From: Methylocystis sp. B8
GTDB taxonomy: Bacteria; Pseudomonadota; Alphaproteobacteria; Rhizobiales; Beijerinckiaceae
NCBI RefSeq assembly: GCF_005771425.1
Contig: NZ_VBTZ01000001.1
Coordinates: forward strand, 372,001 to 436,000
Direction of reading: 5' to 3'
DNA length: 64,000 bases
In this document: piece by piece, positions 1 to 64,000 of the stretch
Layout of the letters: every line of letters starts with the position of its first letter
How positions within the stretch are numbered: the first letter of the stretch is position 1
The notes under the pieces: model-generated
Database searches by the model: none
Seen by the model: only the letters and a program-made list of their open reading frames with translations
Told to the model about the DNA's origin: nothing
Position numbers and translations under genes: made by a program

Positions 1-20
1 GAGAGGGAAGCGCCCGCTGT

Positions 21-2642
21 TTACGCGTTCCCCACCGTGCGCAACAGCGGCGCGGCGCGCCCATGCGCCGATTTGCCGTCGATGATGAGGCCTGAGGCGT
101 CGGCCGAAACTTCGACCGTCGCGCCGTCGACGATCTCGCCGGCGAGCAGCCGCTCGGCGAGCGTGTCCTGCAGCTCCTTCTGAATGACGCGCTTCAAGGG
201 CCTCGCGCCGTAGGTCGGGTCGTAGCCCTTCGTCGCGAGCCAATCGCGGGCCTTTGAGTCGAGATGCACCGTGATCTTGCGATCTTCGAGCAGCTTCTGC
301 AGCCGCTTGATCTGAATATCGACGATCGCGCCCATGTCCTCGCGCTGCAGACGATTGAACAGGATGATCTCGTCGACGCGGTTCAGGAACTCCGGCCTGA
401 AATGAGCCCGCACCACCTGCATGACTTCATCATGCACGGCGGAGGAATCCTCCCCCTCCTTCTGCATGACGAGGAATTCCGACCCGAGATTCGACGTCAT
501 GATGATCAGCGTGTTCTTAAAGTCCACGGTGCGGCCTTGGCCGTCCGTGAGGCGCCCGTCGTCGAGCACCTGCAGAAGCACGTTGAAAACGTCCGGATGC
601 GCCTTCTCGATTTCGTCGAAGAGCACGACCTGATACGGCCTGCGGCGGACGGCCTCGGTCAATGCGCCGCCTTCCTCATAGCCGACATAGCCGGGCGGCG
701 CGCCGATAAGCCGCGCCACAGAGTGCTTCTCCATATATTCCGACATGTCGAGCCGCACCATCGCGGTCTCGTCGTCGAAGAGGAACGCCGCGAGCGCCTT
801 CGTCAGCTCGGTCTTGCCGACGCCGGTGGGGCCAAGGAAGATGAAGCTGCCGATCGGACGGTTGGGGTCCTGCAGTCCGGCGCGCGCACGGCGCACTGCG
901 GTCGACACGGCGATGACCGCCTCATGCTGCCCGACAACGCGCTTTGCAAGCTCGCCCTCCATGTGCAGCAGCTTCTCGCGTTCGCCTTCGAGCATCTTGT
1001 CGACCGGCACGCCAGTCCAGCGTGAGACGACCTGCGCCACGTCATTGGCGGTGACCTCTTCGTCGACGAGCGTGTCAGCTTCGCTTTCCGTCTCCGAGAG
1101 TTTCTTTTCGAGATCGGGAATCACGCCGTAAGTGAGTTCGCCCGCGCGCTGATATTCGCCGCGCCGCTGCGCCTGCGCCAGTTCGTTTCGCGCCGCTTCG
1201 AGTTGCTCCTTGAGCTTCTGCGCGGCTCCGAGCTTATCCTTCTCGGCCCGCCAGCGCGCAGTGAGCGCTCCCGATTTTTCTTCGAGGTCGGCAAGCTCGC
1301 CTTCGAGCTTAGCGAGACGATCCTTCGACGCCGTATCCGTCTCTTTCTTGAGCGCCTCCTGCTCGATCTTGAGCTGAATGATGCGCCGATCGAGTTCGTC
1401 GAGCTCCTCGGGCTTCGAGTCGATCTGCATGCGAAGGCGCGACGACGCCTCGTCGATAAGGTCGATCGCCTTGTCCGGTAGGAAGCGGTCGGAAATGTAG
1501 CGGTTCGACAAAGTCGCGGCGGCAACGATCGCGCTATCGGTGATGCGCACGCCGTGATGGAGTTCGTATTTCTCCTTCAGGCCACGCAGGATCGAGATCG
1601 TATCTTCGACCGTCGGCTCGTCGACGAAAACCGGCTGAAAGCGTCGAGCGAGCGCAGCGTCCTTTTCGACATGTTTACGGTATTCATCGAGCGTCGTCGC
1701 GCCGACGCAATGCAATTCGCCGCGCGCGAGCGCCGGTTTCAGCAGGTTGGAGGCATCCATCGCGCCATCCGCCTTGCCGGCGCCCACGAGCGTGTGCATC
1801 TCGTCGATGAAGAGGATGATTTTGCCTGCGGCGGCGGTAATCTCGTTGAGCACGGCTTTCAGCCGTTCCTCGAATTCGCCGCGATATTTCGCGCCGGCGA
1901 TCAGCGCGCCCATGTCGAGCGCGAGCAGCTTCTTGTCCTCGAGGGATTCCGGCACGTCGCCGTTGACGATGCGCAGCGCCAATCCCTCGACAATCGCTGT
2001 CTTGCCGACGCCGGGCTCGCCAATGAGCACGGGATTGTTTTTGGTGCGCCGGGACAGCACCTGCACGGTGCGGCGAATTTCCTCGTCGCGGCCGATGACC
2101 GGATCGAGCTTGCCCTCGCGCGCCGCCTCGGTGAGATCGCGGGCGTATTTTTTGAGCGCGTCATAGGCGTTTTCGGCCGAAGCCGAATCCGCCGTGCGGC
2201 CCTTGCGCAAATCTTCAATTGCGGCGTTCAGCGTTTGCGGGGTGACGCCGGCGTCCTGCAGAATGCGGGCAGCCTCGGAGTCCTTCTCCATCGCCAGCGC
2301 GAGAAGCAGCCGCTCGACGGTGACATAGGAGTCGCCCGCCTTCTGCGCGATCTTCTCGGCGTTGTCGAAGAGCCGCGCCGTCGCGGGCGCGAGATAGAGC
2401 TGGCCGGCCCCGGAGCCGCCGACTTTCGGCAGTTTGGCGAGGGCGGCTTCGGTTTTCGCCAGCGCCTCGCGCGAGCGTCCGCCAGCGCGGTCGATCAGCC
2501 CGGAGGAGAGGCCCTGATCGTCATCGAGCAAGACCTTCAGAATATGTTCCGGCGTAAACTGCTGGTGGCCTTCGCGCGTCGCCAGCGCTTGCGCCGACTG
2601 AACGAATCCGCGCGCGCGTTCAGTGTATTTCTCAAAATTCAT
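21..2642 (-). CDS. clpB: ATP-dependent chaperone ClpB
   Basis: Hexameric AAA+ disaggregase that pulls polypeptides out of aggregates together with DnaK. The 873-residue protein has the full ClpB layout: an N-terminal Clp repeat domain (about 1-150), a first AAA module with Walker A GEPGVGKT at 208-215, a coiled-coil middle domain (about 410-530) and a second AAA module with GPTGVGKT near residue 605. There is no ClpP-binding IGF/L loop signature that I can recognise, which fits a chaperone rather than a protease subunit. The length is normal for the family. The start is the ATG giving [10 protein letters not shown], the usual ClpB N-terminus. A heat-shock-like promoter lies about 115 bases upstream (separate entry). 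Confidence 0.97.
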
Positions 2643-2757
2643 TCATAGCCCCTCTGACCATGAGGCGGCCCTTCGTTTTTAAGCGGCCCGCCTCGCGTCC
2701 AAATTTTGTTGAAGGCCCCTTGCGGCGGCCCACGTCGTCGATATGGGAAGCATGGGC

Positions 2758-2786
2758 CATATGAAAAGGCCCACTCGCGTCGCAAG
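2758..2786 (-). promoter_or_regulatory. candidate sigma-32 heat-shock promoter of clpB
   Basis: Read on the minus strand, CTTGCG (2786-2781) is followed after 17 bases by CATATG (2763-2758). The CTTG plus CATAT-like box at heat-shock spacing resembles sigma-32 promoters (CTTGAA, about 17-19 bases from CTTG, CCATnT). It is 115 bases upstream of the clpB ATG, and clpB is a classic RpoH target. This is a pattern match by eye. Both boxes are imperfect. Confidence 0.35.
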
Positions 2787-2850
2787 CGTCGCAATTCCTC
2801 GCCGCTTCGCTTAGGACGTATTGTCGCTAGCAGTTTTCGCCGGAGTTCGC

Positions 2851-3618
2851 ATGCGGGTCGCCGCACTCTACCGCTATCCCGTCAAAGGCCTGTCGCCGGA
2901 GCGGCTAAGCGCCGCCGATCTACAGGCTGACAGTTATTTTCCGGGAGACCGGCTGTTTGCGCTCGAAAACGGGCCTTCAGGCTTCGATCCAGCGGCGCCC
3001 GAGCATCAGCCCAAAATCAAATTATTGATGCTGATGAGGAACGCCGCGCTCGCGGGCTTGGCGACGCGCTACGAAGCGGCGACCGGCGTGCTGACCATCG
3101 CGCGTAATGGAGACGAGGTCGCGCGCGGGGATTTGCGGACGGTCGAAGGACGCGAAGCCATCGAGGACTTTCTGACCGCCCATCTCGGATCGGAAATTCG
3201 CGGCCCCGTCCGACTTCTCGCCGCGCCGAATGGCTTCCGCTTCACGGACTCAAAGTCGGGCTTCGTCTCGCTTGTCAATCTGGCGAGCGTCGCGGCGATC
3301 GCGCAAGCGGAAGGCGCGGCAGTCGATCCGCTGAGGTTTCGCGCCAATCTTTATCTCGAAGACATGGCCCCCTGGGCCGAGGCGGCGCTCCTGGGGCGAA
3401 CGCTCTCGATCGGCGGCGCGCGACTCGAGGTTCTCAAAATGACCGACCGCTGCGCGGCGACCGGCGTCGAGCCGGGCACTGGGCGGCGCGACATGGACCT
3501 CGTTCAGACGCTGCGCGAGAACTTTGGCCACATCGATTGCGGCGTCTACGCGCGGGTGACGTACGGCGGCCGCATTGCAATCGGCGACGCGATCAGCGTG
3601 GCGCCCGACAGTCGTTAG
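2851..3618 (+). CDS. MOSC domain-containing protein (mARC-like)
   Basis: The protein has an N-terminal beta-barrel (MOSC_N) with the typical opening LYRYPVKGLSPE and a C-terminal MOSC domain whose conserved cysteine lies in TDRCAATGVEPGTG. Relatives bind a molybdenum cofactor with this cysteine and reduce N-hydroxylated compounds (mARC, YcbX) or carry sulfur. The substrate here cannot be told from sequence. I chose the ATG at 2851 (255 residues) over an upstream TTG at 2821 because the family N-terminus begins right there. The gene is divergent from clpB. Its 3' end overlaps the stop of the convergent DUF4167 gene by 4 bases. Confidence 0.85.
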   Translation: MRVAALYRYPVKGLSPERLSAADLQADSYFPGDRLFALENGPSGFDPAAPEHQPKIKLLMLMRNAALAGLATRYEAATGVLTIARNGDEVARGDLRTVEGREAIEDFLTAHLGSEIRGPVRLLAAPNGFRFTDSKSGFVSLVNLASVAAIAQAEGAAVDPLRFRANLYLEDMAPWAEAALLGRTLSIGGARLEVLKMTDRCAATGVEPGTGRRDMDLVQTLRENFGHIDCGVYARVTYGGRIAIGDAISVAPDSR

Positions 3619-4502
3619 AACCGATCGGGCTCCAGCGGAAGCTCGCCGACCTGCGGCGCGTCATCGTCTCGCGACTCGCTGGCGACGTCATCCATCGGGG
3701 GGCGAGGGCGCCGGCGGCGTCTCGAGCTCAAATGATAATTGACCCCGCCCTCATGTTCGCGCGGCGCGTTTTCGCGCTCGAGAAAGGGCTCTGCGCCTTC
3801 GCTCGGCGCGGCGCGCGCAGCAACCGGCGCCGTGATGAAGGACGGCAGCGCCGTTCCCGCGCCGCCCTCGGCCGCGCCGGCCTCGCCGCGCGGCTGGAAA
3901 CGACGATCGCGGCCGCGGTCGTACCCCTGGTGACGGGGACGGTCTCCGCCCTCAGCGTTGCGATCCCGACCATACTGCGGTCTTTCGGGCCGTTGCGGGC
4001 GATCAGGGCGTTCCGCGCGCTCGCCGCCCCGCATATCGCCCATCGGGCGCTCCTCGAAAGGCTGCGGCTGCGGCTGAGGCTGCGGCGGCGTGAAATGCGG
4101 CTGTGGCGCGAAAGGCTGAGGCTGAGGCTGATAGGCCGGCGCCGGGAGCCGTTCGGAAAGCGGCGCGAAACGATCGGGAAGAGCCGCGAAATCGTCGTCG
4201 TCCTCGGCGGTCTCGATTTCGGCCTCGGGCTGCGAGCGCGCATAGCCATTGACGTGTTGCTGCTGCTGCGCGGCGGCGATCAGTCGGAAATAATGCTCAG
4301 CATGCTGCAGAAGGCTCTCGGCCATGATCGTGTCGCCGGAGGACTGCGCGTCGCGCGCGAGCTGAAGATATTTTTCGGCGATATGTTGAGCCGTGCCGCG
4401 AATCTTAACGTCGGGGCCATTGGACTCATAGGATCGCGTAAGCGGATTAGGCCCTTTGCGGCCGTTGCGTCCCCGCATTCTCTTGTTTTGTCCTGGTCTC
4501 AT
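3615..4502 (-). CDS. DUF4167 domain-containing protein
   Basis: This is a conserved alphaproteobacterial protein of unknown function, 295 residues. The N-terminus (MRPGQNKRMRGRNG) is strongly basic and, with the stretch to about residue 80 (NPLTRSYESNGP, HIAEKYLQLARDA), forms the DUF4167 domain. The rest is low-complexity, with PQ repeats (about 130-175), then R/D/G-rich and acidic patches, so it is probably disordered. The basic RG-rich head suggests nucleic-acid binding, which is inference only. The start was set at the family-typical MRPGQ methionine rather than 40 codons upstream. It lies downstream of prmC, its usual neighbour in Rhizobiales, but 504 bases away. Confidence 0.85.
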   Translation of the reverse strand: MRPGQNKRMRGRNGRKGPNPLTRSYESNGPDVKIRGTAQHIAEKYLQLARDAQSSGDTIMAESLLQHAEHYFRLIAAAQQQQHVNGYARSQPEAEIETAEDDDDFAALPDRFAPLSERLPAPAYQPQPQPFAPQPHFTPPQPQPQPQPFEERPMGDMRGGERAERPDRPQRPERPQYGRDRNAEGGDRPRHQGYDRGRDRRFQPRGEAGAAEGGAGTALPSFITAPVAARAAPSEGAEPFLERENAPREHEGGVNYHLSSRRRRRPRPPMDDVASESRDDDAPQVGELPLEPDRF

Positions 4503-5006
4503 CAAACTCCCCGAAATCTCGCTGCGCTCGGCTCTCGCCTGCGCGGCTTTCCCAACAACGTCGCCGCCAAATTCCTTCGCCAGACGCAGCCAACGCGAAA
4601 CGCGCGAACGACAGCGATCCATTCCCGGACCCCGAGCTTTAAGAGCGGCGCGCGCGAGTCGATTTTCCTCAAGTTGGCCGCAATCGGCGGTCCCGCGTAG
4701 TTCTGCGCCAATTCCCCTCAGCGCGAGTTCACGACGCTCAGCGCAACTGGACGCCAGCTGTCTGCGAGGCGCATAAACGCCCCGACGATCGAAGTGGCCT
4801 CACTCCGGCGCTTTCATGTCGATTTCGACGTTGCTCCTGGCCGGTCGTTTCGAGCTTCCGTTCGCGAAGCGGAGCCACAGGTCTCGAGTTTCTCTCTCGA
4901 AGTCGGCGATCGGCTGGACCTACGATGACTATAGTGGAGGGGTTGGCCCCCAACAAGGCCATACGCCGCGGAACGGGCCAAAAAAGGCGTTACTGTAGCC
5001 AATATG
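4503..5006. other. 504-base gap between prmC and DUF4167
   Basis: I see no gene I can support here. The short open frames on both strands look like high-GC noise. The stretch includes one plausible minus-strand promoter (4928-4956) that would give the DUF4167 gene a long leader, and a short GC-rich hairpin around 4940-4955. Confidence 0.5.
4928..4956 (-). promoter_or_regulatory. candidate sigma-70 promoter for the DUF4167 gene
   Basis: On the minus strand TTGTTG (4956-4951) and TATAGT (4933-4928) are separated by 17 bases. The -10 matches 5 of 6 consensus bases and the -35 matches 3 of 6. It points toward the DUF4167 gene, whose start is about 425 bases downstream. The match is found by eye only. 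Confidence 0.3.
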
Positions 5007-5915
5007 TCACTTCCCGGAGGCCGCAAGTCGCGCGGCGACTACCCTCTCGTGGCGGCCGGCGTCGCGTGCGACGCGCTCGATTTGGAACCCTTTAGCGCCC
5101 AAAAGCGTGGCGACGCTGACAGCTTGATCGAAGCCGACTTCAAATAGGACGAGCCCGTCTTCGGCAAGCAGCCTCGGCATGTCGCGGATGATTTCCCGAT
5201 AACAGTCGAGTCCGTCCGCGCCGCCGTCGAGCGCCAGCGCGGGATCATGAAGGCGCACCTCGGGTTCGAGCCCTGCGATGTCATCCGTGCGCACATAGGG
5301 GGGATTGGAGACGATAAGATCGAATCGCCCCTGAAGCGCCTCCGCCCAGCGGCCGCGCACCACGCTGGCTCGGTTAGAGAAGCCGCAGCGGGCGAGATTT
5401 GCGGCGGTCGCCGCGCAGGCTTCGGCCGAAAGATCGACAGCGACGGCTCGCGCGCCTGGAAACTCGCTGAGAAGCGCACAGGCGATTGCGCCCGAGCCGG
5501 CTCCAAGATCGAGAATCGAGAGCGGCGCGTCGCGCTTTTTCGCGAGGAAGCTCAGCGCCGTTTCGACCAGCGTCTCGGTGTCCGCCCGTGGATCGAGAAC
5601 GCCGGGCGTGACGGCGAGGTCAAGCGTCCAAAACCCGCGCTCTCCAAGAATACGCGACACAGGCTCGCGGGCGACCCGCCGCGCGGCGTAGTCCGAAAGC
5701 GTGCGCGCTTCCTCATCCGACAAGGGAGCGCGCGGCGCCAAAGCGAGTTCAAGCCGCGTCAGCCCCGCGGCGGCGCGCAGCAGAGCGCGCGCGTCCTCCT
5801 GGGCATCGGCGACCCCCGCGGCTTCGAGATAGTCTGCGACCTTTGCGATCGCCTCTATCCGCGTCGGGGGCGGCTCGCTGCTCGTTGCCGCCTTTTTCCC
5901 AACGCTCAGCTTCAT
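5007..5915 (-). CDS. prmC: peptide chain release factor N5-glutamine methyltransferase
   Basis: PrmC (HemK) methylates the glutamine of the GGQ motif in release factors RF1 and RF2. The 302-residue protein has an N-terminal helical release-factor-binding domain (to about 90) and a Rossmann methyltransferase domain with SAM motif LDLGAGSG at 135-142 and catalytic NPPY at 204-207. It sits 3 bases after htpG on the same strand, so the two are probably cotranscribed. In many alphaproteobacteria prmC directly follows its substrate gene prfA. Here prfA is about 18 kb away (23828-24898). Confidence 0.95.
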   Translation of the reverse strand: MKLSVGKKAATSSEPPPTRIEAIAKVADYLEAAGVADAQEDARALLRAAAGLTRLELALAPRAPLSDEEARTLSDYAARRVAREPVSRILGERGFWTLDLAVTPGVLDPRADTETLVETALSFLAKKRDAPLSILDLGAGSGAIACALLSEFPGARAVAVDLSAEACAATAANLARCGFSNRASVVRGRWAEALQGRFDLIVSNPPYVRTDDIAGLEPEVRLHDPALALDGGADGLDCYREIIRDMPRLLAEDGLVLFEVGFDQAVSVATLLGAKGFQIERVARDAGRHERVVAARLAASGK

Positions 5916-5918
5916 TTC

Positions 5919-7829
5919 CTATCCTCGAGTTGCGAGAAGCGCCGTCAGCCTCTTCGCAAAAGCCGCCGCGTCGACGGGATGCTCGCCGTCGGCCACGCGC
6001 GCGAGATCCAGCAAGAGGAGCTGGTCGTCGCGCGTCGCATCCCGCCCTTTCGCGCGCAAGGCGGTCGCCAGCGCGACGATCGCCTCATGCCTTGGATTGA
6101 TTTCCAAAACGGGCTTTCCGAAGGCCGCCTGTTGACCATGTTCGGCCAGAAGGCGGGACAATTGACGATCAAGCCCACTGTCCGGCGCCACAAGACAAAC
6201 GGCGCTGTCGGTGAGTCGCGTCGAGGCGCGCGCGTCGTCGACATACTCCGCCAGCGTTTCCTTAAGCGCCGCCAGCAGATCGGCGACATCGGCCGGCGCG
6301 GGCGCCTCCGGTTTGGCGCCCTCGACGAGGGCGACCGCGTCGATGTCCGCCTGACCCTGAGTCACGGATTTGAACGGCTTGCCTTCAAAGCCGAGCGCGC
6401 TCGTCACCCAGAAGGCGTCGACGGCGTCGTCGAGCAGCAGGACCTCGACGCCTCTCGCGCGGAAGCCTTCGAGTTGCGGACTGGCGCGCAGCCGCTTCAT
6501 GTCGTCGCCGACGAGATAATAGATCGCCGTCTGATTTTCCCGTAGATCGGCGACGTAATCCTTGAGCGTGCGGGTTTTTTCCTCGGACTTCGTCGAGGCG
6601 AAACGCGCGATTTCAAACAGGGCGTCGCGACGGCTCGGGTCTTCGTGCAGCCCTTCCTTGAGCACGGCGCCGAAATTTTTCCATACTTCCGCGAATTTCT
6701 CGGGCTCGACGTCGGCGAGCTTCTTGAGCTCCTGCAGAATACGCGTGGCGATCGCCTTGCCGATCGCGCCGACGACAGGGCTTTTCTGCACCATTTCGCG
6801 CGAGACATTGAGCGGAATGTCGGCGCTGTCGACGACGACGCGCATGAACCGCAGCCAGGCGGGCAGCAGCTCCATGTCGCGTGAGATCAGCACGCGACGC
6901 ACGTAAAGCTTGGATCTGCTCTTTCGCGCCGGATCAAAGAGATCGAAAGGCCGCGCGCCGGGAACAAAGGCGAGCACCGTATATTCCGTGCGTCCTTCCG
7001 CGCGCCAGTGGGCGATCAGCGCCGGCTCATCCAACTGCCCGGACAGCTGCCGGTAAAAATCGACATATTGCTCATGCGGGATTTCCGACTTCGGCTTCGT
7101 CCAGAGAGCCACGCCCTCTGCGATTCGGCGGGGCTCTTCACCAGCCGCCCCAACGAGGTCGATCGGCGCGGCGATCGCGCCCGAATGTTCCCGCACGACG
7201 CTTTCGACGCGCCAGCCGTCGAGAAATTCGTCACTCTCGGCATTGAGATGCAAACTGACGCGCGTGCCGACGGCAGGCGCCTCGTCGAGCGGCAGCGGCG
7301 CGATTTTGTACGAACCCTTGCCCTCCGAACTCCACAGCCAGGCCTGATCCTGGCCGGCGCGCCGCGTCGCGACCTCGACGCGATCGGCGACCATGAAGGC
7401 GGAATAGAATCCAACGCCAAACTGGCCGATGAAGCCAGCGTCCTTTTCCTTCCCGATCTTGTCGAGAAAGGCGCGCGTTCCCGAATTGGCGATGGTGCCG
7501 AGCGCGCTGACCAACTCGTCGCGCGACATGCCGACGCCATTGTCGGCCACCGTCAGCGTGCGCTTGTCTTTATCAAGCGAGATGGCGACAAGCGGCGCTC
7601 CCGCTTGCGCGGCGAGTTTTTCGTCCGACAGCGCCTCATAGCGAAGCTTCTCGCAAGCGTCGGCGGCGTTCGAGACAAGCTCTCGCAAAAACACGTCGCG
7701 CTCCGAATAGACGGAGTGAGTCATGAGTTCGAGGAGCCGCGCAACATCGGCCTCGAAGCCAAAATCGGTGGGGGCGGTTTGCGGATTGGCGGCTGCGGCC
7801 GCGTCGACGGATGCGGCGTCGTCGGTCAT
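5919..7829 (-). CDS. htpG: molecular chaperone HtpG (Hsp90)
   Basis: Bacterial Hsp90, a homodimeric ATP-dependent chaperone, 636 residues. The N-terminal GHKL ATPase domain shows the family landmarks LRELVSNAADA, DNGVGMSRDEL, FIGQFGVGFYSAFMVAD and GTRVSLHL. A middle domain (YVRRVLISRD, LNVSREMVQ) and a C-terminal dimerisation domain follow. The track frame opens further upstream, but I chose the ATG at 7829, which is preceded by a good GGAGAG ribosome site and begins MTDDAAS, close to the family start. It lies immediately upstream of prmC. Confidence 0.96.
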   Translation of the reverse strand: MTDDAASVDAAAAANPQTAPTDFGFEADVARLLELMTHSVYSERDVFLRELVSNAADACEKLRYEALSDEKLAAQAGAPLVAISLDKDKRTLTVADNGVGMSRDELVSALGTIANSGTRAFLDKIGKEKDAGFIGQFGVGFYSAFMVADRVEVATRRAGQDQAWLWSSEGKGSYKIAPLPLDEAPAVGTRVSLHLNAESDEFLDGWRVESVVREHSGAIAAPIDLVGAAGEEPRRIAEGVALWTKPKSEIPHEQYVDFYRQLSGQLDEPALIAHWRAEGRTEYTVLAFVPGARPFDLFDPARKSRSKLYVRRVLISRDMELLPAWLRFMRVVVDSADIPLNVSREMVQKSPVVGAIGKAIATRILQELKKLADVEPEKFAEVWKNFGAVLKEGLHEDPSRRDALFEIARFASTKSEEKTRTLKDYVADLRENQTAIYYLVGDDMKRLRASPQLEGFRARGVEVLLLDDAVDAFWVTSALGFEGKPFKSVTQGQADIDAVALVEGAKPEAPAPADVADLLAALKETLAEYVDDARASTRLTDSAVCLVAPDSGLDRQLSRLLAEHGQQAAFGKPVLEINPRHEAIVALATALRAKGRDATRDDQLLLLDLARVADGEHPVDAAAFAKRLTALLATRG

Positions 7830-8266
7830 GTTCTCTCCAATGAAAAGACAAAGGGAATCGGCGTCGCGGTCGGCGCGACTGCGCATCTTGAGTTCGTCAT
7901 TGCTGGAAAATTTGCAAGAGCGCGCTGGCCAGAAGGCCAAAGCTAGACGAGCCGGCGGGAGCGAAACTCCCTGCCGGCCCGACCATCGCCACGACCTCTA
8001 TATCTCGGAACCGCGCGCTTTCGGGGGGCTGGGGGGCTGACGAAACCGAAAACGCGTGGCCCCGAGCTGTCGAGGCAATGAACTTCATTTTGGGCGGCGC
8101 GTTTGGCTGGCAAGGGGCGCCATGTCGGCGAAAGTATGATTATTACTAGCCAAATCTTATCTGCCTGCGCGGTCGAAAAGATTCTCGTCGTAAACCCGTC
8201 ATTAAGTCTTGCCCGTCGCATCCGTGCGGGCCAACATGCCTGCGAGAGATCGAGGAGAGCGGACGC
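7830..8266. other. 437-base divergent gap htpG / DUF2794
   Basis: No gene could be supported. It contains a clear hairpin at 7951-7978, where GCCGGC-GGGAG pairs with CTCCC-GCCGGC around a CGAAA loop with one bulged base, but without a T-run on either strand. A smaller TGGCC/GGCCA hairpin lies at 7926-7939. It must hold the promoters of both genes, but I could not pick out a convincing heat-shock promoter for htpG. Confidence 0.4.
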
Positions 8267-8677
8267 ATGGCGGAGTCGGAGACGACGGAGCCCAGCCGGG
8301 CCCGACCCGCGCTCGTCGTCGTGAACGGCGCTTCGCCGGACGCGACGCACGGAGTTCGGGGAGAGAAGCGCGGCGCGGCGGTTTCATTCAGCCGGCCAGA
8401 ACTCAACGTCATCTTCAATCTTTATGGCGCGAAAGTCGCTCAGGGCGAATGGCGCGACTATGCGATCGACTTCACGCCGGCGAAGGCCGTGTTCTCGATT
8501 TTCCGGCGCGCGAGCGAGGCGCCGCTTTATCGAATCGAGAAGAGCCCCACGCTGGCGCGCCGGCAAGGCGCCTATTCCGTCATCGCGGCGACAGGGCTCG
8601 TGCTCCGGCGCGGGCATGATCTTTCGCGAGTCGTGCGCGTTTTGGATCGCGCGCTGCGGCTCGTCGGCGCCGAATAG
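8267..8677 (+). CDS. DUF2794 domain-containing protein
   Basis: A 136-residue conserved alphaproteobacterial protein of unknown function. Residues from about 45 on carry the family core: FNLYGAKVAQGEWRDYAIDF, FSIFRRASEAPLYRIEK and a C-terminal helix LVLRRGHDLSRVVRVLD. The first 40 residues are variable. The start ATG has a GAGGAGAG ribosome site 6-13 bases upstream. It converges on the DadA-like gene with only 2 bases between the stops. Confidence 0.88.
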   Translation: MAESETTEPSRARPALVVVNGASPDATHGVRGEKRGAAVSFSRPELNVIFNLYGAKVAQGEWRDYAIDFTPAKAVFSIFRRASEAPLYRIEKSPTLARRQGAYSVIAATGLVLRRGHDLSRVVRVLDRALRLVGAE

Positions 8678-8679
8678 GA

Positions 8680-9924
8680 TCAGAAGCGGTCGACGCGATA
8701 GGGCGCGGGATCGACGAAGGGCGTTTCGCCCGTCAGCATCTCGGCGAGGAGCCGGCCGGTCACTGGCCCAAGCGTCAGCCCGTGATGGGCATGGCCGAAA
8801 TCGAACCATAGGCCGCGATGACGCGGCGCCGGGCCGACAATCGGCAGCATGTCGGGCAGGCAGGGCCGCGCGCCGCGCCAAGGCTCCGGGTCGAGCCGTT
8901 CGGCGAGCGGAAACAATCGCCGCGCCGTCGGTTCGCAAATCTCGATTTGCACCGGCGTCGGCGGCGAATCGCGCCGGGCGAATTCAGCGCCGCTCGTCAG
9001 TCTGATCCCGCGGCGCATCGGCGCCAGGAGATAACCAAAGTCTGCGTCGAGAATCGGATGATTGAGCCGCGCGCCGTCCTTTGCGGCGTAATGCATGTGA
9101 TAGCCGCGCTTCCAGCCGAGGGGGACGCTGTAGCCGAGCGGCCCATATATGGCGTCCGACCAGGGGCCGAGCGCCACCACCGCCGCGCCGGCGACGAGCG
9201 GCCCTTGCGTGGCTTCGACGCGCCAGCGCCCATCCGGCTCCTGCGAAAGACTGCGCGCGTCGCCCGCGAGCAATTTCCCGCCGCGTGAGATGAAAAGGTC
9301 CGCGTAGGCCTTCGAGAGGGCGGCGGGATCGACGATCGCGGCGGTGTCGCGGTAATGAATGCCCCCGGCGATTGGCGCGAGATCCGGCTCCAGCGCCGCG
9401 ACTCCGGCGGCGTCGAGCGTACCGATATGCAGGCCATAGGCGCGTAGCCGCTCAGCGTCGGAGACGCCATGCGCGAGAGTCTCCTCGCTACGATGGAGCT
9501 TGATCCAGCCGTTTCTGCGCAGGAGTTCGCCGGCTCCAGCCTGCTGGATAAGCGCCTCGTGCTCGCTAAGGCTGTTTTCGATCAGCGGGCGCCGCGCCTC
9601 GATATTTCGCTGCACGCGCTCGGGCGCGCTTTCGCGCCAATAGCGCAGGAGCCATGGACCTACGGCGGGCAGGGCGGAGAAATGGTAATGCGCCTCGGGC
9701 AAAAGGTTCAGCGCATATTTGATCAGCTTCGCGGGGTCTCGCGGGAAAAGATAGGGGATAAGCGACGAGCGCTCGATCAGGCCGGCGTTGCCGAAGCTCG
9801 TCTCCTGTCCGGCCGCGCCAACGCGATCGATGAGCGCGACCTCGCGGCCGCGCGCCTGCAGATGCAAAGCGGCGCTGACGCCGACGATCCCCGCGCCAAG
9901 AACGACGACATCCGCCGACTTCAT
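8680..9924 (-). CDS. D-amino acid dehydrogenase-like FAD oxidoreductase
   Basis: DAO/DadA family flavoprotein of 414 residues. The N-terminus has the dinucleotide motif VVVLGAGIVGVSAALHL and then TSFGNAGLIERSS, the pattern of D-amino-acid dehydrogenases that oxidise D-amino acids at the membrane and pass electrons to quinone. A C-terminal substrate domain ends with WRGARPCLPDMLPIVGPA and the FAD-contacting FGHAHHGLTLGP. The true substrate is not evident, since family members also act on other amines and hydroxy acids. No alanine racemase gene, the usual dadA partner, is adjacent. Confidence 0.82.
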   Translation of the reverse strand: MKSADVVVLGAGIVGVSAALHLQARGREVALIDRVGAAGQETSFGNAGLIERSSLIPYLFPRDPAKLIKYALNLLPEAHYHFSALPAVGPWLLRYWRESAPERVQRNIEARRPLIENSLSEHEALIQQAGAGELLRRNGWIKLHRSEETLAHGVSDAERLRAYGLHIGTLDAAGVAALEPDLAPIAGGIHYRDTAAIVDPAALSKAYADLFISRGGKLLAGDARSLSQEPDGRWRVEATQGPLVAGAAVVALGPWSDAIYGPLGYSVPLGWKRGYHMHYAAKDGARLNHPILDADFGYLLAPMRRGIRLTSGAEFARRDSPPTPVQIEICEPTARRLFPLAERLDPEPWRGARPCLPDMLPIVGPAPRHRGLWFDFGHAHHGLTLGPVTGRLLAEMLTGETPFVDPAPYRVDRF

Positions 9925-10015
9925 GAATCCTCCAGCCTGATCGCCTCATATATGGACTCTGATGCAACGCGCATGCTAGCGCCTCTCTCTTTCCTAGAAT
10001 TTTAGAGCGCGCCTG

Positions 10016-11323
10016 ATGATCCCCCGCTATTCCCGACCCGAAATGACCGTGATTTGGGAGCCGCAGACGCGGTTTCGCATCTGGTTCGAGATCGAGGCCT
10101 ATGCCTGCGACGCGCTCGCCGAGATCGGCGTCATTCCGCGGGAGAGCGCCAAGGCGATCTGGGACAAGGCGGATTTCGTCACTTTCGACGTCGCGCGGAT
10201 CGACGAGATCGAACGCGTCACGAAGCATGACGTGATCGCCTTTTTGACCCATCTCGCCGAATTCATCGGCGCCGAGTCGCGCTTCGTTCATCAGGGCATG
10301 ACGTCTTCGGACGTGCTCGACACCTGTCTCGCCGTGCAATTGTCGCGCGCGGCGGATCTCTTGATCGCCGATATCGACGCGTTGCTCTTTGCGCTCAAGA
10401 CGCGCGCCTATGAGCACAAATACACGCCGACGATCGGACGCTCGCACGGCATTCACGCCGAGCCGACGACGTTTGGGCTGAAACTGGCTCAGGCCTACGC
10501 CGAATTCACGCGCGCGCGGGAGCGGCTCGTCGAGGCGCGCAGAGAAATTTCGACCTGCGCGATTTCAGGCGCCGTCGGCACATTCGCCAATATCGATCCG
10601 CGCGTCGAAGAATATGTCGCGCATAAAATGGGGCTCACGCCCGAGCCGATCTCGACGCAGGTCATTCCGCGCGACCGCCATGCGGCTTTCTTTGCGACGC
10701 TCGCCGTCGTGGCCTCGTCGGTCGAACGGCTCGCCATTGAAATCCGCCATCTTCAGCGCACAGAGGTGCTCGAGGCGGAAGAATATTTTTCCGCCGGGCA
10801 GAAGGGCTCTTCCGCGATGCCGCATAAGCGCAATCCGGTGCTGACCGAAAATTTGACCGGACTTGCGAGGCTTGTGCGCGCGATGGCGATTCCCGCCATG
10901 GAAAATGTCGCCCTCTGGCACGAGCGCGATATTTCGCATTCTTCCGTCGAGCGCATGATCGGGCCCGACGCGACGGTCACTCTCGATTTCGCGCTGGCGC
11001 GCTTAACGGGAGTGATCGAAAATCTCGTCGTCTATCCGGAAAACATGCGCAAGAATTTGGAGAAGCTCGGCGGTCTCATTCATTCGCAACGCGTGCTTCT
11101 GGCGCTGACGCAAAAAGGCGTCTCGCGCGAAGACGCCTATGCGATGGTGCAGCGAAACGCCATGCCGGTCTGGCGCGGCGAGGGCGACTTCCGCAACCTG
11201 CTCGGGCAGGACAAGGACGTGAGCGCGAAGCTGTCGCCAGCCGAATTGGATGAGCTTTTCGACCTCTCGTACCACTTCAAACATGTAGATGCGATTTTCG
11301 CGCGCGTATTTGGGAAGGCCTGA
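10016..11323 (+). CDS. purB: adenylosuccinate lyase
   Basis: PurB acts twice in purine synthesis, releasing fumarate from SAICAR and from adenylosuccinate. The 435-residue protein begins with the family-typical MIPRYSRPEM and contains HDVIAFL, TSSDVLDT, the catalytic GRSHGIHAEPTTF and the fumarase/lyase signature SSAMPHKRNP. No strong ribosome site is visible before the ATG, yet the N-terminus matches relatives exactly. The 3' end overlaps the convergent DUF2721 gene by 47 bases. Its pathway partner purH lies about 10 kb downstream. Confidence 0.96.
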   Translation: MIPRYSRPEMTVIWEPQTRFRIWFEIEAYACDALAEIGVIPRESAKAIWDKADFVTFDVARIDEIERVTKHDVIAFLTHLAEFIGAESRFVHQGMTSSDVLDTCLAVQLSRAADLLIADIDALLFALKTRAYEHKYTPTIGRSHGIHAEPTTFGLKLAQAYAEFTRARERLVEARREISTCAISGAVGTFANIDPRVEEYVAHKMGLTPEPISTQVIPRDRHAAFFATLAVVASSVERLAIEIRHLQRTEVLEAEEYFSAGQKGSSAMPHKRNPVLTENLTGLARLVRAMAIPAMENVALWHERDISHSSVERMIGPDATVTLDFALARLTGVIENLVVYPENMRKNLEKLGGLIHSQRVLLALTQKGVSREDAYAMVQRNAMPVWRGEGDFRNLLGQDKDVSAKLSPAELDELFDLSYHFKHVDAIFARVFGKA

Positions 11324-11744
11324 AGTTTCCCTCAATTTCCGAAAATCCGAGCTGCAACTCCCTCGCGAAGGCGATGAGCGCGGCGGTGAAAAGCATCATC
11401 GCGAAGGCGAAGAGGAAGCCTGCGCCATATTCGTGGCGCATATGGAAAAAGGCTGCCGCGAAGCCGAGAATGACGAGGACGCTCGTCGCAATGCAACTGC
11501 CGACGCCCCAATAGATGGCGCGATGTATCAGCTTCGCGCGCGTCCTGAGGACCGGCAATTCCACTTTAAGATGCGCCCGCGACTCGTCATCCTGGGCGTC
11601 GAGCTGTCTCGAACGGTCGACCAGCCGGTCGAGGCGCGAGACGAGCACGCTCAAAAGCTGCGCCTCGGCCGCAAGCAGAAAGGCGGGACCGGTGACTTGC
11701 GAGATCACCGTGGAAAGCTGTTCGATCGAAGGCGAGTAATACAT
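11277..11744 (-). CDS. DUF2721 family membrane protein
   Basis: A 155-residue small inner-membrane protein of unknown function. An amphipathic N-terminal helix with LLSVLVSRLDRLVDRSR, typical of DUF2721, is followed by two or three membrane segments (about 80-100 and 108-128). The last 15 residues (RPSQIRARKSHLHV region) are encoded opposite the 3' end of purB and are probably not conserved. Confidence 0.8.
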   Translation of the reverse strand: MYYSPSIEQLSTVISQVTGPAFLLAAEAQLLSVLVSRLDRLVDRSRQLDAQDDESRAHLKVELPVLRTRAKLIHRAIYWGVGSCIATSVLVILGFAAAFFHMRHEYGAGFLFAFAMMLFTAALIAFARELQLGFSEIEGNFRPSQIRARKSHLHV

Positions 11745-11908
11745 CGTCAGCGGCGGCCTTGCTGGAGAAATCGGATTCTGGGGCCTTTATAGCGCAAGTC
11801 GGTTGGGCGGCGTTTGGCCTTTTCGCACGGGCCTCATGGCGATTATCCGGCGCTTCCCGCCCCGCATGTCTCTTCCAAACTCCTGCGCAAAGCCTTAAAG
11901 AGCGGGCC

Positions 11909-13021
11909 ATGATTTGGCTTATCTTCGCCTTGCTCACCGGCGCCGCGGTCATGGCGGTGCTGGCGCCTCTGGCCATGCGAGGCGGGGCGGAGAACGAAAG
12001 CGCCGCCGACGTCGCTTTCTTCGAGGAGCAGATCGCCGAGATCGAGCGTGAGCGTTCGGAAGGACGGCTCGACGCAACGGACGCCGAAGCCGCAAAAACC
12101 GAGGCGGCGCGACGGCTGTTGCGCGCGGAAGCCGCCCCAAAGGCCAAGGTCGCCGCCTCGCGCAAACTTGCGCTCGCCGCGGCGCTAGCGGCCATCGTCG
12201 CAATGCCCGCCGTCGCCCTGTCGCTCTACGCGCGCCTCGGCCATTCCGACCTGCCCGATATGCCGCTGACGGCGCGACTGGAATCTGCGCCTGATGGGCG
12301 TGATCTTGCCAGCGCCGTCGCGCGCATCGAGCAACATCTGCGCGAGCATCCCGAAGACGGCCGCGGCTTCGAAGTCATCGCGCCTTATCTGCTGCGCACG
12401 GGCCGCGGCGAAGAGGCGATCCACGCCTACTCCGAAGCGCTGCGCCTTTTGGGCGCGACGGCCGCAAGATATGCGTCGCTCGGAGAAGCGCGCGTTGTCG
12501 TCGCAGGAGGCCTTGTGACGCCGGAAGCGAAGACGGAGTTCGAGGCTGCGCTCGCGCTCGACCCCTCAGCGCCTGAGGCGCAATATTACCTCGGCGTGGC
12601 GGCCGCGCAGGCGGGCGAGAAGGAAAAGGCGATCGAAATCTTTTCCAAGATGGCTGCTGACGCGCCGCCTGACGCCGCTTATCTCAAGGCTGTGAATGGG
12701 CAACTCGCCATTTTGCGCGGCGAAGCAAGCGCGCCGGCAAGCGCGGGCGGACCGTCGAGCGAACAGGGCAGGGCGATCGCGGCGATGCCCGCCGATCAGC
12801 GTCAAGCGATGATCCGCGGCATGGTGGATCGCCTTGCCTCGCGGCTTGAAGCCAAGGGCGACGATGTCGAAGGATGGCTGAAACTCATTCGCGCCTATAG
12901 CGTCCTCGCCGAAACCGAAAAGGCGAAAAAGGCGGTGACCGATGCGCGCAGGGCGCTCGCCAGCAAGGACGATGTGGCCCGCATCGATGCGCTGGCGAAG
13001 AAACTGAATATCGGCGGCTAG
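11909..13021 (+). CDS. ccmI: cytochrome c biogenesis protein CcmI (CycH)
   Basis: CcmI holds apocytochrome c for heme ligation by the CcmF-CcmH complex. The protein starts with a membrane segment (MIWLIFALLTGAAVM), has a cytoplasmic leucine-zipper-like loop (FFEEQIAEIERERSEGRLD), a second membrane segment (about 92-112, LALAAALAAIVAMPAVALSL) and then a periplasmic TPR region. The length is 370 residues. The frame opens 50 codons upstream, but homologues start at the chosen ATG. It is the first gene of the ccmIEFH cluster. A palindromic repeat begins exactly at its stop codon. Confidence 0.92.
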   Translation: MIWLIFALLTGAAVMAVLAPLAMRGGAENESAADVAFFEEQIAEIERERSEGRLDATDAEAAKTEAARRLLRAEAAPKAKVAASRKLALAAALAAIVAMPAVALSLYARLGHSDLPDMPLTARLESAPDGRDLASAVARIEQHLREHPEDGRGFEVIAPYLLRTGRGEEAIHAYSEALRLLGATAARYASLGEARVVVAGGLVTPEAKTEFEAALALDPSAPEAQYYLGVAAAQAGEKEKAIEIFSKMAADAPPDAAYLKAVNGQLAILRGEASAPASAGGPSSEQGRAIAAMPADQRQAMIRGMVDRLASRLEAKGDDVEGWLKLIRAYSVLAETEKAKKAVTDARRALASKDDVARIDALAKKLNIGG

Positions 13022-13137
13022 ATCACGCTGCATTTGGGCGGAGTCGCCCAAATGCAGATAACGTGATCGATCTCAAAAGTTTAGAGCGCGCTCTATGCGA
13101 AAAACCGGGTTCCACTTTTTTGCAGTGCGCTCTAAAG
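13021..13137. repeat. composite palindromic intergenic repeat (MITE-like)
   Basis: Two palindromes lie side by side between ccmI and ccmE. The first, 13021-13069, folds as GATCACG...TGCATTTGGGCG / CGCCCAAATGCA...CGTGATC. The second, 13080-13136, is bounded by TTTAGAGCGC and GCGCTCTAAA and has a core with GCGAAAAACCGG and CCACTTTTTTGC. I recognise both halves as common interspersed repeats of Rhizobiales genomes, often found joined like this. That recognition is from memory. The transcript would fold into two strong hairpins within the ccm operon. Confidence 0.75.
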
Positions 13138-13195
13138 TGAAGTTTCGACTCTTCGCAACAGCGGGCTGATGCGGCATAGGAGCGTTCTGAATAAG

Positions 13196-13633
13196 ATGAC
13201 GCGCAAGGGAAAGCGGCTGACTTTGATCGCCGGAGCGATGGCTGTTCTCGGCCTCGCCGCGGGGCTTATGCTGTTCGCGCTACGCGACAATATCGTATTC
13301 TTTTACACGCCTTCGGAGCTTGCCAAAAAGCAGGTCGCCGCCGGCGCGCGGCTGCGCATCGGCGGATTGGTGAAGGAAGGAAGCGTCGTCAAGAACGGGC
13401 ATGACGTGAACTTCACGGTCACCGATAAGACGAATGATCTTGCCGTGTCCTACACCGGACTGCTGCCGGATCTCTTCCGCGAAGGGCAGGGCGTTGTCGT
13501 CGATGGCGTGCTGCAACCCACCGGCGCCTTTCGGGCCGACAGCGTGCTCGCGAAGCACGATGAACGCTACATGCCGCGCGATGTCGCCGACGCTTTGAAG
13601 AAGCAAGGCGTCTGGCAGGGAGAGACGAAGTGA
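13196..13633 (+). CDS. ccmE: cytochrome c maturation protein CcmE (heme chaperone)
   Basis: Periplasmic heme chaperone that binds heme covalently and delivers it to CcmF. It has an N-terminal membrane anchor ([20 protein letters not shown]), an OB-fold domain and the heme-binding histidine in [11 protein letters not shown] preferred the ATG at 13196 (145 residues, MTRKGKRL), which matches homologues. An ATG at 13169 is also in frame. An AGGAG lies 13 bases before 13196, a little far. The gene is flanked by repeats on both sides inside the ccm cluster. Confidence 0.93.
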
Positions 13634-13650
13634 TGGGCTCTTCACAAGGC

Positions 13651-13695
13651 TTCCTCATCCTGAGGAGCGAGCGAAGCTCGCGTCTCGAAGGACGA
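13651..13695 (+). repeat. REP-like palindrome, copy A1
   Basis: The unit begins CCTCATCCTGAGGAGC, has an inner GAGCGAAGCTC stem and ends GTCTCGAAGGACGA. It pairs in inverted orientation with A2, 26 bases downstream, and is the same family as 33141-33190 and 33211-33265. I recognise the unit as a Rhizobiales intergenic repeat. Confidence 0.8.
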
Positions 13696-13721
13696 ATAAA
13701 CCGCTCATGCCATAAGGCGCT

Positions 13722-13772
13722 GCGCCCTCGTGCTTGGAGACGCGCCTTCGGCGCTCCTCAGCATGAGGGCGC
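13722..13772 (-). repeat. REP-like palindrome, copy A2
   Basis: Inverted partner of A1. Read on the minus strand it starts GCGCCCTCATGCTGAGGAGC, has the inner stem GCGCCGAAGGCGC and ends GTCTCCAAGCACGAGGGCGC. The loop stem differs from A1 but is compensated on both arms, as expected for a folded repeat. It ends 29 bases before the ccmF start. Confidence 0.8.
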
Positions 13773-13801
13773 CTTTATCGGGCGCCGATACTGAGGTCCG
13801 C

Positions 13802-15769
13802 ATGATCGTTGAAACCGGACATTACGCGCTTGTTCTCGCGCTGGCGCTGGCGCTGGCGCAATTCGCCATTCCCTTCATTGGCGCCCGGTTGCACGATGCG
13901 GCGCTCATGCGCGTCGCGCGGCCGGCGGCGATCACGCAATTCCTGCTCGTCGCGCTCGCCTATGGGGCGCTCACTTACGCGCATGTCGTCTCCGATTTCT
14001 CGCTCGTCAATGTCATCGAGAATTCCCATTCGCTGAAGCCCTTCATCTATAAAATCTCGGGCGTCTGGGGAAACCATGAAGGCTCGATACTTTTGTGGGT
14101 GCTGGTTCTCTCGCTCTGCGGCGCGCTGATCGCGATTTTCTCGAACGCGATGTCCGACAGGCTACGCGCTGACGCGCTCGCCATTCAGGGTCTGCTCGGC
14201 GCCGCCTTTCTTCTCTTCATTCTGCTGACCTCAAATCCATTTGCGCGCGTCGCGCTGGCGCCGTGGGAAGGGCGCGATCTCAATCCGATCCTGCAGGACC
14301 CCGGTCTCGCGATCCATCCGCCGCTGCTCTATCTTGGCTATGTCGGCTTTTCGATCGTGTTCTCTTTCGCCGCCGCCGCGCTCATCGGCGGACGCATCGA
14401 CGCCGCATGGGCGCGGATCATTCGCCCATGGACTCTCTTCGCCTGGATCGCGCTGACGCTCGGCATCGCGATGGGATCGTATTGGGCCTATTACACGCTC
14501 GGGTGGGGCGGCTTCTGGTTCTGGGATCCGGTCGAAAACGCGTCGCTGATGCCCTGGATCGCCGGTACGGCGCTGTTGCACAGCGCCGCCGTGATGGAGA
14601 AGCGCGAGGCGCTGAAGGTCTGGACGATTTTTCTCTCTATTCTCGCTTTTTCGCTCTCTCTGCTCGGCACGTTCCTTGTGCGCTCAGGCGTGCTCACCTC
14701 GGTGCATGCGTTCGCGAGCGATCCTGACCGCGGCGTCTTCATCCTCGCCATTCTCGTCTTCTTCATCGGCGGCGCGCTCGCGCTCTTCGCCCTGCGGGCG
14801 GGAGCGCTGCCGGTCGGCGGCGTGTTTGCGCCGATCTCGCGCGAAGGCGCGCTCGTTCTCAATAATCTGCTGCTTTCGGCGTGCTGCGCCACCGTGGTCG
14901 TCGGGACGCTCTATCCGCTGGCGCTCGAAGCGCTTACAGGCGAAAAGATTTCTGTCGGCGCGCCGTTCTTCAACACTGTGCTGATTCCGATCGCGCTGCC
15001 GCTCGCCTTGCTGATGCCGATCGGCCAGATGCTTTCATGGAAACGCGGCGATCTTCTCGCCGCCCTGCAGCGGCTGCGCGTCGCTTTCGTGGTCGGCGTC
15101 GTGGCTGCGGCCGCTTTCGGCGCCTGGTACGGAACGCCCTTTCTTTCGATCATTGCCGCCGGAATCGCGATCTATCTCGTCATCGGCGGCCTGAGCGATC
15201 TTATTATACGCGCGCGGGGCGGCTCGGGGCGCGCGAGCTTCAAGCGCCTAGCGGGGCTGCCCCTGTCCGCCTTCGGCACGTCGATCGCCCACGCCGGCAT
15301 GGGGCTGACGCTGCTTGGCCTCGCTGCCACCGGCTGGGGCGTCGAAAGCATCGTGGCGATGAAGCCTCTGAGCTTCTACGACGTCGGTCCCTATCAGATC
15401 GGGATCGAATCGGTGTCGCCGCGTCAAGGGCCGAATTATTCGGAAGTCTACGCCGTGATGGCGGTGCGCAAGGATGGCGCGACGATCGCGACGATCGAAC
15501 CGGCGAAGCGCTTTTATCAGGCGCGGCGCATGGAGCGCTCGGAGGCCGGGATCATCACGATCGGCCTCGGTCAGGTTTATGCGGCGATCGGCGAGTCGCA
15601 TGAGGAAGGAACGGTCGACGCTCGGCTGTACTGGAAGCCGCTCGTCACGCTGATCTGGATCGGCGCGCTCATCATGGCTTTCGGCGGCGCGCTGTCGCTC
15701 GCCGACCGGCGCCTGCGCATCGGCGTCGCCCGCCGCGCCGCCGCGCCTGCTTTAGAGCCGGCGGAATGA
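13802..15769 (+). CDS. ccmF: heme lyase CcmF (CycK)
   Basis: Polytopic membrane core of the heme ligase that attaches heme to apocytochrome c. The 655-residue protein has about 14-15 membrane segments, the tryptophan-rich WWD-type motif WGGFWFWDPVENASLMPW and the conserved early block IYKISGVWGNHEGSILLW. The start at 13802 (MIVETGHYAL) matches the family. The frame opens 24 codons earlier within repeat A2. The stop codon overlaps the ccmH start (ATGA), suggesting coupled translation. Confidence 0.95.
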   Translation: MIVETGHYALVLALALALAQFAIPFIGARLHDAALMRVARPAAITQFLLVALAYGALTYAHVVSDFSLVNVIENSHSLKPFIYKISGVWGNHEGSILLWVLVLSLCGALIAIFSNAMSDRLRADALAIQGLLGAAFLLFILLTSNPFARVALAPWEGRDLNPILQDPGLAIHPPLLYLGYVGFSIVFSFAAAALIGGRIDAAWARIIRPWTLFAWIALTLGIAMGSYWAYYTLGWGGFWFWDPVENASLMPWIAGTALLHSAAVMEKREALKVWTIFLSILAFSLSLLGTFLVRSGVLTSVHAFASDPDRGVFILAILVFFIGGALALFALRAGALPVGGVFAPISREGALVLNNLLLSACCATVVVGTLYPLALEALTGEKISVGAPFFNTVLIPIALPLALLMPIGQMLSWKRGDLLAALQRLRVAFVVGVVAAAAFGAWYGTPFLSIIAAGIAIYLVIGGLSDLIIRARGGSGRASFKRLAGLPLSAFGTSIAHAGMGLTLLGLAATGWGVESIVAMKPLSFYDVGPYQIGIESVSPRQGPNYSEVYAVMAVRKDGATIATIEPAKRFYQARRMERSEAGIITIGLGQVYAAIGESHEEGTVDARLYWKPLVTLIWIGALIMAFGGALSLADRRLRIGVARRAAAPALEPAE

Positions 15770-16368
15770 GCGTTGGAGCCCCCTCCCTGTCCCTCCCCCG
15801 CTTGCGCGGGAGAGGGGACCCTAACGATCGGCATTTGTGTGGTTCGGAGGGATCGCCGAATCTAACTCCCTCTCCCGCGAAGCGGGGGAGGGTTGGGGTG
15901 GGGGTTTTAATCGCCTTCTTCCTCTTCCCTCTTGCCGCTTTCGCCGTCACGCCTGGCGAAATGCTGGCCGATCCGGCGCTTGAAGCCCGCGCGCGGGCGA
16001 TCACCATGGAGCTGCGCTGCCTCGTCTGCCAGAACCAGTCGATCGACGATTCCGACGCTTCGCTCGCCAAGGATTTGCGCGGGCTCGTCCGCGAGAAGCT
16101 CAAGGAGGGGATGAGCGACGCCCAGGTGCGCGAATACATTCATTCTCGCTACGGCGATTTCGTGCTGCTGCGCCCGCCGGTGAAGCCCGACACGGCGCTG
16201 CTCTGGAGCGCGCCGCTGATCGCGCTCCTCGCCGGCGCCGCCGCCGTCTGGATGGCGGCCCGGCGACGTTCGGGCTTCGCCGCCGCGCCCGCCAAGGCGC
16301 TCAGCGAAGAGGAGCGCGCGCGGCTGAAAGCTTTGGGCGTATCGGATCCCGACAAGCCCACGAGCTGA
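15766..16368 (+). CDS. ccmH: cytochrome c maturation protein CcmH (CycL), repeat-extended N-terminus
   Basis: CcmH is the membrane-anchored thiol oxidoreductase that reduces the apocytochrome CXXCH for heme ligation. The CXXC motif is in ELRCLVCQNQSIDDS, followed by the family helices (REKLKEGMSDAQVREYIHSRYGDFVLL) and a C-terminal membrane segment. The ATG overlapping the ccmF stop gives 200 residues, but codons 9-43 are a translated pair of inverted palindromic repeats (15791-15893), with peptide PRLRGRGDP and SPAKRGRVGVG. The signal peptide follows (VLIAFFLFPLAAFA). GTG at 15898 is an alternative start that would yield a normal-length protein. Confidence 0.9.
   Translation: MSVGAPSLSLPRLRGRGDPNDRHLCGSEGSPNLTPSPAKRGRVGVGVLIAFFLFPLAAFAVTPGEMLADPALEARARAITMELRCLVCQNQSIDDSDASLAKDLRGLVREKLKEGMSDAQVREYIHSRYGDFVLLRPPVKPDTALLWSAPLIALLAGAAAVWMAARRRSGFAAAPAKALSEEERARLKALGVSDPDKPTS
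15791..15893. repeat. inverted pair of short palindromic repeats inside ccmH 5' end
   Basis: Copy 1 (15791-15816) reads CCCTCCCCCGC-TTG-CGCGGGAGAGGG. Copy 2 (15868-15893) is its reverse complement with one base fewer, CCCTCTCCCGCG-AAG-CGGGGGAGGG. Each is a hairpin and the two together can form a larger one. A related pair lies after rne (48707-48789). The pair sits inside the ccmH reading frame and leaves it open. Confidence 0.85.
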
Positions 16369-16445
16369 CCCCTATCCAACGCGCCTGCGGTCAACTATAG
16401 GGGCGGGACAGTCCCGCCGCACCGGCGCCTCTCAAGGAACGGACC

Positions 16446-16697
16446 ATGGCCCAGCATTCCACGCCCCATTTCCACAACCAGCCCGGCGTCGCGCAGGTCA
16501 GGATCGGAGCGAAGGAATTCATGTGCGTCGGCGCTTTGCCGCCCTTCGACCATCCGCATGTCTATATCGACATGGGCGCGGGCTCCGAGGCGATCTGCCC
16601 CTATTGCTCGACGCATTATGTCTATGACCCGGTGTTGCGCGGCGGCGCTGACCCGGCCGAATGCGTCTACCGCGTCTCTGAAGACGCCGCCGCCTGA
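16446..16697 (+). CDS. zinc-finger (zf-CHCC) protein, NDUFS6-like
   Basis: An 83-residue protein with the zf-CHCC domain: C27, H36 or H38, C51 and C54 (AICPYCSTHYVYD) would hold one zinc. The same fold is found in the mitochondrial complex I accessory subunit NDUFS6, and alphaproteobacterial versions are considered its relatives. Whether this copy works in complex I assembly is inference. No nuo gene is in the window. It lies 12 bases upstream of the monooxygenase gene. Confidence 0.85.
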   Translation: MAQHSTPHFHNQPGVAQVRIGAKEFMCVGALPPFDHPHVYIDMGAGSEAICPYCSTHYVYDPVLRGGADPAECVYRVSEDAAA

Positions 16698-16709
16698 CAG
16701 TAGCTCGCC

Positions 16710-17894
16710 GTGAGCGCGCCGATCGTCATCGCCGGCGCAGGCATTGGTGGCCTCGCCGCAGCCTTGTCGCTGGCGCGCGCCGGGAAGCGCGTGCTGGTTT
16801 TGGAGCGCGCCACTCGGATCGAGGAGGTCGGGGCGGGACTGCAAATCGCGCCGAACGCCGGAAGAATTCTCGCCAAGCTCGGGCTTGAACCGCCGCTCGC
16901 CGCCGTCGCTCTGGAGCCTGAAGCTATAAACATCCGCCGCGGACGCGATGGGGCCGTTCTGGCGCGGCTTGACCTCTCCGACTCAAGGTCGCGCTGGGGC
17001 GCGCCATTCCGGCTTTTCCACCGCGCCGATCTGCAGGGCGCGCTGCTGCATTCGGCGCTCGAGAATCCGCATACCCATGTTCGCGCCGGCGCTCGGGTCG
17101 GCGATTTCCAAGCGAACGCGCGCGGCGTCCGCATTCGCGTGCACACGCAGGACGGCGTCGAGGAGATTGAGGCGGCTGGGCTGATCGGCGCCGACGGCGT
17201 GCGGTCGAGCGTGCGCGGCCACCTCGTCCCTTCCGAGCGCGATGCGCCAGCCTATTCCGGCTGCGTCGCCTGGCGCGCCACGCTCCCGGCCGACAGCATT
17301 CCGGCGGCGCTTCGCGCGCGCGAGTCCAATCTCTGGCTGATGCCTGGCGCTCATGTCGTTCACTATCCGCTGCGCGACGGCTCAATGATCAACGCCGTCG
17401 TCATCATTGAAGAGCCGCCGGACGCCGAGGACGCCCACTCAAGCTTGTCGCTGCAAGGCTCGGAGCTCGCCCGCCGCTTTGCGCCGCGTCGGACTTCCGC
17501 CGCGCTGCGCGAATTGATCGAAGCCGGCGCCTCCTGGCGGCATTGGCCGCTGTTCATGCGTCCGGCGCTGAAACAATGGACGCACGGCCCCGTCACACTC
17601 CTCGGGGACGCCGCGCATCCGATGGTCCCTTTCCTGGCCCAGGGCGCGGCGCAGGCGATCGAAGACGCTGACGCCCTCGGCGAAGCCTTCATGCGACTGG
17701 GCGCGACGGTTGAGGCCGCCTTCGCCGCCTATGAGGGCGCACGGGTCGCCCGCGCCGAGCAGGTCGTGCAGGCCTCGCGCCGCCAGGGCGGTTACTTCCA
17801 TATGAGCGGACTTCCAGCCGTAGCCCGCAATCTTGCGATCCGCGCGCTCGGCGGACCCGGCATGCTGGCGCGCAACGCCTGGCTCTATCGCTAG
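16710..17894 (+). CDS. FAD-dependent monooxygenase (salicylate hydroxylase-like)
   Basis: Class A flavoprotein hydroxylase of 394 residues. It has the FAD motif IVIAGAGIGGLAAALSL, the DG-type motif LIGADGVRSSVRG (about 160-172) and the second FAD motif LLGDAAHPMVPFLAQGAAQAIEDA. Relatives hydroxylate aromatic rings using NAD(P)H and oxygen. The substrate is unknown and no aromatic catabolism genes are adjacent. The start is a GTG directly before SAPIVIAG. No strong ribosome site is visible. Confidence 0.85.
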   Translation: MSAPIVIAGAGIGGLAAALSLARAGKRVLVLERATRIEEVGAGLQIAPNAGRILAKLGLEPPLAAVALEPEAINIRRGRDGAVLARLDLSDSRSRWGAPFRLFHRADLQGALLHSALENPHTHVRAGARVGDFQANARGVRIRVHTQDGVEEIEAAGLIGADGVRSSVRGHLVPSERDAPAYSGCVAWRATLPADSIPAALRARESNLWLMPGAHVVHYPLRDGSMINAVVIIEEPPDAEDAHSSLSLQGSELARRFAPRRTSAALRELIEAGASWRHWPLFMRPALKQWTHGPVTLLGDAAHPMVPFLAQGAAQAIEDADALGEAFMRLGATVEAAFAAYEGARVARAEQVVQASRRQGGYFHMSGLPAVARNLAIRALGGPGMLARNAWLYR

Positions 17895-18305
17895 AGGCCA
17901 CAGCCCACGGCTTTGTTCCGTCGCCGCTCGGCGAGGCCGTGTGCCGGAAAGCTCTGTGGCGAATTTGCGCGCCAAAGAGGGCGCATTCCGGTGACTCCGG
18001 GAGAAAAAATTTTCGCTGCGACCGGGCGCGTTAACCGCCGAAACCCTCGTAAGTTAACCAGCGTTGCTTGAAGCTTAAACCGAGGCAGGGCGCACGCAAA
18101 CGAAATTAGAGCAACGCGCGCTAAAATAGCATTTACTTCAATGAGATACGAGAACGCATCAAATTTTACGCATTTCGATAGCGCGAAATTATACTTACCG
18201 CGTTTCTCAGCAAATCTAAACGCATTCGCGTAAAATGCGGCAGAAATACTTTCTCGGACAGCAAAACAAGAAAACTAATTTCGCCTCATGGCACGGAGGC
18301 GGGTT
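17895..18305. other. AT-rich gap upstream of the BTLCP gene
   Basis: This 411-base stretch becomes visibly AT-rich from about 18000 to 18290, unlike all its neighbours. It contains several short inverted motifs (ATTTCG-ATAGCG-CGAAAT near 18164-18181, CGCATT...AATGCG near 18222-18240) and repeated TTTTACGCAT / CGCGTAAAAT words. There is no open frame I can support. It may be a degenerate repeat island or the promoter region of the downstream gene. Confidence 0.5.
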
Positions 18306-18929
18306 ATGTTGGGCATCGTTAGCAAGGCGGTTGTGGCGCTCGGAATGGCGGGCATGGCGCTTATCGCCGTCAATGCAAAAAGTTTCGCCGGCCCTGAAAC
18401 CGCGACTTTCGCTGCGCTTGGCCAAGAAACGAGCGTGCCCTACGGCTGGGTGGACTTCTGCCAACGCTATCGCGGCGAATGCCAGGATGACACGACCGCG
18501 CCCGAAGAAATCGAACTCACTGCCGCCGTTTTTCGCAAGATCGCGCGCATCAACGCCTGGGTGAATAAGAACATCGACCCCGTCACGGATGCGGACCACT
18601 GGAGCGCGCTCGACAAGTGGGACTACCCCAGCGACGGCAAGGGCGACTGCGAAGATTTCGCGCTGCTGAAACGCCGCATGCTGATCGAGGAAGGCTTTCC
18701 CCGTCAGGCGCTGCTGATCACCGTCGTGAAAGAGAAGAACGGCGAGGGCCACTCGGTGCTGACAATAAAGACCAGCCGCGGCGAGTTCGTGCTCGACAAT
18801 CTGTCCGATGAGATGCGTCCTTGGACGCAAGTTCCCTATCGCTTCGTCAAGCGGCAGTCGCAGCACAATCAGAACGCTTGGGTCGCCATCGAGCCGCTGA
18901 CGAGCGCGCCGCTTTACGTCTCGCGGTAA
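18306..18929 (+). CDS. bacterial transglutaminase-like cysteine peptidase (BTLCP)
   Basis: Secreted 207-residue protein of the BTLCP family (PF06035). It has an N-terminal hydrophobic signal segment (to about residue 28) and a catalytic triad recognisable as C115 (GKGDCEDFALLKR), H149 (GEGHSVLT) and D164 (FVLDNLS). LapG, the best studied relative, cleaves adhesins under c-di-GMP control. No LapD or adhesin gene is adjacent, so that role is only a possibility. I chose the ATG at 18306 because GGAGG lies 6 bases upstream. An ATG six codons earlier lacks one. Confidence 0.88.
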   Translation: MLGIVSKAVVALGMAGMALIAVNAKSFAGPETATFAALGQETSVPYGWVDFCQRYRGECQDDTTAPEEIELTAAVFRKIARINAWVNKNIDPVTDADHWSALDKWDYPSDGKGDCEDFALLKRRMLIEEGFPRQALLITVVKEKNGEGHSVLTIKTSRGEFVLDNLSDEMRPWTQVPYRFVKRQSQHNQNAWVAIEPLTSAPLYVSR

Positions 18930-18938
18930 GACGGGCGC

Positions 18939-19469
18939 TCAAGGGATAAGCGTCAGCCCCATCGCGTAACGTTGGCCGTTCTCGACATAATGTTTCGCCG
19001 ATTCGAGATGCCTGTCCCGCGCCTTTTCGTCGAGCGTGCGGATCGCCTTGGCCGGCGAGCCGACGATCAGCGAATAGTCGGGAAATTCCTTGGCCTCGGT
19101 CACCAGCGCATTGGCGCCGACGAGGCAGTTCGCGCCGATCTTCGCCCCGTTGAGGATCGTCGCGCCCATGCCGATCAGCGTCGCTTCGCCGATCGTGCAA
19201 CTGTGCAGAATGACGCCGTGACCGATCGTGCAATCCGGCCCGATGACGAGCGGAAAGCCCATGTCAGTATGGAGAATGCTGTTTTCCTGGATATTGGTGC
19301 GGGCGCCGACCGTGATCCACTCATTGTCGCCGCGCAGGACGCAGCCAAACCAGATATTGGCGTCCTCCTCCAGTTCGACGCGGCCGATGACGTGCGCGCC
19401 GGGCGCCACATAGAACCGGCCCTGGGCCGGCAGGCGCGGCGCGATTCCGTCGATCGTGTAAAGCGGCAT
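18939..19469 (-). CDS. gamma-carbonic anhydrase family protein
   Basis: Left-handed beta-helix (hexapeptide repeat) protein of 176 residues. It has the three expected zinc histidines H67 (ILHTD), H84 (TIGHG) and H89 (ILHSC) and the family blocks NIWFGCVLRGDNEWI and VGANALVTEAKEFPD. Relatives (Cam, YrdA, PaaY) hydrate CO2 or are carbonic anhydrase-like proteins of unknown activity. The ATG chosen has GGGAGG upstream and begins MPLYTIDG. It is convergent with the BTLCP gene, 9 bases apart. Confidence 0.9.
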   Translation of the reverse strand: MPLYTIDGIAPRLPAQGRFYVAPGAHVIGRVELEEDANIWFGCVLRGDNEWITVGARTNIQENSILHTDMGFPLVIGPDCTIGHGVILHSCTIGEATLIGMGATILNGAKIGANCLVGANALVTEAKEFPDYSLIVGSPAKAIRTLDEKARDRHLESAKHYVENGQRYAMGLTLIP

Positions 19470-19608
19470 TGGCGAAGCCTCCCTGAAATGAGGCGCGACA
19501 TTGCCATTTCCGGCCTTTTGCACGCAATGGCGGAAGAAGCCGCATCCCGGCCGATCTCATTCGGAAGTCACGGAAATTTAGACTATAAGCGGGCGGCAGG
19601 GTTTGGTA

Positions 19609-21405
19609 ATGCCGGCTGGCGCGCCGGCGGCGGGGGCTCTGTCGCGCGTGACAGCCGCTATCGGAGGACGCCCACTGAGCGCCAGAATGTTGCGGGATCG
19701 GGTGCGGCTTGTCGGCGCCTCTGCGGCGCGGGCTGCGGGGGCTCTCGCGCGAGGCGCCGCCGCGCCCTACCACCTCGTGAAATCGATGGCGATCGCGCCG
19801 CCGGAGCGGCTGCGCATCGCGCCGCCCGACATAAGAACCACCGACTCGACCGTCGCCGATCAGATTTACGCCGGCTATTTCTCCTTCGAAGGGAAGACCG
19901 TGCAAGCGAGGGGCGTCTCGCCCTTTCTTGTGGCGCCGCCTTCCGAGGGGTGGCGGCGTTCCCTTGCAGGATTTTCCTGGCTGCGGCACTTGCAGGCTTC
20001 GGACAAGCGGGTGGCGCTCGCCACGGCCCAGGCGCTTGTCGGCGACTTTCTTTCGCTTCCGAAACTTCCTGCCGACGATCCGGCGATGGAGCCCGCCGTC
20101 GTCTCCCGGCGACTGCTCTCCTTCCTGTCGCAATCGCCAATGCTGCTCGATGGCGCGGAGGCGGATTTTTACGACGCATTCATGCTGGCGCTCGCGCGCA
20201 ACGCCCGGTTGCTGTGGCGGGCGCTCGCCGGCGACGGGGCGCGGGGCGCCGATCGCGCCCTTTGCATCATCGCGCTAGCCGAATTCGCGGTTTGCGCCGA
20301 CACCGGACGCAAAATCGCGCCGCATGTATCGCGCGCGCTGAGCGCTGAGCTTGACCGCGAGATTCTCACCGACGGCGGCCATGTCAGCCGCAACCCGCAG
20401 GTCGCGGTCGATCTGCTCCTCGATCTATTGCCGCTGCGACAGGTGATCGCCGCGCGTGGCCTGCAAACGCCCCCCGCGGTCCTGCGCGCCATTGACCGGA
20501 TGATGCCCATGTTGCGGATGCTGCAACATGGCGACGGCTCGCTGGGGCTATTCAACGGCATGGGCGCGACGGCGCTGGATCGGCTGGCGAATGTGCTCGC
20601 TTATGAAGACACGCGCGGCGCGCCGCCGGTCAACGCGCCTTATGCCGGCTATCAGCGCATGGAGGCGCGGAACGCGCTCGTCATTGTCGACGCTGGCGGG
20701 CCCCCGCCTTTCGAGTTTTCTCTCTCTGCGCACGCCGGTTGTCTCTCTTTCGAATTTTCGATTGGAATCGAGCGGGTTGTCGTCAACTGCGGGGCGCCGT
20801 CGCCGCCACATCTCGACGCGCGCGAACTTGCCCGCGCCACCGCCGCGCATTCGACGCTTGTCATCGGCGATCGCTCCAGCGCGCGCATCGCGCCACAAAA
20901 CGCGCCGCGCTGGCGCGCAGGCCGCGTCCTTGCTGGGCCACGCAACATTGAGGTCGAGCGCCGCCGCACGGAAGGCGAGACGATGCTCGTCCTGTCGCAT
21001 GACGGCTATGCGCGAGATTTCGGCTTGATCCACGAACGCGAATTGACGCTTGCGACCGATGGGGCCGCGCTTTTTGGCGTCGATCGGCTCGCCGCCGCCG
21101 AAGGCGGCCGAAGACACGCGCAGACCAGCGATTTCGCCCTCCGCTTCCACATTCATCCGCGCGTGCGCGTTGCGTCGGGCGCTGACGGAACGGTCGAACT
21201 TGCTCTCGCCAACGGCGAAACGCTCTTCTTTGAAGCTCAGGGCGCAACGCCCGAAATCGAAGACAGTATTTTCTTCGCCGCGCTAGGCGGCGCGCGCAAT
21301 TGCGCACAGATCGTTGTGCGAGGGACGGCGGCCGCTGGCGCCGAGATCGCTTGGAGCTTCCGGCGGCGGGCAGGCGAGCAGGTTCCTCCCGGTCGCAAGG
21401 TATGA
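19609..21405 (+). CDS. heparinase II/III family protein
   Basis: A 598-residue protein with an alpha-helical N-terminal half, in which YAGYFSFEGKTV and FSWLRHLQA are typical of the group, and a C-terminal heparinase II/III beta domain (about 330-580: ARNALVIVDAGGPP, HAGCLSFEFSIG, STLVIGDRSSARI). It is a putative polysaccharide lyase. Rhizobiales carry such a gene beside purH as a rule, and its substrate is unknown. No signal peptide is evident. The ATG at 19609 was chosen over a TTG two codons earlier. A further start within the basic leader cannot be excluded. Confidence 0.85.
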   Translation: MPAGAPAAGALSRVTAAIGGRPLSARMLRDRVRLVGASAARAAGALARGAAAPYHLVKSMAIAPPERLRIAPPDIRTTDSTVADQIYAGYFSFEGKTVQARGVSPFLVAPPSEGWRRSLAGFSWLRHLQASDKRVALATAQALVGDFLSLPKLPADDPAMEPAVVSRRLLSFLSQSPMLLDGAEADFYDAFMLALARNARLLWRALAGDGARGADRALCIIALAEFAVCADTGRKIAPHVSRALSAELDREILTDGGHVSRNPQVAVDLLLDLLPLRQVIAARGLQTPPAVLRAIDRMMPMLRMLQHGDGSLGLFNGMGATALDRLANVLAYEDTRGAPPVNAPYAGYQRMEARNALVIVDAGGPPPFEFSLSAHAGCLSFEFSIGIERVVVNCGAPSPPHLDARELARATAAHSTLVIGDRSSARIAPQNAPRWRAGRVLAGPRNIEVERRRTEGETMLVLSHDGYARDFGLIHERELTLATDGAALFGVDRLAAAEGGRRHAQTSDFALRFHIHPRVRVASGADGTVELALANGETLFFEAQGATPEIEDSIFFAALGGARNCAQIVVRGTAAAGAEIAWSFRRRAGEQVPPGRKV

Positions 21406-21434
21406 TAAGCGCGGCGCGATTTTAGGAGAATGCA

Positions 21435-23027
21435 ATGCCGGTCGACTTGCGCCGCGTGGCGCGCGCGCTGATTTCCGTTTCCGACAAAACAGGCCTCGTC
21501 GACTTTGCGCGCGCTCTGACGACGCATGGCGTCGAGCTTGTCTCTACCGGCGGGACGCGCAAGGCGCTTGCCGAGGCGGGGCTTGCAGTGCGCGACGTCG
21601 CCGATCTCACCCAATTTCCGGAAATGATGGACGGAAGGCTGAAGACGCTGCACCCGAAGGTGCATGGCGGACTTTTGGCGATCCGCGAGAATCCGGAACA
21701 TGAGGCGGCGATGCTCGCGCATGACATCCGGCCCATCGACCTGCTCGTCGTCAATCTCTATCCTTTTGAATCGACGCTCTCGAAAGGCGCGCCTTTCGAG
21801 CAATGCATCGAAAACATCGATATCGGCGGGCCGGCGATGATCCGCGCCGCATCGAAAAATCACGACGACGTCGCCGTCGTCGTCGATCCCAATGATTACC
21901 ATGCGCTGATTGAAGAACTCGCCGCGACAAAGGGTTCGACGCGGCTCGCGACGCGTCGGCGGCTCGCGCAGAAGGCCTTCGCGCGCACCGCGGCCTATGA
22001 CGCGGCGATCTCCAATTGGCTTGCACAGGAGCTTGACGAAGCCTCGCCGCCGCTACGCGCCTTTGGCGGACGTCTCGCCGAGCCGATGCGCTATGGCGAA
22101 AACCCGCATCAATCCGCGGGCTTTTATCTCACAGGCGAGAATCGCCCTGGCGTCGCCACGGCGCGCCAGCTTCAGGGCAAGCAGCTCTCATATAACAACG
22201 TCAATGATACCGACGCCGCCTTCGAATGTGTGGCGGAATTCGATCCGGCGCGCACCGCCGCCATTGTCATCGTCAAACACGCCAATCCTTGTGGCGTCGC
22301 CGAAGGCGCGACGCTGGCGCAAGCCTACGAGAAGGCGCTGCGCTGCGACCCCGTTTCCGCCTTCGGCGGCATCGTCGCGCTCAATCGCAAGCTCGACGCC
22401 GAAGCCGCCCGAGAAATCGTCAAGATTTTCACCGAAGTGATCATCGCCCCTGACGCTGACGAAGAAGCGATCGCGATCATCGGCGCCAAGAAGAATCTAC
22501 GTCTGCTATTGACTGGCGGCCTGCCCGACGCCAGCGCGCAGGGTTTAACCTATCGATCCGTCTCCGGCGGTTTTCTCGCGCAATCGCGCGACAACGCCGT
22601 TGTCGACGACATGACTCTGCAAGTCGTAACGAAGCGACAGCCCACGGCGCAAGAACTTGCGGATCTCAAATTCGCGTTCCGTGTGGTGAAACACGTCAAG
22701 TCGAACGCGATCGTTTACGCGAAGAATGCCGCCACAGTGGGCATCGGCGCCGGACAGATGTCGCGCGTCGATTCTTCGCGCATCGCCGCGCATAAGGCGC
22801 AGGAAGCCGCGCGCGCCGCAGGGCTAACGGAAAGTCTCGCCAAAGGAGCCGTTGTCGCCTCCGACGCCTTCTTTCCATTCGCCGACGGGTTGCTGGCCGC
22901 TGCGGAAGCAGGCGCGACGGCCGTTATTCAGCCGGGCGGCTCGATTAACGACAAGGACGTCATCGCCGCCGCGGACGAGCAAGGCCTCGCAATGGTCTTC
23001 ACCGGCGTACGACATTTTCGGCACTAG
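21435..23027 (+). CDS. purH: bifunctional AICAR transformylase / IMP cyclohydrolase
   Basis: Catalyses the last two steps of IMP synthesis. The N-terminal IMP cyclohydrolase (MGS-like) domain opens with [15 protein letters not shown] and contains STGGTRKAL and [13 protein letters not shown]-type sequence (here [13 protein letters not shown]). The C-terminal AICAR formyltransferase domain shows [13 protein letters not shown], the catalytic KHANPCG and [13 protein letters not shown]. The 530-residue length is normal. AGGAG lies 8 bases before the ATG. The gene follows the heparinase-like gene by 29 bases. Confidence 0.97.
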
Positions 23028-23085
23028 TAATGCTCCTGGCGCTCCGGCTAAAGTGGCCGCTTGACGCCGGAAAGGGAGTTCCAAA

Positions 23086-23406
23086 ATGCGTAATTCTTTT
23101 AAACTGACGCTGGGCCTCGCCCTCATTTGCGCGCTTGCTTCGAGCCAGGCTTTCGCGGAACGGCGCAAGCCCGTCGCGACCGGCCAGGTCACTGCGGCGC
23201 AGGGCGACGATTTTCCAATTGCGCTGCCGCATAACCTCACGACCGGCAAAGACTGGCTCGACGACGGCGCGGGTTCAGCCGCGCAGGGAAATCTGGGGCC
23301 CAATCGTTACGCCAACGATAATTACTTTCTTGAGCAACAGGATTTCACGCTGCAAGATCCGCAGCGCTACAATGAGATCGGCCAGTTTTTCGATTACGAC
23401 TGGTGA
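23086..23406 (+). CDS. small secreted protein of unknown function
   Basis: A 106-residue protein with a clear signal peptide (MRNSFKLTLGLALICALASSQAFA, cut expected after AFA). The mature part is acidic and Asn/Gln/Asp-rich (NRYANDNYFLEQQDF) and ends FFDYDW. I do not recognise a domain. A GGGAG ribosome site lies 9 bases before the ATG. It follows purH by 58 bases and ends at a hairpin terminator. Confidence 0.7.
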   Translation: MRNSFKLTLGLALICALASSQAFAERRKPVATGQVTAAQGDDFPIALPHNLTTGKDWLDDGAGSAAQGNLGPNRYANDNYFLEQQDFTLQDPQRYNEIGQFFDYDW

Positions 23407-23426
23407 GCCGCGCTCGTTTGTGAATG

Positions 23427-23454
23427 AAAAAGGCCGGCGCGCGCCGGCCTTTTC
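23427..23454. terminator. bidirectional intrinsic terminator
   Basis: AAAAAGGCCGGCGC-GCGCCGGCCTTTT is a perfect palindrome of about 13 bp arms with an A-run on the left and a T-run on the right. It lies between two convergent small genes (ending at 23406 and 23475), so it can serve both. Confidence 0.9.
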
Positions 23455-23474
23455 TGACATTTGGATATGTTGCG

Positions 23475-23732
23475 TTAGCACACGGGCACTGAGCGATAGC
23501 CGATCACGTCGCCCCAGCGATTGAAGATCGGACGGCGCTCGTAATAGCAATCCGGGCCGCTCGCGGCCGCCGCCATCGCGCCCAAAGCCAAGGCCCCGCC
23601 TACAGCGAAAGGCGCCCAGCCATAGCCGTGATGCCATTTGGACCAGGCGAACGCGGGGGTGGCGCTTGCCGTCGCTCCGACCATGATGGCGGCGGCGAGG
23701 CTCATAGAAACGAACTTTTTCAACATGGACAT
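23475..23732 (-). CDS. small secreted protein, hydrophobic and Cys-ended
   Basis: An 85-residue protein. The signal peptide (KKFVSMSLAAAIMVGATASATPAFA) is followed by WSKWHHGYGW, a hydrophobic Ala/Gly segment and a C-terminal DCYYERRPIFNRWGDVIGYR block ending in Cys. Similar short secreted proteins with a CYYERRP-like end occur in Rhizobiales, with no known function. GAGGAGAG lies upstream. The second ATG (23726) has the better spacing and may be the real start. Confidence 0.7.
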   Translation of the reverse strand: MSMLKKFVSMSLAAAIMVGATASATPAFAWSKWHHGYGWAPFAVGGALALGAMAAAASGPDCYYERRPIFNRWGDVIGYRSVPVC

Positions 23733-23827
23733 GGCTCTCTCCTCAATTTGGCGATACTCACGTTGCGAGCATCTACACTTTAGGGAGAGACTCTCACGAT
23801 GTTCGTGCGCCGGCGCACAGGGCGCGT

Positions 23828-24898
23828 TTACGCTTCGCTTTGTGCGAGCAGCTTTTGCTGGCGGTCTGTCGTCAGCGCATCGATGACCTCGTCGAACTCG
23901 CCTTCCATGACGCGATCGAGCTTATAAAGCGTGAGATTGATGCGATGGTCGGTGACGCGCCCCTGCGGAAAATTATAGGTGCGGATGCGCTCCGAGCGGT
24001 CGCCTGAGCCGACCTGCTGCTTGCGGTCCTCCGAGCGCTCCCTGTCGAGCCTTTGTCGCTCCGCGTCGTAAAGACGCGATCGGAGCACGCTCATAGCCTT
24101 CGCCTTGTTGCGATGCTGAGAGCGCTCTTCCTGCATCATCACCACGATGCCCGACGGAATATGGGTGATGCGGATCGCGGACTCGGTCTTGTTGACGTGC
24201 TGGCCGCCGGCGCCCTGCGAGCGCATTGTATCGATCTGCAGGTCCTTGTCGTCGATGACGACGTCGACGTCCTCGGCTTGTGGCAACACCGCCACGGTTG
24301 CGGCCGACGTATGGATGCGTCCCTGCGTCTCGGTTTCCGGCACGCGCTGGACACGATGCACGCCCGATTCGAATTTCAGCCGTCCATAGACGCCCCGGCC
24401 GACGATTTCGGCGACGATTTCTTTGAACCCGCCGAGCGCGCCGGGGCTTTCGGATACGATTTCGACGCGCCAGCCCTTGAGCGCGGCATATTTCTGATAG
24501 GCGCGGAAAAGATCGCCGGCGAAAAGCGCCGCCTCGTCGCCGCCTGTGCCGGCGCGCACTTCGAGAATGACGCCCTTCTCATCCGCCTCGTCCTTGGGGA
24601 GAAGCGCAAGTCGCAGCGCACTTTCCGCCGCTTCCAGACGTTCGCGCGCGGCGTCCGTCTCGCTTTCGGCAAGCGCGCGCATGTCGGCGTCGATTGAGGC
24701 GTCGGCGAGCATGGCGGAAAGATCGTCGGCTTCCTTTTGCGCCGCGCGGTAGGCGCGGATCCTTTCGACGACGTCGTCGAGCGATGCGCGTTCGCGCGAT
24801 AGCGCGACGAAGGCCTGTCCGTCGGCGCCGATGGCGAGTTTGTCGCCGATTTCGTCATAACGGCGCAGGATGAGGTCGAGTTTGTCTTGAGCGAACAT
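23828..24898 (-). CDS. prfA: peptide chain release factor 1
   Basis: RF1 terminates translation at UAA and UAG. The 356-residue protein has the anticodon-like PET motif at 187-189 ([12 protein letters not shown]) and GGQ at 231-233, whose glutamine is the target of PrmC. The frame opens 40 codons upstream, but [17 protein letters not shown] is the family start. The gene follows ptsP by 52 bases on the same strand. The prmC that usually comes next is elsewhere (5007-5915). Confidence 0.96.
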
Positions 24899-24950
24899 GG
24901 AAGTTTCTTGAGAAGTAGTAAGGGCGGCGGCGCGAAGAAAGACAGCCCCG

Positions 24951-27215
24951 CTACAAAGGCACGCCGCGCGCGATCGCATAATCGCGCAATTGCTCCCGCA
25001 CCGAAGCGCTGCCGTCATCGGAAGCGAGTAGCGATGCGAGATAAACCTGCGCCTCTTCGAGATTGAGATTGAGGATCATCGTCTTCACCGGACCGATGGC
25101 GGAGGCCGCCATCGACAGCGAGCGATAGCCGATGGCGAGCAGCGCCAGCGCCTCAAGCGGGCGCCCGCCCATTTCGCCGCAGAGCGTCACTGGCGCGTTG
25201 TGCCGCGCGCCGGCCGCGACGATGCGTTCAAGCGCGCGCAGCACTGGCGGCGAGAGATTGTCATAGCGTTTCGAAACGCGCGTGTTGTCGCGATCCGCCG
25301 CGTACATGTATTGCACGAGGTCGTTAGAGCCGACCGACAGGAAATCCGCGCGTTTGGCAATGAGATCGATTTCCCACAGCAGCGATGGCACTTCCACCAT
25401 GGCGCCGAGCTCGAGGCGCTTTGGCGGCTGATGACGATGACGTTTGATATGTTCGAGTTCGCGTAGGGCGATCGACTTCGCCGCGTCGAATTCGGCGACA
25501 TTGGCGATCATCGGAAACATGATCCGCAGATCGCGATGGGCGCCTGCCTTCAGCATTGCGCGCAGTTGCATCCGCAAGAGGCCCGGCCGGTCGAGCCCGA
25601 TGCGGATTGCGCGCCAACCGAGCGCGGGATTCTCCTCTTCGATCTTCGCCATATAGGGAAGGATCTTGTCGGAGCCGATATCGAGCGTGCGAAAGGTGAT
25701 CGGTTTATCTGGCGCCGCGTCCAGCACGGCTTTGTACAAGCGATATTGTTCGTCCATGCGCGGAAACCGCGGGGCGAGCATGAATTGCAGCTCAGTGCGG
25801 AATAATCCGATCGACCGTGCGCCGGTCTCATGCAAATGCGGCATGTCGATCGCGAGGCCGGCGTTCATGTGCAGAGAGATTTCGACGCCGTCCTTGGTGA
25901 TTGCCGGCACGTCACGGAGCTTGGCGTATTGCTCCTGGCGACGCGCCCGCAGCCGCGCTTTTTCGGCATAGGCGCTCTGCACGTCTGGCTGCGGCCGAAT
26001 GTGCACTTCGCCGGTGGTGCCGTCGACAATGATCGGATCGCCGGTCTCGACGATGTCAATCAGGCCGGGAACGAGCCCCACCGTGGCGATGCCGAGCGCC
26101 CGCGCAACGATCGCCACATGGCTCGTCGGGCCGCCTTCCTCCAGCACCAGTCCGCGTAGCCGCTTGGGGTCATAATCGAGCAGCGCGGCCGGTCCCATCG
26201 TTCGCGCGACGATGATGGCGTTTTCCGGCACGCTGTCGCGATCGGCGACATAGCTCTGACCCGTCAGCTGATGCAGCAGCCGGTTGGCGATGTCGTCGAG
26301 ATCGTGCAGGCGGTCGCGAAGATACGGGTCGGTCTGACGCTGCATGCGCGCGCGGGCGTCGTTCTGAACGCGCTCGACCGCCGCCTCCGCCGTCAGGCCG
26401 GTCATCACCGCTTCGCGCAGACGGCGCACCCAGCCGCGGTCATAAGCGACCATGCGCACGGTTTCGAGGACTTCTCGCGGCTCGCCGGCGGCGATTCGGT
26501 CGCTATGCGCGACGAGTTCGTCGATCGACTGTCGCATCGCGTCGATCGCATGCTCGAGCCTGGCGAGCTCGGTTGGCATGTCCTCGGCGACGAGCTGCTT
26601 GATGACGACGCGCGGTTCGTGCAGCAGCACGTGCCCGAGGCCGACGCCTTCGGCCATTGGCGCGCCCCGGAGCGATGCCGGACGGTAGAGAGCAAGGTCG
26701 CGCGGATCTTCGATCGCCTGCAATTCGCCGGAGGCGATGAGCTCAGCGAGCAGCATCGCCGTCGTTTGCAGCGCTTCGATCTCTTCTTCCGAATAGACGC
26801 GGCGCACCTTGTTCTGGACGACGAGCACGCCGAGCGTATTGCCGCCGCGCAGGATCGGCACGCCGAGGAACGAGTGATAGGCCTCTTCGCCGGTCTCAGG
26901 CTTATAGGAGAATGCGGGGTGATCTTGCGCTTCGGAAAGGGCGACAGGCTCGGCGCTTTTGGCGATGAGGCCGACGAGACCCTCGCCCGCATGCATCGTG
27001 GTTAAATGGACGGCTTCGCGGTTGAGGCCCTCAGTCGCGTAAAGCTCCAAGCGCTGGTCGGCGCGCAGCACATAAACGGAACAAACTTCCGCGACCATGT
27101 TCGCGGCGATCTGGACCACGATCTTGTCGAGCCGCGCCTGCGCGCTGATCGGCTCCGCGCTGATTTCGCGGAGTCGGCGCAACAGAAGGCGCGGTCCGCC
27201 GAGAGCGCTTCGCAT
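24951..27215 (-). CDS. ptsP: PTS-Ntr enzyme I (phosphoenolpyruvate-protein phosphotransferase PtsP)
   Basis: First enzyme of the nitrogen-related PTS, passing phosphate from PEP to NPr and then PtsN. The 754-residue protein has an N-terminal GAF domain (about 20-165), which distinguishes PtsP from sugar-type EI, then the enzyme I N-domain. The phospho-histidine lies in [18 protein letters not shown], followed by the PEP-binding barrel ([33 protein letters not shown]). The start at 27215 ([18 protein letters not shown]) is the usual one. It is upstream of prfA in the order common to Rhizobiales. Confidence 0.94.
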
Positions 27216-27529
27216 CCAATCAGTTCCCGTTTTCCCAGAATTTCGCGGGTGGCCTACCGCAAAAAAACCGCCATGCGCCTGTAGATTGCGACAGTGGCCC
27301 TCAAGCAGCGTATATTGGCGCCGCTGGCGCTCCGCAAGCGCGGCCAAGAAACGCAGCGACGCAAGGAACATACCGGTATTGCAAAGCTTGGCGAATCGGC
27401 TTGCGGGCCGGGGTCGAAGCCTCTACCAGTTGGCCATCGGAGATCGGCGATGACAGCCTACGCGCTAGGCGCCCGGCATTGGCCGCGCAAGACGCGTTCT
27501 CCGGGCCTGCGGCATCGAGAAGAGAATTC
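27216..27529. other. 314-base divergent gap ptsP / EAL receptor
   Basis: Promoter region for two divergent genes. I see no gene, hairpin terminator or clear promoter boxes in it. Confidence 0.4.
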
Positions 27530-30397
27530 GTGCGCCTGAAAAAATATCTGATCGCTCTCTTTTTGTTCGTCGTATCCGCTCAGGCCGTCGCCATGGAGTC
27601 GGTACGGGTGCCGCAGGGCGCCCGGGCGATCGATCTCACCGGTGTGGTGGAGAAGCATTCTTCGCAGGGCGACCGACTGCAAGTTTCGACTGCGCCGGGC
27701 TCCGACGGCATCGTCCGCCGTATCGAGGTTGGCGCGAAGGAGGCCGGCAGCCAACCGAACTGGATCGTTTTCGCGCTCACCAACGACACGGACGAGCAGA
27801 TCGAACGCCTCATCGTCGCGCCGCACTACCGGTTGCAGGGCTCGGGCGTCATCTGGCCGGATCTCGGTTCGGCGCGCATTACGGCCATCACGGCCAGCCA
27901 GGGCTTTCCCCCGGAGGTTGAGGACGCCTCCGACGCCGACGTTTTTCGGCTGACGCTCGACCCGGGAACGACGGTCACCTATGTCGCGGAACTTCGTACG
28001 CCCAACCTGCCGCAGCTCTATCTCTGGGAGCCCTCGGCCTATAAGGACAAGGTGACGAGCCTGACGTTGTACAAGGGCATTGTCATCGGCATCGCCGGTC
28101 TGCTGGCGCTGTTTCTGACGATCGTCTTCGTGGTGAAGGGCGCCGTCATCTTCCCGGCGGCGGCGGCGCTCGCCTGGGCGGTGCTCGCCTATGTGTGCAT
28201 CGACTTCGGCTTCTGGGACAAAATCTTCGGCTTCGACGTCAACGCCAACAGGATCTGGCGCGCCGGCGCAGAAACCGTCCTCTCCGCGACGCTCGTCGTC
28301 TTTCTCTTCGCCTATCTGAACCTCAACCGTTGGCATGTTCGCGCCTGGCATGTCGCGGCGCTGTGGCTCTTGATCCTTTTGAATCTCGTCGCCCTTGCGG
28401 TGTTCGACGCCCCGGTCGCGGCCGGCGTTGCGCGCATCTCGCTCGCGACCGTCGCCGTCGTCGGCTTCGTGCTGATCCTCTATCTTGCGACGCACGGGTT
28501 CGACCGGGCCATCATGCTGATCCCGACGTGGTTCCTGCTGGCCGTTTGGGTGGCGACGGCGGGATTTGCCGTCGCCGGCTGGATCACCAACGACCTTGTA
28601 TCTCCTGCTCTTGTCGGCGGCCTGGTGCTCATCGTGATGCTGATTGGCTTCACCGTGATGCAGAACGCCTTCGCCGCCGGGGGGCTCTCTCACGGGGCGA
28701 TCAGCGACGTCGAGCGCAAAGCCCTCGCGCTCACTGGCGCCAATGAGATCGTGTTCGACTGGGACGTTCCCTCGGACCACATTTACGTCAGCCCGGAAGC
28801 CGAAGCTGCGCTCGGCCTCGATCGCGGCGGGCTCGAAGGCGCCGCCTCCTCTTGGCTCGATCTGCTGCACCCCTTCGAGCAGGATCGCTATCGCGCCTGT
28901 CTCGACGCCATTCTCGAGCAGCGGCGCGGCCGCATTAACCAGGAGTTCCGCCTGCGCGCGGCGGACGGCCACTATCTCTGCTATCGGCTGCGGGCGCGGC
29001 CGGTCGTGGGGCCAGACGGCGAAGTGATCCGCGTCGTCGGCACGCTCAATGACGTGACGGACGAACGCAACGCACAGGAGCGTCTGCTGCATGACGCCGT
29101 GCACGACAATCTCACTGGCCTGCCGAACCGTGAATTGTTCTTCGACCGGCTGGAGGCCGCCCTGGTTCTCGCGCGCATAGAAAAGGATGTGCGCCCCACG
29201 GTCCTCGTCATCGACATTGACCGCTTCAAGCAGATCAATGAGCAGGTCGGCATGGCCATGGGCGACAGCATTCTGCTCACCGTCGCGCATCGCCTTACGA
29301 AACTGCTGCAGCCTCAAGACACTCTGGCGCGGCTTTCCGGCGATACATTCGCAATCATCCTGGTTTCGGAGACGAACGCGGATCATGTCATCTCGGTCGC
29401 CGACTCGGTTCGCCGATCGCTTTCAACTCCAGTGCGCTTCACCGATTGTGAAATTGCGCTTTTCGCGTCGATCGGCATCGCGCTTCACGATCAGCAGGTC
29501 CATCCCGGCGCCCGCGACATGTTGGAGAACGCCGAAATCGCCATGCGCTACGCCAAGCGCTCCGGCGGCAACCGCATTGAAGTCTTTCGTCCGGCGATGC
29601 GCACGCAGCGTTCCGACCGGCTCACTCTTGAAGCCGATCTGCGCCGGGCGCTGGAGCGGAGAGAGATCAAAGTATTCTTCCAGCCGATTGTTCGACTCGA
29701 GGATCGCACCATCGCCGGCTTCGAGGCGCTGCTGCGATGGGACCATTTGCGACTGGGTCGGCTTGAGCCTTCCGAATTCATCCCCGTCGCCGAGCAGACC
29801 GGGCTGATCATCGACCTTGGACTTCTTGCGTTGGAGCGGACCGCGCGCGAACTCGCGGCCTGGCAGCGCGCGCTCGCGGTAGATCCGCCGATTTTCGCCT
29901 CCGTAAACATTTCGTCGCGGCAGCTTTTGCGCCATGACCTTTTGCGCGACGTCAAAAGCGTGTTGATGCGCAACGACATCATCAAGGGAAGCTTGAAGCT
30001 GGAAATGAGTGAGAGCCTGGTGATGGAAAATCCCGAATATGCCGTTCAGATGCTAACGCGCATCAAGGAGATCGGCGCGGGCCTTTGCCTTGACGATTTC
30101 GGCGCCGGCTATTCTTCGCTTGCCTATTTGCAGCGCTTCCCCTTCGACACGATTAAAATCGACCGTTCCTTCATCAAACAGTCCGGCAAGGGCGCGCGGC
30201 CCGTCATTTTGCGCTCGATTGTCGCGCTGGCTCAGGACCTCGGCCTGGATGTCGTCGCCGAAGGCGCGGAAACAGAAGCCGACGCGATCGAGCTTTATCA
30301 GCTCGGCTGCGGATACGCGCAGGGCTACGCCTTCGGCCGGCCGATTAGCTCTCGGGACGCCCGCCGCCTCGTCGGGGCCGCGCCGGAAGCCGCCTAG
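27530..30397 (+). CDS. membrane sensor with PAS, degenerate GGDEF and EAL domains
   Basis: A 955-residue predicted c-di-GMP phosphodiesterase. The order is signal segment (4-22), extracytoplasmic domain (about 25-175), seven or so membrane segments (about 180-380), PAS/PAC (about 393-515), GGDEF (about 520-690) and EAL (about 700-945). The GGDEF signature is SGDTF at 603-607, so cyclase activity is unlikely. The EAL domain looks intact: EALLRW (732-737), NISSRQ, LEMSES, DDFGAGYSSL (855-864), KIDRSFI and AEGAET. The degenerate GGDEF may sense GTP and tune the EAL domain, as in some relatives. GTG at 27530 was chosen for the signal peptide that follows. A good GAGAAGAG lies upstream. Confidence 0.88.
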   Translation: MRLKKYLIALFLFVVSAQAVAMESVRVPQGARAIDLTGVVEKHSSQGDRLQVSTAPGSDGIVRRIEVGAKEAGSQPNWIVFALTNDTDEQIERLIVAPHYRLQGSGVIWPDLGSARITAITASQGFPPEVEDASDADVFRLTLDPGTTVTYVAELRTPNLPQLYLWEPSAYKDKVTSLTLYKGIVIGIAGLLALFLTIVFVVKGAVIFPAAAALAWAVLAYVCIDFGFWDKIFGFDVNANRIWRAGAETVLSATLVVFLFAYLNLNRWHVRAWHVAALWLLILLNLVALAVFDAPVAAGVARISLATVAVVGFVLILYLATHGFDRAIMLIPTWFLLAVWVATAGFAVAGWITNDLVSPALVGGLVLIVMLIGFTVMQNAFAAGGLSHGAISDVERKALALTGANEIVFDWDVPSDHIYVSPEAEAALGLDRGGLEGAASSWLDLLHPFEQDRYRACLDAILEQRRGRINQEFRLRAADGHYLCYRLRARPVVGPDGEVIRVVGTLNDVTDERNAQERLLHDAVHDNLTGLPNRELFFDRLEAALVLARIEKDVRPTVLVIDIDRFKQINEQVGMAMGDSILLTVAHRLTKLLQPQDTLARLSGDTFAIILVSETNADHVISVADSVRRSLSTPVRFTDCEIALFASIGIALHDQQVHPGARDMLENAEIAMRYAKRSGGNRIEVFRPAMRTQRSDRLTLEADLRRALERREIKVFFQPIVRLEDRTIAGFEALLRWDHLRLGRLEPSEFIPVAEQTGLIIDLGLLALERTARELAAWQRALAVDPPIFASVNISSRQLLRHDLLRDVKSVLMRNDIIKGSLKLEMSESLVMENPEYAVQMLTRIKEIGAGLCLDDFGAGYSSLAYLQRFPFDTIKIDRSFIKQSGKGARPVILRSIVALAQDLGLDVVAEGAETEADAIELYQLGCGYAQGYAFGRPISSRDARRLVGAAPEAA

Positions 30398-30401
30398 CGC
30401 G

Positions 30402-30995
30402 ATGACGCCGAAGCTCGAATTCTGGTTCGAGTTCGCAAGCACCTATTCTTATATCGCCGCCGAAGAGATCGAGGATAAGGCAAGCGCTGCGGGCGTCGAG
30501 GTCGTATGGTGACCCTTTCTTCTCGGACCGATTTTTGTCGAACAGGGATGGCGAGATTCGCCCTTTAATCTCTATCCAGCCAAAGGCGCCTATATGTGGC
30601 GCGACGTAGAGCGTCTCTGCCAACGCAAGGGCATCGCATGGCGCAGGCCGAGCGTCTTTCCGCGTAACGGTCTTTTGGCCTCTCGGATCGCAACGGCGTT
30701 GGACGAGTCGGAGAAGCTTCCCGCCTTCGTTCGGTCCGTTTATCGCGCCAATTTTTCCTTTGATCTCGACATATCGAACCCTTCCGTTCTGAAGGAGATT
30801 TTGCGAAGCCTTTCTCTCGATGAAGAGGCGATTTTCAATCGTGCGAATGGCGACCCAGTGAAGCAATTGCTTAGAACGCGCACGGATGAGGCCAAGAGCC
30901 GGGGCGTATTCGGCGCGCCGAGCTTTTTTGCGAAAGAGGGACTATTTTGGGGTAGCGATCGGTTGGAACAAGCTCTCGACACTTTAAGAAAATGA
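30402..30995 (+). pseudogene. 2-hydroxychromene-2-carboxylate isomerase family gene with in-frame TGA
   Basis: A DsbA/kappa-GST-fold protein of the HCCA isomerase family, interrupted by TGA at 30510-30512 (codon 37). The reading frame is the same on both sides. The N-terminal part (FWFEFASTYSYIAAEEIE) ends VEVVW, and after the stop come PFLLGPIFVEQGWRDSPFN, YPAKGAYMWRDVERLC and GVFGAPSFFAKEGLFWGSDRL. Homologues have Arg between W and PFLLGPIF, so one C-to-T change (CGA to TGA) explains it. The rest is fully conserved and the total of about 197 codons is normal. It starts 4 bases after the EAL gene. It may be a recent pseudogene, a sequencing error or a read-through gene. Confidence 0.85.
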
Positions 30996-31019
30996 CGCGT
31001 CTTATGCGCGAGCGGATAG

Positions 31020-33122
<2,103 letters not shown>

Positions 33123-33140
33123 CTCTGGAACCTTGAAAGG

Positions 33141-33190
33141 CGGCCTCGTCCTTCGAGACGCGAGCTTCGCTCGCTCCTCAGGATGAGGCC
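33141..33190 (-). repeat. REP-like palindrome, copy B1
   Basis: Read on the minus strand it is GGCCTCATCCTGAGGAGCGA...GTCTCGAAGGACGAGGCC, nearly identical to copy A1 (13651-13695), including the GAGCGAAGCTC stem. It sits 19 bases after the ligA stop and is inverted relative to B2. A1-A2 and B1-B2 are both inverted pairs. Confidence 0.85.
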
Positions 33191-33210
33191 TAACTTCTTG
33201 CAACAAAAAA

Positions 33211-33265
33211 AAGCCCCTCATGCTGAGGAGCCTGCGTAGCAGGCGTCTCGAAGCACGAGGGGCTT
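33211..33265 (+). repeat. REP-like palindrome, copy B2, also a minus-strand terminator
   Basis: AAGCCCCTC (33211-33219) pairs with GAGGGGCTT (33257-33265) around CATGCTGAGGAGC, an inner GCCTGCGTAGCAGGC stem and GTCTCGAAGCACG. On the minus strand the stem is followed by a run of about eight T residues (33203-33212), so this copy can act as the intrinsic terminator of the operon that ends at 33285. Confidence 0.85.
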
Positions 33266-33284
33266 CCCATGCTAATTCTTCTCG

Positions 33285-33932
33285 TCACACCGCGCGCGTG
33301 CCGGGCGTGTCGCCCTTCTGATAGGCGGTGCCGAACACATAATCCCACCAGATCGCGTGAACGCCGAAGCCTTTCTCGGCGTCGCGGAAGTGGTGCAGCA
33401 TGTGCAGGCGCTTCACCATGCGGCCAAAGTCGGTTTTCGGCTGGCCGTGATGCGTCCAGTAATGCACGCAATCATAGATCACATAGCCTGCGATGAAGCC
33501 GGCGAGTACCGGCCAAGCGAATGTCGCGCCGAAGATCAGCCGAGCGCAAACCAGCGCGATCAGCATGATCGGTCCCGAGAGCAGCGGCGGCATGACAAGC
33601 CGCAGCGGATCATTGGGATAGATATGATGCACGCCGTGAATGAGGAACTGGAAGCGCGGCCCGAGCCCGAAGGGCAGCGCAAACACCGTATGGAAAAGAT
33701 AGCGGTGGCCGAAATATTCGGTGAGCGTCCAGCCGAGATAACCGATCACGAGGCCAACTAGGACGAGCGTCAGGCTGTTGATCGTGAGCGAATAGATCAA
33801 CAGTCCGAGAATGATCGGGCAATAGATGATCACCGGCGTAAGGTGATGCACGCGGGACAGCTTATCGAGGAGATCGCTCTCGAAGAGACGGGGCGAAGCG
33901 TCGAGCGCCTGGGCTTTTGCGTCCTGCATCAT
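33285..33932 (-). CDS. fatty acid 2-hydroxylase-like membrane di-iron protein (FA2H/Scs7 type)
   Basis: A member of the FA_hydroxylase superfamily, 215 residues with about four membrane segments. The histidine clusters are H76-x4-H81 (EYFGHRYLFH), H99-x2-HH103 (LIHGVHH), H157/H161/H162 (HYWTHH) and H177/HH181 (HMLHHF). The blocks WTLTEYFGHRYLFH and NDPLRLVMPP resemble eukaryotic ceramide fatty acid 2-hydroxylases (Scs7, FA2H) more than sterol desaturases, judged from memory. It lacks their cytochrome b5 domain. It is the last gene of a four-gene operon, 3 bases after the desaturase stop, and is followed by terminator-like repeat B2. Confidence 0.83.
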   Translation of the reverse strand: MMQDAKAQALDASPRLFESDLLDKLSRVHHLTPVIIYCPIILGLLIYSLTINSLTLVLVGLVIGYLGWTLTEYFGHRYLFHTVFALPFGLGPRFQFLIHGVHHIYPNDPLRLVMPPLLSGPIMLIALVCARLIFGATFAWPVLAGFIAGYVIYDCVHYWTHHGQPKTDFGRMVKRLHMLHHFRDAEKGFGVHAIWWDYVFGTAYQKGDTPGTRAV

Positions 33933-33935
33933 GGC

Positions 33936-34928
33936 TCACTCCGCCGGCGCTATAACGGGCGCTTCGCGCGCGGCCTGCGTCACATTTTCCGACCGCGTTC
34001 CAAGCGAATAGGTCGGATCGAAGATGAATGTCGCGAGCAGCGCGAACCAGGAGCGATGGCAGCGCAAATCGTCATAGAACTCGGGCGCCATCGCTTTCAG
34101 CTCCGGCAAGCGGTTCCACGGGATCTCGTGAAAATCGTGATGCTCGTTGTGGTAGCCGATATTGAGCGCGAGCTTATTCAGCGGACCATAGTAATCGAAC
34201 GTCCCCTGGTCCGGGCCGAAGGCGAAATGCTCTTGCAGCCAGCGCGCGCTCAAGGGATGCAGGCCGCCGACCGAGAACCAGAAGGAGAAGAAGAGATAGA
34301 GCAGGGCGTTCCACCCGAAAGCCCAGAGCACGAAGAGATCGAAAAGGGCGATGACGCCGATATTGACGTAGGTCCAGGTTCCCCAGATCGGCACCGTGCC
34401 TTTCAGGCGCGACAGGCGCGCAAGCTGAATGGCCGGGAAGAAGAAGAGCCAGACCGCCTTGCGCCATGCGCTATTGCCGACCCATTCGACTTCCCAGCGG
34501 CTTGGAATGTCGGCGTCATAGTCATAGGCCGACAAATGCGAATGATGCTTGATGTGATAGCAGCGAAAGCCCATCGCCGTCGGAAAGGCGTTGGGCAGAT
34601 CCGCGAGGATCGCCGTCCATTTATTCGCGAGCGGGCTGTCGAAGACGCAATTGTGAATCGCGTCATGGATGATGACGAAATTGGCGTGATTGGCGAAGGC
34701 GCCGACGCAGATCGCCATCAAGAGCGACAGCCACCAATAGGAGAGGCCGAGCGAACCCAAGATCGCGGCGATCGCGAGCTGACCGACGAAAATCGCCGCC
34801 GTAATCTTGAAGGTTACGGGGTCCTTGCCGAAGAGCTCGCGCACTTGCGGATATTTTTCGAGGATCAGCTTGCGCCGCTCGACATGCGTGCGGTCGGCGC
34901 CATTGGCGGTGACTGAAATGCCGTTCAT
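33936..34928 (-). CDS. sphingolipid Delta4-desaturase-like fatty acid desaturase (DEGS1 type)
   Basis: Membrane di-iron desaturase of 330 residues. The three histidine boxes are HDAIH (88-92), HIKHH (125-129) and HNEHH (260-264). The N-terminal block RRKLILEKYPQVRELFGKDP and the C-terminal block DYYGPLNKLALNIGYHNEHH closely resemble human dihydroceramide desaturase DEGS1 as I remember it, more than acyl-lipid or acyl-CoA desaturases. The expected reaction is a trans double bond at C4 of a sphingoid base. The substrate here is inferred. The start overlaps the stop of the GNAT gene by 4 bases (ATGA), so translation is probably coupled. Confidence 0.84.
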   Translation of the reverse strand: MNGISVTANGADRTHVERRKLILEKYPQVRELFGKDPVTFKITAAIFVGQLAIAAILGSLGLSYWWLSLLMAICVGAFANHANFVIIHDAIHNCVFDSPLANKWTAILADLPNAFPTAMGFRCYHIKHHSHLSAYDYDADIPSRWEVEWVGNSAWRKAVWLFFFPAIQLARLSRLKGTVPIWGTWTYVNIGVIALFDLFVLWAFGWNALLYLFFSFWFSVGGLHPLSARWLQEHFAFGPDQGTFDYYGPLNKLALNIGYHNEHHDFHEIPWNRLPELKAMAPEFYDDLRCHRSWFALLATFIFDPTYSLGTRSENVTQAAREAPVIAPAE

Positions 34929-36139
34929 GACGTTGCACCCTGTAGCTGAGTTGCCGTTACGCCGTCGCGCATACGCAAAGCCTCGCCGCCGCCGCCGACT
35001 GTGAGGCGCTTTTCATAGATGCGATGTATCTTGTCGACCTTGCCGCCGAACATTTCGATCGGCCGGCGCATGTCGGCGTTGCTCTCCAACACCCAGCCGG
35101 CTTCAAGATGCGGAACGGCGAACTTGGCCCAGCGCCGCCGCATCTCCTCAATCAGCGCAAGAAAAATCGCGCCGCCGGTCGCGCTTTTCTGCAGCGTCTT
35201 GCGCGTGCCGAGAAGCAGCAGCCGCGCCGATTTGAACTGATGCGAGCGGTATCGCAAAATCGCGCGTAGCCAGCCGAACGGGAACAGCCGGCCGTTGAGA
35301 TCAGCGAGAATTTCGTTGAGATTGGGAAGCGCGATTGCGAAAGACTGCGGCGCGCCGTCAAGTTCGACGACAATGCCGAAATCCTCGGTGACGAGAAATT
35401 GCAGCGCGTCGGCGTCTGAATCGAATTCTTCCTTGGTGAAGGGCACGAAACCCCAATTGCCGCTCCAGCCGTCGTTGAACAGTTCCGCCATCAGAGCGGT
35501 TTCGCCCTTCTTCAATGCCTTCATGTTCAATGGCCTGAGCTTTAAGCGATCGCGCCATTCGCGGCGCGTCGAAATGCGCGCCGGCTTTTCGACTTCGTCG
35601 CTTGAGATTTCGAAGCGATAGGACAGGAGGTCTTGCGCCTTCTCATAACCCAGCGCCTCGATATGACGCGAGAGATAGGGCGGATGCCAGGGCATGTAAA
35701 ACATTGGCGTGGCGTTAAAGCCCTCAACGAGCACGCCGCACTCTCTGTTGATCGAAGGCGAGAACGGTCCGTTGATCCGCTCAGCGCCCTTGGCCCGCAA
35801 CCAATCCTCGGCGGCCTGCGTCAGCGCGCGAATGACCTCTATATCGTCGACGGCGTCGAGCGCGCCGAACTGCGCATTGGAGGCGCCGACCGGCGTCACC
35901 CCGGGCTTATAGACCTGCGCCATGATGCGTCCGACCCACTGGCCGTCGCGGCGGGCGAGAAATTTTTGCTCTTCAACGAATTTGTAGTGCGGGTTGAGCT
36001 TATGCGCGAAGACCGTCCAACACTGGACGTCCAGCGGCGGCGCAAAGCCTGGCGCGCCGGCATAGAGCAGCCGCGGCAGCTTGCAAAAGGTCGCAAAGCG
36101 CGAAAGGCCGTCGACCGGAAGAATCTCGATCTGCGCCAT
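34925..36139 (-). CDS. GNAT-fold acyltransferase, candidate bacterial ceramide synthase
   Basis: A 404-residue protein with two GNAT-like halves. The family block is visible at about 110-170: ERINGPFSPSINRECGVLVE, then MFYMPWHPPYLSRHIEALGYEK. Proteins of this kind are usually annotated as uncharacterised N-acetyltransferases. From memory, Caulobacter bCerS (CCNA_01212), which N-acylates the sphingoid base, belongs to a similar group. Its place between a serine palmitoyltransferase-like gene and a DEGS1-like gene fits that role. The ATG at 36139 was chosen over TTG at 36145. AGGAC lies about 8 bases upstream. Confidence 0.68.
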   Translation of the reverse strand: MAQIEILPVDGLSRFATFCKLPRLLYAGAPGFAPPLDVQCWTVFAHKLNPHYKFVEEQKFLARRDGQWVGRIMAQVYKPGVTPVGASNAQFGALDAVDDIEVIRALTQAAEDWLRAKGAERINGPFSPSINRECGVLVEGFNATPMFYMPWHPPYLSRHIEALGYEKAQDLLSYRFEISSDEVEKPARISTRREWRDRLKLRPLNMKALKKGETALMAELFNDGWSGNWGFVPFTKEEFDSDADALQFLVTEDFGIVVELDGAPQSFAIALPNLNEILADLNGRLFPFGWLRAILRYRSHQFKSARLLLLGTRKTLQKSATGGAIFLALIEEMRRRWAKFAVPHLEAGWVLESNADMRRPIEMFGGKVDKIHRIYEKRLTVGGGGEALRMRDGVTATQLQGATS

Positions 36140-36203
36140 ATGCAAGTCCTAGCGGCAGCAGGCCATTAATCGAAAGCGTCAAAGTGACGCGGAGAGGGAA
36201 ATT

Positions 36204-37442
36204 TCAGCCCCCCGCCATCGCGGCGGCGACGATCTGATGCGCCTCTTCCGTCACCGGCGGCATGTCGCGCAGCGTCTGGATGACGCCGCGGATCTCCGCT
36301 TCGCTATGATTGGCGGAGAAGAAGAAGCGCAGTCTCGGCCCGTCCTTCGGCACGCCGATGCGCACCACCGGCGGCACGTAATAGCCGTTCTCCAGCAAAT
36401 GTTGAGACGCCCACATCGTCTCGACGTCGCTCGAGAAGAGGATCGGCACGACGCCGCGGCCGATCGCCGGCCCCGTCGAGAATCCCGCCTCATGCGCGAC
36501 CGTGCGGAAGAGCTCGGCGTTGCTCGCGAGCTTGGCGATGCGCCAGGTCTCCTCCTGCATCAGCCGCAACGCGGTGCGCGCGGCGGCGAGAATGACCGGC
36601 GACAGGCCGACGCTGTAAACGAAGCCCGGCAGCGTGTAGCGGAACCAGTCGATGACCTGCTTCTTCCCGCAGACATAGCCGCCGCAGGACGCGAGCGTCT
36701 TCGACATCGTGCCGACGATGAGGTCGATCCGATCCGCATCGACTCCTTGATGTTCGGCGAGGCCGCGCCCCGTCGCGCCCAGGACGCCGAGTGAATGCGC
36801 TTCATCGACGAGTAGCCAGACCTTGTATTTCTCTTTGATTGCGAGAAGTCGCGGCAGGTCGGCGGTATCGCCATCCATGCTGTAGACGCCTTCGACGACG
36901 ATCAAGACGTTGCGATATTCTTCGCGATGGCGCGCCAGCAGATGATCGAGATGATCGAAGTCGTTGTGGCGGAACTTGACGACATGCGCCGGCGCGCCGT
37001 CGGCGCCGGCGACGATGCTGTTATGGGCGAGCTCGTCGATGAAGATCGCGTCATTCTTGCCGCTCATCAGCCAAGCGATCGTCGTCACATTGGAGAGATA
37101 ACCCGAGACGAGCGTCAGCGCGCTCTCCATGCCAAGAAATTCGGCGATTTCCGCCTCGAACGGCTTGTGCGTCGTGCGCTCGCCGCCGACCAGCCGCGAG
37201 GCGAGCGCGCCAATGCCGAGGCCATCGATCTCACGCTTCGCCTCCTCGCGAATCCGAGGATGATTCGCCAGGCCGAGATAGTCGTAGTTCGCGAAGCTGA
37301 CGAAACGCTTACCCTGCGCTTCGAAATCGGCCCGCAGCCTGTCGATCTGAGCGAAAAACGGATCGCTGAATTCCAGCAAAGCGTTGCCAGCGAAACGGAA
37401 TCGCCTTGCCGCATAATCCTCTAAGCTTTTATGCTTCGTCAC
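36204..37442 (-). CDS. alpha-oxoamine synthase, serine palmitoyltransferase-like
   Basis: PLP enzyme of the family of serine palmitoyltransferase, AONS (BioF), KBL and ALAS, 412 residues. Visible landmarks are FANYDYLGLANHP, GIGALASRLVGGERTTHKPFE, DEAHSLGVLG (213-222) and the PLP lysine K248 in GTMSKTLASCGGY. The family condenses an acyl thioester with an amino acid and loses CO2. The lysine motif is of the SK type, as in SPT and CqsA-like enzymes, not the GK type of AONS, ALAS and KBL. No bio gene is nearby. The operon context with desaturase and hydroxylase favours an SPT role. The start is GTG. It is the first gene of the operon, 64 bases upstream of the GNAT gene. Confidence 0.8.
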   Translation of the reverse strand: MTKHKSLEDYAARRFRFAGNALLEFSDPFFAQIDRLRADFEAQGKRFVSFANYDYLGLANHPRIREEAKREIDGLGIGALASRLVGGERTTHKPFEAEIAEFLGMESALTLVSGYLSNVTTIAWLMSGKNDAIFIDELAHNSIVAGADGAPAHVVKFRHNDFDHLDHLLARHREEYRNVLIVVEGVYSMDGDTADLPRLLAIKEKYKVWLLVDEAHSLGVLGATGRGLAEHQGVDADRIDLIVGTMSKTLASCGGYVCGKKQVIDWFRYTLPGFVYSVGLSPVILAAARTALRLMQEETWRIAKLASNAELFRTVAHEAGFSTGPAIGRGVVPILFSSDVETMWASQHLLENGYYVPPVVRIGVPKDGPRLRFFFSANHSEAEIRGVIQTLRDMPPVTEEAHQIVAAAMAGG

Positions 37443-37647
37443 TTATTCCGCAGTCCCTGAATAACGGGCGCGCCGCGCGCTATGAGCGAAAAACCTGGGC
37501 CCCAAGCGCCCGAGGAATGATCCGGCTGCTTAGCATTCCCGCCCCGTCAGCGCCAGCGGGGCGGCGGGCAGGGGCCAGAAGCTTCCGGCCCGCGGCTGAG
37601 GCCGCCGAGGCTGGCGGATTCGATCGCAAGGCCTTATCCCGTAGCCC

Positions 37648-38310
37648 ATGTCGCGCGATGTCCAATTCGATGAGCCGCCGGCCGATGGCGCGATGCGTCT
37701 TCGCGTCGACGATCTCTGCGTCACACGCGGGGGCAGGCTTGTACTCGATCGGCAGAGCTTTTCGCTTTGCGCCGGTCAGGCGCTGGTCGTGACAGGCCCA
37801 AATGGCGCGGGGAAATCCACGCTCCTGCGCGCGTTGGCGGGGCTCCTGCCTTGCGCGGGCGGCTCTATTGCGCTCGTCGGCGGGCCGCCCGACGTCGAGT
37901 TGCCGCAGCAGGCGCATTATCTCGCCCATAGCGATGGAATGAAGTCGGCGTTGACCGTCGAGGAGAACCTGGATTTCTGGTTGCGCTATCTCGCTCAAAA
38001 GCCAGATCCGCGCAGCCGCACGGTCGACGCCGCGCTCGCGATCGTCGGGCTCGGTCATATTGCCGCCGCGCCCATTGGCGTGCTCTCCGCCGGCCAGAAG
38101 CGGCGTGCGGCGCTCGCGCGCCTTCTCGTCGCCTTCCGGCCGCTCTGGCTGCTCGATGAGCCGCTGACGGCGCTCGACCGAACTTCGCGCGAGAAATTCG
38201 CCGTCGCCATGCGCGAACATTGCGCCAGTGGCGGACTCATCATCGCCGCGACGCATGAGCCGCTGGGGCTCGATGAAGCGTCATCGCTCGCTTTGGGCGG
38301 TGCCTCGTGA
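37648..38310 (+). CDS. ccmA: heme exporter ATP-binding protein CcmA
   Basis: ABC ATPase of the CcmABCD complex that releases holo-CcmE. The 220-residue protein has Walker A GPNGAGKST, the signature LSAGQKRR and Walker B LWLLDEPLTALD. The sequence HYLAHSDGMKSALTVEENL is typical of CcmA. It is followed by ccmB with a 4-base overlap and divergent from the lipid operon. ccmC, ccmD and ccmG, which often follow, are not in the window. Confidence 0.94.
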   Translation: MSRDVQFDEPPADGAMRLRVDDLCVTRGGRLVLDRQSFSLCAGQALVVTGPNGAGKSTLLRALAGLLPCAGGSIALVGGPPDVELPQQAHYLAHSDGMKSALTVEENLDFWLRYLAQKPDPRSRTVDAALAIVGLGHIAAAPIGVLSAGQKRRAALARLLVAFRPLWLLDEPLTALDRTSREKFAVAMREHCASGGLIIAATHEPLGLDEASSLALGGAS

Positions 38311-38975
38311 GCGCTCTGCCGGCTCTTTTCCTGCGCGAATGGCGCGTGGCGCGCCGCATCGGCGGCTCAGGCGCAATGGGCGTCGTCTTCTTCCTGACGC
38401 TTGTCGCGATCGTTCCCTTCGCCGTGGGGCCGGACCCGAATCTTCTCGCCCGCATCGGGCCGGCGATTCTGTGGATTGCGGCGTTGCTGGCGACGCTGCT
38501 TTGTCTCGACCGGCTGTTTCAGGCGGACGCCGAGGATGGCTCGCTGGATCTTTTCCACCTCGCCGAGACGCCGCTTGAGTTGGCTGTGCTCGTCAAATGC
38601 GCCGCTCATTGGGCGGCGACGGGCCTGCCGCTTATTCTCGCTGCGCCCTTTCTGGGCCTGATGCTGCAACAGGAGCGCATGGCGCTTGTCGGCGTCGTCG
38701 CGACGCTTCTCGTCGGCACGCCCGCGCTCACTTTGATCGGCGCGATCGGCGCGGCGGCGACCGTCACCGTGCGGCGGGGCGGCCTCTTGATGGCGCTGCT
38801 CGTCCTGCCGCTGACCATTCCGGTGCTGATCTTCGGCGTCTCCGCCGCGGAGGCGGCGAGCGGCGGAACCGTTCCCTTCTATGCGCCCTTCGCGATTCTC
38901 TGCGCGATCACGCTCGCCGCTCTCGCGCTCTGCCCATTCGCGGCCGCCGCGGCGCTTCGCTATCTCGGCGAGTAG
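38307..38975 (+). CDS. ccmB: heme exporter membrane protein CcmB
   Basis: Membrane partner of CcmA, 222 residues with six predicted segments. The opening LFLREWRVARRIGGSGAMGVVFFL and the TPLELAVLVKC and RMALVGVVATLLVGTPALTL blocks are typical. The GTG start overlaps the ccmA stop (GTGA), indicating coupling. The operon seems to end here, because the next gene is convergent 6 bases away. Confidence 0.94.
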   Translation: MSALPALFLREWRVARRIGGSGAMGVVFFLTLVAIVPFAVGPDPNLLARIGPAILWIAALLATLLCLDRLFQADAEDGSLDLFHLAETPLELAVLVKCAAHWAATGLPLILAAPFLGLMLQQERMALVGVVATLLVGTPALTLIGAIGAAATVTVRRGGLLMALLVLPLTIPVLIFGVSAAEAASGGTVPFYAPFAILCAITLAALALCPFAAAAALRYLGE

Positions 38976-38981
38976 AAGCGC

Positions 38982-39422
38982 TTAATCGATGCATACGCGC
39001 CCGCTGCTCGAGCGGCCGGTGAGGCTCTGCGTGTGGTTGCCGCTGCCGCTCGTGACGTGAACGAAGCCCTTCATCTCGCCGCGACGTCCGAAGATGCACC
39101 GCTTGGCGTCGCCGATCTTGAACGCGCCTTGCGACGTGCAGAAGGAGGAGTCGCCGCGCCATTCCCTGCCGCCGCCATGCGCATAGAAGAAATAATTGTG
39201 CGGATCGGATGTCTCGCTGCGCAGCACGACTCGCTCGCAGCCGCCGCAGGCGCGAAGCTTCCACCAGCCTTCTGAAGTGAATCCGCCGCTCGGACTGACC
39301 CAGGCCGCCGCGACAGTGACTTGATCGGGCGTTCTGTTGCAGACGGTGAAATCCGCCTTCGCGAAAGGCGCAAAGACGCAACACGCAACGGCGAACATGA
39401 TCGAAAGATGCAAAGCATTCAT
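38982..39422 (-). CDS. DUF1036 domain-containing secreted protein
   Basis: A 146-residue protein with a signal peptide (NALHLSIMFAVACCVFAPFAKA) and the DUF1036 domain: FTVCNRTPDQVTVAAAW, SEGWWKLRACGGCERV and YFFYAHGGGREWRG. It is cysteine-rich (about 8 in the mature part), so probably disulfide-bonded in the periplasm. The function is unknown. The ATG at 39422 has GGAGG 7 bases upstream. The longer frame upstream is not coding. Confidence 0.85.
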   Translation of the reverse strand: MNALHLSIMFAVACCVFAPFAKADFTVCNRTPDQVTVAAAWVSPSGGFTSEGWWKLRACGGCERVVLRSETSDPHNYFFYAHGGGREWRGDSSFCTSQGAFKIGDAKRCIFGRRGEMKGFVHVTSGSGNHTQSLTGRSSSGRVCID

Positions 39423-39514
39423 TTCATCCTCCAAAAAAAATTTGAAAAAGTTACTGCGATGACTTGCGCCCGCATGAAGCAGTCTGACCCGTCTTCTCGC
39501 CCCCCATCTGCCTG

Positions 39515-39610
39515 TCAGCTTGCGCGCGCCGGAAAGGCGGCGATCGTGAAGGCGATGGCGAGCGCCAGGAGCAGCGCCAGATGCAGGGCCCGATTGCGCA
39601 ACCTGGACAT
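39515..39610 (-). CDS. candidate 31-residue membrane or secreted small protein
   Basis: A short frame starting MSRLRNRALH, followed by a hydrophobic segment (LALLLALAIAFTIAAF) and ending PARAS. It has a basic head and one hydrophobic helix, like a single-span small membrane protein or an isolated signal peptide. A strong GGGAGGCGAG ribosome site lies 4-13 bases before the ATG, which is why I include it. It lies between the DUF1772 and DUF1036 genes on the same strand. I do not recognise it. Confidence 0.45.
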   Translation of the reverse strand: MSRLRNRALHLALLLALAIAFTIAAFPARAS

Positions 39611-39701
39611 TTCTCGCCTCCCTCAAAATGCGCGCCGACCGACAGAGGCTTGCGCGCGATAACGTTATTATGCGTGAAATAGCGCCCGGCGCCTCGTCCG
39701 G

Positions 39702-40133
39702 TTAGTTGAGAGAGGCCCAAAGGAAGATAAGCGTCGCAACGCAGCCGAGAGCGGCGCGCACGGCATGCAGCCGCGCCCAGGTCTTGATCAGTTCGCGGCT
39801 TTCCGGTCCCGCTTGGCCCGAATCTATCGCCAAGAGGCGCTCGTTGATGGGCATGATTTTCAGCAGCGTATAAGGCCAGTTGGCGACGATGAGCGCGGCG
39901 CCGACGAGCCAAAGCCATTGGCCGGTTTGCAGCCATGCTAAGGCGCCGAGAATGCCTCCAATCAGCGCGAGCGGCGCCTGCATCGCGAAGCCGCGTTTAT
40001 AGGCCGGCTTCCATTGCCTAAGCAGATTTTCGTCGTCGAGACGCAGTCGCGCCGGTTGTTCGGCGACAATGATGTAGAGCGCCGCGCCAGAGAATATGGC
40101 TGCGGCGATTAATGCAAGCTGGCCGACAACCAT
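39702..40133 (-). CDS. DUF1772 family membrane protein
   Basis: A 143-residue protein with four membrane segments (about 5-22, 52-70, 74-90, 122-141). The family features are the early EQPARLRLD and KRGFAMQAPLALIGG, and NWPYTLLKIMPINERLLAID in the middle. The family includes anthrone oxygenase-like proteins, but most members have no known role. Confidence 0.8.
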   Translation of the reverse strand: MVVGQLALIAAAIFSGAALYIIVAEQPARLRLDDENLLRQWKPAYKRGFAMQAPLALIGGILGALAWLQTGQWLWLVGAALIVANWPYTLLKIMPINERLLAIDSGQAGPESRELIKTWARLHAVRAALGCVATLIFLWASLN

Positions 40134-40203
40134 GTCATCGCTCCTCTACTGTAACGCAGCGGTTCCTTTCCTTTCAGGATTGATATTACCTATTGGATTT
40201 CGT

Positions 40204-41010
40204 TCACTCTTCCGTCCAAGTGGGCGAACGCTTTTCTAGAAAGGCGGCAACGCCTTCCTTCGCGTCTTCTGCGAGCATGTTGTCGACCATCACCGCGCTC
40301 GCTAGTTCATAGGCTTCGGCGAGCGGTATCTCTCGCTGTTCATAGAACGCCTTTTTTCCGAAGCGGATCGCTTGCGGAGATTTTCCGGCGATGAGTCGCG
40401 CCAGCGCCAAAGCCCCACTACGTGCGCCATCGGCCGAAATGCGGTTGACGAGGCCAATGCGCAGCGCTTCCTCGGCCCCGATAGGGACGCCCGTCAGCAG
40501 CATTTCCATCGCATGTTTCGGCGCCACGCTGCGCGAGACGGCGACGGCTGGCGTCGAACAGAAGAGGCCGATATCGACGCCCGGCGTGCAGAAGCGCGCA
40601 CGTGGCCCTGCGACGGCGAGATCGCAACTGGCGACAAGCTGGCAGCCGGCCGCCGTAGCGATTTCGTCAACAGCCGCAATGACCGGCTGAGGCAGCATCA
40701 CGATTTTCTGCATCAGCGCAGAGCATGCGCGCATCGTCTCATCGAAGAAAGCGCGGCCGCGGTCTGGATCGTTGCGATGCGCCGTCAGCTCTTTAAGATC
40801 GTGGCCGGCGCAAAAAGCCGGCCCTTCCGCCTGCAGCACAACAGCGCGAACGTCGTCGCGGCCGGCGATCGCGTCGAGTTCGCCCCAAATGGCCTCGATC
40901 ATTGCAAGCGATAATGCGTTGCGCGTGGCGGGACTATTCAGCGTGAGGGTCGCCACGCCAGCCCCAGTCTCCAGGGTCACGCGCGCACTTGTCTCGGCGT
41001 TGAGGGTCAT
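40204..41010 (-). CDS. enoyl-CoA hydratase/isomerase family protein
   Basis: Crotonase-fold protein of 268 residues. The oxyanion-hole blocks are FCAGHDLKELTAHRND (about 66-81) and ATAAGCQLVASCDLAVAG (about 118-135), and FCTPGVDIGLFCSTPAVAVSR resembles the ECHDC3 subgroup. In that subgroup the two catalytic glutamates of true hydratases are not conserved, so the reaction is uncertain. It stands alone, 56 bases downstream of the PBP1A stop. Confidence 0.82.
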   Translation of the reverse strand: MTLNAETSARVTLETGAGVATLTLNSPATRNALSLAMIEAIWGELDAIAGRDDVRAVVLQAEGPAFCAGHDLKELTAHRNDPDRGRAFFDETMRACSALMQKIVMLPQPVIAAVDEIATAAGCQLVASCDLAVAGPRARFCTPGVDIGLFCSTPAVAVSRSVAPKHAMEMLLTGVPIGAEEALRIGLVNRISADGARSGALALARLIAGKSPQAIRFGKKAFYEQREIPLAEAYELASAVMVDNMLAEDAKEGVAAFLEKRSPTWTEE

Positions 41011-41066
41011 CGCTTCGAGATATAAAGCCGGCTGACGGAAACCAAAGGTTTCCCACCGCGTCTTGA

Positions 41067-43472
41067 TCAGTAAAGGCCGCCAGTGCCGCTGCCGACCTGC
41101 TGATCCACGTCACTCGGCGTGTCGAGCTGACGCGGGCCGCCGCCGGCGGAATAGGCGTCAGGCGGCGCAGTCCCCGGCTTGAAGGCTTCGAGAATCGTGC
41201 CTGCTCCCGAAGAACGCAGGCCGGAATGCACGTCGACCGAAATGAGCTTGATCCCCGGCGGCACGCGGAACGGCGTATCCGGCTTGTCCTTCAAAGCGAC
41301 CATCATGAAATCGCGAAAGATCGGCGCGGCGAATTGCGCGGCCTGTGCGTGGCTGCCAAGCGAGCGCGGACGGTCGTAGCCGATGAAGACGCCAACCGCG
41401 AGGTCAGGCGAGAAGCCGACGAACCAGAGATCCTTGGCTTCGTTCGTCGTGCCTGTCTTGCCGGCGAGATGCTTGCCGACGGCCCTGATTGAGACGCCGG
41501 TGCCGCGCTGGATGACGCCTTCCATGATCGACGTGATCTGATAGGCGGTCAGCGGATCGAGCACTTGTTCGCGCTTGTCGATGAGCTTCGGTTCGAGCTG
41601 GTTTTCCCATTGCGCCGCATCGCAGCCGATGCATTGGCGCTCGTCATGGCGGTAGAGCGTCTTGCCCCAGCGATCCTGAATTCGATCGATCAGCGTCGGC
41701 TTGATGCGCTTGCCGCCATTCGCCAGCATCGAATAGCCGGTGACCATGCGTAGAAGCGTGGTTTCGCCGGCGCCCAGCGCCATCGAGAGATAGGGCGTCA
41801 TCTCGTCATAGACGCCGAAGCGCTTGGCGTATTCGGCGATGAGCGGCATGCCGACGTCTTTCGCTAGGCGCACCGTCATCATGTTCTTCGAATGCTCAAC
41901 GCCGTAGCGCAGCGGATGCGCGCCGGTGCCGTGGCCGCCTTCGAAATTCTCCGGCGTCCAATAGGTGCCGTCAGCCTGCTGAATTGAGATTGGTTCGTCG
42001 AGAATCGACGAAGACGGCGTGTAGCCGTTGTCGAGCGCCGTCGCATAGACGAAGGGCTTGAAGGAAGAGCCGGGCTGACGCAGCGCCTGCGTCGCGCGAT
42101 TGAACTCCGACTGGTCGAAGGAGAAGCCGCCGACCATTGAGAAGACGCGGCCCGTATGCGGGTCCATCGCCACCATGGCGCCAGAAATGTCTGGAATTTG
42201 CCGCAGACGATATTGGCCGGCGCGTCCCGCGAGCGGTTCGACATAGATCACGTCGCCGGGGGTCAAGGCCGTTCGCGGACCGCGGCCGGTCCAGCGCATG
42301 CCTTCGGCGGTTAGCGCGCCGGTTTCGCGTTCGCGAGCGACTTCTCCGGATTTTTCGCGCGCCGGCTGAAGGCCGATGCGCGCCGAGTCGCCGCTCACGT
42401 CGAGCACCACGGCGAGGCGCCACGGCTTGACGTCGCCAAGCGCTGGGATTGCGGCGAGCGTCACGCCCCAGTCGGAGGAGATGTCGATGTGGTTCATCGC
42501 GCCGCGGAAGCCATGCGCTTCGTCAAAGCGCACGAGGCCGTCGGCCAAGGCCTTGCGCGTCAGCGCCTGCATCTTGGGATCGAGCGTGGTGCGAACCGAG
42601 AGGCCGCCCTCGTAAAGCTTCTTCTCGCTATATTGCTCCAGCAGCTGACGTCGCACTTCTTCGGCGAAATAGCCGGCGACATAAGTGTTGGGCGAGAGCA
42701 CGCGCGGATTGACGCCGAGCGGTTCGGCCTTCGCCTTCGCGCCTTCTTCGGCGGTGACATAGCCGTCGGCGATCAGGCGATCGATGACGTAATTGCGGCG
42801 CTCAATGGCGCGCTCGCGATTCTGAAACGGATGATAATTGCTCGGCGCCTTAGGAAGCGCGGCGAGGTAAGCGGCCTCGGCGAGCGTCAGCTCATTGACC
42901 GATTTGTTGAAGTAGTTGAGCGCGGCGGCGGCGACGCCGTAGTTTCCAAGGCCGAGATAGATCTCGTTTAAATAAAGTTCGAGAATCTTGTCCTTGGGGT
43001 AGGCGGCTTCAATCCGGAAGGCGACAAGCGCCTCGCGAATCTTGCGCTCGATCGAGCGCTCATTGCCGACGAGGAAGTTTTTAGCGACCTGCTGAGTGAT
43101 GGTCGAAGCGCCTTGCACATGGCGGCCACCCTGGGCGAGCACCGTCACGGCGCGCATCACGCCTTCGGGGTCGACGCCGAGGTGGTTGTAAAAATTCTTG
43201 TCTTCGGCGGAGATGAACGCCTGCTTCACCATTTGCGGAATCGCCGAGCTCGGCAGGAACAGCCGGCGTTCATGCGAATATTCGGCAAGGATGGAGCCGT
43301 CGCCTGCGTGAAGCCGCGTCGTCACCGGCGGCTCGTAGTTTCGCAGCTGCTCGGTGTCCGGCAGGTCTTTGGAGAAATAGTAGATCAGCCCGGCCCCGGC
43401 GATCGATCCAACAAGGAAGACGATCGTCGCGGTCGCGAAGACGAAGCCCAAAAACCTTGCGAGCATTCGCAT
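41067..43472 (-). CDS. mrcA: penicillin-binding protein 1A
   Basis: Bifunctional class A PBP that polymerises and cross-links peptidoglycan, 801 residues. A membrane anchor (about 8-32) is followed by the glycosyltransferase domain (AFISAEDKNFYNHLGVDPEG, GASTITQQVAKN, YLNEIYLGLGNYGV), an OB-like region and the transpeptidase domain with serine in RQPGSSFKPFVYA, EHSKNM and KTGTTNEAKDLWFVG. The length is normal. It follows the amidase gene on the same strand, as in many Rhizobiales. Confidence 0.96.
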   Translation of the reverse strand: MRMLARFLGFVFATATIVFLVGSIAGAGLIYYFSKDLPDTEQLRNYEPPVTTRLHAGDGSILAEYSHERRLFLPSSAIPQMVKQAFISAEDKNFYNHLGVDPEGVMRAVTVLAQGGRHVQGASTITQQVAKNFLVGNERSIERKIREALVAFRIEAAYPKDKILELYLNEIYLGLGNYGVAAAALNYFNKSVNELTLAEAAYLAALPKAPSNYHPFQNRERAIERRNYVIDRLIADGYVTAEEGAKAKAEPLGVNPRVLSPNTYVAGYFAEEVRRQLLEQYSEKKLYEGGLSVRTTLDPKMQALTRKALADGLVRFDEAHGFRGAMNHIDISSDWGVTLAAIPALGDVKPWRLAVVLDVSGDSARIGLQPAREKSGEVARERETGALTAEGMRWTGRGPRTALTPGDVIYVEPLAGRAGQYRLRQIPDISGAMVAMDPHTGRVFSMVGGFSFDQSEFNRATQALRQPGSSFKPFVYATALDNGYTPSSSILDEPISIQQADGTYWTPENFEGGHGTGAHPLRYGVEHSKNMMTVRLAKDVGMPLIAEYAKRFGVYDEMTPYLSMALGAGETTLLRMVTGYSMLANGGKRIKPTLIDRIQDRWGKTLYRHDERQCIGCDAAQWENQLEPKLIDKREQVLDPLTAYQITSIMEGVIQRGTGVSIRAVGKHLAGKTGTTNEAKDLWFVGFSPDLAVGVFIGYDRPRSLGSHAQAAQFAAPIFRDFMMVALKDKPDTPFRVPPGIKLISVDVHSGLRSSGAGTILEAFKPGTAPPDAYSAGGGPRQLDTPSDVDQQVGSGTGGLY

Positions 43473-43832
43473 GAAATATCACCCTTAGAGCAGCCGGCGC
43501 CGGGCGTCGGCTCGTGTTTCCAATGTCGAATTCCGTTTCGCGACGCTGCGGAACGGGCCTATCCGGCGCGCCAGCCGGTTCGTCCGGCTCAGATATAGTG
43601 AGCGCTCGCGCCTTTTGCGCCGCCCCTCTAACAAGGCCCCGTTTGGCTCATTACACCATTTGGCGACTTCCAGCGTCCGTTCCCAGCGCCCTTGTAGCGG
43701 AGGTCGCCGGCTGGCGAAATTGGCCGCGGAACAGGCGGCTTATCAGCAGCGCCGCGCCTGCTTCTCCTTAGACCGCTTGCGGCTCGAAAGGCCGAGCGTC
43801 TCACGCGCCTGGGTTTGCCCCAATTTTGTGTT
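43473..43832. other. 360-base gap amidase / PBP1A
   Basis: GC-rich stretch with no supportable gene. It must contain any separate promoter of mrcA. I saw no terminator hairpin with a T-run, so read-through from the amidase gene is possible. Confidence 0.4.
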
Positions 43833-45074
43833 TTATTGTGGGCGCAGGGAGCCCGCGGGGGCCCGCGCTTCCCGGCTATGCGCGCTGAAATAAGCGTCAA
43901 TCGCGTCGGCGGTTTTCTGCGCTGCGCGTTCGCGCCACTCTTGCGACGTCAGCCGGACGAGATCCTTGTCGCTCGAGAGATACCCTAGTTCGAGCAGCAC
44001 TGAAGGCACGTCGAAGGCTTTGAGAACGACGAAGCCTGCGGAGCGGCTCGGATTCTTGTTGAGCGCGCCGACTTCCTTCCAGAACGAGATCAGCGAATGC
44101 GAAAACTGGCGGCTATACGCGCGGGTTTCGCGCCGCGTCAGTTCGAACAATATGTCGCCGACTTCTTCGGCTTCCGCTTTGCTCTCAAGACCGGCCGCCT
44201 GATCGGCGAGATTTTCCTTCTCCGCCATCCGCGCCGCTACCGCATCCGACGCCCGCTCGGAGACCGTGTAGACGGTCGCCCCCTCGACAGCTGTCGCGGC
44301 GAGCGTGTCAGCGTGAATGGAGATAAATAGCGACGCATTGTTTTCACGGGCGATTCTGACCCGCTCGGCAAGCGGGAGAAACGTGTCTCGGTCGCGAGTC
44401 AAAAGGACGCGCGCTCGGCCGGCGTCTTCAATCTTATGCCGCAGAGCGCGCGCGAACTCGATCACCACATCCTTTTCCAATTCCCCATTTTTGCCGGTCG
44501 CGCCCATGTCGACGCCACCGTGACCGGGATCGATGACGACCATGGGTTTGTCTGTCGGCGACTGCGCCGCCTGCGGCGTAGGCGACGGCGGATCAAAGGG
44601 CTGAGGCCGCGCCTGTTCGGCGACGGTCGCGGCGAAGTGAGCGGCGCTGGTCGGCGCAAGCTCGATGACGAGGCGCGGGCCCCCGACGGCCACTTCGCTG
44701 TCCGCCTTGAGAATTTTCGCGGGGCCAGCGAGATCGATGACGACCCGCGACCGCCCCGGCGCAAACGTGCCATACCTATATGATTTTATGAGTTTGTCGC
44801 TCGTCGACAGGCCGGCGTTCGCCTCCATGCGGAAAAGCGTTTCGGGCAGATCGACGATGATGCGCGGCGGATTTGCCACCGGGTGCGCCGCGACCGGCGG
44901 CAAGCCGGTAAGGTCAAAGATGAGGCGGGAGCGATCGGAAAGGCCCTCGATGCGGGCGGCAAGCGCAGAGATTTCCTTGTGCTCTTCAGCCGCAACAGGC
45001 CGCTCGGGCAGGCGCCAGGCCAAAAGAAGCCCGAAGGCCGCTGAAAGGAGCAGAGATGGCGGCCCTCGGCGCAA
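43833..45074 (-). CDS. amiC: N-acetylmuramoyl-L-alanine amidase (AMIN + Amidase_3)
   Basis: Periplasmic zinc amidase that splits septal peptidoglycan. It has a signal segment, an AMIN domain (about 35-150: DRSRLIFDLTG, GRSRVVIDLAGPAKI) and the Amidase_3 domain with zinc ligands in IDPGHGGVDMGA, a glutamate in GELEKD, SIHAD and the catalytic glutamate in SVLLELGYLS. The frame opens at a TTG at 45113, but I chose TTG at 45074 because AGGAGG lies exactly 6 bases before it. The protein is then 413 residues. The amiC symbol follows the domain layout. Confidence 0.88.
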   Translation of the reverse strand: MRRGPPSLLLSAAFGLLLAWRLPERPVAAEEHKEISALAARIEGLSDRSRLIFDLTGLPPVAAHPVANPPRIIVDLPETLFRMEANAGLSTSDKLIKSYRYGTFAPGRSRVVIDLAGPAKILKADSEVAVGGPRLVIELAPTSAAHFAATVAEQARPQPFDPPSPTPQAAQSPTDKPMVVIDPGHGGVDMGATGKNGELEKDVVIEFARALRHKIEDAGRARVLLTRDRDTFLPLAERVRIARENNASLFISIHADTLAATAVEGATVYTVSERASDAVAARMAEKENLADQAAGLESKAEAEEVGDILFELTRRETRAYSRQFSHSLISFWKEVGALNKNPSRSAGFVVLKAFDVPSVLLELGYLSSDKDLVRLTSQEWRERAAQKTADAIDAYFSAHSREARAPAGSLRPQ

Positions 45075-45731
45075 AACGGTCCTCCTCACAACGGTCCTTA
45101 AATGGTCCGGCAAACGCCGATTTTGAAAGAGCGTCGTTAACGCATCGTTAGCTTATCTGAAAGTCGCACCCCCGGGGGGCATTCTTTCTCACAAAATTTT
45201 CAGTGAATAGCCGAGTCGGCGCTTGCGCCGCCCGGCGGCGATCGATATGTAGGGTGAAAGCTGCGGAATTCCGCGGCGCGATCATTGCCGCTCGACGCGG
45301 CCGTCAAAATCGAGCCAACGGAATTTCGGGACAGTTGACGTCTTCCCGTTACGCCGCCGACTAGGCCGTAACGATTAATCGCCGCCTTTAAGGCGTCGCG
45401 AAAGGTTTTTTGACGATCTCATGGCCGGGACCGTGATAGGCGCAAGAGCAGGCGTTTTCCCCGTGCGGCTGGTTCGCGCGGCGGGGCGCAGCTTCGCCAA
45501 TTACATGGCTTCCCGGCTCGCTCGTCATTTCTCCATGACGAGGCGCGTCGCGCTTCTTCGTCCCGCCGGCTTCTACGCCGGCCAGCGTATCGCAGGCCTC
45601 AAGCCTGTCTCATTTCTCCCAACAAACGTTCGCGCCTCAAGGCTGCGCCAAAGAGCGGTCGCCGAGTCCCGTTTCGGACTCAGGCTTGCCCCGTTGGCGT
45701 CGTTGCGCGCGACGCCGCAGAAGAGTCCCCC
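45075..45731. other. long divergent gap and probable rne leader
   Basis: About 650 bases separate the amidase and rne genes. No gene can be supported. A 120-codon frame at 45421 has no ribosome site and overlaps rne out of frame. rne in other bacteria has a long 5' leader that RNase E itself cleaves for autoregulation, and this gap leaves room for one. I could not define its fold by eye. Confidence 0.45.
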
Positions 45732-48668
45732 ATGGCTAACAAGATGCTCATCGACGCCTCCCACCCGGAGGAGACCCGCGTAGTCGTTCTGCGTGGAAAC
45801 CGCGTTCAAGAATTCGATTTCGAGGCTGCCGACAAAAAACCGCTACGCGGCAACATTTATCTCGCGAAAGTCACGCGAGTGGAGCCGTCCCTTCAGGCCG
45901 CCTTCGTCGACTACGGCGGAAACCGTCACGGCTTTCTGGCTTTCGCCGAAATTCACCCCGACTATTACCAAATTCCCGTCGCCGACCGGCAGGCGCTGCT
46001 CGAGGAAGAGAGCCGCGTCCATCAGCAGGCCGAAGAGGAGGAACGCGAGCGCGCCCCGCATGGCCGTGGACGCCGCTCGCGTCGCCGCCAATATGAGGGC
46101 GCTGAAAAACGCGCCAGCGCCGACGAGGCGATAACGAGCGAGCCCATCGACGAAGCGGCCGAAACTCCGATCGTCGAGGACCAAGCCGAAACCGGTTTCG
46201 CGGATTCGGAAAGCGCGCCGGAATCAGCCGCGGGAGCCGGACCGAAAGCAGTTGTCGAGGCGGAGCCGGTCGCGAGGGCTGAAGCCAAGGCCGAAAGCCC
46301 CGAGTCCGGCAAGGCTGACGCCAGTGAGACCCAAGCCGCCGAGGCTCAGGTTGAAGAGGATGGCGAGGCGGAAGAGGGCGAACAGCTTGTCCTGTCGGCG
46401 CATCACGAACAGATTTCTGTCGATCCTGCTGGCTTCGGCTCGGTCGAGACCGGAGAAGCCGACGAGTTCGCCGTCGACGCGCAGGAGCCGGATCATGAAC
46501 TGAAAGCGCGACGTCAGGATGAGCGCGACGAGGCGCGTGAGCGCGCCCGCGAGGACGAGGCGGTCGAAGTTAGCGCCCGCGCCGAGCCGCCGGTTGAGTC
46601 GCATGACGAGGAAGAGCACGACGACGAGGAAGATCACGTCGAACATATCGGCGGCGACGCCATGGACGAAGCGCCCTATCGCGCGCCCCGTCCGCGCCGC
46701 CAATACAAGATTCAAGAGGTCATCAAGCGCCGCCAGGTGCTCCTCGTTCAGGTCGTCAAGGAGGAGCGCGGCAACAAAGGCGCGGCGCTCACCACATATC
46801 TTTCGCTCGCCGGCCGCTATTCGGTGCTCATGCCCAACACCGCGCGCGGGGGCGGCATTTCGCGCAAGATCACCGATGGCGCCGATCGCAAGCGGCTCAA
46901 AGAGATTGTTCATGATCTCGAAGTGCCGGAGGGCATGGGCGTCATCCTCCGTACGGCCGGCGCGACGCGCACCAAGCAGGAGGTCAAGCGCGACTTCGAA
47001 TATCTGCTGCGTTTGTGGGAGAGCGTGCGCGAATTGACGCTTCGCTCCTCGGCGCCGACGCTCGTCTATGAGGAAGGCTCGCTGATCAAGCGCGCCATTC
47101 GCGACCTTTATGGGCGCGACGTCGAGGAAGTCGTCGTCTCGGGCGAAGACGCCTATCGCGAGGCGAAAGATTTCATGCGCATGCTGATGCCGAGCCACGC
47201 CAAGAACGTGCGCTCGCATCGCGAGGCTTATCCGATCTTCGCCGAAAGCGGCGTCGAGGCGCAGCTCGACGCGATGTTCTCCAACCACGTCACGCTCAAA
47301 TCCGGCGGCTATCTGGTCATCAATCAGACCGAGGCGCTTGTCGCGATCGACGTCAACTCCGGGCGTTCGACGCGCGAGCATAATATCGAGGACACGGCGC
47401 TTCGCACCAACCTCGAGGCCGCGGACGAAGTCGCGCGGCAACTGCGACTGCGCGATCTCGCCGGGCTGATCGTCGTCGATTTCATCGACATGGAGGAGAG
47501 CCGCAACAATCGCGCCGTCGAGCGACGCCTCAAGGACGCGCTGAAAAATGATCGCGCCCGCATTCAGGTCGGCCGCATCTCGCATTTCGGCCTGCTCGAA
47601 ATGTCGCGTCAGCGTATACGCGCCGGCGTGGTTGAGGGCTCGACGGTGCTATGTCCGCATTGCGCCGGCGCCGGCCATGTGCGCTCAACCGCCTCCATCG
47701 CGCTGCATGTATTGCGTGTGTTGGAAGAGGCGCTGGTCAAGAGTTCGGCGCATGACGTAACGCTGCGGACCCGCGCTGTGGTGGCGCTCTACATCCTCAA
47801 CCAGAAGCGGGCCCATTTGCAGGAACTGGAGCGCCGCTTCGGCGTCCATATCACGGTGGCCGCCGACGATACGCTCACCGGCGCCACATATCACGCGCTC
47901 GAGCGCGGAGAACTCGCCACTGGACCGCGCCTACCACAGCGCGATGCGCCTTTGCGCGTCGATTCCATTCGCGCGGAACCTCTCGAAGAGGAGGCGGCTG
48001 AAGAAGCGATCGCCGGCGAACTGGTCGAGGCCGAAATGGAAGGCGTCGAGGCAAGCGGCGAGCGGCGTGATGAGAATGGCGGTCCGCGCTTTGGCGCGGA
48101 TGATGAAGGCGCGTCGCGCGGCCGTCGTCGCCGTCGTCGCCGCGGCCGTGGCGGCGGGCAGGGCGGCGAACATTTGCCGCCCGGCGCCGAACAGCCTTCT
48201 GACGAAGGTCTCGCTATTATGGCAGCGATCGAAGGCGCGCCGGCGCCCGCCGAGGAGCGGCCCGACCGCCGCGGCGGCAGACGCGGGGGTAATCGCGGTC
48301 CCGATCGCGGCCCGGGCCGTTGGCGGCGATCCGCGCCCTTGCCCGAGGAATTCAGAGATCCTTCCGCCGTCTTCCCGTCTGAAGAGGGCAGCGAAGAATC
48401 GCAAGCGCTGATTCCTTCGGGCGAAACTCCTATGCCGCAGTTCCTTCCCGCGTCTCCTGTGAACGGGGCCGAGATCGCGCCGCCCGCCGAATCGCGCGCG
48501 AGTGCGCCGGCCGCTCAGATCGTTCCGTCCGAGGCGCCGGCGCCCCAGCCTGCGCCGCAACCGGTTCCGCGACGCGAGCCGACGGAAGTGGTCATTACGG
48601 AGGCGGATCCTAACCGTCCGAAGAAGGGCGGCTGGTGGCAGCGGGTGCGCACGCCTTTCGGCGGGTAA
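45732..48668 (+). CDS. rne: ribonuclease E
   Basis: Endoribonuclease that starts mRNA decay and matures rRNA and tRNA, with a C-terminal scaffold for the degradosome. The 978-residue protein has an S1 domain split by a long acidic Glu/Ala-rich insert (about 85-310), typical of alphaproteobacteria, then the 5'-sensor and DNase I-like catalytic parts (LVAIDVNSGRSTREHNIEDT, VVDFIDMEESRNNR) and the zinc-link CPHCAGAG. The tail is R-rich ([15 protein letters not shown]) and Pro/Ala-rich and ends PKKGGWWQRVRTPFGG, a conserved end in Rhizobiales. Confidence 0.95.
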   Translation: MANKMLIDASHPEETRVVVLRGNRVQEFDFEAADKKPLRGNIYLAKVTRVEPSLQAAFVDYGGNRHGFLAFAEIHPDYYQIPVADRQALLEEESRVHQQAEEEERERAPHGRGRRSRRRQYEGAEKRASADEAITSEPIDEAAETPIVEDQAETGFADSESAPESAAGAGPKAVVEAEPVARAEAKAESPESGKADASETQAAEAQVEEDGEAEEGEQLVLSAHHEQISVDPAGFGSVETGEADEFAVDAQEPDHELKARRQDERDEARERAREDEAVEVSARAEPPVESHDEEEHDDEEDHVEHIGGDAMDEAPYRAPRPRRQYKIQEVIKRRQVLLVQVVKEERGNKGAALTTYLSLAGRYSVLMPNTARGGGISRKITDGADRKRLKEIVHDLEVPEGMGVILRTAGATRTKQEVKRDFEYLLRLWESVRELTLRSSAPTLVYEEGSLIKRAIRDLYGRDVEEVVVSGEDAYREAKDFMRMLMPSHAKNVRSHREAYPIFAESGVEAQLDAMFSNHVTLKSGGYLVINQTEALVAIDVNSGRSTREHNIEDTALRTNLEAADEVARQLRLRDLAGLIVVDFIDMEESRNNRAVERRLKDALKNDRARIQVGRISHFGLLEMSRQRIRAGVVEGSTVLCPHCAGAGHVRSTASIALHVLRVLEEALVKSSAHDVTLRTRAVVALYILNQKRAHLQELERRFGVHITVAADDTLTGATYHALERGELATGPRLPQRDAPLRVDSIRAEPLEEEAAEEAIAGELVEAEMEGVEASGERRDENGGPRFGADDEGASRGRRRRRRRGRGGGQGGEHLPPGAEQPSDEGLAIMAAIEGAPAPAEERPDRRGGRRGGNRGPDRGPGRWRRSAPLPEEFRDPSAVFPSEEGSEESQALIPSGETPMPQFLPASPVNGAEIAPPAESRASAPAAQIVPSEAPAPQPAPQPVPRREPTEVVITEADPNRPKKGGWWQRVRTPFGG

Positions 48669-48706
48669 ACTCCCAAGGAGGCCTGTTGAGCAGGTGTTTA
48701 TCGTAA

Positions 48707-48789
48707 CGCCCCTGCAAGCGGGGAGAGGGGTAATCCGCACTACGCCTACGCCTCTTCTCCCCGCTCGCGGGGAGAAGTGAGATGAGGGG
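48707..48789. repeat. palindromic repeat pair downstream of rne
   Basis: Copy 1 (48707-48730) reads CGCCCCTGCAAGCGGGGAGA and on to GGGG. Copy 2 (48751-48789) contains a perfect 10-bp hairpin, CTTCTCCCCG (48754-48763) with CGGGGAGAAG (48768-48777), and then TGAGATGAGGGG. It is related to the pair inside ccmH. The hairpin may act as the 3' end of the rne transcript, although no T-run follows. Confidence 0.8.
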
Positions 48790-48816
48790 CTTGGGGTTTT
48801 TCGTAGCCGAAAGACG

Positions 48817-49989
48817 CTATAGCCCGACGAGCCACGCCTCGAGTCGTTCGACTCCTTCCGCGACATCCGCCGCCGCGCCTGCGTAAGAGATCCGCAGCGT
48901 TTTCGCGCCGCGCCGTGGATCGAAATCGACGCCGGGCGTCGTCGCGACGCCAGCTTCACGCAGCATCCTTTTGCAGAATCCGATTGAGTCGTCGGTGAAC
49001 CGCGAGACGTCGGCGTAAATGTAAAAAGCGCCGTCGGGCGGCGCGAATTTATCCAACCCCAGTTGGGGAAGTCGGTCGAGCAGAAGCGCCCGGTTGCGCG
49101 CATAAGCGGCGCGGTTCGCCTCCAATTCGTCGCTTGCGTCGAAAGCCGCGAGCGCCGCGCGCTGCGACAACGTCGGCGCGCAGATCGCGAGCGACTGTTG
49201 CAAGCGCTCGAGCGAACGCATGAGTTCTGGCGCGGCGACCAGCCAGCCGAGACGCCAGCCGGTCATCGCGTAATATTTCGAGAAGGAATTGATGACGAGA
49301 GCGCGTTGCGAAAAGCGCAGCGCGGTCTCCGCCCGCCTCTCATATTCGAGGCCGTGATAAATCTCGTCGGAGACAAAGACGATTCCGGCTTCGTCGCAGA
49401 AGGCGCAAATTCGCGCCAGCTCGTTGCGCGCGATCATCGCGCCGGTCGGATTGGCTGGACTCATGAAGAGCGCGCCGTGGACCTTCCTGTCGCGATGAGC
49501 CGCTTCGAGCATCGCCGCGGTAGGCGCAAAGCGCGTCTCCTCATCGACATCGAGCAGCACTGGCTCTAGCCCCAGCGCGGAAAGAATATTCGCGTAAGCC
49601 GGATAGCCCGGCGCTGTCAGCGCGATCCTCGCTCCTGGATCGAAAGCTGCGAGAAAAGCGAGCAGAAAGCCGCCCGACGATCCGGTCGTGACGATGATGC
49701 GATCGGGCGAAACATCGATTCCATAGCGCTCGCTATAGTGGCGCGCGATGCGAGACCGTAGCTCAGCGTCGCCGAGCGCCTCGCCATAGCCGATGAATCC
49801 GTGGCGTAGCGATTCGGCGGCGGCCTCGCGCACGCGGCGCGGGGCGGCGACGCCAGGCTCGCCAAGCTCCAAATGAATGATATTGCGGCCAGCGCGCTCC
49901 AAGGCTTTTGCGTCGCGCAGCACGTCCATCGCCATGAAAGGCGCGACACTGGAGCGGCGGGAGGGAAGCGAGGGTAACTTCATAGGCAT
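48817..49989 (-). CDS. class I PLP-dependent aminotransferase
   Basis: Fold-type I aminotransferase of 390 residues, AspC/AlaT-like. Landmarks are HLELGEPGVAAP, TTGSSGGFLLAF, SPANPTGAMI, SDEIYHGLEYE, the PLP lysine in INSFSKYYAMTGWRLGW and the carboxylate-binding arginine in KTLRISYAG. The amino donor is not clear. The family acts on aspartate, alanine, aromatic amino acids and others. Two ATGs, two codons apart, are possible starts and neither has a strong ribosome site. Confidence 0.85.
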   Translation of the reverse strand: MPMKLPSLPSRRSSVAPFMAMDVLRDAKALERAGRNIIHLELGEPGVAAPRRVREAAAESLRHGFIGYGEALGDAELRSRIARHYSERYGIDVSPDRIIVTTGSSGGFLLAFLAAFDPGARIALTAPGYPAYANILSALGLEPVLLDVDEETRFAPTAAMLEAAHRDRKVHGALFMSPANPTGAMIARNELARICAFCDEAGIVFVSDEIYHGLEYERRAETALRFSQRALVINSFSKYYAMTGWRLGWLVAAPELMRSLERLQQSLAICAPTLSQRAALAAFDASDELEANRAAYARNRALLLDRLPQLGLDKFAPPDGAFYIYADVSRFTDDSIGFCKRMLREAGVATTPGVDFDPRRGAKTLRISYAGAAADVAEGVERLEAWLVGL

Positions 49990-50079
49990 GTTTTATTGCC
50001 AATCTGGATGAGGCGCACGGTCTCCTTGCCGCGCGCCATATTATCTTGAGCGGGACTCGGGCCTAATTTTCAGGAGCAG

Positions 50080-51678
50080 ATGTGGCGCACGCCACAAAGA
50101 GAAGAAATGTATGAATTAAGCGCCGTAGAGCTGATACAGAGATTGTTGATCGCATTGGCGATCGGACTGCTCATCGGTCTCGAACGAGGCTGGACGTCGC
50201 GCGACGAAGCGGAGGGCGAACGCGCCGCAGGCCTTCGCACGAATGGCCTGGCGGCGCTGCTCGGCGGCGTCTGGGGCGCAATCGTTCAGCCTTTCGGCGC
50301 TTCCGGCGTCATCGCTTTGGCGATCGCCTTCGTTTTCGTCGGCGCATTGATCGGCGTCTATCGTTACCGAGAAAACGTGCATGACGAGACCTTCGGCGCG
50401 ACGACGGCCGTGGCGGCCTTGCTCGCCTTCTCGCTCGGGGCCTTTGCGGTCATCGGCGATATTCAGGGGGCCGTCGCGGCGGCGGTGGCGACGACGGCGA
50501 TCTTGGCGCTCAAGGCGTTTCTCCACGGCCTCGTCGCGCGCATTACCTGGGACGAGCTACGCTCCGGACTGGCGCTGCTCGTCATGAGCTTCATATTGCT
50601 GCCCGTCCTGCCCAACCGCGCCATCGATCCGTGGGATGCGGTGAACCCTTTCGAATTGTGGCTGATGACCGTGCTGATCGGCGTGATTTCCTTCGCCGGC
50701 TACGTCGCCGTAAGGGCGATCGGCTACCGCCACGGAGTCGCCGTCGCCGGCATGGCGGGAGGACTGGCGTCGTCGACCGCGGCGACGGCGGCGATGTCGC
50801 GACTGGCGCGTGAACATCCGTCGCAGGCTGGCGCGTCCGCGGCGGGCGCAATCTTCGCGAATGCGATCATGGCGCCGCGCATCCTCGCAATTATCGCCGT
50901 CATCAATCCAACGCTCGCTTGGCGCTTGGCGCCGCCAGTCGTTGCCGGCGGCGTTCTTTTCGCGCTTGCCGGCGTTTTTTTGCTGCGACGAAACGGCGGC
51001 GAGCGGCCCGGCGAAGCGAGCGATCTTTCACTCGGCAATCCGCTCGATCTTGTCGCGGTGCTCAAATTCGGCGCTCTCCTTGCGACGGTGATGGTCCTTT
51101 CGCGGTTCGCGACTCATTTCGCCGGAAGCGCCGGCGCTTATGCGCTCGCAGCCGTTTCAGGCATCGTGGACGTCGACGCGATTGGGCTCACCATGGCGCG
51201 CCTTGGTTCGACCGAGATCGGCGCAAAGGCGGCTGCAGGAGCCGTCCTGCTGGCGCTCCTGTCGAACACGGCGTCCAAAATCGTGATGGGTTTCGTGATC
51301 GGCGGCCCCGCGATGGGCCGCAGACTCGCCGCCGCTTCCACTCTCGCAATCGCTGGCGCCCTCATGGCGCTTTGGGCGACGGGGCTTACAGACCTGTCGG
51401 TCTATCGCTCAGACGGCAGCGGTGATCCACCGCGACAATTCGCCCTTCGGCGCGGCGCCGACCTTTTGCGCGGCCGCCTTGCCGCCCTTGAACAAAATGA
51501 GCGTGGGAATCGATCGTATGCCGAGCTTGCTCGCGACGGCGGGGTTCTCGTCGATGTTGAGCTTAACGAACTTGACCTTGCCCTTCATTTCCGTGGCGAT
51601 CTCCTCGAGCGCCGGGGCGATCATGCGGCAAGGACCGCACCATTCCGCCCAAAAATCGACAACGACCGGCTCGTCTGA
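50080..51678 (+). CDS. MgtC/SapB family membrane protein (DUF4010), run-on C-terminus
   Basis: Polytopic membrane protein. An MgtC-type N-terminal domain ([31 protein letters not shown]) is followed by a DUF4010 domain with many segments and [20 protein letters not shown]. Its function is unknown. The recognisable protein ends near residue 440 ([11 protein letters not shown]), right where the convergent trxA gene ends. The last 90 residues, from 51409 on, are read antisense through trxA and look like translated antisense, so the native stop may have been lost. ATG 50107 (MYELSAVEL) is an alternative start. Confidence 0.8.
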
Positions 51679-51729
51679 CTTGAGCACTTCCTGTTCGAAA
51701 GTGGCGTCGGTAATCTTTTGCGTGGACAT
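51409..51729 (-). CDS. trxA: thioredoxin
   Basis: Thiol-disulfide oxidoreductase of the cytoplasm, 106 residues. It has [17 protein letters not shown] with the CGPC redox pair, the buried aspartate of VVVDF, and the cis-proline in [11 protein letters not shown]. The frame opens 50 codons upstream, but MSTQKITD is the family start and AAAGG lies upstream. 270 of its 321 bases are also covered on the other strand by the end of the MgtC/DUF4010 frame. Confidence 0.97.
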
Positions 51730-52270
51730 AGCCGGCCTTTCAGTGGGGCGTTCGATGAGGCGTGCGCGGAAGGTAGGAAGCGCGCCATTGCCCGTCAAGG
51801 CGACGGCATAAGCCACGCTAAGGCCTTTCGCAATTGCCGAGACTTGCGTTCTTTCGCCGAACAAGTCGAAGAAACACAAAGAGCGGGGATGGCGTCCCGC
51901 CGCTCCCCGCTCTTTGGCACCCCGTCCTTAACCGAAAAGAAACGCCAAGCTCCGAAGTCTTAAGTCGCTCCGATAGCCTGTTCGCGGGCTCAATTTTCGA
52001 GCCTCCGGCGAACCGCGTTCTGTTCGGCGTCCTCCCCGACTTGGACCGTAGCTGGGCCTAATTCCTGCGACGCATTCGACGCTTAGGCTTTTACCCAACC
52101 AACCTGGCGAGCGCACACTATGACAAAACGGGCGGCCTGTCACTTCAAAAATGTGCACTTTGGCGAATTTTGTGATGTGGCGCCGCTGATTTAGGCGGGG
52201 CCGCCGCCGCGCCAAATTGGCGCAGCGCGATAGGTCGGCGGGGCCAGTCGGCTCACCGCTGTTGCAGCGG
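51730..52270. other. 541-base gap between pccB and trxA
   Basis: No gene could be supported. The notable feature is a 12-bp perfect inverted repeat at 51878-51915 (separate entry). The remainder shows nothing I recognise. Confidence 0.4.
51878..51915. repeat. 12-bp perfect inverted repeat, possible terminator
   Basis: AAAGAGCGGGGA (51878-51889) and TCCCCGCTCTTT (51904-51915) enclose a 14-base loop. The A/T ends give each strand a short T-run, so it could terminate a pccB transcript entering from the right. It lies 149 bases upstream of trxA and may instead be regulatory. Confidence 0.6.
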
Positions 52271-53806
52271 TCACAACGGAATGTTGTCGTGCTTCTTCCA
52301 AGGATTTTCCAACTCCTTGTGACGAAGCAGCGCGAGCGCGCGCGCGATTCGCTTGCGCGTCGAATGGGGCATGATGACTTCGTCGATGTAACCACGCTCC
52401 GCGGCGACGAATGGCGACAGGAATCGGTCCTCATATTCCTTGGTGCGCTGAGCGATCTTCTCCGGATCGCCGAGGTCTGAGCGAAAGATGATTTCGACTG
52501 CGCCCTTCGCGCCCATGACGGCAATCTGCGCCGAAGGCCATGCATAGTTGACGTCGCCGCGAAGATGTTTTGAAGCCATAACGTCGTAGGCGCCGCCGAA
52601 CGCCTTGCGCGTGATGACGGTCACCTTCGGCACGGTCGCTTCGGCGTAAGCAAATAGCAGCTTCGCGCCATGCTTGATCAGACCGCCATATTCCTGTGCG
52701 GTGCCGGGGAGAAAGCCCGGAACGTCGACAAAGGTGACGATCGGAATATTGAAGCAATCGCAAAATCGCACAAAACGCGCCGCCTTCTTTGACGCGTCAA
52801 TGTCGAGCACGCCGGCGAGCACGAGAGGCTGGTTGGCGACGAAGCCGACCGTGCGTCCTTCGATGCGGCCGAACCCGACGACGATGTTGCGCGCGTGCGC
52901 ATCTTGAATCTCGAAGAAGTCGGCCTCATCGACGACCTTATGGATGAGCTCCTTGATGTCGTAAGGCTTGTTCGGATTGTCGGGAATGATCGTGTCGAGC
53001 GAATCGTCGAGGCGGTCCACTTCGTCGAACGCCGGCCATTCCGGCGGCTCCTCCTGATTGGAAGAGGGCAGGAAATCGATGAGCCGTCGCATTTGCAGCA
53101 GCGCTTCGACGTCATTGTCGTAAGCGCGATCGGCGATTGAGCTCTTCGTCGTATGCACCGAGGCGCCGCCGAGTTCTTCCGCCGTCACCGTCTCATTCGT
53201 CACCGTCTTCACGACGTCAGGCCCGGTGACAAACATGTAGCTCGTGTCGCGCACCATGAAGATGAAGTCGGTCATCGCGGGCGAATAAACGTCGCCGCCG
53301 GCGCAAGGACCCATGATCACAGAGATCTGCGGAATGACGCCGGAGGCCAGCACATTGCGCTGAAACACTTCGCCATAGCCGCCGAGCGCCGCGACGCCCT
53401 CCTGAATGCGCGCGCCGCCGGCGTCGAAGAGGCCGATGATCGGCGCGCGATTCTTGAGCGCCATGTCCTGCAGCTTGGTGATCTTCTGCGCGTGAGTCTC
53501 CGAAAGCGAGCCGCCGAAAACCGTGAAGTCTTTGGCGAAGACGAAGATGGCGCGGCCGTTGACCGTGCCCCAGCCGGTGACGACGCCGTCGCCCGAAATC
53601 TTCTCGCCCTGATCCATGCCAAAATCGGCGCAGCGATGGGCGACGAACATATCGAACTCTTCGAAGGACCCGTGGTCGAGCAAGAGATCAATGCGTTCGC
53701 GCGCAGTGAGCTTGCCGCGGGCGTGCTGCGCTTCAATGCGCTTATGGCCGCCGCCGAGTCGCGCGGACGCGCGCCGCTGTTCGAGCCCATCGAGAATATG
53801 TTTCAT
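52271..53806 (-). CDS. pccB: acyl-CoA (propionyl-CoA) carboxylase beta subunit
   Basis: Carboxyltransferase subunit, 511 residues, that moves CO2 from biotin to propionyl-CoA, giving methylmalonyl-CoA. Visible blocks are [35 protein letters not shown], the oxyanion region [45 protein letters not shown] and [18 protein letters not shown]. The closest group by these blocks is PccB. Acetyl- or methylcrotonyl-CoA activity cannot be excluded. The biotin-bearing alpha subunit is not in the window. Confidence 0.92.
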
Positions 53807-53846
53807 GTCCTGCCCTGTTACTGATTATGACTGTTGTGGGGCGCGC

Positions 53847-54509
53847 TTACAGCTTGCGTGAGCCAAGCCGCCAACGCGCGATGTCAGCGCCGGTCAACAT
53901 ATAAAGCTTGTCGGGCGAAGTCCGCTCCGCGAGCTTCACGAGTTCGGTGCTGACGCCCATCATTGTCGCGTAGCGCGAAAGCGTCTGAAGCATGCCGCCC
54001 TCGTCCAAGTTGCGTTGGCGGACGAATCCGCCTTCGGCGATGTCGAAATTCGTCGAATAGTTGAACATGCGGTGTACGCCGACGCTACTCTCCGGGGGGA
54101 TCACACGCTTCCTGCCGCCCATCAGCGCATAGACGCAAGCCGAGTAGCAGCGGCCGGATACCAGCGCCATTGTGCGCGATTGATCCGCGGCAGGACGGGC
54201 GACGATCACCGCCATGCCCAGCTTGCGGATGGCCTGGCCGAGCTCCATCGAGGCGACGACCTTTCCGCCGGGCGAGTCGAGCAGCACGATGCCGTGCAGA
54301 TTGCCGCCGCGAGCATTTTCGCGCACGAAAGCGAGGAAAGCGTCCGGCGTCGCTTCGCCAATTTCGCCCTGCGCCGCAATCACCTGCGGGCAATTCGCGC
54401 CGCAGCCGCCGGAATTCACCCCGACGACGCGAAAGCTCATCTCTTCGGCGCGCGCGGCCGAGGCGGAGATGATGCAAAGCGCGAACAGGGCGGTTGTGAT
54501 TAGTCGCAT
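53847..54509 (-). CDS. periplasmic ClpP-like (COG3904) protein
   Basis: Secreted protein of 220 residues with a ClpP/crotonase-type fold. A signal peptide (MRLITTALFALCIISASAARA) is followed by LHGIVLLDSPGGKVVASMELG, a putative nucleophile S123 in RCYSACVYALMGG and H146 in SVGVHRM, which fit a Ser-His protease pair. The substrate is unknown. The frame opens 72 codons upstream, across the tRNA gene, but the ATG at 54509 precedes the signal peptide directly. Confidence 0.82.
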   Translation of the reverse strand: MRLITTALFALCIISASAARAEEMSFRVVGVNSGGCGANCPQVIAAQGEIGEATPDAFLAFVRENARGGNLHGIVLLDSPGGKVVASMELGQAIRKLGMAVIVARPAADQSRTMALVSGRCYSACVYALMGGRKRVIPPESSVGVHRMFNYSTNFDIAEGGFVRQRNLDEGGMLQTLSRYATMMGVSTELVKLAERTSPDKLYMLTGADIARWRLGSRKL

Positions 54510-54597
54510 CCGGGAGGCCTTCTTTTTTCCGAGTAGCCTAAAAGGAGTTCCCGGGTCTTGGAACATGAAATCCCGCGCCGCATGATGACGTCGCCGG

Positions 54598-54673
54598 TGG
54601 TGGGCGGTGACGGTCTCGAACCGCCGACCCTCTCGGTGTAAACGAGATGCTCTACCAACTGAGCTAACCGCCC
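54598..54673 (-). tRNA. tRNA-Val (anticodon TAC)
   Basis: The 76-base gene folds as a standard cloverleaf on the minus strand. The acceptor GGGCGGT pairs with ACCGCCC. The D-arm is GCTCAGTTGGTAGAGC, the anticodon stem CTCGT/ACGAG-type with loop TTTACAC (anticodon TAC, reading GUA), and the T-arm contains GGTTCGAGACC. The 3' CCA is encoded (54598-54600). It lies between the ClpP-like gene and hupB. Confidence 0.95.
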
Positions 54674-54807
54674 AAACGACGCTGCGCGCATGCTGGGTTT
54701 TAAGGGCGGGGTTTGCGCGAGGCAAGCTGGCTCAAAGCTACGGCCGCCGGAGGTCCCGACGGCCGTTGTGATTTCAACCTTTGAGGCTCGCGCCGTCAAA
54801 GCGGGAT

Positions 54808-55089
54808 TTACTTGGCCTTATTGAGCGCGGTCTTCAGCGTCGCGCCGGGCTTGAAGCGGGCGCTTTTTGACGCGGGAATTTTGATCTCTTCGCCGGTCGC
54901 TGGATTGCGGCCCTTGCCGGCGGCGCGCTTCTTCACCGAAAAGGTGCCGAAGCCGACGAGGCGGACTTCGTCGCCCTTTTTGAGAGCCTTGGTGATGCCG
55001 TCGATGACGGCGTCGATGGCGGCCGCCGCCGCCGCTTTCGAGGTCTCCGTCTCGTTCGCGACGTGCTCGACGAGTTCCAATTTGTTCAT
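54808..55089 (-). CDS. hupB: DNA-binding protein HU
   Basis: Histone-like dimeric DNA-bending protein, 93 residues. MNKLELVEHVANETETSK, the core VRLVGFGTFSVKKRAAG and the arm signature GRNPATGEEIKIPASK are typical. The start has GAAGGAGAAGG upstream. It follows lon, the usual order lon-hupB, with an intrinsic terminator between them. Confidence 0.97.
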   Translation of the reverse strand: MNKLELVEHVANETETSKAAAAAAIDAVIDGITKALKKGDEVRLVGFGTFSVKKRAAGKGRNPATGEEIKIPASKSARFKPGATLKTALNKAK

Positions 55090-55316
55090 GGCTTTTCCTT
55101 CTCCTTCGCTGCGAGCCGCCCGGCGTGAGAATGCGCGACCTCGAATCGGCATTGCGCAGCGAAGGCGAGTGTTGGTCTCGAATCGCAGGAAAAGCAAGGG
55201 ATGCCGGACGTCAAAGGCGCAGAATCGCTGGATTTCCGGAGGAAATGGCCGTTGCGAAGCCAAATGCTCATGCATTCCGGGCGTTGCGGAGCGCACATCG
55301 GTAGGTTTGAAAAAGA

Positions 55317-55342
55317 AAGAGCCCCGCCAGCGCGGGGCTCTT
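55317..55342 (-). terminator. intrinsic terminator of lon
   Basis: AAGAGCCCCGC (55317-55327) and GCGGGGCTCTT (55332-55342) form an 11-bp perfect stem with a 4-base loop. On the minus strand it is followed by a T-rich run (TTTCTTTTT). It lies 36 bases after the lon stop and 227 bases before hupB, which therefore should have its own promoter. Confidence 0.9.
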
Positions 55343-55378
55343 AAGTCTTTCTATGTCTTTCGCGGAACGCTCAGGCGG

Positions 55379-57805
55379 TCAGTGCGCGCGCACGCCTGAA
55401 CCGTCATCCTCGCCGATGGCGCCATGCTTGGCGATGGCGGCGGCGTCTTCCTGCCATTCGATTGGCGTGGGCTGCGAGACGAGCGCGTGACGCAGCACCT
55501 CGTCCATGCGCGCGACGGGCACGATTTCCAGGCCGTTCTTCACCGCGTCGGGGATTTCCGCCAGATCCTTGGCGTTCTCCTCGGGGATCAGCACCTTCTT
55601 CAAGCCGCCGCGTAGGGCCGCCAACAGCTTCTCCTTCAAGCCGCCAATCGGCAGGACGCGGCCGCGCAGCGTGATCTCGCCAGTCATCGCGATGTCGCGC
55701 TTGACGGGAATGCCCGTGATGATCGAGACGATGGCCGTGGCCATCGCCACGCCCGCCGACGGCCCATCCTTGGGCGTCGCGCCTTCCGGCACGTGCACGT
55801 GGAAATCGCGGCGGTCGAAGACGGGCGGTTCGACGCCGAAGTCGACGGCGCGCGAGCGCACATAGGACGCCGCCGCGGAGATCGACTCCTTCATCACGTC
55901 GCGCAGATTGCCCGTGACCGTCATCTTGCCCTTGCCGGGCATCATGACGCCTTCAATCGTCAGTAATTCGCCGCCGACCTCAGTCCAGGCAAGTCCCGTG
56001 ACGACGCCGACCTGATCTTCGAGTTCGGCCTCGCCATAGCGGAATTTCGGCACGCCGAGATAGTCCGAGATGTTCTCGCTCGTGATGACGATCTTCTCCT
56101 TCTTCTTGAGAAGGATTTCTTTCACCGCCTTGCGCGCGAGATTGGAGATTTCGCGCTCAAGATTGCGCACGCCAGCTTCGCGCGTATAGCGGCGAATAAG
56201 AGTGAGCAGGCCGTCGTCGGCGATCATCCATTCTTCAGGCGCAAGACCATGCTTATGCACCGCGTTGGGGATGAGGTGCCTGCGCGCGATCTCGGCTTTC
56301 TCGTCCTCTGTGTAGCCGGCGATGCGTATGATCTCCATGCGGTCCATCAGCGGCGGCGGAATATTGAGCGTATTCGCCGTCGTCACGAACATCACGTTCG
56401 AAAGGTCGTAATCGACTTCGAGGTAATGGTCGTTGAACGTGGCGTTCTGCTCAGGGTCCAGCACTTCGAGCAGGGCCGACGACGGGTCGCCGCGGAAGTC
56501 CATGCCCATCTTGTCGATTTCGTCGAGCAGGAAGAGCGGATTGGACGTCTTGGCCTTGCGCATCGACTGGATGATCTTGCCGGGCATCGAGCCGATATAA
56601 GTGCGCCGGTGTCCGCGGATTTCCGCTTCGTCGCGCACGCCGCCAAGCGACATGCGCACGAATTCGCGGCCGGTCGCCTTGGCGATCGACTTGCCGAGCG
56701 AGGTCTTGCCGACGCCGGGCGGGCCGACGAGGCAGAGGATCGGGCCAGTCAGCTTATTGGCGCGGCTCTGCACGGCGAGATACTCAAGGATGCGCTCCTT
56801 GACCTTCTCGAGACCGAAATGCTCGGCGTCGAGCACTTCCTCCGCCTGTCCGAGATCGCGCTTCACCTTGGAGCGCTTGCCCCACGGGATCGACAGGATC
56901 CAGTCGAGGTAATTGCGCACGACGGTGGCTTCGGCGGACATCGGCGACATCTGCCGCAGCTTCTTGAACTCGGCGAAGGCCTTGTCGCGCGCTTCCTTGG
57001 AGAGCTTGGTGTTCTTGATCCGCTCTTCGAGCTCGGCGAGATCGTCCTTGCCGTCCTCGTCGCCCAGCTCCTTCTGGATCGCCTTCATCTGTTCGTTGAG
57101 GTAGTATTCGCGCTGCGTCTTCTCCATCTGCCGCTTGACGCGCGTGCGAATGCGTTTCTCGACCTGCAAGACCGAGATTTCGCTCTCCATCAACGACAAA
57201 CATTTTTCGAGTCGCCGCGCGACGCTGGCCGTCTCGAGTACGTCCTGCTTTTCGGCGATCTTAACCGAAAGGTGAGACGCGACCGTATCGGCGAGCTTCG
57301 AATAGTCGTCGATCTGCGTCACCGCGCCGACCACCTCCGAGGAGACGCGCTTGTTGAGCTTCACATAGCTTTCGAATTCGGCGATCACCGAACGGCCGAG
57401 CGCTTCGACCTCGACCGGAGAGCCGAGATCATCGGCCAGAACTTCGGCGTCCGCCTCGTAATAGTCGTCTGCGCGGGTGTAATTGCGCACGCTGGCGCGC
57501 GCCACGCCCTCGACCAGCACCTTCACAGTGCCGTCGGGCAACTTCAGAAGCTGCAGCACCGAGGCGAGCGTGCCGATTGAATAGATGGCGTCGGTCGCCG
57601 GATCGTCGTCGCCGGCGTTCTTCTGTGTGGCGAGCAGAATGAGCCTATCAGATTTCGTCACCTCTTCGAGCGCGCGGATGGATTTCTCGCGCGCAACGAA
57701 AAGCGGGACAATCATGTGCGGAAAGACGACAATGTCGCGTAGCGGCAGCACCGGATAGCTTTCGACCGCTCCGGGCATTACGGCGTCTCGCTTTTCGTTC
57801 GACAT
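55379..57805 (-). CDS. lon: ATP-dependent protease La (Lon)
   Basis: Cytoplasmic AAA+ serine protease of 808 residues. It has the N-terminal LonA substrate domain ([20 protein letters not shown]), a coiled-coil helical part ([20 protein letters not shown]), Walker [24 protein letters not shown] and the protease domain with the serine in [14 protein letters not shown] and lysine in [11 protein letters not shown]. The length is normal. A candidate sigma-32 promoter lies about 150 bases upstream. Confidence 0.97.
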
Positions 57806-57954
57806 TCTTTTTGTCCTGTCCTCGACCGCGCCCCGCTAAAGCGGCGACGCGCAGACCGCAGGCGATTTTGGGTTTAAGGCCGCGATACGGTCGCCCGCCG
57901 TTTTCGCGCCAATAAAAGACCGCCGGCGATCGCGCCCGACGGTCCCGTTAACGC

Positions 57955-57984
57955 AAATGGTATACACGAACTATCGATTCAAGG
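57955..57984 (-). promoter_or_regulatory. candidate sigma-32 heat-shock promoter of lon
   Basis: On the minus strand CCTTGAA (57984-57978) is followed after 17 bases by CCATTT (57960-57955). Both boxes match the RpoH consensus (CTTGAA and CCATnT) at normal spacing. It lies 150 bases before the lon ATG. lon is a known RpoH target in many bacteria. It was found by eye. Confidence 0.5.
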
Positions 57985-58048
57985 CGCTGCGGCGCCCAAG
58001 CTTAATCCGGAAATCGGCGGCGCGTCGACCGCCCATCTATCAGCGCCG

Positions 58049-59314
58049 TCAGGCGCTCGCGCCGCTCTTTTCGCTGCGCTCGGCGTAGATGTAGAGCGGC
58101 CGGGCTTTACCCTCGACGACTTCCGGTCCAATGACAACTTGTTCGACGCCCTCCAAGCCTGGCAGATCGAACATCGTGTCTAGCAAGATTCCTTCCATGA
58201 TGGAGCGAAGGCCACGCGCGCCGGTGTGGCGTTCGATCGCTTTGCGAGCGACGGCCGACAGCGCGTCGTCCTGGAAGGTAAGTTCGACGTTTTCCATCTC
58301 GAAGAGCCGCTGATACTGCTTGACCAGCGCGTTCTTGGGCTCGGTGAGGATGCGCTTGAGGGCGTCCTCGTCGAGATCTTCGAGCGTCGCAATGACCGGC
58401 AGACGGCCGACGAATTCGGGGATGAGCCCAAATTTTAGCAGGTCTTCGGGTTGCACCTGCCTAAAAATGTCGCCGGTGCGACGCTCGTCGGGCGCCTGCA
58501 CAGTGGCCCCGAAGCCGATCGACGTGTTGCGGCCGCGAGCGGAAATGATCTTCTCGAGCCCGGCAAAAGCCCCGCCGCAGATGAAGAGAATATTCGTCGT
58601 GTCGACCTGCAGGAACTCCTGCTGCGGATGCTTGCGCCCGCCCTGCGGCGGCACGGAGGCGACAGTGCCCTCCATGATTTTCAGGAGCGCCTGCTGAACG
58701 CCCTCGCCCGAAACGTCGCGGGTGATCGACGGGTTGTCGGACTTGCGCGAAATCTTGTCGATCTCGTCGACATAGACGATGCCGCGCTGCGCGCGCTCGA
58801 CATTATAGTCGGACGCCTGCAGAAGCTTGAGAATGATATTCTCGACGTCCTCGCCGACGTAGCCCGCCTCGGTCAGGGTCGTGGCGTCGGCCATGGTGAA
58901 GGGCACGTCGAGGATGCGCGCCAAAGTCTGCGCCAGCATGGTCTTGCCGACGCCGGTCGGCCCGATCAGCAGAATATTGGACTTTGCGAGCTCTACGTCG
59001 CCATGTTTCGTCGCATGATTGAGACGCTTGTAATGGTTATGGACCGCGACCGAGAGAACGCGCTTGGCCTGGGCCTGGCCGATGACATAGTCGTCCAGAA
59101 CCTTACAAATCTCTCTCGGAGTCGGAATGCCGTCGCGCTGTTTAACCAGTGAGGATTTGTTTTCCTCGCGAATGATGTCCATGCACAATTCGACGCATTC
59201 GTCGCAGATGAACACCGTCGGTCCGGCGATAAGCTTGCGCACCTCATGCTGGCTCTTGCCGCAGAAGGAGCAGTAAAGCGTGTTTTTGGAATCGCCGCCG
59301 CCGACCTTGCTCAT
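58049..59314 (-). CDS. clpX: ATP-dependent Clp protease ATP-binding subunit ClpX
   Basis: AAA+ unfoldase that feeds substrates to ClpP, 421 residues. It has the N-terminal zinc-binding domain with four cysteines ([16 protein letters not shown]), Walker [16 protein letters not shown], Walker [11 protein letters not shown] and the ClpP-binding loop with GFGA in SIGFGATV. The length is normal. GGGAGAAG lies upstream. clpP, the usual upstream neighbour, is absent here and pfp takes its place. Confidence 0.97.
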
Positions 59315-59545
59315 ATTCTTCTCCCATCGGGCCGGACTGCCGGGCGAATCGGCCCGAATGCCTGTGATACCGGCGCCAAACTAACAAAAGGTGAGAGCGG
59401 TTGGCGTTCCCGCTTCCATCCATCGTTTCGGTCGTCAGCGACGAGCGCCCGAGAACCATGACTGGTTAGTGTATTTTAGACGACGGCCAAATTGCAACCT
59501 TCGCCGGAAATTCGTCAAAGCAAGAAGGGCGCCTACGTCGTAGGC

Positions 59546-60766
59546 TCATGTGGTGAGGATCTTGGGAACCCGATTGAGCCGCAACCGATAGGCGTCCGGC
59601 ATGCCGCTTCCAAGCAGCGGGCGGAGATAGAGCCGGAAGGCGTCCGTGACGTCTGTGCCGCACGGGCTAATGTATTCGTCCGGCATCACTTTTGTCTTGG
59701 CGGCGATCTCTTCGAGCGGCGTCAGCTGATAATCGACTGAGTAGAATCCCGTCCGATGGATCGTCACCGAGCCGTCCCGGTCGCCCCAAATGGCGTATTG
59801 CACGGCCTTCTCGCCGACCTCGCGCGCCTCCCGCTGGTCGACGTCCGAGACGCAGCCGACGAAGCTCCTCTGAACATAGCCGAAAGTGTCGGCCCGCACC
59901 CGCTTGAATCCCAGCCGGTCCTTCACGAGGAGGGTGAGCTCGTCGGCAAGCGCGCCGCCGCCCAGGTGGACGTTGCCGTGGTCGTCCCGCTCGACCGTCC
60001 TGGCGAGCTTTTCGGCGATCGGCGTATGGTTTTCGTCGCAGACGCCCTCAGAGACGGCGACGACGCAGCGGCCGTATTTCGTCATGGTCGCCTTCACGTC
60101 GGCGAGGAATTTGTCGACGATGAAGGCGCGCTCGGGGATGTAGATGAGGTGCGGGCCGTCGTCGGGGAATTTCTTGCCGAGCGCTGAGGCGGCGGTCAGA
60201 AACCCCGCGTGTCGGCCCATGACGACCGCGATGTAGACGCCCGGCAGGGACCAATTGTCGAGATTGGCGCCGGCGAAGGCCTGCGCCACCCAGCGCGCCG
60301 CCGAGGGAAAGCCCGGCGTGTGGTCGTTGACCATCAGATCATTGTCGATGGTTTTCGGAATATGGACGGTCCGCAGCGGATAGCCGGCGTTCTTTGCTTC
60401 CTGCGAGACGATGCGCACCGTGTCAGATGAGTCGTTGCCGCCGATATAGAAAAAACAGCCAATTCCATGCGCCCGCAGAACGCGAAAGATTTCCTGACAA
60501 TATTTGAGGTCCGGCTTATCGCGGGTGGAGCCGAGCGCGGAAGACGGGGTGCAGGCGACGAGTTCGAGATTATGGGTCGTCTCCTGGGTGAGGTCGACGA
60601 AATCCTCATTGACGATGCCGCGAACGCCATGGAACGCGCCATAGACCCGCTCGACCTCGCGAAACTTGCGGGACTCCAGCACGGCCCCGACGAGCGACTG
60701 GTTGATGACGGCGGTGGGCCCTCCGCCCTGGGCGACGAGCACTTTAGAAAAATCGATGGCGGTCAC
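59546..60766 (-). CDS. pfp: pyrophosphate-dependent 6-phosphofructokinase
   Basis: Reversibly phosphorylates fructose 6-phosphate with PPi, and in methylotrophs also acts on other sugar phosphates. The 406-residue protein has VAQGGGPTAVINQS, GGND at 109-112 and PKTIDND at 137-143. The lysine there, where ATP enzymes have glycine, and the acidic residue after GGN mark the PPi type. I chose GTG at 60766, with AGGAG 8-12 bases upstream, over an ATG 18 codons earlier whose leader is basic and unlike the family. Confidence 0.9.
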   Translation of the reverse strand: MTAIDFSKVLVAQGGGPTAVINQSLVGAVLESRKFREVERVYGAFHGVRGIVNEDFVDLTQETTHNLELVACTPSSALGSTRDKPDLKYCQEIFRVLRAHGIGCFFYIGGNDSSDTVRIVSQEAKNAGYPLRTVHIPKTIDNDLMVNDHTPGFPSAARWVAQAFAGANLDNWSLPGVYIAVVMGRHAGFLTAASALGKKFPDDGPHLIYIPERAFIVDKFLADVKATMTKYGRCVVAVSEGVCDENHTPIAEKLARTVERDDHGNVHLGGGALADELTLLVKDRLGFKRVRADTFGYVQRSFVGCVSDVDQREAREVGEKAVQYAIWGDRDGSVTIHRTGFYSVDYQLTPLEEIAAKTKVMPDEYISPCGTDVTDAFRLYLRPLLGSGMPDAYRLRLNRVPKILTT

Positions 60767-60883
60767 GACAAGCTCCTGGAAACGCCGGCGGCGGCAGATG
60801 TCCCGCACGGTGCGGAACAACGGCGCTTCGCCAGCGCTGCGCTTATATTCTCAGGCAGGGGGCCGTTCAAATCGGCGTGAGGG

Positions 60884-61309
60884 CTACTCTGACGACTTGC
60901 TCGCGCAGACCTTGGCGAAGAGCCCCTCGTAATAGGGCGGCACCGCGGACCAACCGTCTTTTGGCGGATATGGCTTGGTGATCTTTCCTTCGCCCATCTG
61001 GCCCTGACGCCAGCCGCCGCCCCCGGATCTGTATTTCCGATTGGCGCAATCGAACGACACTTTCTCGATTTCCGAGAGGCCTTTTTCGGCGAGGCCGAAT
61101 GCGGCGGCTTTTGGCGAGGCGGCGTCGTAATCAGTGAGCGCGTCGATCGTGACGATTCCATCGGCCGACGCGCTACGGGATCCGGCGTCCATGTAAATGG
61201 TCGAAAAATCGTCGCTCGAGACCTGGACCCATTCGGCGCGAGCCGATGCGGAAGAAGCGAGCGCCGACATGAGAGCAGAGGCGCTGATCTTCCACATGGC
61301 GGTTTTCAT
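60884..61309 (-). CDS. secreted protein, surface-adhesin E-like
   Basis: A 141-residue protein with a signal peptide (MKTAMWKISASALMSALASSASARA) and the pattern WVQVSSDDFSTIYMDAGS ... FDCANRKYR, resembling the small surface-adhesin E domain found in many proteobacterial secreted proteins. The match is loose. Its ATG is 5 bases beyond the secA stop, so it is probably translated from the secA transcript. Confidence 0.6.
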   Translation of the reverse strand: MKTAMWKISASALMSALASSASARAEWVQVSSDDFSTIYMDAGSRSASADGIVTIDALTDYDAASPKAAAFGLAEKGLSEIEKVSFDCANRKYRSGGGGWRQGQMGEGKITKPYPPKDGWSAVPPYYEGLFAKVCASKSSE

Positions 61310-61314
61310 GCCGG

Positions 61315-64000
61315 CTAAACCAACGCGCCGTGGCAATGCTTGTATTTTTTGCCCGAGCCGCAAGGGCAGGGCTCATTGCGGCCGACCTTGCCCCAGGATC
61401 CGGGATTGGCGGGGTCGCGCGGCTGCGCGGCGGTTGCTTCGCCAACCGTCGCAAGGCCGCGCGCTGAAAAATCCGCCGTCGCCAAGCGCGCATTGAGGTC
61501 GTTGAGCGCGGTCTGCTGTCCGCCGCCGATCAGCGCCTCCGGATTTGGATGCGACATCTCCATCGGCGGCAATTCCGGCGGCGCGGATGGCGGCGCCTCG
61601 AATGACACTTCGACGCGCATCAATTGCGCAGTCACCGTTTCGTCCCAGCGCGTCATCAGACTCTTGAAGAGCTCCAGCGCCTCGGACTTATACTCATTGA
61701 GCGGATCGCGCTGCGCCATGCCGCGCCAGCCGATCACCTGCCGAAGATGATCGAGCGCGACAAGATGTTCGCGCCACAGCGTATCGAGAGATTGCAGCAC
61801 GACCTGCTTCTCGATCATACGCATCAGCGGCTCGGTGTTCTTTTCGACGCGTTCGCCATAGGCCGTATCCGCCGCCTCTAGCAGGCGCTCTTTGATCTCC
61901 TCGTCGGCGATGCCTTCTTCCTTCGCCCAGTCGGCGACCGGCAGATCGAGATTGAGCTTCGCCTTCACTTCTTGCGCAAGACCCTCGACATCCCAGGCCT
62001 CGGCGTAGGCGTCATGCGGAATGTGTTGCGACACCATTGCGTCGATCACGTCGGCGCGCATATCGCCGACCTGCTCTTCGACGCTCTCCTCATCCATGAT
62101 TTCGCGCCGGCGCTCGAAAATCACCTTGCGCTGGTCGTTCATGACGTTGTCGAATTTGAGGATGTTCTTGCGGATGTCGAAGTTGCGCGCCTCGACCTTA
62201 TGCTGCGCCTTCTCGATCGCCTTGTTGATCCACGGGTGGACGATGGCTTCGCCTTCCTGCAATCCGAGCTTCACCAGCATCGAGTCCATGCGCTCCGAAC
62301 CGAAGATGCGCATGAGATCGTCTTGCAGCGACAGGAAGAATTTCGAGCGGCCCGGGTCGCCCTGACGTCCGGAGCGGCCGCGCAGCTGATTATCGATGCG
62401 CCGGCTCTCGTGGCGCTCCGTGCCGACGATGTAGAGGCCGCCGGAAGCGATCGCCTTTTCCTTGAAGTCGGCGACTTCCTCGCGGATTTCCGCTTCCTTC
62501 TTGGCGCGCGCGTCGCCTTCGAGACCGGCGCATTCCTGCGTCACGCGCATTTCGACATTGCCGCCAAGCTGAATGTCGGTGCCGCGGCCCGCCATGTTGG
62601 TGGCGATGGTGATCGCGCCAGGCACGCCCGCCTCCGCCACGATATAGGCTTCCTGTTCGTGGAAGCGCGCGTTGAGCACCGCGAAGAGTTTCGACGGCTT
62701 GCCCGAGCGCGCCGCGTCATAGAGTTTGGAAAGGCCCTTCGGATCGGCGAAGTCGATCATCTTGTATCCCTGCGACAGCAGGAACTCCGCCAACTGCTCC
62801 GACTTTTCGATTGAGGTCGTGCCGACGAGCATCGGCTGCATCCGTCCGTTCGCGTCCTTGATCTCGGCGGCGATCGCGTTGAGCTTCTCTTTGAAGGAGC
62901 GATAGACCTCGTCGTCCTCATCGAGGCGGCAGACCGGGCGGTTTGTCGGAATTTCGACGACGTCGAGCTTGTAGATTTCGGCGAATTCGTCCGCCTCTGT
63001 CGCCGCCGTGCCGGTCATGCCGGCGAGCTTGTCATAGAGACGGAAATAATTCTGGAAGGTGATCGACGCGAGAGTGACGTTTTCAGGCTGAACCTGAACG
63101 CGCTCCTTCGCTTCGAGCGCCTGATGCAGACCTTCCGAATAGCGGCGGCCGGGCATCATGCGGCCGGTGAATTCGTCGATGATGACCACTTCGTTGTTGC
63201 GGACGATGTAGTCCTTATCTTTTTGAAAGAGCTTATGCGCGCGCAGCGCCTGATTGACGTGATGCACGAGCGTGACGTTGTGCGCTTCATAGAGCGCGCC
63301 GTCGGTCAGCGCTCCCGCTTCGACCAGCAGCTCTTCCATGTGCTCATTGCCAGCGTCGGTCAGGTGAACCGTGCGCTGTTTCTCGTCGAGCTCGAAGTCG
63401 TCGGCGTTGAGCTTCGGGATGAGCCTGTCGATCGTGTTGTAGAGATCGGATTTATCGTCGATCGCGCCCGAGATGATGAGCGGCGTGCGCGCCTCGTCGA
63501 CTAGGATCGAGTCCACTTCGTCGACGATCGCGAAATTATGTCCGCGCTGCACCATCTGCGAGAATTCATATTTCATATTGTCGCGCAGATAGTCGAAGCC
63601 GAATTCGTTATTAGTGCCGTAGGTGATGTCGCAGGCGTAGGCGGTCGCGCGGTCGTCGTCCATCAGATCGTGCACCACGACGCCGACGCTCATGCCGAGA
63701 AATTTGTAGATCTGGCCCATCCATTCGGCGTCGCGTTTGGCCAGATAATCGTTCACCGTGACGACATGGACGCCTTTGCCTGCGAGCGCGTTGAGATAGA
63801 CGGCGAGCGTGGCGACGAGGGTCTTGCCTTCGCCCGTGCGCATCTCCGAGATCGCGCCTTCATGCAGCACCATGCCGCCGATGAGCTGGACGTCGAAATG
63901 GCGTTGGCCTAGGGTGCGCTTGGCCGCCTCGCGCACTGTCGCGAAGGCCGGAACGAGCAGGTCATCGAGCGTCTTGCCGGCTGTGAGTTCTTCACGAAAC
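61315..64000 (-). CDS. secA: preprotein translocase ATPase SecA (5' end outside window)
   Basis: ATP motor of Sec export. The open frame continues through the right edge, so roughly the first 40-60 codons are missing. Visible parts are the DEAD motor with Walker [33 protein letters not shown], the second motor domain with [16 protein letters not shown] and [16 protein letters not shown], the helical wing and scaffold, and a C-terminal SEC-C zinc motif [14 protein letters not shown] that binds SecB or phospholipid. It is collinear with the small secreted-protein gene downstream. Confidence 0.97.

Follow-up and report, generated by a model that had tools for sequence, protein, structure and literature searches.

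A four-gene Methylocystis operon as the probable core of a ceramide pathway finished by eukaryote-type enzymes

Four closely packed genes on the minus strand of Methylocystis sp. B8 (positions 33285-37442 of the window, the 64,000-nucleotide stretch of DNA analysed here) probably encode the central part of a ceramide pathway whose finishing enzymes are of eukaryotic type. By the same reading, which we favour over its alternatives, the products would be Delta4-unsaturated, 2-hydroxylated and probably glycosylated ceramides. We describe gene content, membership of the families listed below, conservation, and the linkage of two gene clusters in relatives; from these we infer the reactions and their order, as well as amino acid and head group. 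A first-pass annotation had proposed a Delta4-unsaturated, 2-hydroxylated ceramide-like lipid; such a product is supported, as a prediction, by the PF08557 domain, the Scs7-like match, the GNAT homology and the weak sisterhood to serine palmitoyltransferases (SPT).

The operon and its four proteins

The operon is composed, all on the minus strand, of an SPT-like alpha-oxoamine synthase (AOS, P0001; 36204..37442, 412 aa, GTG start, PLP lysine K248), a tandem-GNAT N-acyltransferase, candidate ceramide synthase (P0002; 34925..36145, 406 aa from the TTG at 36145 or 404 aa from the ATG at 36139), a DES-type (DEGS-like) desaturase (P0003; 33936..34928, 330 aa, ATG start, PF08557 and three histidine boxes) and an Scs7/FA2H-like fatty acid hydroxylase lacking a cytochrome b5 domain (P0004; 33285..33932, 215 aa, ATG start). 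The same four genes had been named in the first-pass annotation, in agreement with the open reading frames, the GNAT fold match and the Pfam families: Aminotran_1_2 for P0001, FA_desaturase and Lipid_DES (PF08557) for P0003 and FA_hydroxylase for P0004. The AOS and GNAT genes are separated by 58 bases from the TTG start or 64 from the internal ATG, the GNAT and desaturase ORFs overlap by 4 bases, and desaturase and hydroxylase lie 3 bases apart, or 6 when counted from the second hydroxylase ATG. Of the spacings given earlier (64, -4 and 7), the first, counted from the internal ATG, and the second were recovered while the third was not. A stem of 10 pairs with a T-rich tail, resembling an intrinsic terminator, lies about 50 bases beyond the last gene (33211..33233, minus strand); it is only suggestive, since the consensus scan of 33000-37800 returned 9 such sites against 5.3 expected in shuffles. 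No promoter was found by a consensus scan of the operon region (1.0 expected).

The SK-type PLP site at K248 is present in P0001 (motif GTMSK), as previously noted, and the AOS catalytic columns are intact in the alignment (GTMSK, DELAHNS, LVDEAHSLG and RLRFF), carrying what we take to be the PLP lysine, the stacking histidine, the DEAH aspartate and the C-terminal arginine. These residues are common to other AOS enzymes and are therefore not specific to SPT. The SK motif was likewise rejected as an SPT mark, GTLSK being found also in two proteins above the bioF cut-off. By sequence search, the best PDB match of P0001 is a Sphingobacterium-type SPT (218 bits). P0001 remained under every NCBIfam SPT cut-off (296/500 for NF047599, 279/640 for NF047600 and 209/670 for NF047603) and its best score, 341 bits, came from the bioF model, again below the cut-off (426). 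In an AOS tree, from which two copies of other sequences (L164, L165) and one partial sequence (L110) were left out and which included no CqsA, P0001 falls in a separate clade, a weakly supported sister of the SPTs (84/66) that lies outside BioF, ALAS and KBL; the alternative tree grouping it with BioF was not rejected (p-AU 0.198). The check proposed for the synthase leans towards SPT without rejecting BioF.

Known AOS roles were compared with the rest of the genome. P0001 is unlikely to be BioF, since another AOS (L183) stands beside genes reading as bioD and bioA; this presumed biotin BioF itself scores 340/426 with bioF, no better than P0001. An ALAS role was rejected with two other ALAS proteins of the genome over the cut-off, and a KBL role with a separate KBL-like protein, itself below its cut-off.

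P0002 has no Pfam match, and a sequence search of the PDB gave nothing up to E 1. Nevertheless, its AlphaFold model (pLDDT 82.9) matches the tandem GNATs 2wpw and 7q3a in the PDB, and Acetyltransf_1 is matched by 11/16 aligned family members (E up to 0.1; L093, whose letters read X, was dropped), confirming the two-halved GNAT fold claimed from the sequence. P0002 shows 37% identity (E 3.9e-60) to a GNAT in genome G072, 38% in G099 and 36% in G153. In each of these genomes, which have an Spt-like and a CerR-like gene, a single such GNAT was found, less than 10 kb from spt. Spt passes the NF047603 cut-off in G072 alone, the cerR-like label rests on gene position and interpretation, and the comparison covers the GNATs of these three genomes. 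As a homologue of a GNAT near spt and cerR-like genes, P0002 is a candidate bacterial ceramide synthase.

P0003 matches Lipid_DES (PF08557) with 36.9 bits, above the Pfam cut-off of 23, in line with the DEGS1-like blocks first noticed in it. The domain was found in 41/42 aligned DES proteins (E 0.001), and the histidine boxes (H88, H92; H128, H129; H260, H263, H264) are invariant in the 42 rows of this alignment, made of 38 of 80 loci, P0003 and three further rows. Searches of plasmids and, up to E 1, of PDB sequences gave no match. From its DES-specific domain and histidine boxes, P0003 looks like a DES-type sphingolipid desaturase.

P0004 aligns to yeast Scs7 over residues 21-210 (E 1.4e-23). 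The FA_hydroxylase domain and the histidine motifs shared in this alignment bear out the earlier likeness to Scs7/FA2H. The Pfam search revealed no N-terminal cytochrome b5 domain. This domain does not strictly define FA2H since an Arabidopsis homologue without it is reported to be functional, by the title of a work cited in PMC6460317.

A second cluster and the distribution of the genes

CerR and an acyl carrier protein (ACP) had been reported absent from the window. This holds for the window itself, but the same genome has an ACP and an SDR reductase 11 kb beyond it, in a seven-gene cluster (ACP-KAS-HadA/MaoC-SDR-GT21-GT2; C1:447211-452959). This cluster lies about 38 kb from the operon, and its SDR about 40 kb. 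A search of this genome yielded no CerR orthologue, the best match reaching 64 bits (66 and 81 bits in the same-genus genomes G034 and G004), compared to 153-176 bits for the spt-adjacent CerR-type proteins of G099, G401 and G153.

The SDR (C1:449635-450495) carries TGASSGIG and YCAAK motifs and likely stands in for the missing CerR. In three other loci (L117, L120, L123), the GNAT gene has a comparable SDR as its neighbour and the available stretch shows no KAS, which fits a ketosphinganine reductase. Alternatively, it could be the beta-ketoacyl-ACP reductase of the KAS/HadA/MaoC set. The GT21 protein matches PF13506 (Glyco_transf_21) with 154 bits and the hopanoid HpnI model with 158 of a cut-off of 310; a second GT21-related protein of the genome, 27% identical to it, may be HpnI.

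In Methylocystis locus L054 and in L057, the complete second cluster (GT2, GT21, SDR, MaoC, HadA-like, KAS and ACP) stands next to the four operon genes, with one additional SDR in between in L057. GT2, SDR, MaoC and HadA-like genes occur in 8 further loci (L062, L065-L068, L070, L071, L073), 7 of which also include KAS and ACP. The desaturase was detected in 36/37 same-genus genomes searched, two copies being split or interrupted, and a close GT21 in the same 36, G023 lacking both. The two share a contig in 19 of the 36, within 82 kb in 15 and more than 160 kb apart in 4. The same-genus loci retrieved all showed an identical gene order over the length that each one covers. This constancy, together with the presence in 36/37 genomes, indicates that the operon arrangement is more than chance.

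Outside the genus, AOS-GNAT-DES was also observed in Methylocapsa, Methylocella and Beijerinckia, and DES-hydroxylase-AOS-GNAT clusters in Verrucomicrobiota and in single Acidobacteriota and Saprospiraceae records. Many contigs end early; 47/80 DES loci carry AOS and GNAT, and 32/80 all four genes. The linked DEGS1-type and FA2H-type pair, first presented as new, is real but wider than one genome, DES and hydroxylase being adjacent in 38/80 loci kept, from four phyla. In the Saprospiraceae locus L109, the DES, FA2H-type and GNAT genes stand beside an SPT above its cut-off (681 vs 640).

In 18/19 Bacteroidota DES loci, no AOS, GNAT or hydroxylase of the operon kind was found nearby. Genomes with such unlinked DES were searched for 20/22 Bacteroidota, Ignavibacteriota and Phreatobacter-type loci (L107 and L119 left out). 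In 16/17 Bacteroidota/Ignavibacteriota genomes tested, an SPT-like AOS scored 474 bits or more, and in 2 of the 16 it exceeded the SPT model cut-off of 640. Matches were weak in three Phreatobacter-type genomes (only 275-295 bits) and in one Bacteroidota genome (only 214).

Proposed pathway and alternatives

In the proposed pathway, the AOS would condense an acyl thioester with an amino acid, serine being the likeliest, into a 3-keto long-chain base, whose ketone would be reduced by the SDR of the second cluster. The GNAT protein would attach a second acyl chain, to be hydroxylated at C2 by the Scs7/FA2H-like enzyme, and the DES-type enzyme would put in the Delta4 double bond. Sugar would be added by the GT2 and GT21 proteins encoded next to the SDR, GT21 being the family of ceramide glucosyltransferase, and a special acyl chain would come from the rest of the second cluster (ACP, beta-ketoacyl synthase, HadA/MaoC-like proteins). 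Counting against this pathway are the bioF score and weak tree placement of P0001, the CerR search without an orthologue, the possible fatty-acid role of the SDR, the HpnI kinship of the GT21 protein, the distance between the two clusters, the Bacteroidota DES loci without the other operon genes nearby, and the genomes with low AOS scores only.

Ceramides could also be made with a DES-type protein that hydroxylates, at C4 of the base or on an acyl chain, to give phytoceramide or dihydroceramide; this is a clearly less probable outcome. DEGS2 is bifunctional and hydroxylates C4 of the sphingoid base, and sequence alone does not separate hydroxylase from desaturase activity. A precedent is Caulobacter CC_0202, a DesA-family desaturase/hydroxylase reported to act as a hydroxylase on the amide-linked acyl chain (PMC11324152). 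However, P0003 has the DES-specific N-terminal domain and the operon already includes a separate Scs7/FA2H-type hydroxylase, both in favour of a desaturase.

The amino acid is a further point, and use of alanine or glycine instead of serine, leading to 1-deoxyceramide-type lipids, seems to us improbable. Alanine is the amino acid substrate of BioF, the model giving the best score with P0001, and P0001 sits in a clade of its own. 1-Deoxyceramides have been reported from the Black Sea (PMC11334938). The linked GT21/GT2 would presumably need a hydroxyl to glycosylate, and the best solved-structure match of P0001 is an SPT, which argues for serine. We give very little credit to a different N-acyl amino-ketone or amino-alcohol secondary metabolite, with KAS, HadA/MaoC, SDR and ACP as a dedicated fatty-acid/polyketide line. 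AOS enzymes are also used for quorum signals and antibiotics, and the make-up of the second cluster is FAS-II-like. This reading is opposed by the near-universal conservation in the genus, the SPT of L109 and the GNAT homologues near spt and cerR-like genes. We retain the ceramide pathway with a Delta4 desaturase as the most probable reading.

Meaning and comparison with known systems

Bacterial sphingolipid synthesis is known, and the operon looks like a variant of it in which the finishing enzymes are of eukaryotic type. Most of the bacterial sphingolipids studied in detail are saturated, of the dihydroceramide type. The literature matches listed, which leave most subscription papers outside their scope, include no bacterial DES-type enzyme and no Methylocystis or Beijerinckia sphingolipids. 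Tentatively, and with somewhat less confidence than for the pathway itself, we suggest that DES, Scs7/FA2H and GNAT (with GT21 in Methylocystis and a few relatives) form a module across several phyla, that the finished 'eukaryotic' ceramide, with its Delta4 bond, 2-hydroxyl and sugar, is also bacterial, and that the finishing enzymes of eukaryotes may go back to a common bacterial ancestry or to an exchange with bacteria. A lipid trait normally attributed to eukaryotes such as plants, animals and fungi may then be widespread among bacteria, methanotrophs and soil Verrucomicrobiota making Delta4-unsaturated 2-hydroxyceramides. If so, sphingosine-type biomarkers in soils and sediments would read differently, bacterial models of DEGS1 and FA2H would become available (the PDB sequence search having given no relative of P0003), and the origin of the eukaryotic ceramide pathway would become testable. 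An SDR instead of CerR also suggests another bacterial solution to keto reduction.

With the Caulobacter-type ceramide pathway (Spt, CerR, CerS/bCerS and a dedicated ACP), the Methylocystis genes share an AOS, a homologous GNAT and an ACP in the linked cluster. They differ by an AOS of another clade and by the SDR that apparently replaces CerR, of which no orthologue was found; the operon adds DES and Scs7/FA2H-type enzymes and the linked cluster adds glycosyltransferases. The SDR is of the same family as the ketosphinganine reductases BT_0972 of Bacteroides, Tsc10 and KDSR, as judged by its motifs, but it adjoins KAS and HadA/MaoC-like genes, so that a role in fatty-acid synthesis is possible. 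P0004 resembles the Scs7/FA2H ceramide fatty acid 2-hydroxylases over its aligned region, without their cytochrome b5 domain. Like eukaryotic DEGS/DES (PF08557), P0003 has the DES-specific and FA_desaturase domains, three histidine boxes and the GYHNEHHDF motif. Eukaryotic DES acts after a LAG1-type ceramide synthase, whereas the predicted desaturase P0003 is bacterial and its gene is grouped with those for an AOS and a GNAT.

The four operon genes and their products

The operon at 33285-37442 is composed of four minus-strand genes encoding the alpha-oxoamine synthase (AOS) P0001 (412 aa), the acyltransferase P0002 (406 aa), the desaturase P0003 (330 aa) and the hydroxylase P0004 (215 aa). This composition and the 4-base overlap of P0002 and P0003 are as described in the first-pass annotation; its 64-base gap between P0001 and P0002 is obtained only from an alternative P0002 start (58 bases otherwise), and the last gap, between P0003 and P0004, is 3 bases instead of 7. 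A terminator-like stem lies downstream of P0004, the last gene. The genes flanking the operon, one ligA-like and the other for an ABC-type ATPase as judged by reading of translations, are both on the plus strand, which limits the operon to these four genes. Just beyond it, at 33172-33185 (-), sits a copy of the short repeat CATCCTGAGGAGCG (at most 1 mismatch), found three times in the window where 0.04 copies would be expected; the other copies are at 13656-13669 (+) and 13752-13765 (-). The repeat may belong to a dispersed palindromic element.

Two Pfam domains are found in P0003: FA_desaturase and, at 36.9 bits (cut-off 23), Lipid_DES, the domain of sphingolipid Delta4-desaturases. They are present respectively in 42/42 and 41/42 aligned DES-type proteins. 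Domains and histidine boxes thus place it among DES-type desaturases, in agreement with the likeness to DEGS1 proposed earlier. The proposed Scs7/FA2H-like nature of P0004 was also upheld: it aligns with yeast Scs7 across residues 21-210 (E 1.4e-23) with identical histidine motifs, by which it belongs to the Scs7-type hydroxylases.

P0002 has no Pfam match of its own, and Acetyltransf_1 is detected at E up to 0.1 in 11 of 16 aligned family members. Its structure model (pLDDT 82.9, pTM 0.82) retrieved tandem GNATs (2wpw, 7q3a) as first matches among solved structures, N-myristoyltransferases appearing lower in the list, as expected from the two-halved GNAT fold claimed in the first-pass annotation. 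Three genomes (G072, G099 and G153) have a single P0002 homologue apiece, and in each it shares a stretch of about 10 kb with an Spt-like and a CerR-like gene; among them, only the Spt of G072 passes the NF047603 cut-off. P0002 is a member of this spt-linked GNAT family.

Gene neighbourhoods within and beyond the genus

The genus is Methylocystis, as named relatives indicate. The 61 genomes searched include 37 of this genus, counting our own, and 36 of these have P0003 (2 copies being split over contigs or interrupted). The order AOS, GNAT, DES, hydroxylase is constant in the same-genus loci fetched, to the end of each stretch. Genome G055 has a desaturase 52% identical and, far from it, an SPT-like AOS (467 of 500) about 6 kb from a P0002-like GNAT. 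PF08557 is otherwise rare, occurring in 2 of 385 genomes sampled across the class, one of them our own, and absent in this sample from three genomes that belong to the same family but to other genera. The second, the alphaproteobacterium G401, carries two DES-type desaturases, at L045 (contig C7) and L044 (contig C2), one of them near a P0002-like GNAT and another FA_hydroxylase, as well as an Spt that passes the NF047599 cut-off and has a CerR-like gene beside it. The P0002-like GNAT lies in a G401 DES cluster together with an FA_hydroxylase-like gene, a glycosyltransferase gene, KAS and LptF/G-like permeases, the last recognised by eye.

A scan of genome contigs with the desaturase gave at least 554 relatives, and the analysis continued with the 80 best (35 Pseudomonadota, 24 Verrucomicrobiota, 19 Bacteroidota, 1 Acidobacteriota and 1 Ignavibacteriota), contig ends often shortening the stored stretches. 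Among these best 80, AOS is found in 53 loci, AOS and GNAT in 47, an FA_hydroxylase of the P0004 kind in 40 (directly after DES in 38) and all four in 32. The order is AOS, GNAT, DES in the five loci that bear the names Methylocapsa, Methylocella or Beijerinckia (L060, L063, L064, L069 and L073); L060 has a P0004-type hydroxylase on the opposite strand, the other four none nearby. The usual Verrucomicrobiota order is DES, hydroxylase, AOS, a CDP-alcohol phosphotransferase-like gene (translation reading), GNAT and often SDR. Such clusters, seen in many Verrucomicrobiota loci among L074-L114 and in L093 (Acidobacteriota), perhaps encode a ceramide phospho-head-group pathway.

The other three genes are absent from the stored stretches near DES in 18 of 19 Bacteroidota loci, the Ignavibacteriota locus and three Phreatobacter-type loci, which counts against linkage. 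When 20 of these 22 genomes were tested with a Bacteroidota SPT model (cut-off 640), 16 showed an SPT-like AOS of at least 474 bits, 2 of them above the cut-off; the exceptions were one Bacteroidota genome (214 bits only) and the three Phreatobacter-type genomes (275-295).

A quick desaturase tree (42 rows) was built without eukaryotic rows and is therefore silent on transfer between domains. It groups the Methylocystis, Methylocapsa and Beijerinckia proteins (14 rows, support 99) and places the Acidobacteriota protein among Verrucomicrobiota; deep branches are weakly resolved and the two G401 rows are long.

Synthase, second cluster and possible keto reductase

The best solved relative of P0001 is serine palmitoyltransferase 3a2b (218 bits, versus 201 for KBL and 164 for BioF). 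Among NCBIfam profiles, bioF scores best (341, 426 required), ahead of SPT (296, 500 required); no family cut-off is reached, so that P0001 is not an SPT by profile cut-off. The Verrucomicrobiota AOS L075 is likewise below every SPT cut-off. In a 45-row AOS tree, P0001 belongs to a 13-row clade (support 100/99). With support 84/66, this clade groups with SPT and SPT-like proteins from Alphaproteobacteria, Bacteroidota and Verrucomicrobiota, separate from ALAS, KBL, two over-cut-off bioF proteins and the bioF candidate of the genome itself. The tree check thus leaned weakly to the SPT side, but an alternative tree uniting the clade with BioF was not rejected (p-AU 0.198). As to a role in biotin synthesis, the own bioF candidate already adjoins genes reading as bioD and bioA, and P0001 is therefore not needed for it. 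The genome also has two 5-aminolevulinate synthase paralogues (C21:282-1310 and C23:42568-43611), both above the ALAS cut-off.

CerR and an acyl carrier protein had been reported missing from the window. In the genome, an ACP is found in a seven-gene cluster at C1:447211-452959, at a distance of 11 kb from where the window ends and of about 38 kb from the operon, with Pfam matches for ACP, KAS, MaoC, SDR, Glyco_transf_21 and GT2 and none for the HadA-like protein. No CerR orthologue was found in this genome with a G072 query, labelled CerR from its position beside ACP and spt and our own reading: the best match reached 64 bits, versus 153-176 for spt-adjacent homologues in G099, G401 and G153. 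By this search, the proposed pathway is not of the CerR type. Opposite-strand GT2, GT21, SDR, MaoC, HadA-like, KAS and ACP genes come after the four operon genes in Methylocystis L054 and also in L057, where one extra SDR stands in between. GT2, SDR, MaoC and HadA-like genes also occur in L062, L065-L068, L070, L071 and L073, together with KAS and ACP except in L062, whose contig ends first. A fatty-acid role and a ketosphinganine reductase role are both possible for the linked SDR; the latter is favoured, since in L117, L120 and L123 an SDR of this kind adjoins GNAT with no KAS within the stored stretch.

The 36 same-genus genomes with the desaturase are also the ones with a close GT21, the two genes being on one contig in 19 (at most 82 kb apart in 15, more than 160 kb in 4). 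These genomes being kin, this co-occurrence is nearer one inheritance than 36 tests. G023 (89% complete) is the sole one of the 37 lacking both, with only a 26% identical GT21 relative; if this absence is not an assembly gap, it provides a natural test strain.

Relation to known ceramide synthesis

The operon would serve a ceramide pathway in which the finishing steps are of eukaryote type. Bacterial ceramide synthesis by Spt, CerS and CerR, with various head groups, is known already, as described in the accessible parts of earlier accounts (PMC11324152; PMC11087976; PMC11334938); 'desaturase' and 'hydroxylase' occur 0 times in the accessible part of PMC11334938. No bacterial DES-type enzyme appears among the literature matches listed, in a search with limited reach into subscription papers, and the operon is therefore taken as a variant of bacterial ceramide synthesis. 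P0002 is a candidate ceramide synthase through its kinship with the spt-linked GNATs of G072, G099 and G153; in Caulobacter, the ceramide synthase proposed in the accessible part of PMC11324152 is the N-acyltransferase CC_1154. The Bacteroides KDSR is, in the accessible part of PMC9278070, an SDR with Tyr-X-X-X-Lys, and the second-cluster SDR belongs to the same family and bears YCAAK.
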